A stretch of 64,000 nucleotides of DNA from Candidatus Poseidoniaceae archaeon (GCA_949372645.1 CASIAP010000002.1:62001-126000), one strand, 5' to 3'. Counted from the first letter of the stretch, positions 1 to 64,000 are shown. Translations and numbers: made by a program. The notes: generated by a model not told the origin, from the sequence alone.

Positions 1-2313
1 ACAGCAGCGTTTGAACCCACGCTTGATTATTGTGTCGTGAAAATTCCTCGATGGCCCTTTGACAAATTCAGAACAGCAGACAGAACTCTTGGTACTTCGA
101 TGAAATCGACTGGTGAAGTGATGGCTATTGGGAGAAATTTCGAAGAGGCTTTCCTCAAAGCCTGGGCTTCCTTAGAGCAAGGATGTGCTCACCCTCGTCC
201 ATTGACGCGGGCTGATGAATCCGAAGGCGAAGGCATGGTTGAACGGGCCCTGACCGCCTTACCCGACTCGACGCTTGTCGAATGGTGTCGGGTTGCCACA
301 GACCGTCGCATGGGTGCATTAATCGAAGCATTCCGACGAGGTTGGAGTGTAGAGAAAGTTCACGAAATCACTCGAATTACACGTTGGTTTTTGTATCGAT
401 TTGAACACATTGCACAAATTGAAAAGGAAATTACTAACACCTCAGCACTTCCAACTGAATTGAATAGAGAACAACTGCGATCATGGAAGAGTCATGGTTT
501 CTCGGATGAACACATTGCTGATGCTTTATCTGGTTTCCCATCAACTGGTCCACGCTCTTTACCGATTGGTCGAGATGAGGATGCTGTCATGCGCCGCCGT
601 CATGCCCTTGCGCTGCACCCTCGATTCAGGATGGTTGATTCATGTGCTGCAGAATTTGCTGCGGAAACTCCGTATTATTACTCGACCTATGAGTTGGATG
701 ATGCCAAAGGTATCGACTTGCTTCCAGACCTTGAGACTCGAACTAAAGAACGCCTTGTCACCGTAGGCAGTGGGCCAATTCGAATCGGCCAGGGGATTGA
801 ATTTGATTATGGCTGTGTCCATGCAGTGAAAGCTATTCGTGCAGCAGGAAAAGATGCAATTATCATCAACAATAACCCCGAAACAGTTTCTACCGACTTC
901 GATACATCCGATCGGTTGTATTTTGACCCGCTCACGCTCGAATGTGTTTCAGAAATTCTACTTAGAGAACAAGCGCATGGAATCCTTTTGCAATTCGGAG
1001 GCCAAACTGCAATCAACTTGGCTTTGCCTTTGAACGAACGTCTTCCAATTTTACAACCTCTTGGTTTGAACTTGATGATTAAAGGAACTTCATGTGATGC
1101 GGTAGATGAAGCAAGCGACCGAGAGCGCTTTGAGGCATTTGCTAAGCGTGCAGGGCTACGTATGCCGAATGGAATGACTGGCACCAGTGCGGAAGATGTA
1201 CGTGCTGCAGCCATGCACATTGGTTTCCCAGTCTTGATTCGTCCCTCCTATGTTCTCGGCGGCCGGGGTATGGAGATTCTTTCTAATCAACAACAACTCG
1301 ATGCGTATCTCAAGGAAGCCTATCTTGCTCCAGATAAACCTCTCTTAATCGACGATTACCTTGGCCATGCTACTGAAATTGATGTTGATGCAGTTTGTGA
1401 CGGTGAGGATGTATTGATTGGAGCAATCATGGAACATCTTGAGGAAGCAGGAATTCACTCCGGTGATTCAACTTGCTTTATTCCTGCTCAGAATATTTCA
1501 GCAGCCATGCTTGAGCTGATTGCTGAACAAACGAAAATTATCGGTCTCGGTCTCAAAATCAGAGGTTGCTATAACATACAATTTGCACTCCAAGGTGATG
1601 ATCTCTATGTGCTTGAAGTCAATCCACGTTCATCGCGAACAGTACCCTTTGTGGCTAAGGCAACCGGTCTCCCTATGGCTCGAATCGCAGCCAACATTAC
1701 CATTGGAATACCTCTTTCCGAACAAGAAATACCGCGAAGAACCTCGGGTCAAGTCTGTGTGAAGGCGCCGGTATTCCCGTTCATTAAATTGCGTGGTCTT
1801 GATCCGGCACCAGGTCCTGAGATGAAATCAACAGGTGAAGTGTATGGATCAGATGTCTCCGCTGACCTTGCTTATCTTAAAGCGAGATTAGCAACAGAAG
1901 TACCTGTAGCTACCTCTGGGGGAGCCTATCTTACTGTGCGTGATGAGGACAAGACTTCTCTGATTCCAATTGCTCGAGATCTCGCTGAAATTGGATTTAC
2001 TCTCTATGCCACTCCCGGGACATGCGATGCACTTCGTCAGGCTGGAGTTTCTGCGAATGTTGCCTATCGTATCGCTGACAAGAACCATCCAGATGCCTTG
2101 GACCTCATGCGACAGGGCGAGGTTTCGTTCATTGTCAATGTTCCAACAGTTTCTGGTGGGGCTGTTCGTGATGGCAATATGATGCGACGTTTGGCTGTGG
2201 AGTTGAATATACCCTTTGTTACAACTCTTCGCGGTGCGAAAATGGAAGTTGCTGCAAGTAAGGCAAAATTGAGTGGTCCACTGGAGCCAAGAAAGCTGAC
2301 TGTGCATTACTGA
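1..2313 (+). CDS. carB: Carbamoyl-phosphate synthase large subunit, 5'-truncated by window edge
   Basis: Frame is open from base 1 (TAFEPTLDYCVVKIPRWPFDKF...). Contains typical CarB motifs RLVTVGSGPIRIGQGIEFDYGCVHA and NNNPETVSTDFDTSDRLYF, ATP-grasp, and a C-terminal MGS-like domain. Confidence 0.97.
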   Translation, partial: TAAFEPTLDYCVVKIPRWPFDKFRTADRTLGTSMKSTGEVMAIGRNFEEAFLKAWASLEQGCAHPRPLTRADESEGEGMVERALTALPDSTLVEWCRVATDRRMGALIEAFRRGWSVEKVHEITRITRWFLYRFEHIAQIEKEITNTSALPTELNREQLRSWKSHGFSDEHIADALSGFPSTGPRSLPIGRDEDAVMRRRHALALHPRFRMVDSCAAEFAAETPYYYSTYELDDAKGIDLLPDLETRTKERLVTVGSGPIRIGQGIEFDYGCVHAVKAIRAAGKDAIIINNNPETVSTDFDTSDRLYFDPLTLECVSEILLREQAHGILLQFGGQTAINLALPLNERLPILQPLGLNLMIKGTSCDAVDEASDRERFEAFAKRAGLRMPNGMTGTSAEDVRAAAMHIGFPVLIRPSYVLGGRGMEILSNQQQLDAYLKEAYLAPDKPLLIDDYLGHATEIDVDAVCDGEDVLIGAIMEHLEEAGIHSGDSTCFIPAQNISAAMLELIAEQTKIIGLGLKIRGCYNIQFALQGDDLYVLEVNPRSSRTVPFVAKATGLPMARIAANITIGIPLSEQEIPRRTSGQVCVKAPVFPFIKLRGLDPAPGPEMKSTGEVYGSDVSADLAYLKARLATEVPVATSGGAYLTVRDEDKTSLIPIARDLAEIGFTLYATPGTCDALRQAGVSANVAYRIADKNHPDALDLMRQGEVSFIVNVPTVSGGAVRDGNMMRRLAVELNIPFVTTLRGAKMEVAASKAKLSGPLEPRKLTVHY

Positions 2314-3606
2314 TCAGCAAGCACTGTATGCTTCAATAATATACTTCGTCAAAGGACTTGTCCAAGCTAATTCACTAATGCCTTCTTCACCATCGACATC
2401 AAAGATTCGAACAACATCACGAACACGAACATTGCCTGCTGAAGAACGAGCCAGAATAGTAGCTGGCTTGACCGCCTTACCTGTGCCGTGAGGGTCATAG
2501 ACTGTATCAAGGGCTTCTTTGAGGAACCAATCGGCTTTCCCTCCTGGTTCGCCTTCGTATTTCTTGGTGACTTTCTTTGCCCCAAACATGCCACTGGACT
2601 TTTTCTTTTGAGTTCCAGCAGCAGCTTTGTTTGCTGCAGCTTTCGTGGTCGTCCCAGTACTCTTTGCTTTGCTCGCTTTTGCTTTTGATGGCGAACTTGC
2701 AACCGTTCGGCTTTGGAATTCCTCTTCGAGTTCAGCTCGTATTTCTTTCTCTAACTCACTTCGAATACTCTTCTCGAGTTTGGTACGTAGTTTACCTTCG
2801 ACAGCAGCAGGGTCTCCATTTTCAAGCTTGTTGAGTGCATCATCGCGCTCGTCTTGCATAGCTTGCATGACATTGATGTAGTGAGCAGCAACTTGAATGA
2901 GCGATGTCTCCATCGAAGCTTCTAATTGCATTGAAACAACTTCGCTTGACGAGTCTCGCCACTTACGCCATTGAAGCATTGTGTTCGCATGAATATCTGA
3001 GCCACACTTCGGGCAGAAACTACGTTTTGGAGGTTTAAGCACAGGAATGGCTCGCATTGATTCAGGATCGATACCTTCGTGTTCTCCACTCGCAACATCG
3101 TGGATGTGAGTTGATGCTTCCATTCCGTTATCCATTGCTTCACGGAACAAACCTTCCTTGAGGTCTAATTTCCCTGCTTGAATTAAGTCCCATCCATTGG
3201 TTCCACGTACAACTGCACGTATCGCTGCATTTGCTGCTGGAGATTTGCCCCATTCATGGTTCGAAAATACGGAACTTGCTGAGTTTTCAGTCGCTTCCAT
3301 CGTAAAAGCATCCGAGAGGTCGACTTCTTCACCTTCAGCAGGAGCTGCAATGCCCAATACAATGGGGTTTGCGCCATCTTCAATTTTGGCGATCATGTCA
3401 AACTTCTCGGCCATTGAAAGGTCATCACGAACTCGAATGACTTCTTTGAGTTGGTTCAAATCGTGGCCTGTAGCAGTAATTGGTCCTTGACCAGTCAAGT
3501 CATGGCCACAAGAGAGACAAAACTTAGCAGCAGCCTCAACTCCTGCTTCACAAGTTGGACAGTAGACCCCCGCCATAGAGGGCAATGGTTGCCCACCACT
3601 TTTCAA
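2314..3606 (-). CDS. Hypothetical protein with N-terminal zinc ribbon (CPTCEAGVEAAAKFCLSCG) and a second CPKCG motif
   Basis: 430-aa ORF, abuts the carB stop with 0 bp; paired CxxC motifs and a charged coiled/Lys-Ala-rich region. Confidence 0.8.
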   Translation of the reverse strand: MKSGGQPLPSMAGVYCPTCEAGVEAAAKFCLSCGHDLTGQGPITATGHDLNQLKEVIRVRDDLSMAEKFDMIAKIEDGANPIVLGIAAPAEGEEVDLSDAFTMEATENSASSVFSNHEWGKSPAANAAIRAVVRGTNGWDLIQAGKLDLKEGLFREAMDNGMEASTHIHDVASGEHEGIDPESMRAIPVLKPPKRSFCPKCGSDIHANTMLQWRKWRDSSSEVVSMQLEASMETSLIQVAAHYINVMQAMQDERDDALNKLENGDPAAVEGKLRTKLEKSIRSELEKEIRAELEEEFQSRTVASSPSKAKASKAKSTGTTTKAAANKAAAGTQKKKSSGMFGAKKVTKKYEGEPGGKADWFLKEALDTVYDPHGTGKAVKPATILARSSAGNVRVRDVVRIFDVDGEEGISELAWTSPLTKYIIEAYSAC

Positions 3607-3664
3607 GTGTGACGGTCGTATAGAGCAAAAAGTGCGCGAAAGAACTGTAAATCAGAGAAACCAA

Positions 3665-5272
3665 TCATTTCTCAATAACTTGGACGCACGCTTCCAGCAA
3701 CCGGAGAATCTCTTCCCTGTCCATTTCGGCAAGTATTGGAGCTAAGCGAGGTCCTTTTTCAGTTCCCATCATCGCTGCATATGCGACTTTGAAGGCACTT
3801 CGAGGTGATTCATCGAGATCTTTTGCTGACTGAGGGATGGAAGCACCAATCGCACTTGCATTCCACTCACATGTTTTCAAGGTCATCATCAAAGAATTCA
3901 AGATTCGACGCTCGACTTCGTCGAGTGTTTCGAGTATGGTGGTGTTTGGTTCAGTGAGAATATCAATTCGCATTTCATTTGGGAAATGCTCCGATTGAAT
4001 CCAATATCGCATACGAGTGAGTCGATCTTGTAATTGAGGTGTGATTTCTTCAAGCGCCCCAGATGCTTGAAGACTTGTCCACACATCCGAATCGTTCTTC
4101 TTGGTTTGCGCCAATAATGCAAGGTGGCGGAATGTTACTGCAGTTGCTTCAGCCTTTTGACCAGACACAACTGTTGCCATTTTCATGGCTCCAGCAGCAT
4201 CTTCGATTTGCACTTTTTGTCGTCGACTGAGTTCTTCATTCGTCAATTCGTGTTGGAAATCTCTTGCAGCAAGTCGTTCGAACTCATCAGCTAAGGTGAC
4301 AAGTCCCATTCCCGTATCGAATTCAATCGCTTTGTTTGGCTTTGACTTGGCAACCAAAAGGCGCAAAATTTCTGGAGGGACTAGGCGTAATGCTTCGATT
4401 GGCCCAATTGTATTACCTGCGGATGAGGACATGGCACCTTGGCCCTTGAGACTAATCCATTCATACACCAGTGGGTGAGGTGGTTCATGACCAAGTAACT
4501 GCACGATTTCTCGACCAGTTGAGTAGGAGCCTCCAGCAGCGCCATGGTCTTTGCCAAATGCCTCACATGTGACCCCAATCCATGCCCATTTTGCAGGCCA
4601 ATCGATTCGCCATGGCAATTTACCTTCACCTTTGGTAATGTCTGAAGAACCTGATTCTCCATATTCATCCTCCCAATGGACAAGTGGGAATTCATATCCG
4701 GTGACTCGAACCTTGTCCAGTCCACCTCGGGAGTTTAATGGGCTCCAAGGGAACCAGCCATCGGGGAGTTCTCGGCTAGAGATCCGTTCAATTGCTTCAC
4801 GAATATCATCTGCGCGATCACAGGCGATCTTTGAAAGTTCGGCGAAGCGACCACTTCTATAGGATTCAAGGTTATCGATAAGTCGAGGCCGAACGCCAAT
4901 CTCTTCAAGCGCTTTGAGAAAAGGTTCGAGAAAGTGATTGGCATAGGTCCAACCTTCATTTTGAAACCGTTCCCAATCAGGATTGCCATCACTTTTCGGC
5001 GCTGGAATCGCACCCAATTGATGACCAACAAATTGTTCATATTCAGGTCCAAGGAAATCATAGACCTTTCGTAAAGGGTCCGCACTGTCGATAATGAATA
5101 CAAAATCAACACTAAGCCCGGCATCCTTTGCTGCCCGAGCAATCATATCTCCGGTGAGAATTTCACGAAGATGGCCAATGTGGAATTCTCCACTGGGCGT
5201 GATTCCTGTCGATACGACATGCGTATCGCTCTTGTGAGCGAGCGCTTGTGCTGCAACATCTGCCCAGTGCAT
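3665..5272 (-). CDS. lysK: Lysyl-tRNA synthetase, class I
   Basis: HIGH-like motif GEFHIGHLREIL and KMSKS-like GAMSSSAGN; overall class I archaeal LysRS pattern. Confidence 0.93.
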   Translation of the reverse strand: MHWADVAAQALAHKSDTHVVSTGITPSGEFHIGHLREILTGDMIARAAKDAGLSVDFVFIIDSADPLRKVYDFLGPEYEQFVGHQLGAIPAPKSDGNPDWERFQNEGWTYANHFLEPFLKALEEIGVRPRLIDNLESYRSGRFAELSKIACDRADDIREAIERISSRELPDGWFPWSPLNSRGGLDKVRVTGYEFPLVHWEDEYGESGSSDITKGEGKLPWRIDWPAKWAWIGVTCEAFGKDHGAAGGSYSTGREIVQLLGHEPPHPLVYEWISLKGQGAMSSSAGNTIGPIEALRLVPPEILRLLVAKSKPNKAIEFDTGMGLVTLADEFERLAARDFQHELTNEELSRRQKVQIEDAAGAMKMATVVSGQKAEATAVTFRHLALLAQTKKNDSDVWTSLQASGALEEITPQLQDRLTRMRYWIQSEHFPNEMRIDILTEPNTTILETLDEVERRILNSLMMTLKTCEWNASAIGASIPQSAKDLDESPRSAFKVAYAAMMGTEKGPRLAPILAEMDREEILRLLEACVQVIEK

Positions 5273-5281
5273 GAGTTCACC

Positions 5282-5875
5282 TCAGACTGGTACGGCTCGG
5301 ATCATGCCGCGTAGAGGCACTCCGTCGATTTCGTTACGAGTTGTTTTGTTCACCAGAACGATGACTAAGCCAACATCCCCACCAGCAGCACGAATCGAGC
5401 CGATGGTTTTGCTTAATGTAGTGCCAGAGGACATCACATCATCAATGATGACGACTTTCTTGCCAGAAACTTGGCCGTATTTGCTTGAAAGAACACCGTG
5501 ACCATCATCACCTTCGACGTTTCGATAAATGGTATATTCTGAGCCTAAGCATCGAGCAACTTCATGAGCGAAACTGATTCCATTGATTGAAACACCGACA
5601 ATAGTGTCGATGTCCGATGCTCCAAGTTCCTCATCGGCGATGTCGGCCATTATCGAGCCAATTGCGGCAATTCGTTCAGGTCGAACTCCAATGCTTCTCC
5701 AACCGATTCGAACATCAGTTGGTCGTTCTCCAGTTTCTCCTTCCGCTAAAAGCCAAGAGATGGTATCTTGCGAAAGCGATAACTCGTCGGCAATTTGCTG
5801 AGAATTCAATCCCTCTTTCCTCAAACCAAATGCTTGTGCTCGCAGTTCTTCAATACTCAATGCCATTGTACTCAT
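5282..5875 (-). CDS. gfcR: HTH + phosphoribosyltransferase-like transcriptional regulator (GfcR / orotate PRTase-like family)
   Basis: N-terminal HTH (GLNSQQIADELSLSQDTISWLL) plus PRPP-binding motif VVIIDDVMSSGTTLSKT. Confidence 0.8.
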   Translation of the reverse strand: MSTMALSIEELRAQAFGLRKEGLNSQQIADELSLSQDTISWLLAEGETGERPTDVRIGWRSIGVRPERIAAIGSIMADIADEELGASDIDTIVGVSINGISFAHEVARCLGSEYTIYRNVEGDDGHGVLSSKYGQVSGKKVVIIDDVMSSGTTLSKTIGSIRAAGGDVGLVIVLVNKTTRNEIDGVPLRGMIRAVPV

Positions 5876-5984
5876 TCAGGGGTAAGGACACTAACTCATC
5901 AACCCTTTGCACATTCATGATGTAGAGCCCCGAAGATGGCTTGCATCCAAAGGCTTCAAGAAAGAACGACACAGGGCCTCGTCT

Positions 5985-6396
5985 ATGAGCGACTTTGATT
6001 ATGAGTCCTTGCTCGACAGAGCACGGGAAAATATCCCTGAAGAAATCTCTTCGAGATCTCGATGGCGATTGCCAGAACCTCAGATTCTTATCGAAGGTCA
6101 AAACACAATTTTTCGTAACTTTCAACGAAGTTGTATCTATGATGGACCGAGATGATAATCACGTGTATCAATATCTTTTGAATGAACTTGGAACTTCAGG
6201 GTCCAGAGACGGACCACGGGCTCGATTTAAGGGACGAATTCCTCCAAAAAGAATCAAAAGAACTCTTGTCAATTATGTCAACTCGTTCATTAAGTGCAGT
6301 CAATGCTCAGCTCCTGATACTCACTTCGTCAAGCAAGATCGAACCACTTTACTCAAGTGTCAGGCTTGTGGTGCAACACGGCCAGTGAAACTTTGA
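5985..6396 (+). CDS. eif2b: Translation initiation factor aIF2 beta subunit, interrupted by an apparent single-base frameshift near 6120-6123
   Basis: N-part in one frame (MSDFDYESLLDRARENIPEEISSRSRWRLPEPQILIEGQNTIFRNF). C-part in another (NEVVSMMDRDDNHVYQYLLNELGTSG...FIKCSQCSAPDTHFVKQDRTTLLKCQACGATRPVKL) with the aIF2-beta zinc ribbon. Confidence 0.88.
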
Positions 6397-6407
6397 TACT
6401 CTGTGCA

Positions 6408-6749
6408 TCAATTCTCAAGCTTCAAAAGATGCTTTTTAGCGATCGTTCCTGAACGCAAGTGCTCAAGAATATCTAATACTGCATCTTCATCAGAAATTGA
6501 ATACCAAATCCCCTCTGGATAGACGACACATGTTGGACCAAACTCACAGAAATCGAGACATCCCGATTTTTGCACCCTTATGTTCGTGAAGCCAGCTTCT
6601 TTTGCCGAGGTTTTCAACAGACGCATTAAGTCTAAACTCCCTCTTTTAGAGCATGAAGGGCGACTTGCTCCTTCAGGTCGTTCATGACCACAAACAAACA
6701 CATGCCGATCATAGCCAGGAGTTGAACGTCCTTTGGGGTCGGTCGGCAT
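6408..6749 (-). CDS. Thioredoxin-like [2Fe-2S] ferredoxin family protein
   Basis: VFVCGHERPEGASRPSC...SGCLDFCEFGPTCVVYPEGIWY cysteine pattern. Confidence 0.8.
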   Translation of the reverse strand: MPTDPKGRSTPGYDRHVFVCGHERPEGASRPSCSKRGSLDLMRLLKTSAKEAGFTNIRVQKSGCLDFCEFGPTCVVYPEGIWYSISDEDAVLDILEHLRSGTIAKKHLLKLEN

Positions 6750-6753
6750 TATC

Positions 6754-7002
6754 TCACTCCAGAGTCATTTGAGAAATCTTTTGAGCCAGATCGTAATCCT
6801 TCTGAGTTACAGACTCAACAGAATGAGTAAACAGTTCGAGAACAACATAGCCCCACCCGAAATGAAGTTCAGGGTGATGGTTTTCTTGTTCTGAAAGCTC
6901 AGCTACGGCATCAACAAATTGTTTTGCAAGTGAAAAATCTTCAAACTCATATTCCGCCATCAAGCGTCCATCAATGAGTTCCCAGCCATCTGGGGTCTCC
7001 AT
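6754..7002 (-). CDS. 4a-hydroxytetrahydrobiopterin (pterin-4a-carbinolamine) dehydratase
   Basis: 82 aa, ENHHPELHFGWGYVVLELFTHSV matches the PCD active-site pattern. Confidence 0.87.
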   Translation of the reverse strand: METPDGWELIDGRLMAEYEFEDFSLAKQFVDAVAELSEQENHHPELHFGWGYVVLELFTHSVESVTQKDYDLAQKISQMTLE

Positions 7003-7006
7003 TCAA

Positions 7007-7453
7007 TCATCCCCAAAGGTGTGCATCATCACTGCCTTCACTCTCTTTCTCCACTTTTTCATGGAGCTTTGAGCGACGCTTCATATCAGCTCGCTCAAAA
7101 GCGAGAAGACCTTTGTCATCGATGTATGCTGGTCGAGTGTGAGCCACTAAGACAATTTGAGCAATAATATCTCGTGCAATGTAATGGGTCCGGCCATCTT
7201 GGGTCAACAATTCAATACTGGATTTTCCAGAGGACAGAAGTCGTCCAGAGAGCCATGTTTCATCAGAGGATACAATCGAGCGAGCATCCACGAGTATTTC
7301 GACGAAATCATCACGACGAAGGCCGTGGCGTCTTTTCAACAAATCTCCGTTATGGACGTCGACGAATTCTGAAAGATCCGGAGACCCCATGTCTTCCCAA
7401 AGTGCTGTTGCCCAATCGGGTAGTTCGACTCGCTGCTTCTTTTTACTCGCCAT
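7007..7453 (-). CDS. Hypothetical protein
   Basis: 148-aa ORF collinear with neighbours, start/stop spacing typical of an operon. Confidence 0.6.
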   Translation of the reverse strand: MASKKKQRVELPDWATALWEDMGSPDLSEFVDVHNGDLLKRRHGLRRDDFVEILVDARSIVSSDETWLSGRLLSSGKSSIELLTQDGRTHYIARDIIAQIVLVAHTRPAYIDDKGLLAFERADMKRRSKLHEKVEKESEGSDDAHLWG

Positions 7454-7578
7454 GTACCGTTCACGGGGCGAGGCTACTTGAACCTCGCTCTTTGAATGTC
7501 ATGAAACCAACATTGACCTAATCTTCAACGGATGTCTTCATCAAGTATGGGCCACCGGCTAAGGACGGGGAGAAGTGT

Positions 7579-8700
7579 ATGAAAGTCTCATGGCGTAAAC
7601 TCCCTACTGTTTTACTCGAGGAAGAAGTCCTTGACAAAGCCTTCTCCAGATCTAAGAAAGCAGCAGACAGAGTCGATGATTCTGACCGAACCTTTCGGGT
7701 CCGTAAACAAATGAATCGAATGGTTCAAACTGCTGCTGATATTATCTCTACAACTCTTCTCGACACCGTCAATACCTGGCCATCATTGGACCAATCTCCT
7801 CAATTTGATGTTTCAATGATCGACGCATGTGTTGGTTGTGACGATTATCGCCACCACCTCTCCATGCTTCAGTGGGGCGCTCGGCAAGTAACGAGTATCG
7901 CCATTCAAAACAGCAAAAAAATTGTCCGAACTGCTAATACCGAACTTATGCATACTGCTCGCCGAGAAGCTTACGGGCGAATCTCTTCGATCTTGCGCCG
8001 AGTCGGCCCCTCTCTATCGTGGTTAAGTGAGTCACGTGAAACGCTCAAACGCCTTCCTACTGTGGACCACATGCTTCCATGTATCGTGGTTTGTGGTGCT
8101 CCGAATGTTGGCAAATCCGCTTTTATCTCTGCTTTGAGTTCTGGAAAGATGGAAGTCAACCACTATCCATTCACAACCAAGCAAATCCACGTTGGACATT
8201 TCATCCATCGACGTCTTCAATATCAGTTGGTCGATACTCCAGGTCTCTTGGACCGGCCTCTTGAAATGCGCAATGCTATTGAATTACAAGCTATTGCTGC
8301 ATTGGAAAACATTGGTTCACTGGTGCTTTTCCTCATGGATGAGAGTGAAGCATGCGGAACTCCAATCGTAGAACAGCAACATCTGTTAGAAGATGTTCAA
8401 AAACTCCTTCCAGGGACTGACATGATGGTTGTCACCTCAAAAGCTGACCTTTTGAAACCCCTTCCCGAAAATTGGGATGAAGTTGTTGCTGCTGAGGATG
8501 AATGGCGCGATGAAGGCTCCGGTGGAGAACCTTTATTGCCATTATTGTATGACTTGAAAGGTCGAGTTACGATGTCTGCAACAGAGTTTGTTGGCATGGA
8601 TGCAATGCGATTAGAAATCGTTCGCCGTGTAAATCTTGCTCGACCAGTTGATCCAATGGCATTACCAGATGGTTGGTATCGCAGAGATCAAGACGATTGA
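7579..8700 (+). CDS. Nog1-family GTP-binding protein
   Basis: P-loop GAPNVGKSAF, switch VDTPGLLDRP, TSKAD; N-terminal NOG1-like helical region. Confidence 0.88.
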   Translation: MKVSWRKLPTVLLEEEVLDKAFSRSKKAADRVDDSDRTFRVRKQMNRMVQTAADIISTTLLDTVNTWPSLDQSPQFDVSMIDACVGCDDYRHHLSMLQWGARQVTSIAIQNSKKIVRTANTELMHTARREAYGRISSILRRVGPSLSWLSESRETLKRLPTVDHMLPCIVVCGAPNVGKSAFISALSSGKMEVNHYPFTTKQIHVGHFIHRRLQYQLVDTPGLLDRPLEMRNAIELQAIAALENIGSLVLFLMDESEACGTPIVEQQHLLEDVQKLLPGTDMMVVTSKADLLKPLPENWDEVVAAEDEWRDEGSGGEPLLPLLYDLKGRVTMSATEFVGMDAMRLEIVRRVNLARPVDPMALPDGWYRRDQDD

Positions 8701-10482
8701 TTACATTTGTTCGATTGGAATTATACCCAAACCCTCCATGCTGGTTCGCATGAGGTTTCGAGCTATTTCTGAGAGTTGTAAATTGAATACATTGAGTTCT
8801 CCATCTTTAAGAATCATACAATCACGATAGAAACTGTTGAATGAAGTCGCTAATTGGAGCAATTGATTTGCAAACAAATGTGGCCTACGGTCATTGACTG
8901 CCTTTGATAGCACGTCTGAATGCACACAAATAGTCCGTAGTAATTCAACCATGCCTTTTGGCATGTGCGAGGGAATCATTCTCTCCTTGTTGGAAATATT
9001 TGCATCAATATCAATGCCTGCCTTTTCACACTTTCTCACTATAGAACAAGCTCTTGCATGACTGTACATAACGAAAGGTGCTGAGCCACCTTCAAAGGCT
9101 AATGCTTCTTCCCAACGGAAGGTAAACCCTTTATCTGGACTCACTTTTATGATGTTAAAACGCACAGCTGAGGTGCCAGCAGCCTCGGATATAGAAGCAA
9201 CCAATTCATCAGAATAGTCCGGATGGAGTTCTCGAACAACAGAGGCTGCTTGCGCTTGTGCTTCTTCGAGTAAGTCATCCATATACACGACATTGCCTTT
9301 TCGTGTTGACATCTTTCCTTCTGGTAATTTGATGAATGAATAAAACAACACATCGGGTGTTTTTTGGCCCAATTCAGTCAACGTCATGCCGACTTGTTTG
9401 GCTTGTAATTTGTGATCTTCACCGAGTACATTGATCAGCTGATCGCATTGATTCCATTTCCACATGTGGTAAGCGATATCTCGAGTTGCATACAATGAAG
9501 AGCCATCACCTCGGCGGAAGAAGAACTCTGTTTTACCTTTCAAGCCTCTTGCACCAAGGTCCAAGAATTCAGCACCGTTATCTGCAACCCCATGAATCTC
9601 AAAGGTCTTGAATCTCTCCATCAGTTTGGCAACATCGCCATTGGTGACAAACATCGATTCCTTGGTAAAGGTGTCAAATGCAATGCCAAGTCGTTGTAAA
9701 GTGGAAAGCATGCCATCTAATACTGGTTGGTATGCATCCTGGAATGATTGTAATACAGCTTCATCACCGTGTTCACTGGCGTGAACCATTCTTCCAATTT
9801 CTGTCTCAATTTCTTCTTTATCTGAGCGCTCTTGACGAATTGATTGGGCAGCTTGATACCACCGAACCCGTTCATGGTCAGCTTTCCCTTGCCATTTTGG
9901 ATTAACAGGTTCTCTTTGATCAAGCGTTTGTTCAACTTCTTCAGCTGAGAGATTAGCCAATGCCCATGCTAATACTCCCACTTGTTTCCCCATATCATCA
10001 ACATAGTATTCTGCTCGGACATTATTGCCATGAAGGCGATGTAAACGGACCAATGTGTCACCCAATATGGCGTTGCGTGCACGCCCTACGTGGAACGGCC
10101 CATTTGGGTTAGCAGAAGTGTGTTCAATGAGGATTTGTTGTTCAACTGCAGGCTTCTTACCGTATGCATCACCAATTCGAACGCCATTGTTCATCACTTG
10201 ATTTGCTAGCCAATGCGGGTCGGCTTTGATGTTCAGGTAGCCTGCTACAGCATTGACTTCACCAAGAGCAGAGTTCTTGGGGAGTGTTTGAGAGAGGGTA
10301 TCTGCGATTTCAATGGGTGACTTTCCAAGTTCTTTCGCAAAGGGGAAACAAGGCAGTGAGAGGTCACCTTGAGCATGTTCTCTTGATCGGACCAACATAC
10401 TTCGCCAATGCTGCGATGTTACGCCAATTGCTTGCAATGCAGTTTCAAGAAGGGGTTCAAGGATGATTCTGAGCATTTGCAT
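8701..10482 (-). CDS. argS: Arginyl-tRNA synthetase
   Basis: ANPNGPFHVGRARNAILGD (HIGH-like), KLPEGKMSTRKGNVV (KMSKS-like), DALR C-terminus. Confidence 0.95.
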   Translation of the reverse strand: MQMLRIILEPLLETALQAIGVTSQHWRSMLVRSREHAQGDLSLPCFPFAKELGKSPIEIADTLSQTLPKNSALGEVNAVAGYLNIKADPHWLANQVMNNGVRIGDAYGKKPAVEQQILIEHTSANPNGPFHVGRARNAILGDTLVRLHRLHGNNVRAEYYVDDMGKQVGVLAWALANLSAEEVEQTLDQREPVNPKWQGKADHERVRWYQAAQSIRQERSDKEEIETEIGRMVHASEHGDEAVLQSFQDAYQPVLDGMLSTLQRLGIAFDTFTKESMFVTNGDVAKLMERFKTFEIHGVADNGAEFLDLGARGLKGKTEFFFRRGDGSSLYATRDIAYHMWKWNQCDQLINVLGEDHKLQAKQVGMTLTELGQKTPDVLFYSFIKLPEGKMSTRKGNVVYMDDLLEEAQAQAASVVRELHPDYSDELVASISEAAGTSAVRFNIIKVSPDKGFTFRWEEALAFEGGSAPFVMYSHARACSIVRKCEKAGIDIDANISNKERMIPSHMPKGMVELLRTICVHSDVLSKAVNDRRPHLFANQLLQLATSFNSFYRDCMILKDGELNVFNLQLSEIARNLMRTSMEGLGIIPIEQM

Positions 10483-10491
10483 GGAAACACC

Positions 10492-11739
10492 TCACATCAT
10501 GGGATAGCGGCAAATGCCAGCAAGCCCTCCAAATCCAAGAAGTAATTGAGAGCCTTCTTCTGTATCAACCGATATATAGATGATTTCAGTATTACTCTTT
10601 GCAGCCAATACGCCTAATTCATCTATCAAAGAAACATTGTTCAATTCCTTTGCGGCATCACCTGATGCCTGGCAGGAAGGGCAATCCGGTAAAGCATCCA
10701 TTCGGCCGACGCTGGCAGTCCATTCATGATTGCATGAACTGCATTTCAAAGTTATCGAGTTCTTTCGCAAGCCTTCAGAGACTAATAAGCGTCCAACTGC
10801 TCCTTGTTCCAGTGCTTCACGAATCATCTTCTCACCATAGGTTGCTTTTGGTGCCGGTTTGACGAGTTCACTTAGGAAAGCATTCATGACTTGACGCTCT
10901 GCATCAAGTTCAATCTCGCCCATCATGGCTCCAGCGTTTTCAACCAGTTCTCGAACGCCGCTGTCGTTTGAGTAGCCAACATCAAAAGTCGTCTTCGCGA
11001 TTTTTTTGACGATTTCGTGATGGAAGTAATCGTTTTTGACTACGAAATCCTTCGTAGCACCAGGGCCTCCAACAATGATTGCCTGAATATTTTCGATGTT
11101 CGGCAACCAGTATGAGGATGCGTGCTCTGATGCTCTTTTGAAGAAATTGTGAGCAGCTTCTTCAATCAACCGTTCGAACCGTTGAGCGGATTGACCACCT
11201 TGGCGGTGCTTGCCCATAATATTGGATACTAAATGCTCTTGAACGTGAATCCTCTTGCCTGATGCAATTCCAAATGCAGCTTCCGAACGGTCGATAACAA
11301 ACAAGCCGTATGATTTCTTATCGACCAGCATGTCTTCGAGTTGCGTCAATTCAAACACAGAATCACAACGGTATCTGAATGAGATTAATGGTTGAGGTGG
11401 CTCTTCAACAACGACGTTCACCATTCGGTTCTTATTGTTTCCAATAATGATCGACCCAACAAACAGTGCAATGCCATGTTCTCCAGCATTTTTGTATTTC
11501 GAAAGTGTCGAAAGTGCCGATTCAATTGCACCTTGGACATTTTTACGTGTACCTTTGGATTTGATGTTGGCAGCCTGCCCGTGTTCATTTTGTAGTAAGG
11601 ATCGTGCATCGGAAACTTGACGATCTGGAGGAATGATAATAGTGACCAATTCCGTTCCAAATCCTTTCATTTCTCTCAAATCTTCGAGAGCAATTTTGAG
11701 GCGAAGTCGTCGCGTTGCGAGAACTGCATCATCAGACAT
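10492..11739 (-). CDS. prf1: Peptide chain release factor aRF1
   Basis: AANIKSKGTRKNV (NIKS) and GKHRQGGQSAQRF (GGQ) motifs. Confidence 0.96.
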   Translation of the reverse strand: MSDDAVLATRRLRLKIALEDLREMKGFGTELVTIIIPPDRQVSDARSLLQNEHGQAANIKSKGTRKNVQGAIESALSTLSKYKNAGEHGIALFVGSIIIGNNKNRMVNVVVEEPPQPLISFRYRCDSVFELTQLEDMLVDKKSYGLFVIDRSEAAFGIASGKRIHVQEHLVSNIMGKHRQGGQSAQRFERLIEEAAHNFFKRASEHASSYWLPNIENIQAIIVGGPGATKDFVVKNDYFHHEIVKKIAKTTFDVGYSNDSGVRELVENAGAMMGEIELDAERQVMNAFLSELVKPAPKATYGEKMIREALEQGAVGRLLVSEGLRKNSITLKCSSCNHEWTASVGRMDALPDCPSCQASGDAAKELNNVSLIDELGVLAAKSNTEIIYISVDTEEGSQLLLGFGGLAGICRYPMM

Positions 11740-11891
11740 AGGAGTTGGCCTCGTTTCAATGGCATAGTTGAGGGGTCTTCAACTCTCTTATGGAGTTCAA
11801 TCGTTTCCTTTGAGATTTCAGGTGGGTTGAAGGCCGTAACTCTGTGGTCAAGGGGGATAGTCTCAAAGTATGGAGCCGTAAGGAGTGTTTG

Positions 11892-12596
11892 ATGACCCGT
11901 CGTCAAGTCGTTGCTTTGGGAGGTAGCCTCCTGCGCCCTGAAGAGTCTGAGCAACGTACCGCTTGGTTTGGACAAATCAGGCAACTTGCCGTTCACATTG
12001 AAGGCAACGGACGCCATCTGGGTATTGTTGTTGGCGGTGGACTCCCTGCACGAGAAGGAATTGAGTTGGCGAAGACAATGTTGAGTGACAGTCACCGACT
12101 TGATGAAGTTGGAATTGCTGCAACTCGTCTTAACGCCACCATCATTCAACAAATCCTTCTCGACATCGGTATCGATGTTGCTCCCGTGATTCCTACGACC
12201 ACAGAACAAGCTGCAGAACTTCTCGCAAAGCACCACTTGGTAATCATGGGAGGGACTACTCCTGGCCATACGACTGATGCTGTTGCCGTTGCTTTTGCCC
12301 GTGATGCTGGCGCTGGTCACTGTATCATCGCAACAAATGTAAGCCACGTTTTCGATAAAGATCCTCGGGAGCATGAGGATGCACAATCCTTCAGTTCCAT
12401 GACGTTTGATCAATTAGCAGAGATTACTGGGATTGATGAGCCGTTGGCTCCAGGTGCCTCTGCAGTCATTGACCCTATTGCGGTTGGGTGGGCTAAAAAA
12501 GCAGCCATCACTCTCGCAGTGCTTGATGGGCGAGATATGCTGCTTTTGGAACAAGCCTTGGATGGTAAATCGTTTGAAGGAACACTAATTCAATGA
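11892..12596 (+). CDS. pyrH: UMP kinase, archaeal type
   Basis: Amino-acid kinase fold: VVALGGSLL, VVGGGLPAREGI, VIMGGTTPGHTTDAVA, ATNVSHVFDKDP. Confidence 0.88.
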   Translation: MTRRQVVALGGSLLRPEESEQRTAWFGQIRQLAVHIEGNGRHLGIVVGGGLPAREGIELAKTMLSDSHRLDEVGIAATRLNATIIQQILLDIGIDVAPVIPTTTEQAAELLAKHHLVIMGGTTPGHTTDAVAVAFARDAGAGHCIIATNVSHVFDKDPREHEDAQSFSSMTFDQLAEITGIDEPLAPGASAVIDPIAVGWAKKAAITLAVLDGRDMLLLEQALDGKSFEGTLIQ

Positions 12597-12605
12597 GGTG
12601 AAGTT

Positions 12606-12887
12606 ATGGTAGATACAAATAAAGTGAAAGAGAACATAGCAAAAATGACCAATAAAGCACGCAATTCTCTTCCTTCAGGTAAAGTTCAGCCTCACAAGCA
12701 TTGTCGAATTTGTTTCACACCGATTAAGTTGTCATCAGAACCTCGTGTCTGTAAAGAACAAGCTTGTATCGATAAGAACAGCCGAGATGAGCGTAATCAA
12801 AAACAGATGCGTATCTGGATGTTTGTCTTTCTTGGATTATTCGCCTTCAGTTTTGTTGGACCAATCATACTTCGTTCAGTCCTTTGA
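12606..12887 (+). CDS. Small zinc-ribbon membrane protein (DUF2116-like)
   Basis: HKHCRICFTPIKLSSEPRVCKEQAC followed by a C-terminal TM helix. Confidence 0.75.
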   Translation: MVDTNKVKENIAKMTNKARNSLPSGKVQPHKHCRICFTPIKLSSEPRVCKEQACIDKNSRDERNQKQMRIWMFVFLGLFAFSFVGPIILRSVL

Positions 12888-13406
12888 CCCCAGAGCAGAT
12901 TTCTTTCGGAATGCATCCAGCATCTGTTGAGGTTCATGTTCTCCGAGCGAATCAACTTTTGAAATGGCTTTCATTTGGTCTCCGAGTTTGAACAATTCAC
13001 TGAACGCTTCCTCGATGTCCTGAGCCTGCTTTAAGAACCGAATAGGTGGCCATCCACAATCGATAATTCCAGGTTCAAGTGTACTTTCTTCGACCCAAGC
13101 AGCACATGCATCACCGTGACATAAAGCTGAGAAGTTCTCCAAGTCCATCCAAAAGGTCCGCCGGCCGCAGACCGGGCAGTCCTTGCATTCCATGGTCGAG
13201 AGTACATTGACACCGTTTTCACCGATGACATCGATATCCCACACGACAACGGTTGAAGAGACGAGTACCATCAGTTCACTCTTTTTGAGAAAATTTCGCA
13301 GGACTTGCCAAGCCGTTTCTTCACTCGAAAAGCATCCAAGTGCCAATGAATTGCCGCCTTCTTCAACGACAGAAGCAACAAAGACGCGCTGGACTTCATC
13401 GGCCAT
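12876..13406 (-). CDS. Hypothetical zinc-finger protein
   Basis: 176-aa ORF with CKDCPVCGRRT; overlaps the convergent neighbour by 12 bp. Confidence 0.6.
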   Translation of the reverse strand: MADEVQRVFVASVVEEGGNSLALGCFSSEETAWQVLRNFLKKSELMVLVSSTVVVWDIDVIGENGVNVLSTMECKDCPVCGRRTFWMDLENFSALCHGDACAAWVEESTLEPGIIDCGWPPIRFLKQAQDIEEAFSELFKLGDQMKAISKVDSLGEHEPQQMLDAFRKKSALGSKD

Positions 13407-13442
13407 AACACGTCGTGGTTGTTGTTGGGTTTGAAGGCTCGC

Positions 13443-13805
13443 TCAGTTTCGAGCCCATTCCAGTTCAACAACAGCTAAACCCCCGGGATGCGGAAGGGGA
13501 GCCTCTGGTTTTTCGATACGAACATGTAATGTTTGAACCTGAGACTTTCCACAGAGTTCATGGACGACCTTTTGGGCCATTGTTTCCATCAAAAGAATTG
13601 GTTTAGGTGATTGCAACATCACCTTGTCGATAGCGATTTGGATGTCAGCATAATTTAATGTTTGATCGAGTTTTTCTTCAATCTGTGAATCCCCAAGTGT
13701 GGCCCACACGCTGTATACGAAGGGTTGGTCATGTTCATGTTCATGCGGGTAATAGCCATGCTTAGCCATCACCGTATAGGATTCTAAAGCAACACGAATT
13801 GTCAT
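13443..13805 (-). CDS. folB: Dihydroneopterin aldolase-like protein
   Basis: ALESYTVMAKHGYYPHEHEHDQPFVYSV...LNYADIQ...IRIEKPEAPLPHP; FolB pattern. Confidence 0.83.
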   Translation of the reverse strand: MTIRVALESYTVMAKHGYYPHEHEHDQPFVYSVWATLGDSQIEEKLDQTLNYADIQIAIDKVMLQSPKPILLMETMAQKVVHELCGKSQVQTLHVRIEKPEAPLPHPGGLAVVELEWARN

Positions 13806-13813
13806 AGAATCAC

Positions 13814-14101
13814 CTATTCGTCACGTTCATGGACCCAAATCAAATGATAGCCGAATTGAGTTTTAACTGGTTCAGAAACTGTAGCAACCGGTATCGTCCA
13901 TACTGCTTGTTCGAATTCACGAACCATTTGCCCCTTACTGAACCAACCAAGGTCACCACCCTTTTGGCTTGAAGGACATGTACTCTTTTTACGAGCAAGT
14001 TTCTGGAAATCTTTCAATTTTTCAACCTTGTCTTTGATTTGAACAGCTTCTGACTTTGATGTCACAAGGATGTGAGATGCCCATGCACTTGCAGCGACCA
14101 T
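13814..14101 (-). CDS. Parvulin-type peptidylprolyl isomerase
   Basis: ASHILVTSKSEA...KKSTCPSSQKGGDLGWFSKGQMVREFEQAVW...PVKTQFGYHLIWV. Confidence 0.9.
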   Translation of the reverse strand: MVAASAWASHILVTSKSEAVQIKDKVEKLKDFQKLARKKSTCPSSQKGGDLGWFSKGQMVREFEQAVWTIPVATVSEPVKTQFGYHLIWVHERDE

Positions 14102-14140
14102 GTGACTACCTGCTGGCTTCAGTTATTGAAACTCTCGCCA

Positions 14141-15931
14141 TCAAACACTAAGGTCATAGGCGAGCAATCTCATGTAGGTTCCATACACTGTTGTCGAAAT
14201 GGCTAACGATTCTTCATTAAATCGGTCCATTGTGTCAAGGTATGTGTGGTATTCCCAACTGCCGCTACCGTAACACACGACTGCTCGGCCGTTTTTGCCA
14301 CCCAATTCATAGACAAACGGGCAATGGTCGGAATTACAAGGCATTTGATCATCGTCACCTTGGTCTCCATCAAGTAAATCGAATTGAATATCATACTTAT
14401 CTGCAATTTCACTTCGTTCCTGTTTATAGAGGTCAGTGATTCGAACAATGTGTCCATAATCGTCTTCATTATTGGTGAATAATCTCAAAGAGTTACCGCG
14501 GTTGGCAAAGTCAGCATCAACGTGATTCATGTCGAGGTTAATGTACAATCGCAGGTTATCCCTTAGGCTGCTTTGCATTTGCTCTACATAGGCTCTGCTG
14601 CCCCATAATCCTTCTTCTTCACCGCCCCATGTGCAGAAACGAATCGTACGTTCTGGAGTTCCAGTTTCATTGACGACTTCAGCAATTTGGCGGGCCATTT
14701 CAAGAATACTCGAAGTTCCAGAAGTATCGTCAACTGCACCCTGGCCGTGATAGACAGTGTCGTGGTGTCCGCCAGCAATCACGACTTCTGAAGTGCGGCC
14801 TTGAAGAGTTCCACATGGTACATAGATGGTTAATTCTTGGTCATTCGTGACGTCAATTATCAATTCTATAGATGCAGGCTCTGATGAATTGATGACGAGA
14901 GTTTCAAAGATTTCGCCTGCATCTTTGGACATCGAGATGAATGGAATGTCAGTTGGAAGGTTACCTCCATTTGCTTCGACCAATGAATCATAGTTGGTAC
15001 CCTTGAAAATAGGTACGCAGTCGTTACCTTCAATTTGGCCACACTGGTAATTTTTATTGACGCTGATCAATCCAGCAAGGTCATTGATTGCAGCATTGCT
15101 GTAGAGTTCAGTGTTACCTACTTTTGAACTGTCTCCACGAACATAGCCAATGGTTCCTGTAGCAGTTTGCCACAATGCTTCATCTGTCCCGTTGCCGAGG
15201 TCGGTGATGCTGATCTCTTGGTCAAACATGTATTCCGATTGGCCTGAAAAGCCTTGAATGACGTAATCGACTCGGTGTTGGAAGGGTGTAATTTGAGAAC
15301 CTCCTGAAATAATTACACCTTCGCAGGCAAGAGAAAATGCACCACGGACACAGAGTCTGAAACTGGGTTCAGAATTCACTTGATGCATAGGCACTTGGAA
15401 TTCATTGATTTCGGCATCGTAGCCCATCTCTTGGAATTTCTGACTGATGTATTGTGAAGTATTGGCTTCTTCAGTTGTTGCACTCATTCGACCCTCCCAG
15501 TCAGGGTGACCGAGATTGACGAGGTCTTGTGCAAAGTTCCGAGCTTGGGTTTGGTCAAAGTCAATTAATTCGTATTCATAATCACGCTCAAATCCAAGCC
15601 ATGCTGGTTGAATGATAAAAACAGTAGCCGTCACCATGAGTAAAGCCAATCCGATGGCAACCAGTCCACCAAGATTAAGTGGGCCATAGACGGTAACTGA
15701 CATGCGTTGTTTGAATGTTAGTGGTGCTTCAAGTTCATCTTCTTTTTCCAAACTCAAATACTCAGGTTCCATTTCGTTTTTTGAAGCGCCAGATTTAATC
15801 AGGCGTTCGATGAGGGCCGATTTGTTGCCACTCACTGGAAGGCCTTCACTGCGGAGCATATCTTTGAGTTCAGCCACTGATTGCTGTGACAAGGCAGACT
15901 CGTCCTTGTATCGCTTTGCAGATTCGTCCAT
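14141..15931 (-). CDS. Membrane-anchored M28-family metallopeptidase with N-terminal SAP-like motif
   Basis: N-term SVAELKDMLRSEGLPVSGNKSALIERLIKSG (SAP-like), TM helix GLVAIGLALLMVTATVFII, M28 motifs GGHHDTVYHGQGAVDDTSGT, WGGEEEGLWGS, NSDHCPFV. Confidence 0.88.
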   Translation of the reverse strand: MDESAKRYKDESALSQQSVAELKDMLRSEGLPVSGNKSALIERLIKSGASKNEMEPEYLSLEKEDELEAPLTFKQRMSVTVYGPLNLGGLVAIGLALLMVTATVFIIQPAWLGFERDYEYELIDFDQTQARNFAQDLVNLGHPDWEGRMSATTEEANTSQYISQKFQEMGYDAEINEFQVPMHQVNSEPSFRLCVRGAFSLACEGVIISGGSQITPFQHRVDYVIQGFSGQSEYMFDQEISITDLGNGTDEALWQTATGTIGYVRGDSSKVGNTELYSNAAINDLAGLISVNKNYQCGQIEGNDCVPIFKGTNYDSLVEANGGNLPTDIPFISMSKDAGEIFETLVINSSEPASIELIIDVTNDQELTIYVPCGTLQGRTSEVVIAGGHHDTVYHGQGAVDDTSGTSSILEMARQIAEVVNETGTPERTIRFCTWGGEEEGLWGSRAYVEQMQSSLRDNLRLYINLDMNHVDADFANRGNSLRLFTNNEDDYGHIVRITDLYKQERSEIADKYDIQFDLLDGDQGDDDQMPCNSDHCPFVYELGGKNGRAVVCYGSGSWEYHTYLDTMDRFNEESLAISTTVYGTYMRLLAYDLSV

Positions 15932-15976
15932 GCACCGCTTAGGAGGGTTTGGTTCAAGAATGCGGCGGTGCGGTGC

Positions 15977-16549
15977 TTACTCGATTTCTTCCCCAGTCCA
16001 GCGTTGGCCCAGTGTATGTTCAATGCCAATATGGTCAAGGATTCGAGCGACGACAAAATCCACAATGTCATCAAGCGTTTTTGGATGATTATAGAATCCA
16101 GGTGATGCGGGAATCACGATTGCACCCCACTGGGAAAGTTTGAGCATGTTTTCCAAATGCACTGTGGCATACGGTGCTTCACGTGGGACAATGATGAGTT
16201 TTCTCCGTTCCTTCAAAGCAACAATGGCAGACCGAGTAATCAAGTTGTCACCGATTCCAGCTCCTAACTTACCAAGCGTGGTTCCAGAGCAGGGGCAAAG
16301 AACAACTGCATCTATGTTTGCGGACCCGGAAGCAGATTTCGCACCGATGTTTTTGTCGTTTTCGAGAAGTGCACCTGTAGATTCGGCTAACTCTTCTTTG
16401 GTTGTGTTGCATTCATGCTTGAGGGTGATTTCACCAGCATTGGTGACGACCAATCGAACCGGGATGTCCTTCTCTCGAAGAACTTGAACCAAACGTTGAC
16501 CGTATACTGCTCCAGATGCCCCGGAGATACCTACAACAACTTCGCCCAT
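15977..16549 (-). CDS. ubiX: UbiX-like flavin prenyltransferase
   Basis: VVGISGASGAVYGQRLV ... CPCSGTTLGKLGAGIGDNLITRSA ... VPREAPY. Confidence 0.92.
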   Translation of the reverse strand: MGEVVVGISGASGAVYGQRLVQVLREKDIPVRLVVTNAGEITLKHECNTTKEELAESTGALLENDKNIGAKSASGSANIDAVVLCPCSGTTLGKLGAGIGDNLITRSAIVALKERRKLIIVPREAPYATVHLENMLKLSQWGAIVIPASPGFYNHPKTLDDIVDFVVARILDHIGIEHTLGQRWTGEEIE

Positions 16550-16617
16550 GTTTGCTGGTTAGGCTTCTACCTTTTATGCACTTGTTTTCAAGTATCGCAT
16601 CGTTGTGAAGGAAAATT

Positions 16618-17292
16618 CTATCTGATGTTCTCTTGATTCTTTTGCTTTCGATGAATCGATTCATACATGGTTTCCAGAAGAGCTGCCAACAATTGGTCAT
16701 GCTCGATGCTATGTCCGAGTTGAGCAAGTGATGTGGTTGTGTGGGTATCCAGGCCACAGCCTGCAAGCATTTCCACTCGTCCATTTGGAGTGTTAACATT
16801 AATGGTGAAACCATGACGAGATGTCCATCTCAAGAATGAAAGTCCGATACTTGAGATTTTCTTATCATTGACCCAGACACCTTGCATCCGTTCATCTCGT
16901 TGACCTTTGATTCCACACAAAGCGAGTGCCTTTATGATCCATTCTTCAAGAATCGAAATAATTGCAGCAACTGATACTTCACCTTCCAAATCCCATTTGA
17001 AAATGGGGTAAGCGACCAATTGGCCAGGTCCATGCCAGGTCAAACCACCGCCTCTGTCTACTGGGTGCGTGAGATAATCTTCAGGAGGTAGGATTCCATC
17101 GTTTCGTGCACGAGGGCCTACTGTGACAATTTCCGGATGTTCCAAAACCAACAAGGTATCAGGGATCTTTTCGTCGATTCGTTGTTTCTGCAGTTCTTTC
17201 ATTTGTTCCTGAGCATCGATGTACTTTACCAAGCCCATGAAGCGGACATCGACTTTACGTTCCCCGCTCATGGTTGGTCCAAGGCGCAACAT
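16618..17292 (-). CDS. lipB: Lipoyl(octanoyl) transferase
   Basis: LVLEHPEIVTVG, VDRGGGLTWHGPGQLVAYPI, GVWVNDKKISSIGLSFLRWTSRHGFTINVN; C-region AGCGLDTHTTTSL. Confidence 0.92.
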   Translation of the reverse strand: MLRLGPTMSGERKVDVRFMGLVKYIDAQEQMKELQKQRIDEKIPDTLLVLEHPEIVTVGPRARNDGILPPEDYLTHPVDRGGGLTWHGPGQLVAYPIFKWDLEGEVSVAAIISILEEWIIKALALCGIKGQRDERMQGVWVNDKKISSIGLSFLRWTSRHGFTINVNTPNGRVEMLAGCGLDTHTTTSLAQLGHSIEHDQLLAALLETMYESIHRKQKNQENIR

Positions 17293-17311
17293 GGCATCAA
17301 TTCATGCCTTG

Positions 17312-17764
17312 TCAGAACTGGCCAGTTGAACCAAAGCCACCTTGGCCCCGTTCTGTTTTGCCGAGGTGTTCTACTGAAGTTTCTACAATGTTGACTTGAG
17401 GGACGGGTGCAAAGAGAAGTTGTGCCACTCGCTCTCCCTTAGCGACGATGAATTGATCTGCTTCCCCAATCCATGTAGCCAAGACCATCAATTCTCCACG
17501 GTAATCCGAATCAATGGTCCCTACACCGTTGGGCATGATCATGCCTTTCTTGCCGAGTGAGGAGCGGCAACGGATTTGACCTTCCCAACCTTCAGGGATT
17601 GCAACCGCTAAGCCGGTTCGAATCATCGAACTCTTTCTGCGAACAACCACGGTTTCTTCAAGTGCATACAAGTCCCAACCTGCAGCTTGTGATGAGCCTT
17701 GAGTTGGTAAACGGGCCTCTTCATCAATTCGGGCAAATTCTACAGTCAGTTGAACTCTTTCCAT
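17312..17764 (-). CDS. dut: dUTP diphosphatase
   Basis: AAGWDLYA, CRSSLGKKGMIMPNGVGTIDSDYRGEL, KGERVAQL, RGQGGFGSTG trimeric dUTPase motifs; start chosen at the internal ATG. Confidence 0.93.
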   Translation of the reverse strand: MERVQLTVEFARIDEEARLPTQGSSQAAGWDLYALEETVVVRRKSSMIRTGLAVAIPEGWEGQIRCRSSLGKKGMIMPNGVGTIDSDYRGELMVLATWIGEADQFIVAKGERVAQLLFAPVPQVNIVETSVEHLGKTERGQGGFGSTGQF

Positions 17765-18006
17765 ACTTCTGTTAGGCTTGAGGGGGTTCTTGACGCTTGG
17801 TGTTGAACATTCAAGGTTAACTCTTTGAAACTCAACATCCCACACACATTCGGCGCATTTCTCAGTTCCGGGGCTTAATCTTCTCCATTCCGATGATGAT
17901 TAAGCCTCTATTGCCTCTTTTCGGTGAATCTTTCTTCTCGATGAATCATTCTTTTAGAGGGGGTTTTGCCCACATAGATAATATACCACTAGTAAAACCA
18001 CGCTAC

Positions 18007-18198
18007 GTGGCACAAGGTACAGTCAAGTGGTTTAACCAAACAAAAGGATTCGGATTTATTGAAAGAGAAGGTGGCAATGACCTCTTCGTTCACATCTCAG
18101 AAGTAGAAGGCGAAATAACAGACGGGGACACCGTCGAATTCGAAGTCGGCGAAGGTCCAAAAGGACCGAACGCTGTCGGCGTCCGTAAGGTCGAGTGA
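18007..18198 (+). CDS. Cold-shock domain protein
   Basis: GTG-initiated (V/M)[34 protein letters not shown]; the longer ORF start at 17893 looks spurious. Confidence 0.92.
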
Positions 18199-18245
18199 AA
18201 TCACCTCTCGCATACTTTGATGGGCGGTAACGCTCTGAAAGGTTC

Positions 18246-18566
18246 ATGAGCGGAACTCTCTTCATCATTCAAACAACTCTTCCACGTTCGTGGAAAGAGT
18301 TCGAAGTCGGATCATTTTCTCAACTCTTAGTTGAATCTGGTGCAGCATGCGTTCAGAGGAACTCCATTGTTTCAGTGTATACTTGGGGCGGAGAGATTCA
18401 TTCGAATTCTGAATGGGCTCTTGAAATCAAAGTAAGCTCTGCTCAACTCGACCACGTTCTTTTGAAAATAGAAGAACTTCACCCCGATGAAGTCCCTCAA
18501 CTTTTACATTGGGAAGTCCAAGTATCCAAAGGATACGGGGAATGGGCTCGGCTTGAAAACAAATGA
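18246..18566 (+). CDS. cutA: CutA-like protein
   Basis: AACVQRNSIVSVYTWGGEIHSNSEWALEIKVSS...IEELHPDEVPQLLHWEV...YGEW; CutA1 pattern. Confidence 0.78.
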   Translation: MSGTLFIIQTTLPRSWKEFEVGSFSQLLVESGAACVQRNSIVSVYTWGGEIHSNSEWALEIKVSSAQLDHVLLKIEELHPDEVPQLLHWEVQVSKGYGEWARLENK

Positions 18567-18913
18567 TGTTCATAATGGAGAATTCCGACTGTGTATTCTT
18601 TCGAGAATTCGTTCATTCAGTTCGAGTGGAAACATACCTCTCTCATGATGGATTTTAAACTCCAGTATGTCCCTGGAATGGAAACCCTGTTTGGACTGGA
18701 AACGCAACAAATTGTAGTGTAATAACTACAGTCGCAATGCAGCACTTATACTCTGTGGGTAGATATTGGCTTTGTTGCCCGCTGCGGCCGTTTTTAGCAA
18801 ATCCAAAACACTCCCTAAATCACCTCGCTACATGAGGTGGTGGGGGTGAACATTATACACTACCTCGGAGGGCAAATGAATTCCAGCAAGTGAAACAAAC
18901 GGGGGTAAGAGTC

Positions 18914-19960
18914 ATGGTCATCGAACACGGAAATAAATCTACAAATAATGACGGGTTTGAATTAGACCTCTTTCAGGAACACATCGAACCAATGTTACAA
19001 GAAAATCTTGACCGCTTTGTTTTGTTCCCTATACAACATGCAGAAATTTGGGAAATGTACAAGTTGCACGCAGCTTCTTTTTGGACTGCAGAAGAAATCG
19101 ATCTTGCTGAAGATGCCAAGGATTGGAAGTCATTGAGCGATGACGAGCGCCATTTCCTCAAACACGTTCTTGCCTTTTTCGCAGCAAGCGACGGAATTGT
19201 GAATGAGAACCTTGTAACAAATTTCGCTGATGAAGTTCAATGGGCTGAAGCACGCTGTTTCTATGGTTTCCAAATTATGATGGAAAATATCCATGCTGAG
19301 ACCTATTCTCTTCTCATCGACACCTACATTACTGATGATAAAGAAAAAGATCACTTGTTTAACGCTCTAGAGACTGTCCCATCAGTGAAAAAGAAGGGCG
19401 ACTGGGCTATGCGCTGGTTATCTCGTAAGAAGGGTTCCTTTGCTCAACGATTGGTCGCCTTTGCTGCTGTTGAAGGAATTTTCTTTTCCGGCTCTTTCTG
19501 TGCTATCTTTTGGCTCAAGAAGCGCGCTCTTATGCCAGGGCTCACCTTTTCGAATGAACTCATTTCCCGAGACGAAGGGCTTCATTGTGACTTCGCATGT
19601 TTACTCCACAACAAATTAATCCGTGGAGCTGGCGAAAATATGATTCACAGAATCATTTCTGAGGCAGTGGAAATTGAAATTGAATTCGTTACTTCTGCAC
19701 TGCCAGTCTCATTGATTGGGATGAATGCAGACCTCATGCAAGAATATATCCGCTTCGTTGCTGACCGATTAATGGTCTCACTTGGTGCGACTAAATTGTA
19801 TAATGCTACAAACCCATTCCCTTGGATGGAAATGATCTCAATGCAAGGTAAAACGAACTTCTTCGAAAAGAGAGTTGGCGAATACCAGAAGGCCGGTGTC
19901 AAAGACGGCGGAAACCTCGGAAGCGTTCAACAACGCTTCTCTGTTGACGAAGACTTTTGA
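18914..19960 (+). CDS. nrdB: Ribonucleoside-diphosphate reductase, class I, small subunit
   Basis: [58 protein letters not shown] diiron ligands and radical Tyr region. Confidence 0.95.
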
Positions 19961-20019
19961 ACCGTATTGAATTAACTAAAATGTAGCGCAATCACAAATG
20001 GATAAATGGAGGACAAAAA

Positions 20020-22413
20020 ATGACAATGCAAGTAGTCAATAGAGAAGGGGAGCGAGAAGATGTTCGTTTCGATGCAATACACGATAAACTCAAAACTTTG
20101 ACTTATGGTCTTGATCCAAAATGGATTGACCCCGGACATGTTACAAAGTTAACCATCGAAGGATTGTACGATGGCGTTACGACTCGCGAGCTCGACCAAC
20201 TCGCTGCTGAAACCGCAGCTTCCCTCGCATCTCAACATCCTGACTACAGCCGTCTTGCAGCTCGAATTTGTGTCGATGATTTGCACCGTTCAACAAAGAC
20301 TCAGTTCTCAGAAGTCGTTACTGATTTGCGTGAATACATCGACCCGGAATCTGGGAAGCATGCACCTCTCATCTCGGAAGAAGTATATTCAATCATTATG
20401 GAAAATGCAGAAGTTCTCGATAATCATGTTGATTATACTCGAGATCACAATTATGATTATTTCGGATTTAAAACACTTGAACGTTCATATCTCCTTCGTT
20501 TGTATGGCGAGATTGCTGAACGTCCCCAACACATGTTGATGCGCGTGGCAGTTGGTATCCACCATTCCAACATCAGCAAGGCTCTCGAGACATATGATTT
20601 GATGAGTCAAGGTTACTTTACCCATGCAACACCAACTTTGTTCAATTCCGGTACTCCAACACCTCAGATGTCATCGTGTTTCTTACTCACTATGCAAGAC
20701 GATTCACTTGACGGGATTTATGACACACTCAAGCAGTGTGCTTTGATTTCGAAGTCAGCAGGCGGTATCGGTCTCTCGATTCACCACATTCGTTCAAAGG
20801 GCTCTTACATTAAGGGTACCAACGGACAGAGCAACGGAATTGTTCCAATGCTCCGAGTCTTCAATGATACAGCGCGATATGTCGACCAAGGTGGCGGCAA
20901 GCGTAAGGGTTCAATTGCTATTTACCTCGAACCTTGGCACCCCGATATCCTTGCTTTCCTTGATTTGCGAAAGAATCACGGAAAGGAAGAACTTCGTGCC
21001 CGTGATCTTTTCTATGCACTTTGGACACCAGATTTGTTCATGGAGCGCGTCGAGCAAAATGCTAATTGGTCTTTCTTCTGTCCGAATGAATGCCCTGGTC
21101 TTCAAGATGCATACGGTGCAGAATTTAAAGAACTCTTTGAATCCTATGAAGCACAAGGATTAGCGCGTGAAACACTCCCTGCGCGTGTTGTATGGGACAA
21201 ATTAGTTGAATCACAAATTGAAACTGGAACTCCATACATGTTGTATAAGGATGCAGCAAATGAAAAGTCGAACCAAAAGAATCTTGGAACAATTCGTTCT
21301 TCGAACCTTTGCACTGAAATTATGGAATACACCGCTAAGGACGAGGTTGCAGTCTGTAACCTTGCCTCGATTGCTCTCAACAAGTATGTCGATGCCGAGA
21401 ATCAATCCTTCAATCATCAACTCTTGTATGATGTAGCTTACCACGCAACTGGAAACTTGAATCGAGTTATCGATGTCAACTACTATCCAGTTGAGGAAGC
21501 ACGCAACTCGAATATGCGTCACCGTCCAATCGGTCTTGGTGTTCAAGGTCTTGCCGACACTTTTGCTCTTCTGAAGTTGCCTTTCGAGAGTCCAGAAGCA
21601 AAGAAACTCAACAAGGAAATTTTCGAAACGATTTACTTCGCAGCTTGCAGTGCTTCTAAAGATGGAGCAATTGCTGAAGGCGCATACTCGACATTCCAAG
21701 GCTCTCCTGCAAGTAAAGGAAATTTGCAATTTGATCTTTGGGGCATGAATGAACACAGTGGGCGATGGGACTGGACTTCTCTGAAAGCAGAGATTGTTGA
21801 ACACGGAATGCGTAATTCACTTCTTGTTGCTCCAATGCCAACCGCTTCAACTTCACAGATTCTTGGGAATAACGAATGCTTTGAAGCGTTCACATCAAAC
21901 CTCTATGTTCGCCGAACACTTTCTGGTGAATTCATCGTATTGAACAAGCACTTGGTCAGAGATCTCATTGAATTGGGACTCTGGGGACTTGAGATGAAAG
22001 ATGAAATTCTTCGCCATAAGGGCTCAGTACAAAACATTGCAGGAATTCCAGACAATGTGAAAGAATTATACAAAACCACTTGGGAAATCAAGCAACGACA
22101 TGTCTTGGATATGTCTGCTGACCGTGGAGCATATGTTGATCAAAGTCAATCCCTTAACATTCACATGGTTGATGCAAATCCAGCAAAGGTCACTTCCATG
22201 CATTTCTATGGATGGAAGCAGGGACTCAAAACTGGAATGTATTATCTGCGAACTAAAGCTGCAGCCGATGCCATTCAATTCACTGTTGAAGCAAAGAAAG
22301 CTGAAGATCAAACAGTGAGTGGACTCGCAGAACGTGCTGAAGATATTTCAAGTCTTGAGGCAATTGCATGTTCACTCGATACGCCTGATGATTGCCTTAG
22401 TTGCGGTTCATGA
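20020..22413 (+). CDS. nrdA: Ribonucleoside-diphosphate reductase, class I, large subunit
   Basis: N-terminal ATP-cone, [49 protein letters not shown]-terminal CLSCGS. Confidence 0.96.
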
Positions 22414-22539
22414 GCACGATTGATAGAACTCTTACACCTTCGTGAAGGATCAAGCATTCGGATGTTTACACTCTTACAGCGTAAGCATTGCATTAATCTT
22501 CGGCTATCCTTTCCTTGCCCGTAGGCGACTTTTCAATTC

Positions 22540-23970
22540 TTAAGCTGAATGAATTGCATGACCAAGTGTTGCAAGAACTGCTTCATGGGTCATTTCGGTC
22601 ATGGTTGGATGTGCATGGATTGTTCCAGCAATATCTTCGAGTAAAGCACCCATTTCAAGAGCAAGTGTCCATTCGCCGACCAATTCACTGATGTGAGTGC
22701 CGACTCCCTGGATTCCAAGTATTCGATGATCATCTTCTCGTGCGCATACTCGAACGAATCCAGCAGTCTTTTCTGCTTCTTGGGTGAGTGCACGTCCGTT
22801 TGCTCCCAAGGGGAACTTTCCGATGATAACAGGGTGTCCAGCAGCCTTTGCTTCTTCGGGTGAAAGTCCAACTGATACAATTTCAGGTTCAGTAAACACG
22901 ATGGCTGGGACTGCCACTGGATCATATGCTCGCTTGTGACCGGCGATGATCTCAGCAACCATTTCTCCTTGGAAAGATGCGACGTGGGCCAACATTTCTC
23001 CAGAATCACATACATCGCCAATAGCATAAACTCCACGCATGTTGGTTTCACAACGGTCGTTGACTTTGACAAATCCACGTTCATCCAAAGCAACACCCGT
23101 AGGTGCCAAAGATGCTGAGTTCGGTTTACGGCCAACCGTGACCAATACTTTGTCGACAATAATATTCTGCATTTTTGATTCGTCTTTTTCATTTTTATCA
23201 ATGAAATTGAGTTGTGTGCGACCGTCTTTTGCTTTTTCCACACCTTTGGCAAAGACGCCAAGGTGAGTCTTAATCTTCTGCTTTTTAATTGAAATTTCGA
23301 GTGGTCGTCGTAGTTCTTTGTCAAAAATTGGTAGGACACTGTCCATTGCTTCAACAACAGTCACTTCTGAACCGAGCATACGGAATGTAATTCCAAGTTC
23401 AAGTCCAATATATCCTCCGCCAACAATTGCGACGTGCTTTGGTAATTCTTCAAGTGATAATGCCTCACGAGATGAAATCACATTCTCATCATAAGGCATG
23501 AATGGAAGTTCAATAGGGACTGAACCATTGGCAAGAATGACATGTTCAGCCTGGATGATGGTTGCATCTTTCCCTTCACCGACTTTGACCGTTTTGGCAT
23601 CTTGGAATTCTGCCCACCCAATGATGAGTTCAGCACCTGCATTCTTGAGCAAATGTTCGACACCTTTGTTGAGTCGAGTGACGATTCCTTCTTTCCATGA
23701 AACTAAGTTGCCCATGTTCAGTTCAGCCGGTCCAGGAATCGAAATACCCATGTGGCCATCATTTGATGCATGTTTTGCTAATTTGTGGAATTGATGTGCT
23801 GCGTGGATCAAAGCCTTTGATGGAATACAGCCTCGAATGAGACAGGTACCACCTGCTTTTTCACCTTCGACGATGATGGTTGACAAACCGAGTTGTCCAG
23901 CGCGAATGGCAGCAACATATCCACCAGGGCCGGCTCCTATGACGAGAACTTGACATTTTTTAGTCTGCAT
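22540..23970 (-). CDS. lpd: Dihydrolipoyl dehydrogenase (E3)
   Basis: VIGAGPGGYVAAIRAGQLG, GGTCLIRGCIPSKALIH, HAHPTMTEMTHEAVL. Confidence 0.95.
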   Translation of the reverse strand: MQTKKCQVLVIGAGPGGYVAAIRAGQLGLSTIIVEGEKAGGTCLIRGCIPSKALIHAAHQFHKLAKHASNDGHMGISIPGPAELNMGNLVSWKEGIVTRLNKGVEHLLKNAGAELIIGWAEFQDAKTVKVGEGKDATIIQAEHVILANGSVPIELPFMPYDENVISSREALSLEELPKHVAIVGGGYIGLELGITFRMLGSEVTVVEAMDSVLPIFDKELRRPLEISIKKQKIKTHLGVFAKGVEKAKDGRTQLNFIDKNEKDESKMQNIIVDKVLVTVGRKPNSASLAPTGVALDERGFVKVNDRCETNMRGVYAIGDVCDSGEMLAHVASFQGEMVAEIIAGHKRAYDPVAVPAIVFTEPEIVSVGLSPEEAKAAGHPVIIGKFPLGANGRALTQEAEKTAGFVRVCAREDDHRILGIQGVGTHISELVGEWTLALEMGALLEDIAGTIHAHPTMTEMTHEAVLATLGHAIHSA

Positions 23971-23981
23971 TTTTTAGCACC

Positions 23982-25268
23982 TCACATGAAAATTGTAGCC
24001 GGATGTTCGAGATAAGATTTCACCAACTGAACGAGGCTTGCTCCGTCATGGCCATCGACAACTCGATGGTCCCATGATGATGATAAGTTCATCATTCGAC
24101 GAATGACAATGTTGCCATCTCTGACAACTGCACGATCTTTGGCGTTATGAACGCCAAGAATTCCAACTTCAGGTTTGTTGATGATTGGGGTTGCACCGAG
24201 GCCTCCAAGTCGTCCGAGACTGGTGATTGTGAATGTTGATCCTGAAAGGACGTCAGCGGTTGCTTTACCATCCCGAGTTGCACTTGTGACTCGCATCATT
24301 TCTTCAGCAGATTGCCAAATATCCATGGCTTCAACATGTTGAACAACAGGAACAAACAATCCACGGTCAGTTTGAGTTGCAATTCCAAGATTGATCGCTT
24401 CGTGTCGGGTGACGACGTTTGAATCGTCATCATAGACAGCGTTGCATTCCGGACGTTCTCCCAATGCCTTGACCAATGCTTGCATAATGAAAGGAAGATA
24501 GGTCAATTTCGGTGCACCTTCTGGCCGTGTTGCGTTAAGGTGTTGACGTAATTCTTCGAGAGCGGTGACATCAACTTCTTCAAAGTAAGAGAAGTGAGGG
24601 ATGGTTGTGTAGGATGAAACCATGCCTTCTGCAATCTTTCTTCGCAGACCAATGACCTTGATTTCTTCGGTTCCATTTCTTTCAGTACGGGCTGAAGCAC
24701 CCATTGGTCGAGCACGGCTTGCGCCACTTGCTCCACCGGATATGTGAGCATCGAGGTCTGCATGACTGATTCTACCGGCAGGTCCGGTTCCAGCGACCAT
24801 GTTGAGGTCGATGTTAGCTTGACGAGCACGTTGTCGAACTGCAGGACTTGACAATGCTTTGGTTCCTGCTGCGCGTTGAACGGTGGGTGCTGCTGCAACT
24901 GGTGCTGCTGCAACTGGTTCTGCTTTTGGAGCAGGTGCGGGTTCTGCTTTTGGTTCAGGGGCAGGTTCTGCTTTCGCTTCAGGTGCAGGTGCATCATCTG
25001 TTGACGCAGCATTTCCATCACCCTCAACTTCGAATTCGATACAAACAACGCCAACCGGTAATGTGTCGCCGGCTTCACCAACGACTCGAGTTACTTTCCC
25101 ATCAACAGGTGAAGGGATTTCGACGGTTGCCTTATCGGTCATCACGGAAAGAATTGGATCATCTTCTTTGACAATGTCACCAACAGCGACCATCCATTCT
25201 ACAACTTCGCCTTCGACGACTCCTTCTCCAATATCTGGCATCTTAAATGCAAACGTTCCCATATTCAT
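23982..25268 (-). CDS. 2-oxoacid dehydrogenase complex E2 (dihydrolipoamide acyltransferase)
   Basis: Lipoyl domain (VMTDKATVEIPSPVDG), Ala/Pro/Glu/Lys linker, E3-binding domain, catalytic SSSWDHRVVDGHDGA. Confidence 0.95.
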   Translation of the reverse strand: MNMGTFAFKMPDIGEGVVEGEVVEWMVAVGDIVKEDDPILSVMTDKATVEIPSPVDGKVTRVVGEAGDTLPVGVVCIEFEVEGDGNAASTDDAPAPEAKAEPAPEPKAEPAPAPKAEPVAAAPVAAAPTVQRAAGTKALSSPAVRQRARQANIDLNMVAGTGPAGRISHADLDAHISGGASGASRARPMGASARTERNGTEEIKVIGLRRKIAEGMVSSYTTIPHFSYFEEVDVTALEELRQHLNATRPEGAPKLTYLPFIMQALVKALGERPECNAVYDDDSNVVTRHEAINLGIATQTDRGLFVPVVQHVEAMDIWQSAEEMMRVTSATRDGKATADVLSGSTFTITSLGRLGGLGATPIINKPEVGILGVHNAKDRAVVRDGNIVIRRMMNLSSSWDHRVVDGHDGASLVQLVKSYLEHPATIFM

Positions 25269-26278
25269 TCCTCCTGTGTTTTCTTTATTGCTTCAGCTAT
25301 TCGTGCTGGACTTGGGATATAATCCCATTCTGTAGTGTGAGGGAAGGGTGTATCCCATCCGGTCACTCGAGTAATTGGTGCTTCTAAATGATAGAAACAA
25401 CGTTCTTGAATCGATGCACTCATTTCTGCACCAAATCCACTGGTCTTCGGTGCTTCATGAACAATAACACAGCGACCTGTCTTCTTGATTGAATTGACGA
25501 CAGTGTCTCGGTCCCAAGGGACCAATGTTTGCAAATCAATCAGTTCACAATCAATTCCAGAGTCCTTGATGGCCTGTTCACACATGTGAACCATGGTACC
25601 CCATGCAATAACAGTGCAAGCACTTCCTTCTTGAACGATGCGAGCCTCTTCCAATGGGACGATGTAATGGCCTTCTGGAACTTCAGCGTCTGGATGGCCA
25701 CTCCATGTAGGGACGTTATGTGGATCACCATAGAATGGTCCTCGGTAGCAACGTTTTGGCTCAAAGAATATAACCGGGTCGTTGCATTCGATCGATGCAG
25801 TTAGGAGGCCTTTGGCGTTGTAAGGAGTTGAGCAATATACGACCTTCAAACCAGGCGTATGTGTAAATTGAGCCTCTGGAGATTGTGAATGGTGATGTCC
25901 ACCTTTGATTCCTCCACCGGCAGGCGTTCTAAATGTCAATGGTGCGGTAAACTCTCCACCGGAACGGTGTCGGACTTTGGCAATTTCATTGACAATTTGG
26001 TCATAGGCAGGGAATATGTAGTCTGCAAACTGAATTTCAGCAACAGGTCGAAGTCCATTCAAGCCCATGCCCATTGCAATCGCTGCAATTCCACCTTCAG
26101 CAAGTGGGGAGTCAAAGACTCGGTGTTCACCGAATTTCTTTTGCAAACCGTCAGTGACTCGGAATACTCCACCGAAGAATCCAACATCCTCTCCAAAAAT
26201 AACGACGTTCTTATCTTTCTCAAGTTGTACTTCCAAAGCGGAATTGAGGGCTTTAATCATGTTCATATCAGTCATCAT
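25265..26278 (-). CDS. 2-oxoacid dehydrogenase E1 beta subunit
   Basis: VVIFGEDVGFFGGVFRVTDGL, GGGIKGGHHHSQSPEAQF, TPFPHTTE; 4-bp overlap with the E2 start. Confidence 0.95.
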   Translation of the reverse strand: MMTDMNMIKALNSALEVQLEKDKNVVIFGEDVGFFGGVFRVTDGLQKKFGEHRVFDSPLAEGGIAAIAMGMGLNGLRPVAEIQFADYIFPAYDQIVNEIAKVRHRSGGEFTAPLTFRTPAGGGIKGGHHHSQSPEAQFTHTPGLKVVYCSTPYNAKGLLTASIECNDPVIFFEPKRCYRGPFYGDPHNVPTWSGHPDAEVPEGHYIVPLEEARIVQEGSACTVIAWGTMVHMCEQAIKDSGIDCELIDLQTLVPWDRDTVVNSIKKTGRCVIVHEAPKTSGFGAEMSASIQERCFYHLEAPITRVTGWDTPFPHTTEWDYIPSPARIAEAIKKTQEE

Positions 26279-26284
26279 CTCACC

Positions 26285-27526
26285 TCACTTTCCAAGTTCC
26301 TCTCTCTGTTCCTGGACATGCCAAGGTACAGTTTCGTAGACTTCGGTAAAAATAGTCGAGGCAGGTGGATAAGGTCCACTTGCCAAATCTCCAAATTCAC
26401 AGGCGGCTTTGTATGAAGCCATGACTTCATCATCAATTTTCTTAGCCAATGCGGTGTGACGAGTCTCATTCCACAGTTCTGCTTTCATGAGATGTTCTTT
26501 GAGTCGTTCGATAGGATCTCCACCAGGCCATCGTTTGAATTCATCACTTGGGCGGTAGACTGAGGGGTCGTCAGAAGAAGAGTGTCCACCAGCTCGATAG
26601 GTGTAGACTTCAATATGAGTTGCTCCTTTACCAGCAGCAGCTCGCAAACGTGCCCATTTTGTTACACTGTAAAGTGCGAGGAAATCGTTTCCATCCACTC
26701 GGAAAGAGGGGATGTCATAGGCTAATCCACGTTCTGCAAAGGTTCGTCCACCAGTTGCAAGGTTTGCGTGAGTAGAAATAGCCCATTGATTGTTGACCAC
26801 ATTGAGAATGACTGGTGGTTTGAATGTTGAAGCGAAGTTCAATGCATAGTGGTAGTCACCTTGTGCAGATGTTCCATCACCGAGCCATGAAATGCAGACT
26901 TCATCATCGCCTTTGTATGCACTCGCCATTGCTACGCCGACCGCTTGGGAGAATTGAGTTCCTACAGGAGATGAAATTGAAATGAATCGGCCTTGTTTCC
27001 AGGTATAGTGGACAGGCATCTGACGTCCTTTGACGTTATCTTCAGTGTTGCCGATGCAATGGCAAATCATACTGACCATGTCACGTCCACGAACAAATTG
27101 AGCACCTGGTTGGCGATAAGATGGGAAAATCCAATCTTGTGTTTCAAGGGCCATCGTTTGAGCAATAGCGATTGCTTCTTCACCAAAAGACCGCATGTAG
27201 AATGAAAGTTTACCGGTTCGTTGCATTTTGATCATCCGGTCGTCGAATATTCGGAGACGCATCATGTATTCAAGTCCTTGAATCAAGGTCTCCGCATCCA
27301 AGAGTGGATTCCAATCTCCTTCTGCTACACCGTCATCATTGAGCACACGAATCAAACCTGATGCGTGAGCGACTGTATCTTGTGCAGAACACTTTGCAGG
27401 GTCTGGTCGATTCAAATCGCCGGGCTGCTCAGTAAACTTTCCGCCAAAATCCGCATCTTCACCAGGTCGGAATGGAGGCCGACCGATGGTGTACGGCTTA
27501 GTCGTGGCAGTCACTCTCTCGGTCAT
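26285..27526 (-). CDS. 2-oxoacid dehydrogenase E1 alpha subunit
   Basis: Thiamine diphosphate motif WLGDGTSAQGDYHYALNFASTFKPPVILNVVNNQWAIST; RAGGHSSSDDPSVYR. Confidence 0.95.
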   Translation of the reverse strand: MTERVTATTKPYTIGRPPFRPGEDADFGGKFTEQPGDLNRPDPAKCSAQDTVAHASGLIRVLNDDGVAEGDWNPLLDAETLIQGLEYMMRLRIFDDRMIKMQRTGKLSFYMRSFGEEAIAIAQTMALETQDWIFPSYRQPGAQFVRGRDMVSMICHCIGNTEDNVKGRQMPVHYTWKQGRFISISSPVGTQFSQAVGVAMASAYKGDDEVCISWLGDGTSAQGDYHYALNFASTFKPPVILNVVNNQWAISTHANLATGGRTFAERGLAYDIPSFRVDGNDFLALYSVTKWARLRAAAGKGATHIEVYTYRAGGHSSSDDPSVYRPSDEFKRWPGGDPIERLKEHLMKAELWNETRHTALAKKIDDEVMASYKAACEFGDLASGPYPPASTIFTEVYETVPWHVQEQREELGK

Positions 27527-27535
27527 TGTTCCACC

Positions 27536-28585
27536 TCAGTTCATCCCGCCCTTAAGAGGTGCGGGTAAATCGTTTTCATCTCGGGCAACATACACATATG
27601 CGCCTGGCATTACTTCCGAGTTTTCGGAATCCAGTGTTTTTCGAAGTAAAAGCCCTGCTTTGAAGGATGAGCGTACCAGAGGTCCACTGGCAATTCCGGC
27701 AAAGCCCATAGCAATGGCTTCTTTTGCCCAAAGGTCATACATCTCCGGCTCAGGGAAACGGTCAACCGTCAAATGGCTTGACGAAGGAGCGAGATATTGT
27801 CCAATCGTAACAAGGTCAACACCAGCATCACGTAGGAGATGTAACGATTCAGTAATTTCTTCATCCCGCTCACCCACGCCAACCATCAGTGATGATTTGG
27901 TGATGATATCTGGCCGTAGAACCTTCGCTTGACGAAGAATCTCGAGCGATTGAGAAAAAGATGCTCTGTGGTCACGAACGGTTCTGTCAAGACGAGGTAC
28001 GCATTCGACGTTGTGGGCAAAGACCGAAAGAGGACTTCCATCGAGAAGATGTGCAAGAGCCTCATGGTCGCCTGCTAAATCTGAGCAAAGCAATTCAAGC
28101 GTGACCTTTGGTTGGCGTTCATGGACAGCAGTAATACATTTTTTGTAGTGGTCTGCCCCACTATCTGGGAGGTCGTCTCTGTTGACGACGGTGATGACGA
28201 CATGTCGCAGGTCCATCGACTCAACGGCTGTTGCCAAATGTGATGGTTCCTCAAGATCAAGAGGTGGTGGAGTTTTGATAGTACCAACTGCACAGAAACG
28301 ACAACCTCGTGTGCATTCTTGGCCAGCGATCATGAATGTTGCATCGCCACTGGCCCAGCAATCATGGATATTCGGGCATCGGGCTTCTTGGCAAACGGTA
28401 TGCAAAGCATTGTCTCGGACTGCTGCTTTGGTTTTATTGAAAAGGGCTTGCTGCTCTCCAGATGGGAGTGTTGTTCGAAACCAATCCGGGAGCCGTTCAC
28501 GTTTTGGTTTTGGGCGTAAAGCAGGAGGAGTTTTACTCGCCATCGGTAGTTGTTTGCTCGACATACCACTTCCCCCTTGTTTCAT
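27536..28585 (-). CDS. lipA: Lipoyl synthase
   Basis: CQEARCPNIHDCW and radical-SAM CTRGCRFCAV; YLAPSSSHLTVDRF. Confidence 0.95.
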   Translation of the reverse strand: MKQGGSGMSSKQLPMASKTPPALRPKPKRERLPDWFRTTLPSGEQQALFNKTKAAVRDNALHTVCQEARCPNIHDCWASGDATFMIAGQECTRGCRFCAVGTIKTPPPLDLEEPSHLATAVESMDLRHVVITVVNRDDLPDSGADHYKKCITAVHERQPKVTLELLCSDLAGDHEALAHLLDGSPLSVFAHNVECVPRLDRTVRDHRASFSQSLEILRQAKVLRPDIITKSSLMVGVGERDEEITESLHLLRDAGVDLVTIGQYLAPSSSHLTVDRFPEPEMYDLWAKEAIAMGFAGIASGPLVRSSFKAGLLLRKTLDSENSEVMPGAYVYVARDENDLPAPLKGGMN

Positions 28586-28717
28586 CCCATGCTTTACCTT
28601 TCAAAAAGGTGTGCAGTAGGCATTATTTTTCATTCATCATACAAAGATGGATTCAGAACCATTTTCTTAGGAATTATTTTTGAGAGCATTGATGAGGGGC
28701 AAACGATTCGAGTGTTC

Positions 28718-29464
28718 ATGGCGCAACGTGTTGCATTGATTACCGGTGGTGGAAAACGCATCGGTGCAGCAACCGTTTCTCTGTTAATGGACAACAATTG
28801 GTTCGTTATTATTCATGTGCGCACATCTGTGTCTGAAGCTGAAGAAATTCTTCAAGCATTTGAGCAAAAAAATGGCGCCAAAGCCCCTGCTGAAATTCTC
28901 CAAGCCGACCTCAACAGTGATGAAGAACTCGCCGAACTCATCCAGGCAGTTCTCAAGCATGAAAAGGTGAAATCATGCGGTGGTTTACATGCTCTTATTC
29001 ATAATGCTTCAATCTATAGTTCAAAAGACTATGAGGTTGTTCTCCTTGAAGAACTCCGACTTAACAACCGACTTCATCTCGAAGTCCCTTTCCTCCTGAC
29101 ACAGGGTCTTTTGAAGCCACTTCGATCGGCACAAGGTTGTGTAATTGGCATGGTCGATACTTCATTGGGACGAGCTTGGAAAGGCTTGTCACATTATACT
29201 GCGAGTAAAGCAGGCTTGCGGCAATTGATGATGAACTTAGCAGGTGATCTTGCCCCTGACATCCGAGTAAATTGTGTCGCCCCAGGTGCCATCATTGCAG
29301 CGGATTGGGAAAGTGAACATTTTGCTTCTCTTCTCGAGAAAATACCGTTGGGCCGAGCAGGAGAACCTCTTGATGTAGCCAAAGCAATCATGTTTTTAGC
29401 CGATTCTTCCTACCTTTCGGGTCAAACCATCAATGTTGATGGTGGCTGGTCAGTTTCACCTTGA
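28718..29464 (+). CDS. SDR-family oxidoreductase, pteridine-reductase-like
   Basis: ALITGGGKRIGAATV, HNASIYSS, YTASKAGLRQLMMNLA, VAPGAII; start chosen at the internal ATG. Confidence 0.85.
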   Translation: MAQRVALITGGGKRIGAATVSLLMDNNWFVIIHVRTSVSEAEEILQAFEQKNGAKAPAEILQADLNSDEELAELIQAVLKHEKVKSCGGLHALIHNASIYSSKDYEVVLLEELRLNNRLHLEVPFLLTQGLLKPLRSAQGCVIGMVDTSLGRAWKGLSHYTASKAGLRQLMMNLAGDLAPDIRVNCVAPGAIIAADWESEHFASLLEKIPLGRAGEPLDVAKAIMFLADSSYLSGQTINVDGGWSVSP

Positions 29465-29515
29465 AGCAATGTGCTTAGGGGTTTTCTTCAAATCCTCTGT
29501 GCAGTTCGGAGGTCT

Positions 29516-29603
29516 GCAGGGGTGGCTGAGGTGGTCAAAGGCGCCGGGCTTAAGATCCGGTCCCGTATGGGTTCGTGGGTTCGTATCCCACTCCCTGCAC
29601 CAC
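29516..29603 (+). tRNA. tRNA-Leu, anticodon UAA, CCA encoded
   Basis: Acceptor GCAGGGG/TCCCTGC, anticodon stem-loop CCGGG-CTTAAGA-TCCGG, long variable arm (CCC-GTAT-GGG), T-arm GTGGG-TTCGTAT-CCCAC, terminal ACCA. Confidence 0.96.
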
Positions 29604-29622
29604 TCCTCTCCATTGCGATTTC

Positions 29623-29644
29623 CCCCCTCGTAGAGGGGGTTTTG
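29623..29644 (+). terminator. Terminator-like hairpin downstream of tRNA-Leu
   Basis: CCCCCTC-GTA-GAGGGGG followed by TTTT. Confidence 0.6.
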
Positions 29645-29692
29645 TCGAACATTCAATGCAAAACCGTTTAACACTCGGTTGAACAGGCCACG

Positions 29693-32650
29693 ATGGTGAA
29701 CAGAGTGTCCGCAACGCAAGCAACTTCCGTCAACCGACTTTTACCCGTCATTCTGGTCGTCTTACTTGTCGGCTCCATTCTCCCGATGACGGCTCCTTCA
29801 TCTCCCTCTTCAACAGTCGAACAAGTTCTCGAAAATGAGACAACAGTATTGTCATCAGGCAGTGATTGCAGTACTTGCCAATCCTATGACCTGTATCTTG
29901 ATGAGATGACTTCGGAGGCTGGCGGAGATGGTTCTATCACGACTGAAGAACCTTCAGGCTCTCACCAAGAAATGAGTGTACTTGGTGGAATTCAATTCCG
30001 TAGCAATGAGATGATTTCGGATCTCTTGGTCTATGGGCGTGATAATACTGACAAAGTTACCTTAACGCTCTACTTGAAATTCACCGGATCTACAGGCTCA
30101 TCTGCCGACATTACCTATTCATTAGAATCAGGTGGGACTGAAATCGATTCTTTTTCGGAAACACTCGATGACCCGTGTACTGGTGGCACCTTTGGAACTG
30201 GTAGTTGCTCTTGGACTTCGAACGTTATTGATTTCGAGATTCCATCAAATGGTTTCGTTGTTGAAAATGGTAAGCAACTCGAATTAGGCATTGATGCTCA
30301 AGCCACATGCGAGAGCAGTGGTGGCGGTGGACTTGGCGGCGATAGTTGTGAAGTCGAAGTCGCTTTCGGAGATGTCGAACAAACCAATGGGTTCTCCAAA
30401 ATCGAATTGAAAGCCAACGCATTAGCCGATTCCTCAGTTCGTGTTCACCGACCTGGTGCAAGTTTCACCGACCAAGAAGTCATCGAATGGTCGCCAAACC
30501 ATCGTCCTGAATTCCGTACAATGCAATTTACAGTTGATGTCCGGGATGCTTTTGGACGTGACGACATCCAAGGCGTCGATTTGGTTATGAGCACCCCAAA
30601 CGGTGCGAATTCCGAGTTCGATAAAACATTCGACGATGATGAACTTAAGTTGGATAACCAAGGGTTGATTGGTAATTATACATGGACCTATGATTCAGGG
30701 ATTAGTGCGGGAGACTACCCTTTACAACTTGAAATAAATGATGTTCAAGGACATACACTTGTCTTTGAGCACCCGGGCATTACTTTTATTGAGCATGATA
30801 TCTATCTCTCCCTTCCTTCTTCACAACCCGATACAGTTCTCATCGCTCCAGGACAAACCTCCAGTATTGAATTTTTAATCGAACATACAGGTTCGACTTC
30901 TTCCTCAATGAATATCGTGTTTGATTTGGTTGGTTCCCCTTTCCCTTCCTCATGGTCTGATCCTATATGGGACCAAGCCGGCGGATATACACTCAATGGC
31001 GGTGGCACCTTTGCTCGTCCGATTTTGTCCTTCGACGTAGTTGATGGCGACCTGACAAATGCTCCAAGTAGCATTGAAATCGAAGCTCGAGCCTATGCAG
31101 ATACTGAGAATGCCCAAAACGACCAAGTCGCCATCAAGACAATTGTCTTGTCCATCGAAGAATCAGATGTATTAGCTCCGCCTCGAATTGCTATTTTTGA
31201 AGACTTTGAACATCAAATACAAATTGCCGATTCAACACGTATTGACGCCTATGATGAGACACTTTCTCATTATGTTGATGCTGGCGATACCAAAGGCGAA
31301 TTCTTTGTTGATGTCTTTAATGCTGGATTTATTACCGATTCATTCAGATTGCGAGTCACAGACTTACCTGATGCCTGGCAATTCAAATTCTTCGATAATG
31401 TTACCGGAATGGAACTCCCTGTGGAAGGAATTTATTCCACCACTCCTGACATTGGTTCAAATCAAATCCTCACTCTACGGATGGAAATATTCCCTCCCAG
31501 TGAACGGGATGCTCAGGACATTGGTTTAGTTGAATTTTCAGTTTCCAGTACCAGTGATACCGAGCTCAGTACACAAATTGCATTCACAGTACATCGAACC
31601 TTTGGCATCTTAGTGGAAGTCATTGCCGATTCTGATGGAGGAACACTTGGTACTGTGGGCCCAGTTTCACCCGGTTCAAGCATGTATTACAACATGCGAA
31701 TTACCGATTCAAGTGAGACACTTGGTCAAACGACGTGGAGAATTAAAAATCCTGCTGAATTGGACCGAAACCTCGAAACTCCTGACGGAAACCCCGATTA
31801 TGGAACCTGGGATTATGAACTTTCGAATGGAACTGAATCAAACATTGTTGTGGTTTACTTAGAAGCAGATGAACATGTCGATATCAAACTCGATTTGACT
31901 CTGCGTTCAAAGGTCGAGGCTGGATTCCATACCGTTTATGTCCGTGTCATCGAAGAAGGTGTTGATTCGGAAGATGCGCGATACTTTGACTTACCAATTA
32001 CTGTTGAAGTCCGAGCTGATGTCCAACCAGGGCAGCTTGAAATCACAGATGCGAGCAGTGAAATCATACGTTTTGAATCGAGTGAAGAGCGCAATATCAA
32101 CTTCAAAATTGATAATCAAAACAACATCCCTCTTGATGTGGTCATCACATTGGAAGAACCAAATGGCTGGAATGGTCTCATTCGCGCATCTTCTGATCAG
32201 AACGGCGGAAGTTTCCTTCTCGTCACCCTTCCCGCATATTCGAGTAAAGATTTCTTTGTTGCCGTCAGCCCTCCAGCGAACTTGAAAGATGGTGACGAGG
32301 TCACCTTCATCCTTACAGTCACGCCAATGGATGAGGAAGTGCCCTATGATAGCGAATATACGCAAATCATGTCGTTCTCTTATCAAACTCAATGTGCAGG
32401 TGCTGAATGTCTTTTGAATGAGATAAAAGATCCAGAGCCACAAACATTGGCTCTCGGAATCGGTCTAGCATTCGTTCTTGTCTTTGCCGTTTATCGACGT
32501 GGTCAAAACGCTGGTGTAATGAACGAATCTCAGCAAAACTGGATCGAGACCGAGTTCGATTTAGGAGTCAAAACTTTGGAGCCAATCGTAGAATTCGAAC
32601 ACGAAGAAGACGACGACTTGGAACTTTTAGATGAACTTGACGATCTTTGA
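29693..32650 (+). CDS. Large secreted/type I membrane surface protein with acidic cytosolic tail
   Basis: 985-aa ORF; N-terminal hydrophobic signal LLPVILVVLLVGSILPMTAPS; C-terminal TM LALGIGLAFVLVFAVYRRG; tail EEDDDLELLDELDDL; beta-rich NEW3-like repeats. Confidence 0.82.
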   Translation: MVNRVSATQATSVNRLLPVILVVLLVGSILPMTAPSSPSSTVEQVLENETTVLSSGSDCSTCQSYDLYLDEMTSEAGGDGSITTEEPSGSHQEMSVLGGIQFRSNEMISDLLVYGRDNTDKVTLTLYLKFTGSTGSSADITYSLESGGTEIDSFSETLDDPCTGGTFGTGSCSWTSNVIDFEIPSNGFVVENGKQLELGIDAQATCESSGGGGLGGDSCEVEVAFGDVEQTNGFSKIELKANALADSSVRVHRPGASFTDQEVIEWSPNHRPEFRTMQFTVDVRDAFGRDDIQGVDLVMSTPNGANSEFDKTFDDDELKLDNQGLIGNYTWTYDSGISAGDYPLQLEINDVQGHTLVFEHPGITFIEHDIYLSLPSSQPDTVLIAPGQTSSIEFLIEHTGSTSSSMNIVFDLVGSPFPSSWSDPIWDQAGGYTLNGGGTFARPILSFDVVDGDLTNAPSSIEIEARAYADTENAQNDQVAIKTIVLSIEESDVLAPPRIAIFEDFEHQIQIADSTRIDAYDETLSHYVDAGDTKGEFFVDVFNAGFITDSFRLRVTDLPDAWQFKFFDNVTGMELPVEGIYSTTPDIGSNQILTLRMEIFPPSERDAQDIGLVEFSVSSTSDTELSTQIAFTVHRTFGILVEVIADSDGGTLGTVGPVSPGSSMYYNMRITDSSETLGQTTWRIKNPAELDRNLETPDGNPDYGTWDYELSNGTESNIVVVYLEADEHVDIKLDLTLRSKVEAGFHTVYVRVIEEGVDSEDARYFDLPITVEVRADVQPGQLEITDASSEIIRFESSEERNINFKIDNQNNIPLDVVITLEEPNGWNGLIRASSDQNGGSFLLVTLPAYSSKDFFVAVSPPANLKDGDEVTFILTVTPMDEEVPYDSEYTQIMSFSYQTQCAGAECLLNEIKDPEPQTLALGIGLAFVLVFAVYRRGQNAGVMNESQQNWIETEFDLGVKTLEPIVEFEHEEDDDLELLDELDDL

Positions 32651-32768
32651 AGATTCTACTAAATTTTTTCTTTGAAAAAGTGAGACTGCGTTGCTCTAAA
32701 CTCGTATTTCAATACGAGGTAACACCCTTTGAACTGACGCATTGTATGAACATCGCACCATTTCCCTT

Positions 32769-35700
32769 ATGAGGCATCAAACCAGCCCGACAACAGTGAA
32801 TCCAATGCGCACGACTGTTTCTCCCTCCGAGCCGCGTTTCCAATTGCAGATTCTTCGGCATCGTAATGCCTTCAAATCCCTCTCGTTAGCAGCTTTGATG
32901 TTACTCTCAACATTTGCTGCAATCCCATATATTTCGATGGATGTTCTCGCTGCTTCTGACCAAGATGGAGATGGTTTGACCTATGGTTTGGAATACCTCA
33001 TGAATACCGCTCCAAATGATCCCGACTCAGATAACGATGGATTGCCTGACGGATGGGAATGGAAATACGGCCTTGACCCCCTCTCGAGTAACGGTTTGGA
33101 TGGCGCAGTTGGTGACCCTGATGGTGATGGGATGTCGAATTTACAAGAATACTCGTATTTGCAACCTGCAAATTGGGACAGTTCCTCGACACCGAGCGTT
33201 CTTGATCTAGGGGTTTGGTGGAACGGTACAGTTCCAGTCAACGATTGGAATGAGGAAGACGCTATGCAATATAATCGGCCTGGCTGTGGTGACACTGGTA
33301 GCGACGGTGTTGGAAATGTGATTCTCTGCGATGAAGACCCTGTAGGGAACATCTGTACAAACGGTTTCGATGATGATAAAGATGGTCTTGTAGATTCTGC
33401 TGATCCAGATAACGATGGAGATGCTGATTGCTCTTCGAACGATGATGATGGCGATGGAATCGAAGATGAAGATGTTGCTGGATGGGATACTGACGGCGAT
33501 GGAATGGATGACGGTTGGGAGGCAGCAAACGGCCTTAATGCCACATCTGCTTCCAATGCCGATGGTCCGAATGGTGACCCTGATGGCGATGGTCTCAATA
33601 ACCTCATGGAATACATCAATCCGACCTGGACTACGATGTGTGGGACTTCTCCTTGCTTCCGTAATGGCCCGAATGGAGTCGTTACTGAAACTACGTCACC
33701 TTGTGACCCTGTTGCAGGGATTGGTCCAGGCGGCTGTGCTACTTTTACTGCAGAAGTCGATGGGATTACGAGTACGAATCCTCAGCGAGCAGATACAGAT
33801 GGTGACGGATTGAACGACTCCTATGAAGCATTGACACTCTTAACAGACCCGACGACTTCAGATACAGACCGTGATGGGATCGATGACGGTGTCGAAGTCA
33901 ATGGGGCTTACGGAAATCCACCTCAAGCGAGTAACCCTCGAGACAATAACACCGATGGCGATGCATTTGATGACGGTGAAGAAGATATCAATTCGAATGG
34001 AGTTTTAGATGCAGGTGAAACAGATCCGACGCGAATGGAAGATTCCGGTGATGAAGATAATGATGGGATTCAAAATTGGGAAGAGAATCTTTCTTGCACC
34101 TCATGGGATCTTGCAGATACCGACTTTGGAGGAATTAACGATGGTGATGAACGTAATGTGTCGCACGGAACGGATCCTTGTAACACGCTGATCAATTTCG
34201 AAACAACCATCGCTTCTTGGAACTCAGGCACCAACCAACTTGAACTTGCGGATGGTACCGGGTTCAATCCAAGTGGTGGAATTGGTTGGTACAACACTTC
34301 TGGAACGTGGATTGCCTTTGCTTATGCAGGTGCAGTTAATAATTTCGTGTCCGGCGTTTCAACAGCTCCTAATCCCGGTGTGACGCAAGTCTCAAACCGT
34401 AACGGTTCTTTCTGCCACACTTCAGCCACAGCCGCTGGAACGATTGGTACAACTCAACAATATTGTGATGATGATTATACTGATTCCGATGCAGACGGCC
34501 TTGCAGATTGGCAAGAGCTCCTCGGAACATTCGGCTGGTTCTCGAACCCAACGCTTGCAGATACAGATGCTGATGGTGTGAATGATTTTGATGAAGTCTT
34601 CGACAATACCGATCCGAATCAACCTTGTAGCAATCTTTTGGATGATGACTTAGACGGCTTAAACAATTATTTTGAAACGACAACAGGATGTGACCTTTCT
34701 TGGATTGGGATTTTAAACGGTTCTACGGATGTTTGGATTACCGACGATGTGTCGATTGATACAGATGCTGGAGGCGTTGCCGATCGAGATGAATACTTCG
34801 ATGGCACCAATCCTGAAAACGACCCAACAGATGACTTATTGCCTGCAGATTTCGACGGTGATGGGATTCCGGATGCAGTTGAAAACCTTACAGGTACTGA
34901 TTGGACCAACCCCGATACTGACGGTGGAGGAATGCTTGATGGTCTCGAATGCCCACAAGAGTTTTGGATTGCGAATTGTAATGGTTCAGGTTTTGACCCT
35001 TTTGACCCATCCGATGATTTAATCTCATCAGAAATTGTCTTTTGGGCAAACAACACCAGTGGTGTTGTCGATACAGATTCGATTCACCGATGGCGCCAGA
35101 GTACCAATGATTTCTACACAGGAACGACTTATGCGCATCTTAGAGAAGTCCATCCTTTCGAACCGATAATTCTTCCTTCCTCCAACATGACGCATTTGGC
35201 CGACATCACCTTTTCCAATGAAACCATTGATTGGTCGATGACTTTTCAGAATCCACCAATGGCTGGAAACCTTCCAGTTCCATATTCCCTCTCCAACCTA
35301 TCGTTTTATGTAGATCTTAGTGGGGAATTACAGCGTTCAAGTGATACACATAATATTGAAATCGTATCTGGACCGATTCAAGAAATGTATGTGCAACAAC
35401 CAGAATATTACTTTGATTGGACGGTACTTGCCTCAACTTCAGTTCCAGGTACAAACTCAACCTACGAATTGATCTTGCCTGCTTCATTCAGGAATCTCTC
35501 TCACTCTGATTCTGCACTGTTCAATGTTACGAACGCTATTCTTACTGAAGCTAGTGCCACCAATGCCTATGATAGTGCATCTGCTTTGCAAACCTTCCTG
35601 AGTGAAGGAAATGCGACCACTGATTTCAAACGTAATTACGATGGTTCAGGAATTCCTTCTGAAGAGGATTTGAGCACTGGATTGGCTCTAGCTGTATTGG

Positions 35701-38700
35701 AAGGAACCTGTTCTGAATTTAACACAGCATTTGTGACGATGGCACGCCTTGCTGGTTTACCTGCTCGGATGGTGACGGGTTTCACTGGCGGTATTTGGAC
35801 TGGTGATGGATATGCAGTTTATCCAACACATTTGTCAACTTGGGGTGAAGTGCGTCTGCAACAAAACTCAGCGAATGGGGATACTGAACTCGGATGGATT
35901 GCGTTTGATGCCTGCCCTGCTGCTGAAGAAGTTGAAATTGTCAATCAGACTCTTTCTTCCTTGACTTTTGATCGAGATGGATCCAACTCACTCAATGTAT
36001 CCGGACAATTACGCTATACCGAAAATCTGACTTCCATACCACAAAAATCCCTTACTGCATACCTTGTTCCGATGGCTCTTCAAAATGAAATCCCGGGTCA
36101 AGGAGCCGTTTTAAACTTCGAGATTGGCTCAACGATTACGCTCATAGATGGGAACTTTAGTTTGAATGGGACTCTTCTTGAATTTGAGGGTCCGGGCATG
36201 TATCGTCTTGTGGTTCAACTTGAACAATCGGGGTACGTTTCTGAATCCGGGATAATCTTTGAAGGATATATCAACGTGACAGAAGATTCAATCCTTCTCC
36301 ACACTGCTCCGAATGCTCTCAATGCTCCAATTGCAGGTGCCGGTGCTTTGACGGTTATTGAAGGTCTACTCACTTTGGAGAATATACCATCAAATAAGAT
36401 TGAAAATATTGGTGTGAATGATTTGAACCCGCCATCGGTTTGGTTATCATATACTTCCTCTGTTAACGGCTTCATCAACATGAGTAGTTTCATCAATATC
36501 GATGGTTCTTGGAGTTTTGATTTGGACCTCGACCCTCTTGAAACGAAAACGAATCTTTCAGCAACCCTCGGGTTCTCGGGATGGCAAGATACCCAAGCAA
36601 CCGACATAACTCCTGTCCAATTCCATTTGAGGCCATCGAATACTTCAATTCTAATCGATGTGCGTGATGCACCTAATTTGACTGCAACACTCGAGGGGCC
36701 ACTGGCAAACAACAGCGTTCTTATGCTGAATGACAACCTGTGGGTGAATGGTTCTGCAGTGACGACTGGAGCCTCACCAGTCTCAATGCCTGGTAATGTC
36801 TCCTTCTCAATTCGACAGAACGGCACTTCTCAGGAATGGATTCAAGTGTTTAATCGTAGTGTGAATGGACCATTTAGTCTTCAGCATTTGCTTGTGGCGG
36901 CTGATACGCAAATTGTGGCAGGGTTTTTGGAGACTCAGATCCGCTTCTTCCCGGACGCTATTGAGGCAACTGATGATGCAAACATTACTGCAGGTGGGCC
37001 TTACCTCTTGCGTGGATTGCTTAGTTTCGATGTCCAAGCAACGCCTCAATTGAGAGGGTCAGGTGCAACAGTTCTCGTCACAGCAATCGATCATCGAGGC
37101 TTGTCAACAGATCTCATGCTTTCTGGTAATTTTGACTTTTCCTTTAACGGTAATTGGTTCAATACCACCGTCGACCCTCTTACTGCAATAATGACCATCA
37201 GTTGGCTAGTAGATTCAACTCTTTTCGCGGGAGATTACAATTTTGATATTTCGTACAATGGTTCTGAGCGGTATCAGCCATCAACAGGTACCTCAACGGT
37301 CCGTATCGCTGCTGAAGTTGCATGGAATTTGAGTCTTGGGCAAGATTGGACTCACTTAGGAAATTCAAGTTATTTGTCTGGAGACATTTTTGACGCCCAA
37401 TACCCAAATATCAGTGTTCTTGGGGATAATATCACGATGCTTTCGATTACGATGTTTACCACAGAAGGTATGCCAATCGACCTTTCCCAAGGACTCTTGG
37501 ATAACACCACAGGAAGTTTCCTTCTGAACTTCACTCTACCAACTACCAGTCCCTCTGATTCATATGAATTTATTCTCAATATGGATTTTGATACAATGGC
37601 GCCTACTGGTGGAGCATATTTCCGACTGGTCGATACTTCAATCCCACCTGCAGCACCGACCCTTCCGTCTACACTTGTTGGTATTGAGTCGGAGTTTGTC
37701 GTCGAATCTGAACAACGTTCATTGATTGTTGAAGTGAATCAAGCACTCGACTTTAATTCGAAGGTTACTGATGTTGCCGATAAATCAAATGTCTCGGGTG
37801 CATCAGTTGAATACATCTTTGATTGGGGTAATACAAATGTCTCAATGGGCTTCGGCGTCTCAAACCTTGATGGAAATTCCTCTCTTCAATGGACTGCAAC
37901 AGGTATTTCACCAGGATATTACGATGTCTTGATGATTGTGTATGATGATTTGACCGATAGTCTTGGCCAAGGGAATTCACGACGGACAGAGAATTCTACA
38001 ATCGTCAACCTTACCGTACAGGTTCCAAGTGATATTCGCATCGATTCTATTCCTACCGTGGCAACAGCTGGATTGAATTTTAATGTTCTCGGACAAGTGC
38101 TCGATGGGGATAATCCCGCTCGCCCGCTTACAACTCCAGTTGAAATGTCGGCATTTTGGTTAAATAATCCTGATGAGATCTTAGTACCATCTTACCGTAC
38201 AACTTCGAATGGAACGTTCAATATGAGTATTCCAACCGACTCTTCTGGTAATGGTACTGAACGTGGCAATAAGATTTTAGTTTTGAGTGTGAATGAAGAT
38301 TCTTCACCCTTCTACCTTACCTCGAGCTCACAGAATGGAATTTTGATTATGGGGGTGAGTCAGTTTGAAAATCTTCAACCACTCAATCCAGTCACTGTGA
38401 ATCGTGGTGACACCATCAACATCACGGGACGCTTACTCGAATCCTCAAATCTCTTTGCACCCTTATCTGGATATGATGTGGACATCCAGTTCCATGAAAC
38501 ATGGTTGACAGGTACACAGACTGATGGGGAAGGCTATGCAAACTTTAGTCATCAAATACCAATGTCACACCCACTTGGATTGATTGTTGTTTCCTTGGTC
38601 TTCAATGGCTCTTCTGACTTAATGAACACTCAAGTAAACCTTTCATCCATTACCGTTCGTTCAATTACCATCATGGTCATTGATCCGATTATAGCAAATC

Positions 38701-41700
38701 CAGTTGCAGGGACTTCATTTAATGTTACAGGCACCGTAATCAGCGATAATGGTAGTGGACTTGAACGACGTGATGGAAGTGTTTTGCCCTCGAATATCTT
38801 ATTCATGCTGGATGGTCAGCCTACTGGATTTACAGTAACAGGTGGCTCAGTCGCAGCAGGTGGGTTATGGTCAGCAACCATCCTTCTTGGAGAAGGATTT
38901 GAAGCAGGCAACCATTCTCTTGACGCTTCCTATATTCCAAACGTCAACTACTACATCGGGTCAACCCAAAATTCATCGTTTGATAGTCGAGGGTTCACTA
39001 CGGTTATCTTTGTTCAACCCTCACTTGATGGCCTTGGGTCGCCGTCTTTGAATGACCGGACCGAACGAGGTAATGATGTTCAAATACAAGTTTTGTTACG
39101 GGATAATACCCTTTCCCCAGTTGCAGCACAACAAGTTGTTGTAACTCTTAAAGGGACTGATGTAAGCATCATTCTCACCACTTTTGGAAACGGAACTGCA
39201 GTCGGTGTTCTTACTGTTCCAAGCAACCAAAGTGTTGGGTTCAATGATCTCAATGTCATCTTTGCTGGAACTCCGGGCACAACAGGCTTAATCGGTTCAA
39301 ATGCATCAACACAGTTCGTTGTACTCGCTCAAACTAATATGGTGATTTCAGCCTCTCCTTCGACTCTTGTAGCTGGTGATTCATTCACTGTTGAAGGCAC
39401 ATTGTTGGATGACCTCAATCAAACGCTCGCAATCAACGGCGTCTCATCACTTGCTGTTGTTCATCTTCTTGTCGATGGTGTTCCAGTTTCCAGTGTGGAA
39501 ACAGATGCATTGACAGGAGCGTATTCGATTAGCTGGACTTTGCCAGAGGATACATCTGCAGGAGCGCACCTGATTGAAGTACGGTTCCTTGGTGGACGCG
39601 ATTGGGTAGACCCAATTAGCGTTGGTGACCCTTCGAACCCAGATTTTTATCTTCCAAGCAGTGCACAAGTTGGCTTTAATGTCAGTGTGCCAACGAAGAT
39701 TATTCTGTTGACAGCAACAGGTAATGTTGATCGAGAAGCAACGATGACGATCGAAGGTCGTTTGCTGGATTTGGTTGACTCACCATTGTCCGATCTTACT
39801 TTGGAAGTTTGGCTTGGAGGCCAATGGATGACGAATGTCAGTTCAGATGAAACGGGTCTCTTTACCGCCATCTATCCGGTTCCTGCTGATGCAGAACTTG
39901 GTCCAGTCTCGCTCGAAATACGCTTTACTGGGACTACATTCTATCTCCCGAGTAATGCTACTGGGACATGGACAATCTACAGTCCAATACTTGTTACAGT
40001 CTCTATGGAAAGCCCTGTTGCAGTTGGTCAAAACACGACCATTACAGGTTCAGTTGTCGATAACCAACTGGCTGGAATTCCTGGCCACACTGTTGAGCTC
40101 GAAGTCGAAGGCCTCATCATTGCTACAGTCGTTACCAATGCCGAGGGTGGATTTACCTTCCTCTGGAATGTACCTGATACCTTTAGTTTCGGAAACCATA
40201 CACTGTTTGCCAATGCTGATGCTCAAGGCTACTACCGTTCAAACACAGGTAACACCTCCTTCTTCTTGGCTCATCGTTCTGATGTAACGTTGATTTTTGA
40301 TGATGGTAAAGATGCTACTCGCGGTAATTTCTGGTTACTCTCAGGGCGTTTATTCGACATTGACTCAGTCAATAACGATGGTTTGAGTGAAATGCAACTT
40401 AGCCTTCGGTTAGACGATGTTGAGATTGCTACCTTGGTTACAGAATCCGATGGTAGTTGGTCAACTCCCATACTTGCAACTTCTGATTTGGCACGTGGTA
40501 ACCATCTTTTCACCATCTATTTTGAGGGGACTGAGGCCCATCTTGGAACTCAATCAACTGGCACGGCAACCGTATGGGCAGATGCTAAAATCACCATCGA
40601 TGGAACCTCTTCGAACATCGTTGTCCGTTCGGATTCAATTTCGGAACCGATCATATTGACTGGTTCAGTTTCTGAAATCGGTGGACTTGGTGAAGTATTT
40701 GACAATGTGACCCTTTATCTTGGTAATGGTTCGCAATGCTTGGCACAAAAAGATGGCGCACGCTGCCTAGATAATCTCGTCATCGATTGGTCAAATGGAA
40801 ACTTTTCACTCATCACAACAGCACCTACTTTCCTCGATGCAGGAGCACAATACTTGAACCTCGAAACGCCTCGTGACGATACCCACTACCTTAATTCAGC
40901 TAATGTTGATCATTTGGTATTTGTTAAGATTGATGCAGATATTATCGTCTCACTTGATGGTATCATTGAAGGTGAGCAAGAAAATATCGGTGGAAATATA
41001 ATTATCACTGCACAAGATACGAAAAAAGGTATCGACGGTATTCAAGTACTGATTGTTCTTTATCACGAGAATGGAACTCAACTGTCGACTCCACTCCAGC
41101 CTCTCACGAATGCTGATGGTGTTGCAGAGTTTGATTTCAAGTCTGACCCTCCATTTGGTGATACAGAGAAGTGGGGAGAATTGTACATGGAGATTATCAT
41201 CAACGACCCCCGTCTCTCACAAAAAACGTTGAATGCTTTTGCTTTAGATTCGAGTGAATCGTTTACCCCTTCATATGAGTATCAAGAAGCAGCAACTGAG
41301 ATTCCAGTATGGGTTTACATCCTCACCCTCCTTATCCTCGGATTAGCAGGTGCTGGAACCGTACTCTATCGACGTCGTCAATCCTCTGAATTGATGAATG
41401 AAGCAGCCGAGATTTTTGCCTATACAGCAGAATTATTGGCAGCTGGTGACTCTATACGTGAAGCAATCTTTACTTGCTACCAGAGTCTTTGTGCTACTTT
41501 CCAGGAGCACGGATTCTTACGCCGAGATTTCGAAACAGTTCGAGAATTCGAGATGGCGATTCGTCAAGCAATGCCTCAAATTTCCGATGAAGCATTACTT
41601 GCCCTTGACAATATGTTTGAACAGGCACGTTATGGCCGTGAAGAAATGGGTCAACAGCATCAAGATGCTGCACAACTCGCTTTGGAACGAATGGGCCAGG

Positions 41701-41735
41701 AAATCTCTTCACTTGCAGCTATTCCTTCACGTTGA
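32769..41735 (+). CDS. Giant surface protein: DxDxDG calcium-binding/TSP3-like repeats, transglutaminase-like domain, Ig-like repeats, TM helix, DUF4129-like cytosolic domain
   Basis: Nearly 3000-aa ORF (track start 32742 is TTG; ATG at 32769). N-terminal signal; many DSDNDGLPDGWE/DPDGDG motifs; GTCSEFNTAFVTMARLAGLPARMVTGF ... THLSTWGEV ... GWIAFDACP; TM VYILTLLILGLAGAGTVLYRRR; C-term REAIFTCYQSLCATFQEHGF...TVREFEMAI. Confidence 0.88.
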   Translation: MRHQTSPTTVNPMRTTVSPSEPRFQLQILRHRNAFKSLSLAALMLLSTFAAIPYISMDVLAASDQDGDGLTYGLEYLMNTAPNDPDSDNDGLPDGWEWKYGLDPLSSNGLDGAVGDPDGDGMSNLQEYSYLQPANWDSSSTPSVLDLGVWWNGTVPVNDWNEEDAMQYNRPGCGDTGSDGVGNVILCDEDPVGNICTNGFDDDKDGLVDSADPDNDGDADCSSNDDDGDGIEDEDVAGWDTDGDGMDDGWEAANGLNATSASNADGPNGDPDGDGLNNLMEYINPTWTTMCGTSPCFRNGPNGVVTETTSPCDPVAGIGPGGCATFTAEVDGITSTNPQRADTDGDGLNDSYEALTLLTDPTTSDTDRDGIDDGVEVNGAYGNPPQASNPRDNNTDGDAFDDGEEDINSNGVLDAGETDPTRMEDSGDEDNDGIQNWEENLSCTSWDLADTDFGGINDGDERNVSHGTDPCNTLINFETTIASWNSGTNQLELADGTGFNPSGGIGWYNTSGTWIAFAYAGAVNNFVSGVSTAPNPGVTQVSNRNGSFCHTSATAAGTIGTTQQYCDDDYTDSDADGLADWQELLGTFGWFSNPTLADTDADGVNDFDEVFDNTDPNQPCSNLLDDDLDGLNNYFETTTGCDLSWIGILNGSTDVWITDDVSIDTDAGGVADRDEYFDGTNPENDPTDDLLPADFDGDGIPDAVENLTGTDWTNPDTDGGGMLDGLECPQEFWIANCNGSGFDPFDPSDDLISSEIVFWANNTSGVVDTDSIHRWRQSTNDFYTGTTYAHLREVHPFEPIILPSSNMTHLADITFSNETIDWSMTFQNPPMAGNLPVPYSLSNLSFYVDLSGELQRSSDTHNIEIVSGPIQEMYVQQPEYYFDWTVLASTSVPGTNSTYELILPASFRNLSHSDSALFNVTNAILTEASATNAYDSASALQTFLSEGNATTDFKRNYDGSGIPSEEDLSTGLALAVLEGTCSEFNTAFVTMARLAGLPARMVTGFTGGIWTGDGYAVYPTHLSTWGEVRLQQNSANGDTELGWIAFDACPAAEEVEIVNQTLSSLTFDRDGSNSLNVSGQLRYTENLTSIPQKSLTAYLVPMALQNEIPGQGAVLNFEIGSTITLIDGNFSLNGTLLEFEGPGMYRLVVQLEQSGYVSESGIIFEGYINVTEDSILLHTAPNALNAPIAGAGALTVIEGLLTLENIPSNKIENIGVNDLNPPSVWLSYTSSVNGFINMSSFINIDGSWSFDLDLDPLETKTNLSATLGFSGWQDTQATDITPVQFHLRPSNTSILIDVRDAPNLTATLEGPLANNSVLMLNDNLWVNGSAVTTGASPVSMPGNVSFSIRQNGTSQEWIQVFNRSVNGPFSLQHLLVAADTQIVAGFLETQIRFFPDAIEATDDANITAGGPYLLRGLLSFDVQATPQLRGSGATVLVTAIDHRGLSTDLMLSGNFDFSFNGNWFNTTVDPLTAIMTISWLVDSTLFAGDYNFDISYNGSERYQPSTGTSTVRIAAEVAWNLSLGQDWTHLGNSSYLSGDIFDAQYPNISVLGDNITMLSITMFTTEGMPIDLSQGLLDNTTGSFLLNFTLPTTSPSDSYEFILNMDFDTMAPTGGAYFRLVDTSIPPAAPTLPSTLVGIESEFVVESEQRSLIVEVNQALDFNSKVTDVADKSNVSGASVEYIFDWGNTNVSMGFGVSNLDGNSSLQWTATGISPGYYDVLMIVYDDLTDSLGQGNSRRTENSTIVNLTVQVPSDIRIDSIPTVATAGLNFNVLGQVLDGDNPARPLTTPVEMSAFWLNNPDEILVPSYRTTSNGTFNMSIPTDSSGNGTERGNKILVLSVNEDSSPFYLTSSSQNGILIMGVSQFENLQPLNPVTVNRGDTINITGRLLESSNLFAPLSGYDVDIQFHETWLTGTQTDGEGYANFSHQIPMSHPLGLIVVSLVFNGSSDLMNTQVNLSSITVRSITIMVIDPIIANPVAGTSFNVTGTVISDNGSGLERRDGSVLPSNILFMLDGQPTGFTVTGGSVAAGGLWSATILLGEGFEAGNHSLDASYIPNVNYYIGSTQNSSFDSRGFTTVIFVQPSLDGLGSPSLNDRTERGNDVQIQVLLRDNTLSPVAAQQVVVTLKGTDVSIILTTFGNGTAVGVLTVPSNQSVGFNDLNVIFAGTPGTTGLIGSNASTQFVVLAQTNMVISASPSTLVAGDSFTVEGTLLDDLNQTLAINGVSSLAVVHLLVDGVPVSSVETDALTGAYSISWTLPEDTSAGAHLIEVRFLGGRDWVDPISVGDPSNPDFYLPSSAQVGFNVSVPTKIILLTATGNVDREATMTIEGRLLDLVDSPLSDLTLEVWLGGQWMTNVSSDETGLFTAIYPVPADAELGPVSLEIRFTGTTFYLPSNATGTWTIYSPILVTVSMESPVAVGQNTTITGSVVDNQLAGIPGHTVELEVEGLIIATVVTNAEGGFTFLWNVPDTFSFGNHTLFANADAQGYYRSNTGNTSFFLAHRSDVTLIFDDGKDATRGNFWLLSGRLFDIDSVNNDGLSEMQLSLRLDDVEIATLVTESDGSWSTPILATSDLARGNHLFTIYFEGTEAHLGTQSTGTATVWADAKITIDGTSSNIVVRSDSISEPIILTGSVSEIGGLGEVFDNVTLYLGNGSQCLAQKDGARCLDNLVIDWSNGNFSLITTAPTFLDAGAQYLNLETPRDDTHYLNSANVDHLVFVKIDADIIVSLDGIIEGEQENIGGNIIITAQDTKKGIDGIQVLIVLYHENGTQLSTPLQPLTNADGVAEFDFKSDPPFGDTEKWGELYMEIIINDPRLSQKTLNAFALDSSESFTPSYEYQEAATEIPVWVYILTLLILGLAGAGTVLYRRRQSSELMNEAAEIFAYTAELLAAGDSIREAIFTCYQSLCATFQEHGFLRRDFETVREFEMAIRQAMPQISDEALLALDNMFEQARYGREEMGQQHQDAAQLALERMGQEISSLAAIPSR

Positions 41736-41741
41736 GACGAT

Positions 41742-42242
41742 TCACCAGCGAAGATGAAGTCGACCATTGATAAAATGAGCACTGATTTCACTCGCTTCAG
41801 CCGGTAATGGAAGAATGCGTAAAAGGTCATCATGGCCCGACTCCTTTACGATAATGCGTAATTGGCGTTGAGTTTCATTATAGAGGGTTGAAACCTCAAT
41901 ATCAGAATTGTTTGCTCCATGGAGTGGTATCATGAGTCCATCTGGATTCACAGTGCCGTGCAATTGGTCAACCATCCAAGCCAATCGGCGCTCAGGTTCA
42001 ATCTCTGCAAGATGTGATTCAGGAATCATTCCTGATGCGGTAAGTACACGTTGATGGTTCAATTGAACCTCAGATAAATGCCCTGCCTGGATGTGGAATT
42101 CTGCATGGAGTTGTTGAGGTTCAGCTTCAAGTCCTAATGTCGCCCTATCCATCGGTTTTTCGCTCTCTTCATCCATACTTTCTGTTTCCAGATGAACTGT
42201 TTCCCATGTCGACATGGTGTATCGGTTGTGTGCGGCCTCCAT
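41742..42242 (-). CDS. Hypothetical protein, weakly Hsp20-like C-terminus
   Basis: ORF continues upstream but would then overlap the helicase; C-terminus LLRILPLPAEASEISAHFINGRLHLRW resembles the alpha-crystallin end. Weak evidence for the family. Confidence 0.5.
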   Translation of the reverse strand: MEAAHNRYTMSTWETVHLETESMDEESEKPMDRATLGLEAEPQQLHAEFHIQAGHLSEVQLNHQRVLTASGMIPESHLAEIEPERRLAWMVDQLHGTVNPDGLMIPLHGANNSDIEVSTLYNETQRQLRIIVKESGHDDLLRILPLPAEASEISAHFINGRLHLRW

Positions 42243-42273
42243 GAACCTTCGGCCTCCAAAATTTGTATTCCGT

Positions 42274-44379
42274 TCACACTTCTTCAATGGTGTGGACTTT
42301 GGAAAAGAAGCGGCGAGCAAAGCTTGCAGTAGTTTGTGGGTCATTGGTGGAATTCATACGCAGATCGCTCGGATAACAACTGATGTAGGTTCGATCGGTA
42401 TGACGTTGGTCGAGGAGGAGAATCAATGCTCGGTCACCGACTGAACGAATCGGACGGCCCATCGCTTGCAAAATCGCATTAATTGCTGGCTGAGTCACCG
42501 TATAACGCCAAGCATTATTTTTTCCAAAGCGGTCTCCAGCATAGGCCTTGAGCGCATTGGATAGAACAGATGGAGGTGGGTTTGGAATTCCAATACAGGC
42601 TACGGCATCTAAGATTCCGCCGTTGTAATCGATACCTTCGGACAGACGTGCTCCATGGACTCCGCAGAGCAAGATTCGTTGCCCAGATTCTTTCTCGCTT
42701 CGGAGTGTTTCAACTATTGAATCAATGTCGTTTTTTGTCCAATCACGACTTTCCACTACCTTACGAATACCTTTGAAGGTTGTTTCTCCTAGAATCTCAT
42801 CCATCATTCTGTATGAGGGTGAAAAAACCGCAATATGTCCTGGTGTTCCATCGATGAGGGCTTGAATATGGTTGCGAATCTTTGTCCACATCATTGGTGT
42901 TCGTTGGCTATACTTGGTGGTGACATCACCGGCAACCAAGACTGGTCGACGCTCACCAGCAAATGGAGAGGTGTAGGCCGTTTTTGTGGTTTTGTTCGCA
43001 GGTAGGTCAAGCATGTCTGAATACATTTGTGGAGGATATAATGTTCCTGACATCAAAATGGCTCCGTGTATTGATGAAAATACAGGGCCAGATACCAGGC
43101 CAGGGTCCAAGAGGTGAGAGGTGATTGTTCCATCCTTACCCTTTTTTGTACTGAACACTAGGCTCAAAGCGGTCGTTTCTCCAAATGTTTCGATGCATTT
43201 GAGAATGTGACCCATTCGATGGGCATCTGGTTCCATTGCATCTTCATCATCGCCCGTTTCTAAATCGACTTCAACACGAAGGAGAACATCGGAAAGCCGT
43301 GGTAGTCGATGACTACGCTCAACAGCTAATTCGACTAATTCAGGGTCATCTGTCAATGTTTTTTGCCCAGTCAGCCCTTCATATTCATCACATGAACGAT
43401 GAAGAATCTCTAACAATCTGGAGACTTCAACACGAGATTCATCCGAGTCATTGGGTAAATCAGTATGGAGTTGGCGAAATAAATCAGCGATCTTAATGCG
43501 AGCAATTTTCATAATTTCGAAGGCCCATGTAGCTATATCGAGTTCCAGAGCGGTTGAAACCGAATTCGATTGAAGGTAATGGGCATTAAGGGTGCCAACA
43601 TATTCTTCCATTTCCATGGTTGCGTTTCGAGCAATCGTCGGTGTGATGATTTTTTCCATTGTCATTCGAATCCGGTTTGGGAGATTGTGCGCTTCATCGA
43701 CAACGACAATAATATCTTCAAGAGCAACACCCATTGCTTCTAGACTTGACTTACGAACGCCTTCATCGAAAATATGGTTGTAGTCACCCACGAAAATATC
43801 TGCATGCCCAGCAGCCTCTCTGGCAGCCTTCCATGGGCACGTTTGCGTGATTTCTCCACCTACTCTGTGGACTTTGGTTAAATCAACCAATTCATCAACA
43901 TGCAATGGGCTGTCAAGAATCCTCTTTGTTAATCCCGGTGCACTGGTAATCCATGGGCGGCAAGATTTGGTCTTTCTTGCTGTGCTGCACATCATTGAGA
44001 ATACAAGCGAAGATTCCTTGGCAAAGGGTTGTACACACATTCCTGATTGCCCGATCATATCAACCAGTGTGATTGGGTCCTTACCAACTCGAATTTGATT
44101 TATTCTACGGACAGTATCGACGACAATCCTATGTTGGCTTTGTCGAGAAGTAAGAAAGAAGATATGTTTCTTGTTGGACGTGTTCTTTGTAATTTCAAGT
44201 GCTGCAGCCAGAGCAGCAGCGGTTTTCCCAATTCCTGTCGGCGCTGCTGCCAAATGATACCCCCCACTTCGAAGGGCTTCGGTGGATTCTTGAATCATCT
44301 CAATTTGACCAGGTCGTGGCTTTTCATGGGCCAAGAAGGCAAACTGTTTCTCCTTTACTTGCCTCCCCTCCACTGTCAT
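42274..44379 (-). CDS. XPD/Rad3-like (DEAD_2) DNA helicase
   Basis: AAAPTGIGKTAAALAAA, VVVDEAHNLPNRI, LLCGVHGARLSEGIDYNGG, QAMGRPIRSVGDRALILLLDQRH; cysteines placed as in Fe-S XPD helicases. Confidence 0.9.
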   Translation of the reverse strand: MTVEGRQVKEKQFAFLAHEKPRPGQIEMIQESTEALRSGGYHLAAAPTGIGKTAAALAAALEITKNTSNKKHIFFLTSRQSQHRIVVDTVRRINQIRVGKDPITLVDMIGQSGMCVQPFAKESSLVFSMMCSTARKTKSCRPWITSAPGLTKRILDSPLHVDELVDLTKVHRVGGEITQTCPWKAAREAAGHADIFVGDYNHIFDEGVRKSSLEAMGVALEDIIVVVDEAHNLPNRIRMTMEKIITPTIARNATMEMEEYVGTLNAHYLQSNSVSTALELDIATWAFEIMKIARIKIADLFRQLHTDLPNDSDESRVEVSRLLEILHRSCDEYEGLTGQKTLTDDPELVELAVERSHRLPRLSDVLLRVEVDLETGDDEDAMEPDAHRMGHILKCIETFGETTALSLVFSTKKGKDGTITSHLLDPGLVSGPVFSSIHGAILMSGTLYPPQMYSDMLDLPANKTTKTAYTSPFAGERRPVLVAGDVTTKYSQRTPMMWTKIRNHIQALIDGTPGHIAVFSPSYRMMDEILGETTFKGIRKVVESRDWTKNDIDSIVETLRSEKESGQRILLCGVHGARLSEGIDYNGGILDAVACIGIPNPPPSVLSNALKAYAGDRFGKNNAWRYTVTQPAINAILQAMGRPIRSVGDRALILLLDQRHTDRTYISCYPSDLRMNSTNDPQTTASFARRFFSKVHTIEEV

Positions 44380-44501
44380 AATGTTGGTTCAGCGTCGACC
44401 CCTCTAAAGGATTGGGGGAAATTTAGTTTGCAGCGGCTGCACTGCTGTGAATAATTGTGCCCAGGTATGTGGGGGTCCTGAGCACGTGGGAACCATCCAA
44501 C

Positions 44502-44693
44502 TTAGGAAGCTGGATTGGAATCTGAGTCCCCCCGCCCGTCTTCCGAGGGGAGGTGTGTTGGGTTGTTTTGTAGTCCAGCGCGTGCAAGACGGGCACGCAG
44601 ACGCAAAGCGGCAAATCCGTACGGATTGGACAAATCCCGTACGGCATTGAAGGTGGCATCGCGAGTCTCGCAAACATCGTCTTGCCAATTCAT
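44502..44693 (-). CDS. Putative 63-aa small protein downstream of the RHH gene
   Basis: MNWQDDVCETRDATFNAVRDLSNPYGFAALRLRARLARAGLQ..., preceded by purine-rich GGAGGGGAT; lies in a GC-rich structured block, so it could instead be noncoding. Confidence 0.35.
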   Translation of the reverse strand: MNWQDDVCETRDATFNAVRDLSNPYGFAALRLRARLARAGLQNNPTHLPSEDGRGDSDSNPAS

Positions 44694-44721
44694 TTTCCAT
44701 CCCCTCCTGCACTCTCACCCA

Positions 44722-45096
44722 CTATTCGTGGTATTCTTCGCGTCGTATCGTTGAACTCTTGGCTTGAACCAAGAGATCTTCGAGTTGTTGTGTTAATTCA
44801 GAACGAGCCTTCGTGGCGCGTTCTATGTAAAGTGAAAGCCCTTCCTGGGCAGCAGCTTCAGGAGTCGTCCCCTGAAGTTCGTATAATTGTCCGAGGAGCA
44901 TTTTGTCCCCATAGCCAAGTGGAATACGAATGGAATCCATGCCTGCGAGGAGTGGTTGACCTTTGAGGAATTGTTGAATAGCCAATCGGATGACATCGGA
45001 ACGGTTTCGAGCGCCTTCAAGCCCAACACGGCCATCTAGTAGCGCAAGATCTTCCTCAGTAATTCTGAGTGAGACAAGGTTGCTTGGGGTTGTCAT
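44722..45096 (-). CDS. Ribbon-helix-helix (CopG/MetJ-like) DNA-binding protein
   Basis: LVSLRITEEDLALLDGRVGLEGARNRSDVIRLAIQQFL; start chosen at internal ATG MTTPSN. Confidence 0.78.
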   Translation of the reverse strand: MTTPSNLVSLRITEEDLALLDGRVGLEGARNRSDVIRLAIQQFLKGQPLLAGMDSIRIPLGYGDKMLLGQLYELQGTTPEAAAQEGLSLYIERATKARSELTQQLEDLLVQAKSSTIRREEYHE

Positions 45097-45347
45097 TTTG
45101 AGTCCTCCGTATCCAGTGGGTATGATTGACGGTATATCAATGTAACTCAAATGATGACGTATTGACTTACAAGTGATTACATTGCTTGATACTGTGCAGT
45201 GCAGCATTGTGAAGCTTTTGGCGTATGGTTCTCTTGATTTCTGTCGTTTTGATGGATGCTTCCTGTATACAGAGGGGGGGATTGTATCAAGTGTAATTTT
45301 GAGTGTAGCAGTAGAACCTTCTAATACGGGGGACTTTAGCAGACTTC

Positions 45348-45794
45348 ATGGCTCCAGAACCATCCCGAGGACTCTATCTCTACCTGCGAACGCTTACCAG
45401 TGCGATGGATGATTCCATCATCACTGATGACGAAGCAAGCATTTTGCATGTTCTTGCTCTTGCCCTTGGCGTTCATCCAAGTGATACCGCCTTTTGCCTC
45501 GCGGTTGTCCGCGGAGAGCAAACCAATCCTTTCGATGGCACTGAATTTGATTATTCAGGCCACCATACTGGAGATGTGACTACCTACCAATCAGCTCTCA
45601 TCGCCGCTTTGGATGATGAAGTCATTACCGAGGATGAATGGTCGATGCTCACTGCACTTCGAACCTTGATTGGGATTCAAGAAGATCAACACACTATGAT
45701 TGAAGAAGCTATTCAAGCAATGGCCGATATTGACTCAAATGGTGTTCGACGTCTTGAACGATTAAAGCGATTCAATACCGTGTGTCCTTTTTGA
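45348..45794 (+). CDS. Hypothetical acidic helical protein (possibly TerB-like)
   Basis: 148-aa ORF; two repeated segments of type SAMDDSIITDDEASILHVLALALG / AALDDEVITEDEWSMLTALRTLIG. Confidence 0.65.
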   Translation: MAPEPSRGLYLYLRTLTSAMDDSIITDDEASILHVLALALGVHPSDTAFCLAVVRGEQTNPFDGTEFDYSGHHTGDVTTYQSALIAALDDEVITEDEWSMLTALRTLIGIQEDQHTMIEEAIQAMADIDSNGVRRLERLKRFNTVCPF

Positions 45795-45908
45795 ACATGG
45801 CCAACATCAAACTTGTCTCAAACCAGCGTTGCGAGGAGCTCTTTTGATGGTAATACTTAGAAAGGGTCTTTCTTTGGGACGGCTCATACAAACGTGAATG
45901 GTGCTAAT

Positions 45909-47265
<1,357 letters not shown>

Positions 47266-47276
47266 ATGGTGATGAT

Positions 47277-47498
47277 ATGGTTCTTCTCGTAACGAACCAA
47301 AACGGGAAGGAACGAAAAGTACGTGCCATCGTTGGTATTGTTCTCATTATTCTCGCAGTGAGTCTGGACCTCTCTTCAATATTCACAGTAGGACTTTTAG
47401 CCGCTGCTGGTGCTCTTTTATTCAATGCCATTTCTGGCAATTGCTTCATTTATCGAGTTCTGGGATACAGTACATGCCCCATTTCGGATTCATACTAA
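47277..47498 (+). CDS. Small DUF2892-like membrane protein
   Basis: KVRAIVGIVLIILAVSLDLSSIFTVGLLAAAGALLFNAISGNCFIYRVLGYSTCPI. Confidence 0.8.
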   Translation: MVLLVTNQNGKERKVRAIVGIVLIILAVSLDLSSIFTVGLLAAAGALLFNAISGNCFIYRVLGYSTCPISDSY

Positions 47499-47956
47499 TC
47501 AAGCTCTTTTGGCCTTAGTATCTGTTGGCAATGCCATTTTCCATTCTGTTCAACCAGAAGGGCACAAGCCGCTGTTGGCATTTCATGAAACTCTCCAGTG
47601 AGTTCATACAACACAAGTTCAATTCCTGGGTTGTGTGAGAGAATTAAGGTGGTTTCACCTTGGTTCGCTTTTTGTGTGCATTCGAGAATCGTCGTTAATG
47701 GATTTTGGTAAAGGCTTTCCATTGTGCGGGAACTTACCTCACCAAAAACTGAACTCATTCCTTCAAGTGTCGATAACGTTCGCTTAGAATCGCTCACAAA
47801 TACGCGGTTAGGAACCCAATTTAAACGTTGTAAGGTTTGTGCGATTCGTGTAGAATCCTTTTCCCCTTTAGAGTTAAGTGGTCTCTGATGATCGGTGATT
47901 GATGAATCACTCCAGCCGCTTTCAGCATGTCGCATGAGGAGTAATCGACGTTGCAT
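47495..47956 (-). CDS. sixA: SixA-like histidine phosphatase
   Basis: LLLMRHAESGW, RVFVSDSKRTLSTLEG, LILSHNPGI. Confidence 0.88.
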   Translation of the reverse strand: MQRRLLLMRHAESGWSDSSITDHQRPLNSKGEKDSTRIAQTLQRLNWVPNRVFVSDSKRTLSTLEGMSSVFGEVSSRTMESLYQNPLTTILECTQKANQGETTLILSHNPGIELVLYELTGEFHEMPTAACALLVEQNGKWHCQQILRPKELD

Positions 47957-48023
47957 TAATCAACTCGATCTGTACGTCATTGATGAGGCTTCTTACCGCT
48001 CTGAAGGGCTTTAAGTCCTCGAA

Positions 48024-51000
48024 TTAGCCTTGGTAAGCAATCCAAGTACCAGATGCAGAATCGTAATACGATAAACTTCCATCAGCGGCTTTGGACCAAT
48101 TGACACCAGCTTCTTCCCATTGCTGAGTTTCTTCTGCAATAGCGGGGAGTTGCTTTGAGGATTGGAATCCCATGTTTGAATCTGTAGCAGAATCAGTATA
48201 GTTTTGGGCTGCAAATTGTGAACTTTCAACAACAGCTTCCTGGCTCTTTCGAACGACAAGCAGGGCGCCGAGGCCACAAAGTGCTAAGAGGGCAAGAATT
48301 GCGTAAACAAGTCCGCCGCCACCGCCCTCAACTTCTTGTTCAGTTCGAGCAGCATCTTGTGGATAGTAATCATAGGTGTCCGAAATACCATCTCCATCTG
48401 AGTCCGTCGTTTCATTACGGTCCAGAGGGAAATCATCTTCAGCATCATTGATTCCATCTTTGTCAGTATCCATCTGAGTCAATGCACAACCATCATCGAA
48501 AACAATAACTCCAGTTGGAGATAATGGGCAGTCATCGTCAATATTTTTGACACCATCTTCATCATCGTCTTTTTGATACTCTGAACACCCGTCAACGTCA
48601 ATGCCATGAGATTCATCGGTATCCGGGCACAAATCCTTGTGATTTTTTATTGAGTCCTTATCTTGGTCAATTTGAGACTCAGCGCAACCTTCTGAATTAA
48701 CTTGCTCTCCAGCAGGTGTGGCTGAACATATATCGATGGTATCATCAATCATATCGTTATCAGCGTCTTTTTGATTGTCAGCACATCCTGATGCATCCGT
48801 GATAAGGCCAAGTTCGGTGTCAGGACAGTCATCAACATCATTCATGATGGCATCATCGTCATCATCTCGTTGAGCATCAGAACAACCATTGGAATCCGCT
48901 TCATCTTCGTTCCCAGTCATTGGGCAAAAGTCGTCCATGTCATTGACGCCATCTTCATCTGTATCACGTTCAGCAGATGAACAGCCAACGCCATTGACGA
49001 GGGTTGATGGTGACGTTGTTGGACATTCATCCAGTTGGTCATTGATTCCATCTTCATCGGTGTCACGTTGCATATCTGCACATCCAGCACTGTCAACAGC
49101 AGAGCCGAGTGGTGTCATTGGACAAGCATCGAATGCATCCATGATTCCATCATTATCGCCGTCTTCTTGAGAGCCTGAACATCCTGTAGCATCGACGTTC
49201 TCGCCTGCGGGTGTTGTTGGACAAGCATCGAGGTCATTGGTGACTCCATCAAGATCATCGTCCTTCTGTTGTTCTGAGCAACCCATTGAATCAACGGATT
49301 GACCTGCGGGTGTGTTCAAACAATGGTCAGGAGTATCGCCGTTTGGATTATCACCATAGCTGTCTCCATCTGCATCAAACCATTGTGTTGGTTCAGTAGG
49401 GAATCGGTCAGCCATGTTTCCATTTTGGTTATCTCCGTATCCATCACCATCGGCATCTTCCCATTGAGTGCCGTCCATTGGGAAAGCATCTGGATCGGTG
49501 CCAGCTTGGTTGTCTCCGTATCCATCACCATCAGTATCTTCCCATTGAGTTGCGTCATTCGGGAATGCATCGCCGTTGTTTCCGGTTGGGTTATCGCCAT
49601 AGCCATCACCATCGGTGTCGGTCCATTGGGTTGAATCAGTAGGGAATTCGTCAGGAGTGGTTCCAGTTGGATTGTCTCCATATCCATCACCATCTTGGTC
49701 AGCCCATTGAGATGAATCGGTAGGGAAAGCATCACCGTTGTTTCCAGTTGGGTTATCTCCGTATCCATCACCGTCTTGGTCTACCCATTGGCTTGAATCA
49801 GTAGGAAATTCATCAGCATAATTTCCTGCTGCGTTATCTCCGTATCCATCACCGTCTTGGTCTGCCCATTGGGTTGAATCATACGGGAATGCATCAGAGG
49901 CATTACCTGTGGGGTTGTCTCCATAGCCGTCTCCATCTTGGTCATCCCATTGGGAGCTGTCGAGTGGGAATGCATCGGGTGAATTGCCAGTTGGGTCATC
50001 GCCGTATCCATCGCCATCCATGTCGGAGTATTGACTGCTGTCTGCCGGAAAAGCGTCGATGAGGTCATTGTATCCATCGCCGTCGGAGTCTTTCTGAGAA
50101 AGTTCACAGCCATACATGTCGACTGATGCACCAGCAGTTGTGTTGGCACATAGGTCATATTCATTGGCAACTCCATCATTATCATCATCGATGGTCAATG
50201 AGAAGCAATCACTGTCACCAATCAATTGAACACTTGTATTCGAATAGAGATTGACGACTGCGCAGTAAATACCACTCATGTTTGGAGTCGCATAGGTGAA
50301 TGTTGGCATGCTCATGTTTTGTGCTGTTGCAGCAAAGGTACTGAGGGTAGAAGTAGCCAGTGATGCACCTGCACTATCAGTGACTAATATTTGGTATTTG
50401 TAATCGTCTCCAGTGACAAGGTCGCTGCCTTTGACCATGACATCATTGGTGGCTGAAGTTGAACTTGTTGAATATGAATCAATCAACATGGTCGGCAATT
50501 GTGGAATGAACTCATCATCATGAACGCCAATAAACCCTTCATTGGAAGTCAGATTAACTTGAGTGTTATTGTATGAAAGGAAAGTAACAAACCCGTGATC
50601 ATTCATGGTTGTTGGTCCATTCCATGTGATTTGCCACGATTCTGAGGTGGCCGTATCGGTCGTAAACGTGACGTTCATTTGGTCAATCATTGAGGCTGTG
50701 AGTGCCATGTCGACATCCATCGAAGTCGTGTAATTGTTATCAAATTCGACCATATCATAGACAAGCCACCATACTGTATAATCGGTGTATGTACTGAGGT
50801 TTGTTGCATATATTTCACCTGTTGTTGAAGAGGTTACGTAAGCTTCGAGCATTTCGATGTAGATGCAATCTCCATCTTCATCGAGCATTGCTCCAGTAGC
50901 GTCTTTCAACACTGATACAGAACAGTATTCAGATTCTTGCATTACAGGGCTTGCCGATGTTGCATTGGCCATCATGGTCGTTGCTGTAGCACTGAAGTTA

Positions 51001-52220
51001 CCATTGCTCGGCATGGACCAACTTTCAGTGTCATTCAAGAAAAACTGAACATTTGAATGGTTGTAGAGGTATGTATCTCCAATGGTTAATCCCGTGAATT
51101 CAAGCATTGAATCGGTTGTTCCATTCATGGTCACAGTGACGGACTGGAAACTTTGCCCTCCGCCTGGTAAATTTGTAGTTAATGAGATATCATAATTATT
51201 CGTAAGAACACCTCCCCCAAATGATGCGTAATGATATACTTTGAAGTATGCTGTGAAATTTGATAGGGCTGTATATGCTGCTGCTTCATTATCTGAAGAA
51301 GAAGACATTGAAACAAAACTATTGAAAGAAAGTAAACTACCAGTAGCATCTTCTAAAGTTGCATCAATATCGCCACCTGTGTGCAAGAATGTTAAATTGA
51401 AGTAGTATGTGACCCCACTCATCATTTGAATTTCGTAGTAATCATCATTGGCAACTCCAGCAGAATTTATTTCGACACTTAATCCAGTACAAGCAACCGG
51501 CAATATGGAGGCTAAAGTTGCAGTAGCAGGTGTATCATTGGGTTCTAAGATATCCGGAGCATTACCGTTTCCAGTACATGGGCTTGGTATTGCGCTCCCA
51601 TTACCACCCGTTCCGTTGCCACCGGTTCCGTTGCCAGTTGAGGTGCTGAATGTCCAGATGTCAAGGGTATAGAATCCATAACCATCATAACGGTATATTT
51701 GCACATAAACAGTCCCTCCATGTGGAGTTGCAGAATTATTTGTGCTTACTGATTCGGGGTTAAACATATACGAAGAATCCATCGAATTTCCATTCACATC
51801 GTAGATTGCAAGATCAAAATCATTTGTATATGTGGAACCGTTTGCAGAAGTATATGTTGTGTTAAAGGAAAGTTGTAGCGCTAATCCTTCATTGGCTGCA
51901 AGGTTGACTGCGAGCCAATCTTCATCATCATTGACATCGAGTTCTCCATAGTCAGAAATATACACTGGTGCGAATCCAGAGAAATTGACAATAGTACTTG
52001 TATTTATTCCTGACATGGTGTCTGGTAGGTCCATGGATGACCCCAAATCGTTTTGATTTGCACCGACTGCAGACACGCTTGGCGCGGTCAAAGTAAGCGT
52101 GGTTACGACAAGCATCAAGGCCAAGAGAATGGAACTCGATTTGTTAGTATTGGTAGAACTCAAGGAAGAGGACATACACCAACGACTGAGTGGTAGTTTA
52201 AGACACTCTCTACTCAGCAT
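48024..52220 (-). CDS. Large secreted/anchored surface protein with 27-aa DGDGYGDN/DAFP repeats and TSP3-type repeats, TM helix and short WW-like cytosolic C-terminus
   Basis: 1398 aa; N-terminal signal SSSILLALMLVVTTLTLTAPSVSA; nine DxDGDGYGDN units; DACPTTPAGENVDATGCS-type repeats; TM LVYAILALLALCGLGALLVVRK. Confidence 0.88.
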   Translation of the reverse strand: MLSRECLKLPLSRWCMSSSLSSTNTNKSSSILLALMLVVTTLTLTAPSVSAVGANQNDLGSSMDLPDTMSGINTSTIVNFSGFAPVYISDYGELDVNDDEDWLAVNLAANEGLALQLSFNTTYTSANGSTYTNDFDLAIYDVNGNSMDSSYMFNPESVSTNNSATPHGGTVYVQIYRYDGYGFYTLDIWTFSTSTGNGTGGNGTGGNGSAIPSPCTGNGNAPDILEPNDTPATATLASILPVACTGLSVEINSAGVANDDYYEIQMMSGVTYYFNLTFLHTGGDIDATLEDATGSLLSFNSFVSMSSSSDNEAAAYTALSNFTAYFKVYHYASFGGGVLTNNYDISLTTNLPGGGQSFQSVTVTMNGTTDSMLEFTGLTIGDTYLYNHSNVQFFLNDTESWSMPSNGNFSATATTMMANATSASPVMQESEYCSVSVLKDATGAMLDEDGDCIYIEMLEAYVTSSTTGEIYATNLSTYTDYTVWWLVYDMVEFDNNYTTSMDVDMALTASMIDQMNVTFTTDTATSESWQITWNGPTTMNDHGFVTFLSYNNTQVNLTSNEGFIGVHDDEFIPQLPTMLIDSYSTSSTSATNDVMVKGSDLVTGDDYKYQILVTDSAGASLATSTLSTFAATAQNMSMPTFTYATPNMSGIYCAVVNLYSNTSVQLIGDSDCFSLTIDDDNDGVANEYDLCANTTAGASVDMYGCELSQKDSDGDGYNDLIDAFPADSSQYSDMDGDGYGDDPTGNSPDAFPLDSSQWDDQDGDGYGDNPTGNASDAFPYDSTQWADQDGDGYGDNAAGNYADEFPTDSSQWVDQDGDGYGDNPTGNNGDAFPTDSSQWADQDGDGYGDNPTGTTPDEFPTDSTQWTDTDGDGYGDNPTGNNGDAFPNDATQWEDTDGDGYGDNQAGTDPDAFPMDGTQWEDADGDGYGDNQNGNMADRFPTEPTQWFDADGDSYGDNPNGDTPDHCLNTPAGQSVDSMGCSEQQKDDDLDGVTNDLDACPTTPAGENVDATGCSGSQEDGDNDGIMDAFDACPMTPLGSAVDSAGCADMQRDTDEDGINDQLDECPTTSPSTLVNGVGCSSAERDTDEDGVNDMDDFCPMTGNEDEADSNGCSDAQRDDDDDAIMNDVDDCPDTELGLITDASGCADNQKDADNDMIDDTIDICSATPAGEQVNSEGCAESQIDQDKDSIKNHKDLCPDTDESHGIDVDGCSEYQKDDDEDGVKNIDDDCPLSPTGVIVFDDGCALTQMDTDKDGINDAEDDFPLDRNETTDSDGDGISDTYDYYPQDAARTEQEVEGGGGGLVYAILALLALCGLGALLVVRKSQEAVVESSQFAAQNYTDSATDSNMGFQSSKQLPAIAEETQQWEEAGVNWSKAADGSLSYYDSASGTWIAYQG
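49324..50024 (-). repeat. Coding tandem repeat, about 81-bp unit, nine copies of the DGDGYGD core
   Basis: Translated unit DQDGDGYGDNPTGNxxDAFPxDSxQWx (27 aa); DNA diverged between copies. Confidence 0.9.
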
Positions 52221-52459
52221 TAAATTGCTGTAGGAGCAACATGGCCCTCTTTTTTGTCTTCCGGCTTACGAACTCGTGACCAAACTCCGCCCATTAATTC
52301 ATCATGGTGATTGCCACAGTAATGGAATCGGCGGTACGCTTCTCGAAAAGAATAGGCTTTTTTGCCTGTAGCGACAAGGAAACCTTCTGGAGAAAGGCGA
52401 GATACAATGGTTCCTTCTTCCCCACAACCGAGGAAATCACATACCGCTGAGCCGCCCAT
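52220..52459 (-). CDS. Hypothetical small zinc-binding protein
   Basis: 79 aa, CDFLGCGEEG ... HYCGNHHDE metal-binding pattern. Confidence 0.55.
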   Translation of the reverse strand: MGGSAVCDFLGCGEEGTIVSRLSPEGFLVATGKKAYSFREAYRRFHYCGNHHDELMGGVWSRVRKPEDKKEGHVAPTAI

Positions 52460-52532
52460 GAGAGTGTTAGAGGCTTACAGGTCTTTAATGGTCGTATACA
52501 ACCCTAGAATTCTGCATACGTTCATTCAGAAA

Positions 52533-52934
52533 TTATTCGCCTTCTGGAACTGGCTCAATAATAACCAAAGGAATATTTGCTTCAATTGCCTGTCCTTCTT
52601 CACAATTCACAGAGATGACGGTTCCGGATACAGGTGCCTGGATTTCATTTTGCATTTTCATAGCTTCGAGAATGAGGATTACTTGACCTTCAACCACTTC
52701 ATCACCAACATTGACTTCCACAGTCACGACTTTACCAGGGATATTTGCTGAAACAGTGCCGGATTTTTTCTTTTTCCCGCTGGCATTCCTTTTCTTTTTC
52801 ATTACAGGTGCTGCATCAGGGATCTTAATTTGAAATGTTTTCCCTTCCACTGTCGCAGACCAAGAAGTCCCTTCGCCTTCGATGACGACTTCAAACTCGG
52901 TTCCGTCAACAATCACTTTTCTTGTTTCAGTCAT
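52533..52934 (-). CDS. Biotin carboxyl carrier protein of acyl-CoA (propionyl-CoA) carboxylase / methylmalonyl-CoA decarboxylase
   Basis: Biotinylation motif ILEAMKMQNEIQAPVSGTV. Confidence 0.93.
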   Translation of the reverse strand: MTETRKVIVDGTEFEVVIEGEGTSWSATVEGKTFQIKIPDAAPVMKKKRNASGKKKKSGTVSANIPGKVVTVEVNVGDEVVEGQVILILEAMKMQNEIQAPVSGTVISVNCEEGQAIEANIPLVIIEPVPEGE

Positions 52935-52938
52935 ACTT

Positions 52939-53133
52939 TCACTTCCAAGGGGAGCGACTTGCTCGTTTCTGCATTAAGGAGGACAGTCCCATGTTTATTC
53001 TTCGATGGTCTTGAGACCATGGAAGGCCAGGTTTGCGGGCAACTTGACCAGGGTCGTCTCCACTCTGTGAGAGTAGAGAATAAACTGCAGCAATTGCTGC
53101 CATTCGCAAGGTCTCTTCATCGTGAGTTGGCAT
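52939..53133 (-). CDS. Small 64-aa protein between BCCP and carboxyltransferase; possible accessory (epsilon/delta-like) subunit
   Basis: MPTHDEETLRMAAIAAVYSLLSQ...PWSQDHRRINMG; tight operonic position. Function inferred from position only. Confidence 0.5.
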   Translation of the reverse strand: MPTHDEETLRMAAIAAVYSLLSQSGDDPGQVARKPGLPWSQDHRRINMGLSSLMQKRASRSPWK

Positions 53134-53142
53134 AAGATCATC

Positions 53143-54696
53143 TCATAGTGGGATATTTCCATGCTTTCGAGCAGGGCGTAATTCTTCTTTATCCAATAAC
53201 ATCTCAAGTGCACGACAGAGTTTACTTCGAGTTTGGTTTGGTTCGATAACATCGTCCAGATATCCTAAAGCAGCCGCAGTATATGGGTTGGCAAACTTCT
53301 CATTAAAATCTTCAGTCAATCTTTGGCGTTCCTGTTCAGCGTTCCGTGAGTTTGCAATTCGCTTTCGATGAATGATTTCTACCGCACCGTCTGCACCCAT
53401 CACTGCAATTTCGCCGGTAGGCCAGGCGACATTGTAGTCTCCACGGATGTGCTTTGAAGACATGACGTCGTATGCTCCGCCGTAGGCCTTGCGAAGAATA
53501 ACTGTGAGTTTGGGGACTGTTGCTTCAGCATATGCGTAGAGTAATTTAGCTCCGTGTCGAATAATTCCACCCCATTCCTGACTTGTTCCAGGCAGGAATC
53601 CTGGTACATCTTCAAGGGTAATGATTGGTATGTTAAACGCATCACAAAAGCGAACAAAACGAGCTGCTTTATCACTGGCATCGATGTCCAAACATCCTGC
53701 TAAGACCTTGGGTTGATTGGCAACCAAGCCAACGGTATGGCTGCCAAGGTGGCCAAAGCCGACAACGATATTTTGTGCCCAATCAGCTTGCACTTCAAGG
53801 AAAGCCCCGTCATCCAATATTTCTGAAATGACATCAAGAACATCGTAAGCCTTGGTTGCTTGGTCGGGCATGATGGTGTCCAGAACATCGCAAGAACGGT
53901 CGATTGGGTCGCTGGTTTTCTTATCCGGTGGTCGTTCGAGGTTGTTTTGAGGGAGTAAATCGCATAAATCCCGTGCCAGTTGAATGGCAGCTTCATCATC
54001 TGGTGCCGAGAAGTGGGACACTCCAGACTTGGTGCCGTGTGTGGATGCACCACCCAAATCTTCGAAGTTGACTTCTTCATTGGTGACCGTTTTGATGACT
54101 TCAGGTCCGGTGATGAACATGTAGGATGATTCCTCAACCATGATCACAAAGTCTGTAATTGCTGGAGAATAGACTGCTCCACCAGCACACGGACCCATAA
54201 TAACCGAGATTTGAGGTACAACGCCAGAGGCGCGAACATTTCGGAAAAAGATTTCAGCATAACTTCCTAAAGATGCCACGCCTTCCTGGATTCGAGCACC
54301 ACCAGAATCGTTCAATCCGATGACTGGACGTCCTGTTTTGAGTGCCATGTCGAGAACCTTACAGATTTTGAGCCCGTGCATTTCTCCAAGTGACCCACCA
54401 TAGGCGGTGAAGTCTTGAGCAAAAGTAAACACTTGCCGGCCGTTGATTGAACCGTGTCCAGTGACAACACCGTCACCTGGAATAATGTCCTTGTCCATAC
54501 CGAAATCTCGGCAACGATGTTCAACCAACGCATCGATTTCTTGAAATGAGCCTTCATCCAGTAAGACATCGATGCGTTCACGTGCCGTCATTTTGCCTTT
54601 GCCGTGTTGTCGATCGATACGATCTTGGCCTCCACCCATTTCGCTTCGAGATTTACGATTTCGCAAATCTTGGAGTCGTTCCTCTGATGATGTCAT
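53143..54696 (-). CDS. pccB: Propionyl-CoA carboxylase beta / methylmalonyl-CoA carboxyltransferase subunit
   Basis: [86 protein letters not shown]. Confidence 0.94.
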
Positions 54697-55017
54697 AGGC
54701 TTCCCAAAGGGGTCTATGGAAAAGCCGCCCTTATGCGTTGCCTTTCGTAGAGGTGCCAGAAAGCGTTCTCAAGACCGTTGGTCAAAAGCGCTTCGAATCT
54801 TGATAAGTAGCCTCATTTTCTGGTTTGACCATTACCCTCATCTTCTAAATCTACTTGATGATCTTGATTTTGGAAAGGTATTGGAACTATGAATAGATGC
54901 AGAAGAACAGAAGTCACTGGTGAGTAAGTACAGGCTTGCTTGGCCCTGTTGGCCTCGCATTGATGGAAGGAACTCAACGCATGAATCGGTCGCAAGGGGT
55001 GTGTTGATAGGGAGGGG

Positions 55018-55479
55018 ATGCCTCCAACAACCATGAGCGAACCGTGGCGAATCGTTGTGGCAAAGCCCGGCTTAGATGGTCATGACCGAGGAGCTAAAGT
55101 CGTAGCAAGAGCATTGCGTGATGCCGGTAATGAAGTCATTTACACCGGATTGCGCCGCAGCGCCCAACAGATTGTTGATACAGTACGTGACGAGGATGCG
55201 CGTTTTCTCGGCCTTTCCTCTCTTTCAGGTGCCCATGAGCACCTTTTCCCAAAGGTCTGTGAGCTTTTGAAGCAACAAGGCCTGAACGATGTTATCGTTT
55301 TCGGTGGAGGTATTATTCCTCTTGGTGATCGAGAACCCTTGTATGCTTGTGGAATACGTGCCATCTTTGGACCTGGTACACCCACTTCCGAGATTTTGGA
55401 ATTTATAGAACAATCGACACAACTCGAAAATACTGGTGTTGGTCAAGACAGCGATTGGTATTGGACCTCATCGGCTTGA
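55018..55479 (+). CDS. Methylmalonyl-CoA mutase, cobalamin-binding (small) subunit
   Basis: VVAKPGLDGHDRGAKVVARALRDAGNEVIYTGLRRS ... IVFGGGIIP ... IFGPGT; DxHxxG B12 motif. Confidence 0.94.
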   Translation: MPPTTMSEPWRIVVAKPGLDGHDRGAKVVARALRDAGNEVIYTGLRRSAQQIVDTVRDEDARFLGLSSLSGAHEHLFPKVCELLKQQGLNDVIVFGGGIIPLGDREPLYACGIRAIFGPGTPTSEILEFIEQSTQLENTGVGQDSDWYWTSSA

Positions 55480-55488
55480 GGTGATGGG

Positions 55489-56400
55489 ATGGCATCTGAG
55501 TTCCTTGGGCAAGCTAAATCTGGTGATCGTCGTTCACTTGCGCGAACATTAAGTGCTCTTGAAAACGGTTTAATCCAGATTGATGAAGTGCTCGAGATAA
55601 TTGGTTTAGTTCCGACTCCATCTGATGAGGTTTGGCAAACGTTAGCGATTACAGGTGCGCCAGGTGTTGGTAAATCTTGTCTACTCGACGGTTTGCTTCG
55701 TTCATGGGCACAAAGGGGACTACGAGTTGCAGTCTTAGCAGTTGATCCTTCATCACCAAGAACGGGTGGTGCTTTACTGGGCGATCGAGTACGCATGACT
55801 GTCGTTGATGATGTCGAGTTGAATGATTTGATTTATTTACGCTCAGTAGCAACTCGTAAAGCATCTGGCAGTGTTCCAGTCATTGTTGAGGACATGACCA
55901 AAGTACTCCTCGCTTTGGGTTGGCAACGAGTCATTATCGAGACGGTTGGAGCAGGGCAATCCGAAGTCAGGTGTGCAGCATTAGCCGACCGAATAGTAGT
56001 GGTTGAAGGGCCAGCTCGAGGTGATGGTATTCAAGCTGAAAAAGCAGGTCTACTCGAATTGGCAGATGCGGTTTTAGTCAATAAATCAGATCTACCAGGA
56101 GCGGAACTTCACGCCGATGAAATCCGCGAGTCGTTTGAATTAGGTGCAGGTAACACCCCACCGGTGCTCTTGACTTCAGCCATACATGGCAATGGTATTT
56201 CTGAGGCTGCAGAAATGCTTCTGAGCCTTTCTTCTTCTGGTCGTTCAACACGTGCACGGTGGAGAGAACGTCTTTTGGCATACCATGAACGAAAAATCCT
56301 CGAATCTCCACAACTCGATGAATTACTTGAAAAACTGGCGAAGGGTTCAATTCTGTTAGACGAAGCGTTGCGTATTATTGGTGATGAAGATCATGAGTGA
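55489..56400 (+). CDS. meaB: MeaB/ArgK methylmalonyl-CoA mutase-associated GTPase
   Basis: ITGAPGVGKSCLLDGLL, AVDPSSPRTGGALLGDRVRM, IIETVGAGQSEV, VNKSD. Confidence 0.94.
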   Translation: MASEFLGQAKSGDRRSLARTLSALENGLIQIDEVLEIIGLVPTPSDEVWQTLAITGAPGVGKSCLLDGLLRSWAQRGLRVAVLAVDPSSPRTGGALLGDRVRMTVVDDVELNDLIYLRSVATRKASGSVPVIVEDMTKVLLALGWQRVIIETVGAGQSEVRCAALADRIVVVEGPARGDGIQAEKAGLLELADAVLVNKSDLPGAELHADEIRESFELGAGNTPPVLLTSAIHGNGISEAAEMLLSLSSSGRSTRARWRERLLAYHERKILESPQLDELLEKLAKGSILLDEALRIIGDEDHE

Positions 56401-57016
56401 ATATGTTGAATTGACAAACCCTGTTGAATTATCTGTTGGTGGAATGGGTGGACACATCTTCCGCCGTTCAATCCATCTTGGCATGTCCATCCTTCCTTTC
56501 ATTTATTTTGAGTATGGTGAGTCTTTAGCTGACGTTGTTGGATTGACATTACCACAATTTATGTCTTCAATGGTCTTTTTGCTGTTTCTTTTGGAAGGTC
56601 TCCGATTTGGTTTTGGTATCACCATTTATGGCCAGAGAGAGTATGAAGCCGAGCAAATTTCGGCATTAGGCTGGGGCGCATTTGGTATTGGCTTAGTTTT
56701 TTTATTAGCTCCACTTGAAGCTTATGCATGGCCAATCATCCTTTCTTTATCTCTCGGTGACCCCTTTCTTGGTGAAATGAGGCGCAGAGGGATGGATACT
56801 CGAAATGTTATTCTTTCATCAGTCTTCTTCTTGTTCTTCGTTTGGATCGCCTGCTGGCACTTTTTTAGCACTCCATGGTGGCTAGCCTTTTTGTTTGCAC
56901 CTTTGTGTGTAGCTGCTGAGTGGCCTCGTCTCCGTTATATTGATGACAATGCCACAATGGTCCTCATTCCACTTGGGATGATTTTACTGCTCGAGCCTTT
57001 TCTCCAACTGATGTAA
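56393..57016 (+). CDS. Polytopic membrane protein, dolichol-kinase / CTP-transferase-like
   Basis: Multiple TM helices; RRSIHLGM start and EWPRLRYIDDNATMVLIPLGMILLL resembling the dolichol kinase family C-terminus. Confidence 0.6.
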   Translation: MSEYVELTNPVELSVGGMGGHIFRRSIHLGMSILPFIYFEYGESLADVVGLTLPQFMSSMVFLLFLLEGLRFGFGITIYGQREYEAEQISALGWGAFGIGLVFLLAPLEAYAWPIILSLSLGDPFLGEMRRRGMDTRNVILSSVFFLFFVWIACWHFFSTPWWLAFLFAPLCVAAEWPRLRYIDDNATMVLIPLGMILLLEPFLQLM

Positions 57017-57088
57017 TCCAAATAATCTGTAGAAGTTGACTCAATATATTCAAATGATGGTTAGCATTGGCAAGGTTGAGGGATAGGT

Positions 57089-57205
57089 ATGGACGAAGAG
57101 ACCAACGATTCAGCACCACCACAAATCGCCTATTTTTTTGTCTTTTCACTCGGTGTCATTTTCCTCGCCATCTCTATGGTCAGATACCCTCTTTGGGGTC
57201 TTTGA
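57089..57205 (+). CDS. Putative 38-aa single-TM micropeptide
   Basis: ATG ORF MDEETNDSAPPQIAYFFVFSLGVIFLAISMVRYPLWGL with stop TGA; lies between collinear genes; below the ORF-track cutoff. Confidence 0.4.
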   Translation: MDEETNDSAPPQIAYFFVFSLGVIFLAISMVRYPLWGL

Positions 57206-57248
57206 TTTCTAAGGGATGCTTGAAGAAGGTCGTCGTTTTGGCTGCCTT

Positions 57249-59033
57249 ATGTGTGGCATAGGTGGGATGTTCGGAGAACCCGACCCTGCAGTTGTTCACA
57301 GAATGAATTCACTCCTCCACCATCGTGGACCAAATGGAAATAATGTTTGGTCAGATGAGCATATTTCACTCGGACATACACGCTTAGCGATTGTCGACTT
57401 AGCAGGGAGTGACCAGCCACTTTTCGGCTCGAATCGAGAGGTTCTTGTGGCGAATGGTGAACTCTATAATTATCAAAAAATACGTTCTCAACATCCTTCT
57501 TTTTCTTGGACCACAAAGGGCGATTCCGAAGTGATCTTAGCGCTTCTTGATGCTTCGAAATCAAAGCATTCAGGCGTGTTAAGTGCTCGGCAACATGCCC
57601 AATGGATTGCACAATTGGATGGTATGTATGCATTTGCAGTTTGGGATTCGGAGACTCGTCATTTGCTTTTGGCACGCGACCCGCTCGGGATCAAACCACT
57701 GGTACGAACATGTGTTGGGGGGTCTCTTCTCTTTGCCAGTGAAAGTAAGGCATTAAGAGCACATGAAGGACATGTCCCGGCTCTTGATGAGCAAGCACTC
57801 GTTGCCCGGCTTGCTTGGGAATATTCACTTGATGGAACGACGTTACTCAAGGATGTCAGCCAAGTTCGACCAGGTACGGTTGAAGTTTGGGCATTGGACT
57901 TTGAAGGTAAAGCCAAACTGCTTGACCGAGCCATTATTGAACAACAAAAAGTCAATCCCTCAGACTCATGGAGTCCTGAAAGAGATGCTGAATTCCTCCT
58001 CGAAACATTTGTTGAAGGAGTTTCAGAGCGCCTCATGTCCGATGTTCCAGTCGGAATTGTACTTTCAGGTGGCCTTGATTCTTCGTTAGTAGCTGCTGTT
58101 GCTCATGAAGCAGCAGAACGTGCGCAACAGCCAGTACCTGCCTGTTGGACGGTTGCTGAAAGTGAAGACAACCCCGACTGGATTGCCGCAGAAGAAGTAG
58201 CTTCCTCGTTTGATTTGGTTCATCACCAGCATATCCTTGAACCCGATTCGTTCGATACACTGCTTCCTGATTTGTCATGGCATGGTGAAGACCTCGATGT
58301 GACCGTGCTGTTTTTCCAACCACTGTTCCAAAAAATGTCACAACATGTGACGGTTGGATTGTGTGGACAAGGGGCAGATGAATTACATGCTGGTTATCCA
58401 CGATATCGAGATTTGAAATCCCATGGTGAAATGATTGATGCACGTTTAGCATCGATGGAACATCCCTTTGCACGCCAAATAGAAAATGAAACATTACCCA
58501 TAGGTGAACACTGGTATACGAAGGGTCATGCAGGCAGTAGCCATACGGGTTCACTGGAAGAATTCCTTCAATTCGAGCTTGATCATGGTCAACTTTCAAA
58601 TTTCCAATTACGATTAGTTGACCGTCATTCGATGGCCCACTCATTGGAAGTACGAGTTCCATTCCTTTCTTCATCGCATCGTCAAGCCACTCACCACCTT
58701 CCCATGGAATGGCGACTTCCCTCAAGCGGTGATGAAAAGATTGCCCTGCGAGCAGCAGCTTCGCTTACTTCATTACCCAAGCATATCGTTGGTCGACCGA
58801 AATTACCTGCAGGTCGAGCAACATCTCCAACTTTAATCGATAATCTTCTTGCAGAATATAAACCTCAAACGGAGGAGATTCTCACTCGGTATCCTTTACT
58901 TTCTGGGGCTTTGAAGACACAGCCTGATATAGCCCTGGGTTTAGGTTTGTTTGAGGCAGTTCATATTTTGGACAGAGGGGCGAGAAAACCTACTGGTTCT
59001 ACCATGGATTTACTCAACGAGGTGATTGGATGA
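57249..59033 (+). CDS. asnB: Asparagine synthase (glutamine-hydrolysing)-like protein
   Basis: MCGIGGMFG N-terminal Ntn Cys, LGHTRLAIVDLAGSDQPL, VLSGGLDSSLVAAVA PP-loop, GQGADELHAGYPRY; start set to expose Cys2. Confidence 0.92.
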   Translation: MCGIGGMFGEPDPAVVHRMNSLLHHRGPNGNNVWSDEHISLGHTRLAIVDLAGSDQPLFGSNREVLVANGELYNYQKIRSQHPSFSWTTKGDSEVILALLDASKSKHSGVLSARQHAQWIAQLDGMYAFAVWDSETRHLLLARDPLGIKPLVRTCVGGSLLFASESKALRAHEGHVPALDEQALVARLAWEYSLDGTTLLKDVSQVRPGTVEVWALDFEGKAKLLDRAIIEQQKVNPSDSWSPERDAEFLLETFVEGVSERLMSDVPVGIVLSGGLDSSLVAAVAHEAAERAQQPVPACWTVAESEDNPDWIAAEEVASSFDLVHHQHILEPDSFDTLLPDLSWHGEDLDVTVLFFQPLFQKMSQHVTVGLCGQGADELHAGYPRYRDLKSHGEMIDARLASMEHPFARQIENETLPIGEHWYTKGHAGSSHTGSLEEFLQFELDHGQLSNFQLRLVDRHSMAHSLEVRVPFLSSSHRQATHHLPMEWRLPSSGDEKIALRAAASLTSLPKHIVGRPKLPAGRATSPTLIDNLLAEYKPQTEEILTRYPLLSGALKTQPDIALGLGLFEAVHILDRGARKPTGSTMDLLNEVIG

Positions 59034-60247
59034 CATTTGTACACACATTAACCCCGTTACTTGAAAGTAAGCGTGCCGAAATCACTGCATGGATGTCCCA
59101 AAAGAGAAGTGAAGTACCGATTCCAATCTATGGCAGCGTCGATATTCGGGATGCTGGTTGGAAAATCAGTGTCGTTGATGCAAATCACTTCCCAGCAGGT
59201 TTCAATAATATTTCAAGTGAAGACAAACCATCTCTTGGAACACTTCTTCGGACTCATATTCAGCGTGAATATACCGACTGTCAATGGGTCCATCTTTACC
59301 CTGAATCCCATACCCGTAACAAAGGGTATATTGAGAACCTTATCACCTTGAAAGAGTTGCTCGAAATTGCAGGATTCCGCTGTACTGTTGGATCTGTTGA
59401 TTTTGCAGAATTGGGTCACCTCATTGGCCTTTCTGGTGCTTTGAAACTGGACCAAGTCGAATCTAAAAAGAAGGATGGAAAAGAAATCTTACTCATTGAT
59501 GGCCAGACACCCGACCTGATACTCCTGAATAATGATTTGACTGAAGGTATTGTCGCAGGTCTCGGCAGCCAAATTGTGTCGCCTCCTCCTTCGATGGGTT
59601 GGCACCGAAGAAGGAAATCTCAGCATTATGAAGTTCTTCGAGAATACGTTGAAGAGATTGCTCAAATGATTGGTATTGACTCTTGGCACTTCATGGCGGA
59701 TTGGTTTGTCTCGAAAAATAAATGCTTAGAGAAAGAGGCATGTCGAATCGAACTGGCTGCCGAAGTTGATACTTTTTTGGAAGCACTCCGTCAAAAATAC
59801 CAATCGCTTGGGGTCGTTCGAGAGCCAGTTGCTTTTATCAAAAATGACCGAGGTACCTATGGTCTTGGTATCATGACTGTTCGAAGTGGGAGTGAACTCT
59901 TGGAACTCTCGAATCGGAAAATGAATCGACTGATGTATTCCAAAGGTGGTGTTGATGTTGAAAACTTCCTCATCCAAGAAGGAATCCCGACTATTCTCGT
60001 CAATGAGGACGGAGCTCCGGTTGAACCAGTCGTCTATCTCGTCGATGGGCAGGCTGCTTCATGGTTCTATAGAATCAACCCAAAGAAATCAGATATTGAC
60101 AATTTGAATTCTCCGAGTGCCCAATTTGAATCCTTTTCACAATCTGGTGGTCAATATGGCGAACATGCACATGGTTGGCATGCTTTAGTTGCAGAACTTT
60201 CGATGTTAGCAATGGGTCGGGAATTGCTTTCATACGGGAATCAATAA
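59030..60247 (+). CDS. gshA: Glutamate-cysteine ligase, proteobacterial GshA-type
   Basis: YGSVDIRDAGWKISVVDANHFPAGFNNI, SPPPSMGWHRRRKSQHY, FIKNDRGTYGLGIMTV; ATGA overlap with the asnB stop. Confidence 0.82.
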   Translation: MTFVHTLTPLLESKRAEITAWMSQKRSEVPIPIYGSVDIRDAGWKISVVDANHFPAGFNNISSEDKPSLGTLLRTHIQREYTDCQWVHLYPESHTRNKGYIENLITLKELLEIAGFRCTVGSVDFAELGHLIGLSGALKLDQVESKKKDGKEILLIDGQTPDLILLNNDLTEGIVAGLGSQIVSPPPSMGWHRRRKSQHYEVLREYVEEIAQMIGIDSWHFMADWFVSKNKCLEKEACRIELAAEVDTFLEALRQKYQSLGVVREPVAFIKNDRGTYGLGIMTVRSGSELLELSNRKMNRLMYSKGGVDVENFLIQEGIPTILVNEDGAPVEPVVYLVDGQAASWFYRINPKKSDIDNLNSPSAQFESFSQSGGQYGEHAHGWHALVAELSMLAMGRELLSYGNQ

Positions 60248-60286
60248 CACCCGTTCTTGCTAAGAGGGGTACCTCCTCCCAAGAAC

Positions 60287-60961
60287 ATGAACAGAGCGTG
60301 GGTCTATATCGGCACCATCGCCCTGGGACTTTGGTTTTCTGCTACTGCTTGTAATGGTTTGATTCCAGATGAATATGCAGAATTACCCGTTAACCTGTGG
60401 TGTTGGGGTCTTTTTGCTTGGCTCTATCGTGGCGGAAGTCGAAAGCAACGTATTGAGATGATTACAGTGATTGCAATTGCAACACCAATGGAATTGTTCT
60501 TTAGCGAAATTTGGCTGATCTATGAATATCAACGTGGCCTCATGCCACTGTTTGTTCCTGCAGGTCATTATTTCCTGTTTGATCTTGGGCGAATGGCAGC
60601 AGACACGATGAAAGAAACTTGGGCCTTACCTTTACTCGCACCTTTTGTTCCTTTGGTTGCATATGGTGCCTGGACGGGTGGGGATACATCAGCAGTTTTC
60701 CTCTTGGCTCTTGTTTTAGTTTTCACCAAATGGGGGCCACAACCACGATTATACTCGGCTATGGCATGGGCTGCATTGGCCATGGAGATTTGGGGAACTT
60801 CACTCAGCAACTGGACATGGGCAAGTCAAGTTCCTTGGACGGGTTTAACCGCTTGGAACCCTCCATTACTGGTTGGTTCTTTCTATTGTTTTGGAGACCT
60901 CTTGGTCAACATGGCTGTCGTCAAGTTTGAAGGGAAGGACCCGTTGGAGGTACTTGTATGA
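60287..60961 (+). CDS. Polytopic membrane protein of unknown function
   Basis: Several TM helices; start chosen at MNRAWVYIG; overlaps the next ATG by 4 bp. Confidence 0.7.
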   Translation: MNRAWVYIGTIALGLWFSATACNGLIPDEYAELPVNLWCWGLFAWLYRGGSRKQRIEMITVIAIATPMELFFSEIWLIYEYQRGLMPLFVPAGHYFLFDLGRMAADTMKETWALPLLAPFVPLVAYGAWTGGDTSAVFLLALVLVFTKWGPQPRLYSAMAWAALAMEIWGTSLSNWTWASQVPWTGLTAWNPPLLVGSFYCFGDLLVNMAVVKFEGKDPLEVLV

Positions 60962-61290
60962 CCTCCTCCGACGAGTTGCGAAAGCGTCGAGAACAGGAGG
61001 CTGTACGTATTCGTACTTCACTCAATAGACTTCGAGGTGAACAACGTGCATCCCTCAAAGGTGGTGAGACGGCCGTTGCTTTTGTTGAAGAGCGTCTCTG
61101 CATTGGGTGTGACCAATGTACCATTGTTTGTGACGATGATGCCATTGAGATGTATAAGGTCGATATGGTGAGTCCTTTGATTCATGTTGAGTCAAATCAA
61201 AAAGCCAAGATTCTCCGTGCTGATTGCACAGGCTGTCGATTGTGTGTTTTAGCATGCCCAACAGATGCAATCACAATGATAGATCGATGA
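60958..61290 (+). CDS. 4Fe-4S (2x) ferredoxin
   Basis: CIGCDQCTIVCDDDAIEMY ... CTGCRLCVLACPTDAITM. Confidence 0.93.
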   Translation: MTSSDELRKRREQEAVRIRTSLNRLRGEQRASLKGGETAVAFVEERLCIGCDQCTIVCDDDAIEMYKVDMVSPLIHVESNQKAKILRADCTGCRLCVLACPTDAITMIDR

Positions 61291-61300
61291 GGTGAACACG

Positions 61301-61591
61301 ATGTCAAAGAAAGATAAACAAGATACAGCACAACGTTTTGGTGGAGAATTCGGGCCGTACCGGAAAGAAGGAACACCTGGAGTATCGCTTTCAACGTTCA
61401 AGACGCTCGTTTGGACTTCGAACATCGGAGGTATGCTCTTGTGTGTTGTTGCCCTTGAGATGCTTTTTGTCCGACAGATGTTCGGCTGGGGCCTTGCTTC
61501 ACTCATTCTCGGGGTTGTCATTGCTTTGTTTCCATCAAACTATGAAATTGTTGGAATGGATGATGGCCAATCCCCACCCCAGGAAGATTGA
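61301..61591 (+). CDS. Small two-TM membrane protein
   Basis: TLVWTSNIGGMLLCVVALEMLFVRQMFGWGLASLILGVVIALFP; preceded by GAGGTGAACACG. Confidence 0.65.
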   Translation: MSKKDKQDTAQRFGGEFGPYRKEGTPGVSLSTFKTLVWTSNIGGMLLCVVALEMLFVRQMFGWGLASLILGVVIALFPSNYEIVGMDDGQSPPQED

Positions 61592-61592
61592 C

Positions 61593-62354
61593 TCAAACCT
61601 TCATTTGAGACTGGCAAGTTGGACACTCAATCATCCCTGAGTACTCTTTTGGAACGTTGAGTTCAGCTTTACATGATCGGCATTTGATATTCGGGTTAGG
61701 ATCTCCTGAGGAGGTCTGGTTCAAGATTCTTTCAATTGGTTCAGGCCATCCCTCTTTGAGTGTCGAAAGCAGGAGAGGTAGTGCAACCAAAATCATACAG
61801 GTGATTGAAGTCATGATCGATGTCATAATCATCTCATCACCCCAGGCAATTGAAACTGGATTGGGTTCCGCACCATGGAAAGCAATACTAAACAGACCTG
61901 ATATGACAAGAACTCCGAGCGTAAAATAGACGCCATTACGGTAGCCCCTGTACGTTATCACTCCTCCCATCAAATATCCAATTCCTATTAGAAACGCTAC
62001 AGGAGAGAGTAACCAACTTTCAGCACTTCCTCCACCCACCGAAAACACGAGCGACCAAAATAACCGGAAAACAGCATAGATGATGATACAAACTCCAATT
62101 CCGTTTGCCAGCTCACTTTCATCTTTATCGACATACAATTTCTGTTGTTGTGTCGTGACTTGATGATAGCCTGCGGGAATTTGAAAACCAATGGTAGGTT
62201 GTCGGATTTGAGGAGCTGGTTGGGCAGCTTCGTCTGCTTCCATCAAACGAATCACAACTTCTTCTTTGACACCCGAGACACGTAGTCCACGGTCTTTACA
62301 CAAACTTTTCAGCTTCAGGAGTGTCAAGTCATCATAGTTCATGATAAGGGACAT
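61593..62354 (-). CDS. Membrane protein with N-terminal SAP-like motif and C-terminal zinc ribbon
   Basis: LLKLKSLCKDRGLRVSGVKEEVVIRLMEAD; multiple TM helices; IKCRSCKAELNVPKEYSGMIECPTCQSQMKV. Confidence 0.75.
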   Translation of the reverse strand: MSLIMNYDDLTLLKLKSLCKDRGLRVSGVKEEVVIRLMEADEAAQPAPQIRQPTIGFQIPAGYHQVTTQQQKLYVDKDESELANGIGVCIIIYAVFRLFWSLVFSVGGGSAESWLLSPVAFLIGIGYLMGGVITYRGYRNGVYFTLGVLVISGLFSIAFHGAEPNPVSIAWGDEMIMTSIMTSITCMILVALPLLLSTLKEGWPEPIERILNQTSSGDPNPNIKCRSCKAELNVPKEYSGMIECPTCQSQMKV

Positions 62355-62390
62355 GAAACAAGAATGATAAAGTTTTAGCCGTCAAAACTT

Positions 62391-64000
62391 TCAAGCTTCG
62401 ATTTCGAGAGAAGAACTTGATTCGGATACAGCTCGAGCCTTTTTGGCATCAACTTGGCGGGCAAGGAAAGAAACGACATCGAGAATTTCAATATCTTCGT
62501 AACGCTCATCGCCTTCAAACTTAAGACATTCAAAGTGCGATACACACTTTGGACAAGAGGTCAACATTGTATCAGCGCCAGTGGCACGGATCTCTTCCAT
62601 GCGTGTGACACGGAGAGAACGTGCGTTTTCATTGCATGACATCATACTTGAGACCCCACAGCACATTGCGTCTTCACCGCTGTGTTCCATCTCGACGATT
62701 TCCACACCTTCAACGCCAGCGATAAGTTGTCTTGGTTCATCATAGACTCCCATTTGGCGTCCAAGACGGCAAGGGTCGTGATAGGTGACGGTTGTTTCCT
62801 CTTCGGCTTTGAGGTTCATGTCAAATCCATTTTCAATCAAGAATTCGGTCGTATGCATGACTTTCACTCCTTCAAGTTCGTAATCACGAGCAAAGGTTCG
62901 GAAACATTCAGCGCATGAGGATACGAGTGTGTCAATGCCAGATTGTTCAATCTTCTTTTGGTTGTAGGCTTTGAGTTTGTCAAAGACTTCATCGAGACCT
63001 TGCCACTTTTGGTCATGGCCACAGCATTTCAAGAAATCCCTGCCGAGATACGAAACATCCATTTCCATTTCATCGAATAAAGTAAAGGCCGAAGTTGTAG
63101 CATCGCCGAGGTTCATGTCACCTTCATTGACGTGTGAGAACACCATCTCTTGATCGAGATAATCGACACATCCAGGATAATATCCAATGTTTGAGGTCAA
63201 TGGATAATCTTTGACAGCAATGAAGTCATCATTTGCGGTTTCTTCTGCTTCAGCAGCAAGAACAGCTTGTAACACAGTGTGCGCAATTTCTGCTTGTGGT
63301 CCACCGACAATAAGCGATCGACGGATATCAACATAGGAGTCATAGTCAACCAGTTGCGGGCAAGCGTTAGTACACGCAGTACACGTCAAGCAGGAATACA
63401 TCGGTACCCCATCATCTTCATTGTTCCAGGAATTGTAAATGATATTGAGTTTGTCTCCACCATTAAACAATCGAACTGGGCAAGCATCGTCGCACAAGTC
63501 GCAGCCGTAGCACTTGTTCATTTCGAATTCATATCCACGTCCCATGGAGCGTAGAACAACAAAGACCATTGCTCCAAAAGTCAAACAAGGAATGAACATT
63601 GCATAGGTTAGTTTTGCATCGAGTGCCTTTGGATTGGTATGGTACGTTGGGTTTTCTGCAGATGAAAAGTGACCCCCACCTATCGCCATTTCTTCAGCAT
63701 TCGATAGATTGACCGTCATGCCTGCAAGTGATGCAGGTGCATCTTCGTCCCAGACCAAGAGTGGTTGGAAAGAAGCGATGCCGAACGAAGTTTCAGTTTG
63801 GATGCTGTTGTTGAGTGCAAGAGCTCCACTGGCGACAACCGAATAGGTGTAATCATAGGTTCCAACTGGTAATTCGACCGTAGCGCCAAGACAATTGTCG
63901 AATGAAGAAACAGTTGCCCCATTACTGTTGGTCACTGTTAAACTCGAACTGATCATGGATGCCGTTGAAACATCATTGATTTTACGTTCTGATGAACGGT
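62391..64000 (-). CDS. HdrD/GlpC-like iron-sulfur oxidoreductase with N-terminal extracytoplasmic region and TM helix; N-terminus beyond window
   Basis: CYGCDLCDDACPV and CLTCTACTNACP clusters, two CCG-type domains (GYYPGCVDY...CCGHD; DPCRLGR...CCGVSS); frame remains open to the window end. Confidence 0.88.
   Translation of the reverse strand, partial: RSSERKINDVSTASMISSSLTVTNSNGATVSSFDNCLGATVELPVGTYDYTYSVVASGALALNNSIQTETSFGIASFQPLLVWDEDAPASLAGMTVNLSNAEEMAIGGGHFSSAENPTYHTNPKALDAKLTYAMFIPCLTFGAMVFVVLRSMGRGYEFEMNKCYGCDLCDDACPVRLFNGGDKLNIIYNSWNNEDDGVPMYSCLTCTACTNACPQLVDYDSYVDIRRSLIVGGPQAEIAHTVLQAVLAAEAEETANDDFIAVKDYPLTSNIGYYPGCVDYLDQEMVFSHVNEGDMNLGDATTSAFTLFDEMEMDVSYLGRDFLKCCGHDQKWQGLDEVFDKLKAYNQKKIEQSGIDTLVSSCAECFRTFARDYELEGVKVMHTTEFLIENGFDMNLKAEEETTVTYHDPCRLGRQMGVYDEPRQLIAGVEGVEIVEMEHSGEDAMCCGVSSMMSCNENARSLRVTRMEEIRATGADTMLTSCPKCVSHFECLKFEGDERYEDIEILDVVSFLARQVDAKKARAVSESSSSLEIEA

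Follow-up and report, generated by a model that had tools for sequence, protein, structure and literature searches.

A giant Poseidoniales protein with a degenerate transglutaminase domain and a DUF4129 tail: more likely a non-enzymatic fibre or sensor at the cell surface than an enzyme that cross-links

Does the giant protein described here, encoded by a Candidatus Poseidoniaceae archaeon, cross-link or cleave polymers at the cell surface, or is it built for something else? The gene is located in a 64,000-nucleotide stretch of DNA, which is referred to below as the window. A first-pass annotation described its product as a secreted protein of about 3000 amino acids with DxDxDG repeats, a transglutaminase-like (TG) domain with an intact Cys/His/Asp triad, and a transmembrane (TM) helix followed by a DUF4129-like domain. 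The overall architecture stands; the intact triad does not. The relatives that carry names belong to the Ca. Poseidoniales (Marine Group II), one of the major archaeal groups of the ocean surface.

The gene consists of one intact reading frame that begins at an ATG at position 32,769, or at an in-frame TTG at 32,742, and ends with the stop at 41,735, so that the protein has 2988 or 2997 amino acids. Two Pfam families score over their cut-offs, Transglut_core (E 3e-11) and DUF4129, and four others (TSP3_bac, Big_3_5, MG2 and CarboxypepD_reg) fall below them. Hydropathy indicates one N-terminal hydrophobic segment, a signal sequence feature that is also present in 20 orthologues, and one TM helix. 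The protein would thus be a single-pass fibre which, from the tip inwards, has thrombospondin type 3 (TSP3)-like repeats, a module resembling the periplasmic part of the bacterial transglutaminase TgpA, a long array of macroglobulin (MG)/Ig-like domains, the TM helix and a cytosolic DUF4129 domain (Table 1).

Table 1. Features of the giant gene and its upstream neighbor, in window coordinates.
Feature	Residues	Position	Strand	Basis
Upstream 985-aa protein: signal, predicted beta-rich ectodomain, C-terminal TM		29693..32650	+	20/20 syntenic loci
Giant TSP3-like / pseudo-TG / MG-Ig array / TM / DUF4129 gene		32769..41735	+	Open frame, Pfam, orthologues
Sec-type signal sequence, long basic n-region	~43-72	32868..32957	+	Hydrophobic segment 43-61
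DxDxDG / TSP3-like calcium-type repeats, conserved Cys	73-736	32958..34949	+	Motif count, conservation
TgpA-like periplasmic module (beta domain and TG fold)	~770-1065 (approximate)	35049..35936	+	Foldseek
Transglut_core domain	938-1057	35553..35912	+	Pfam; 30/30 orthologues
Cys990, invariant nucleophile position	990	35709..35711	+	81/81 orthologues; 110/110 TG sequences
His1030, named in the first-pass annotation; not conserved (D/H/N)	1030	35829..35831	+	Orthologue alignments
Ser1032, in the column of the canonical catalytic His; no His in any sequence aligned	1032	35835..35837	+	Orthologue and TgpA alignments
Asp1056, variable (E/D/N/Q/F/Y)	1056	35907..35909	+	Orthologue alignment
Cys1058, also invariant; putative disulfide partner of Cys990	1058	35913..35915	+	80/81, remaining one X
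MG/Ig-like beta-sandwich array, ~100 aa each, sequon-rich	1076-2850	35967..41291	+	AF model, sequon counts
Single TM helix	2856-2874	41307..41363	+	Hydropathy
DUF4129 helical domain, predicted cytosolic	2912-2981	41475..41684	+	Pfam, conservation, model helices

These features are not due to chance. Matches to the TG region occur in 143 of the order's 146 genomes, covering two families and 20 of 21 genera, nearly always once and usually in a frame of about 3000 amino acids. The three genomes with no match are G066, which also lacks both flanking genes, and G119 and G015, where contig ends or fragmentation interrupt the locus; gene loss therefore need not be invoked. A scan of named genomes gave 217 confirmed stretches, of which 80 were kept; their titles name Poseidoniales, Poseidoniaceae or Poseidonia, or less specifically a Euryarchaeota archaeon or uncultured euryarchaeote, and they include the MG-II chromosome CM001443.1. 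In the full-length set, the open frames of 80 orthologues range from 2914 to 3195 amino acids, and measured from the first Met the 81 proteins (window's included) have a median of 2982 and a coefficient of variation of 1.2%. Kept in one copy and at constant length by almost all of the order, the giant is a strong candidate for a core component of the cell surface.

The assignment to the transglutaminase fold holds up in the predicted structure as well as in Pfam. The model of residues 62-1190 has a mean pLDDT of 63, with low confidence across much of the TSP3-like part and values mostly of 80-95 in the TG region. In Foldseek this model finds the TgpA periplasmic domain as its best solved matches, 6g49 and 6g4h (E 2e-11 and 7e-11), over an alignment of 300 columns with a TM-score (target) of 0.66. 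There is no Pfam match in the giant to the N-terminal multi-TM domain of such proteins (DUF3488/TgpA_N), and the N-terminus has its single hydrophobic segment.

The Cys, His and Asp singled out in the first-pass annotation are indeed encoded at 35,709, 35,829 and 35,907, and it is easy to see how a calcium-dependent enzyme, either a transglutaminase or a protease, that acts on surface polymers by cross-linking or cleavage could be proposed from them: the three letters are near their expected places in the window sequence, Transglut_core is over its cut-off, the fold is that of TgpA and Cys990 is invariant. However, the alignment to TgpA (6g49) places its 'DAHAWVE' opposite the family's 'dlttWvE'. 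The catalytic His column is therefore residue 1032, which precedes the invariant Trp1034 by two, and not residue 1030. Among the 81 full-length orthologues column 1032 is T40 S18 A12 G4 N4 R3, with no His; column 1030 is D40 H25 N15 A1; and column 1056 is E38 D33 N4 Q4 F1 Y1. His is likewise absent from column 1032 in the profile alignment of a second set of 110 TG sequences, many of them near-copies or shared with the 81; this set is relied on for the His column, as its Asp and second-Cys columns are biased by a collection pattern that spanned both. The triad, in short, is not conserved in the orthologues, and a new invariant Cys is present, which makes cross-linking or cleavage unlikely. Purified TgpA is active in the presence of EDTA (PMC3507681), and so the nearest relative lends no support to calcium dependence either. 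We consider an active surface enzyme very improbable.

The new Cys, Cys1058, is two residues past the Asp1056 position, and together with Cys990 it is the only Cys in the window protein between residues 746 and 2666. The simplest reading is that the old catalytic Cys has been re-used, and that the two probably form a disulfide which locks Cys990 in a pseudoenzyme that has lost its His and has not kept its Asp. Related TG domains from outgroup Thermoplasmatota read 'EAHAFVEVY...RI[ND]LGG' or 'ECHAFVE[ML]Y...'; they retain Cys and His, have Gly two after the Asp position and have no Cys at the place of Cys1058. The outgroups suggest a possible path from a TG domain with Cys and His to a pseudoenzyme, and the dead domain is a caution against annotating such proteins as transglutaminases. 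One could also imagine that Cys990 keeps a chemical role without the triad, such as forming a covalent surface bond or acting with Cys1058 as a redox switch, considering that both Cys residues are invariant, as are Trp1034 and Glu1036. But the TgpA alignment indicates that this Trp and Glu occupy ordinary TG-core positions, and a conserved substitute for the His is not visible; we regard such chemistry as rather unlikely.

As the first-pass annotation had it, the N-terminal part is rich in DxDxDG motifs: all 16 D-x-[DN]-x-DG motifs of the window protein are within residues 1-1000 and none are beyond. The TSP3_bac profile matches five stretches at 17.2 bits, under its cut-off of 25. This part is 70-80% conserved over most of its length, with many invariant Asp and Cys residues, and it would be expected to bind calcium. 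The C-terminal side of the ectodomain is a run of beta-sandwich domains that had been described as repeats of about 110-130 amino acids rich in sequons; the array and the sequon richness are confirmed, and the model puts the repeat size nearer 100. The model of residues 2000-2997 has a mean pLDDT of 84 and a pTM of 0.38, the latter being expected for beads on a string. Macroglobulin and complement arrays are its structural matches, at low global TM-scores, and the MG2 profile reaches 29.3 bits, under its cut-off of 32.8. The fold of the individual beta sandwiches is what is shared with alpha-2-macroglobulin and complement; no thioester domain is seen in the giant. The window protein has 74 sequons where 37 are expected from composition, and the 81 orthologues have a mean of 84.5 against 34.4, a 2.5-fold excess; in every region of the protein sequons are about two to four times as frequent as the reversed motif. 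With an STT3 match present in the window's genome, the ectodomain is probably N-glycosylated.

At the other end, both the TM helix and the DUF4129-like domain of the first-pass annotation were recovered, the latter in 30 of 30 orthologues tested. A basic stretch follows the TM helix, and so the DUF4129 domain should be cytosolic. Constraint along the protein peaks in the TSP3-like part and in this tail. Conservation is about 0.7-0.8 for most 60-residue blocks from residue 61 to 480 and 0.76 across residues 2881-2940; the TG region and the array have about 0.4-0.6.

A search for partners of the tail elsewhere in the genome, which the first-pass annotation had suggested, was successful. On another contig of the window's genome is a DUF4350-MoxR-DUF58-TM operon that lacks a DUF4129 gene, and the genome also encodes a second DUF4129 giant, of 2629 amino acids and without a TG domain. 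MoxR and DUF58 genes are present in all 97 genomes of the order that were sampled, mostly two of each, and DUF4129 giants occur throughout the order, with most genomes keeping two. In the Poseidoniales these genes are scattered and no linkage of the giant to MoxR/DUF58 was found, so that a present-day coupling has to be inferred from ancestry. Phylum-wide, the tail profile picks up ectodomain-TM-DUF4129 proteins that are shorter, and in outgroup Thermoplasmatota the MoxR and DUF58 genes adjoin a gene for an Ig-ectodomain-TM-DUF4129 protein in 15 of 18 loci, with DUF4350 between them in 14 of the 15 (the exception, L147, has no DUF4350 match). Of the other three loci, L142 is cut at a contig end, and L132 and L135 have no partner in the stretch covered. 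We take the giant to derive from a DUF4129 subunit that was once encoded in a DUF4350-MoxR-DUF58 operon. The outgroup proteins (L133-L150) have the same tail and domain order as the giant, and some also have the TG domain, namely class-level members (L137-L139, L149) and f16 members (L142, L147); they differ in being about 1000-2000 amino acids long, operon linked and, where the TG domain is present, in keeping its Cys and His. That the giant arose when the TSP3 gene found upstream in the outgroup fused to the DUF4129 gene was considered and rejected, because class-level DUF4129 proteins already have TSP3-like motifs before the TG domain.

The two giants and the two partner sets can be paired to some extent. 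Set 2 consists of DUF4350-2 and DUF58-2 as a pair; in one genome MoxR2 lies about 45 kb from them. A search of the window's own genome, 83.7% complete, did not find this set. The tail tree groups the TG giants with TG-bearing outgroup proteins (98/88), and the DUF4350 tree groups the class-level TG-bearing outgroup with set 2 of the order (96/93). These two trees suggest, with moderate confidence, that the TG giant goes with set 2 and the TG-less giant with set 1. The DUF58 tree groups set 2 and the outgroup weakly (46/50), and the MoxR tree groups sets 1 and 2 together (88/90) and not set 2 with the outgroup; long branches were flagged.

The fibre can be read in two ways. In one, the giant is a purely structural adhesin or S-layer-like element and the DUF4129 tail is a membrane anchor without an ATPase partner. 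Its fixed length, its sequons and TSP3-like repeats and the scattered loci in the Poseidoniales would fit this, as would an earlier report that noted thrombospondin genes in Poseidoniales and proposed a link to adhesion (PMC6461757; the words 'transglutaminase' and 'surface protein' are absent from its main text). Yet few parts of the protein are as conserved as the tail (about 76% across residues 2881-2940; the array has about 50%) and MoxR and DUF58 are kept by all of the sampled genomes, and we give the anchor reading a real but minor chance. The other reading, which we favor by a little more than even, is that the giant is a non-catalytic, calcium-loaded and probably N-glycosylated surface fibre of fixed length on which a MoxR/DUF58 machine acts via the tail. 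The loss of the catalytic His and a tail that probably works with the MoxR/DUF58 ATPase machine are the reasons why we prefer a fibre or sensor to an enzyme that cross-links.

Together with vWA partners, MoxR ATPases serve as chaperones for dedicated complexes, which they remodel (PMC7159879, PMC9976466). A MoxR AAA+ ring and the DUF58 protein would, by analogy, engage the DUF4129 tail and use ATP to assemble, activate, remodel or re-set the ectodomain complex, and the ectodomain may contact particles, other cells or envelope partners. Domain order, the degenerate triad, order-wide conservation and ancestral operon linkage are as far as the sequences themselves reach. The disulfide, glycosylation, calcium binding, ATP-driven handling and an adhesive or sensory role are what we infer beyond that; an adhesion or particle-attachment role is plausible. 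The ancestral tie to MoxR/DUF58 leads to the testable idea of an archaeal ATPase that handles a giant ectodomain.

A bolder version would make the giant an order-wide receptor, in which a dead, disulfide-locked TG domain and a calcium-loaded tip are joined to a tail that is re-set by MoxR/DUF58, with two such systems per cell; we think of it as a doubtful proposal. In that version the fibre of about 3000 amino acids senses or holds an external ligand while the ATPase pulls on the DUF4129 tail across the membrane.

Known systems offer partial parallels. TgpA-like proteins have DUF4129 at their C-terminus, and the giant resembles TgpA in both this and the beta plus TG module of 6g49 and 6g4h. 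It differs in its lost triad, the missing multi-TM N-terminus, its scattered partners and its size, and in having TSP3-like repeats before the TG domain and an array of about 1800 amino acids after it. We take the Pseudomonas aeruginosa genes PA2875 and PA2874 to be MoxR-type and DUF58 genes. They are co-transcribed with the gene for TgpA (PA2873), an essential inner-membrane transglutaminase (PMC3507681). The PFNA operon of Bifidobacterium consists of pkb2, fn3, a MoxR aaa-atp, duf58 and tgm, and adhesion and ligand binding have been proposed for its FN3 protein (PMC8430577). Here too a large repeat ectoprotein, MoxR, DUF58 and a TG are within one system; the giant, which is archaeal, has the ectodomain repeats and a degenerate TG in one polypeptide, and no counterpart of the kinase was seen in the archaeal system. 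A literature search for DUF4129 together with MoxR and DUF58 found nothing.

Finally, the neighbors of the giant are conserved. The upstream 985-amino-acid protein has no Pfam match and none to the upstream proteins of the outgroup with which it was compared; its ectodomain is predicted to be beta-rich, and it is a possible partner of the giant. Downstream, a Rad3-like helicase follows in 20 of 20 wide loci.

The giant's 985-aa neighbour is encoded directly 5' of the giant gene in all 20 of the syntenic loci, and a Pfam search with this protein gave no match. The gene of the 581-aa protein lies just 5' of that for the second DUF4129 giant of the window genome (2629 aa, without the TG fold), and TSP3-repeat protein genes lie directly 5' of the DUF4129 gene in five outgroup Thermoplasmatota loci (L138, L139, L140, L141 and L149). 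On comparison, these TSP3-repeat proteins did not match the 985-aa protein.

Features and their coordinates
Feature	Location	Description
985-aa protein	window 29693-32650	signal, C-terminal TM (916-934), short acidic tail
1398-aa protein	window 48024-52220	
581-aa protein	L015 135-1880 (G000:C10)	TSP3-like motifs flanking a long Gly-Gln dipeptide tract
TSP3-repeat protein	L138 2553-5507; also L139, L140, L149 (class-level relatives), L141	~970-1060 aa
Second TG protein	L016 5343-6974	543 aa; zinc-ribbon-like match at N-terminus
STT3 match	G000:C11:43166-43957 (L257)	

TSP_3 stretches, slightly under the Pfam cut-off, also occur in the 1398-aa protein of the window. The STT3 match in the window genome falls within a 3193-aa open frame, which is possibly another giant protein.

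The second TG protein of the window genome has the Cys and a His in an 'HAW' context, and its gene adjoins TrkA-like and TrkH-like genes. As for MoxR2, the MoxR gene of the second MoxR/DUF58/DUF4350 set in Poseidoniales, Pfam places it between IF-2-like GTPase and ParA-like genes at one locus (L171), and the similar ORF layout suggests the same flanks at another (L170).
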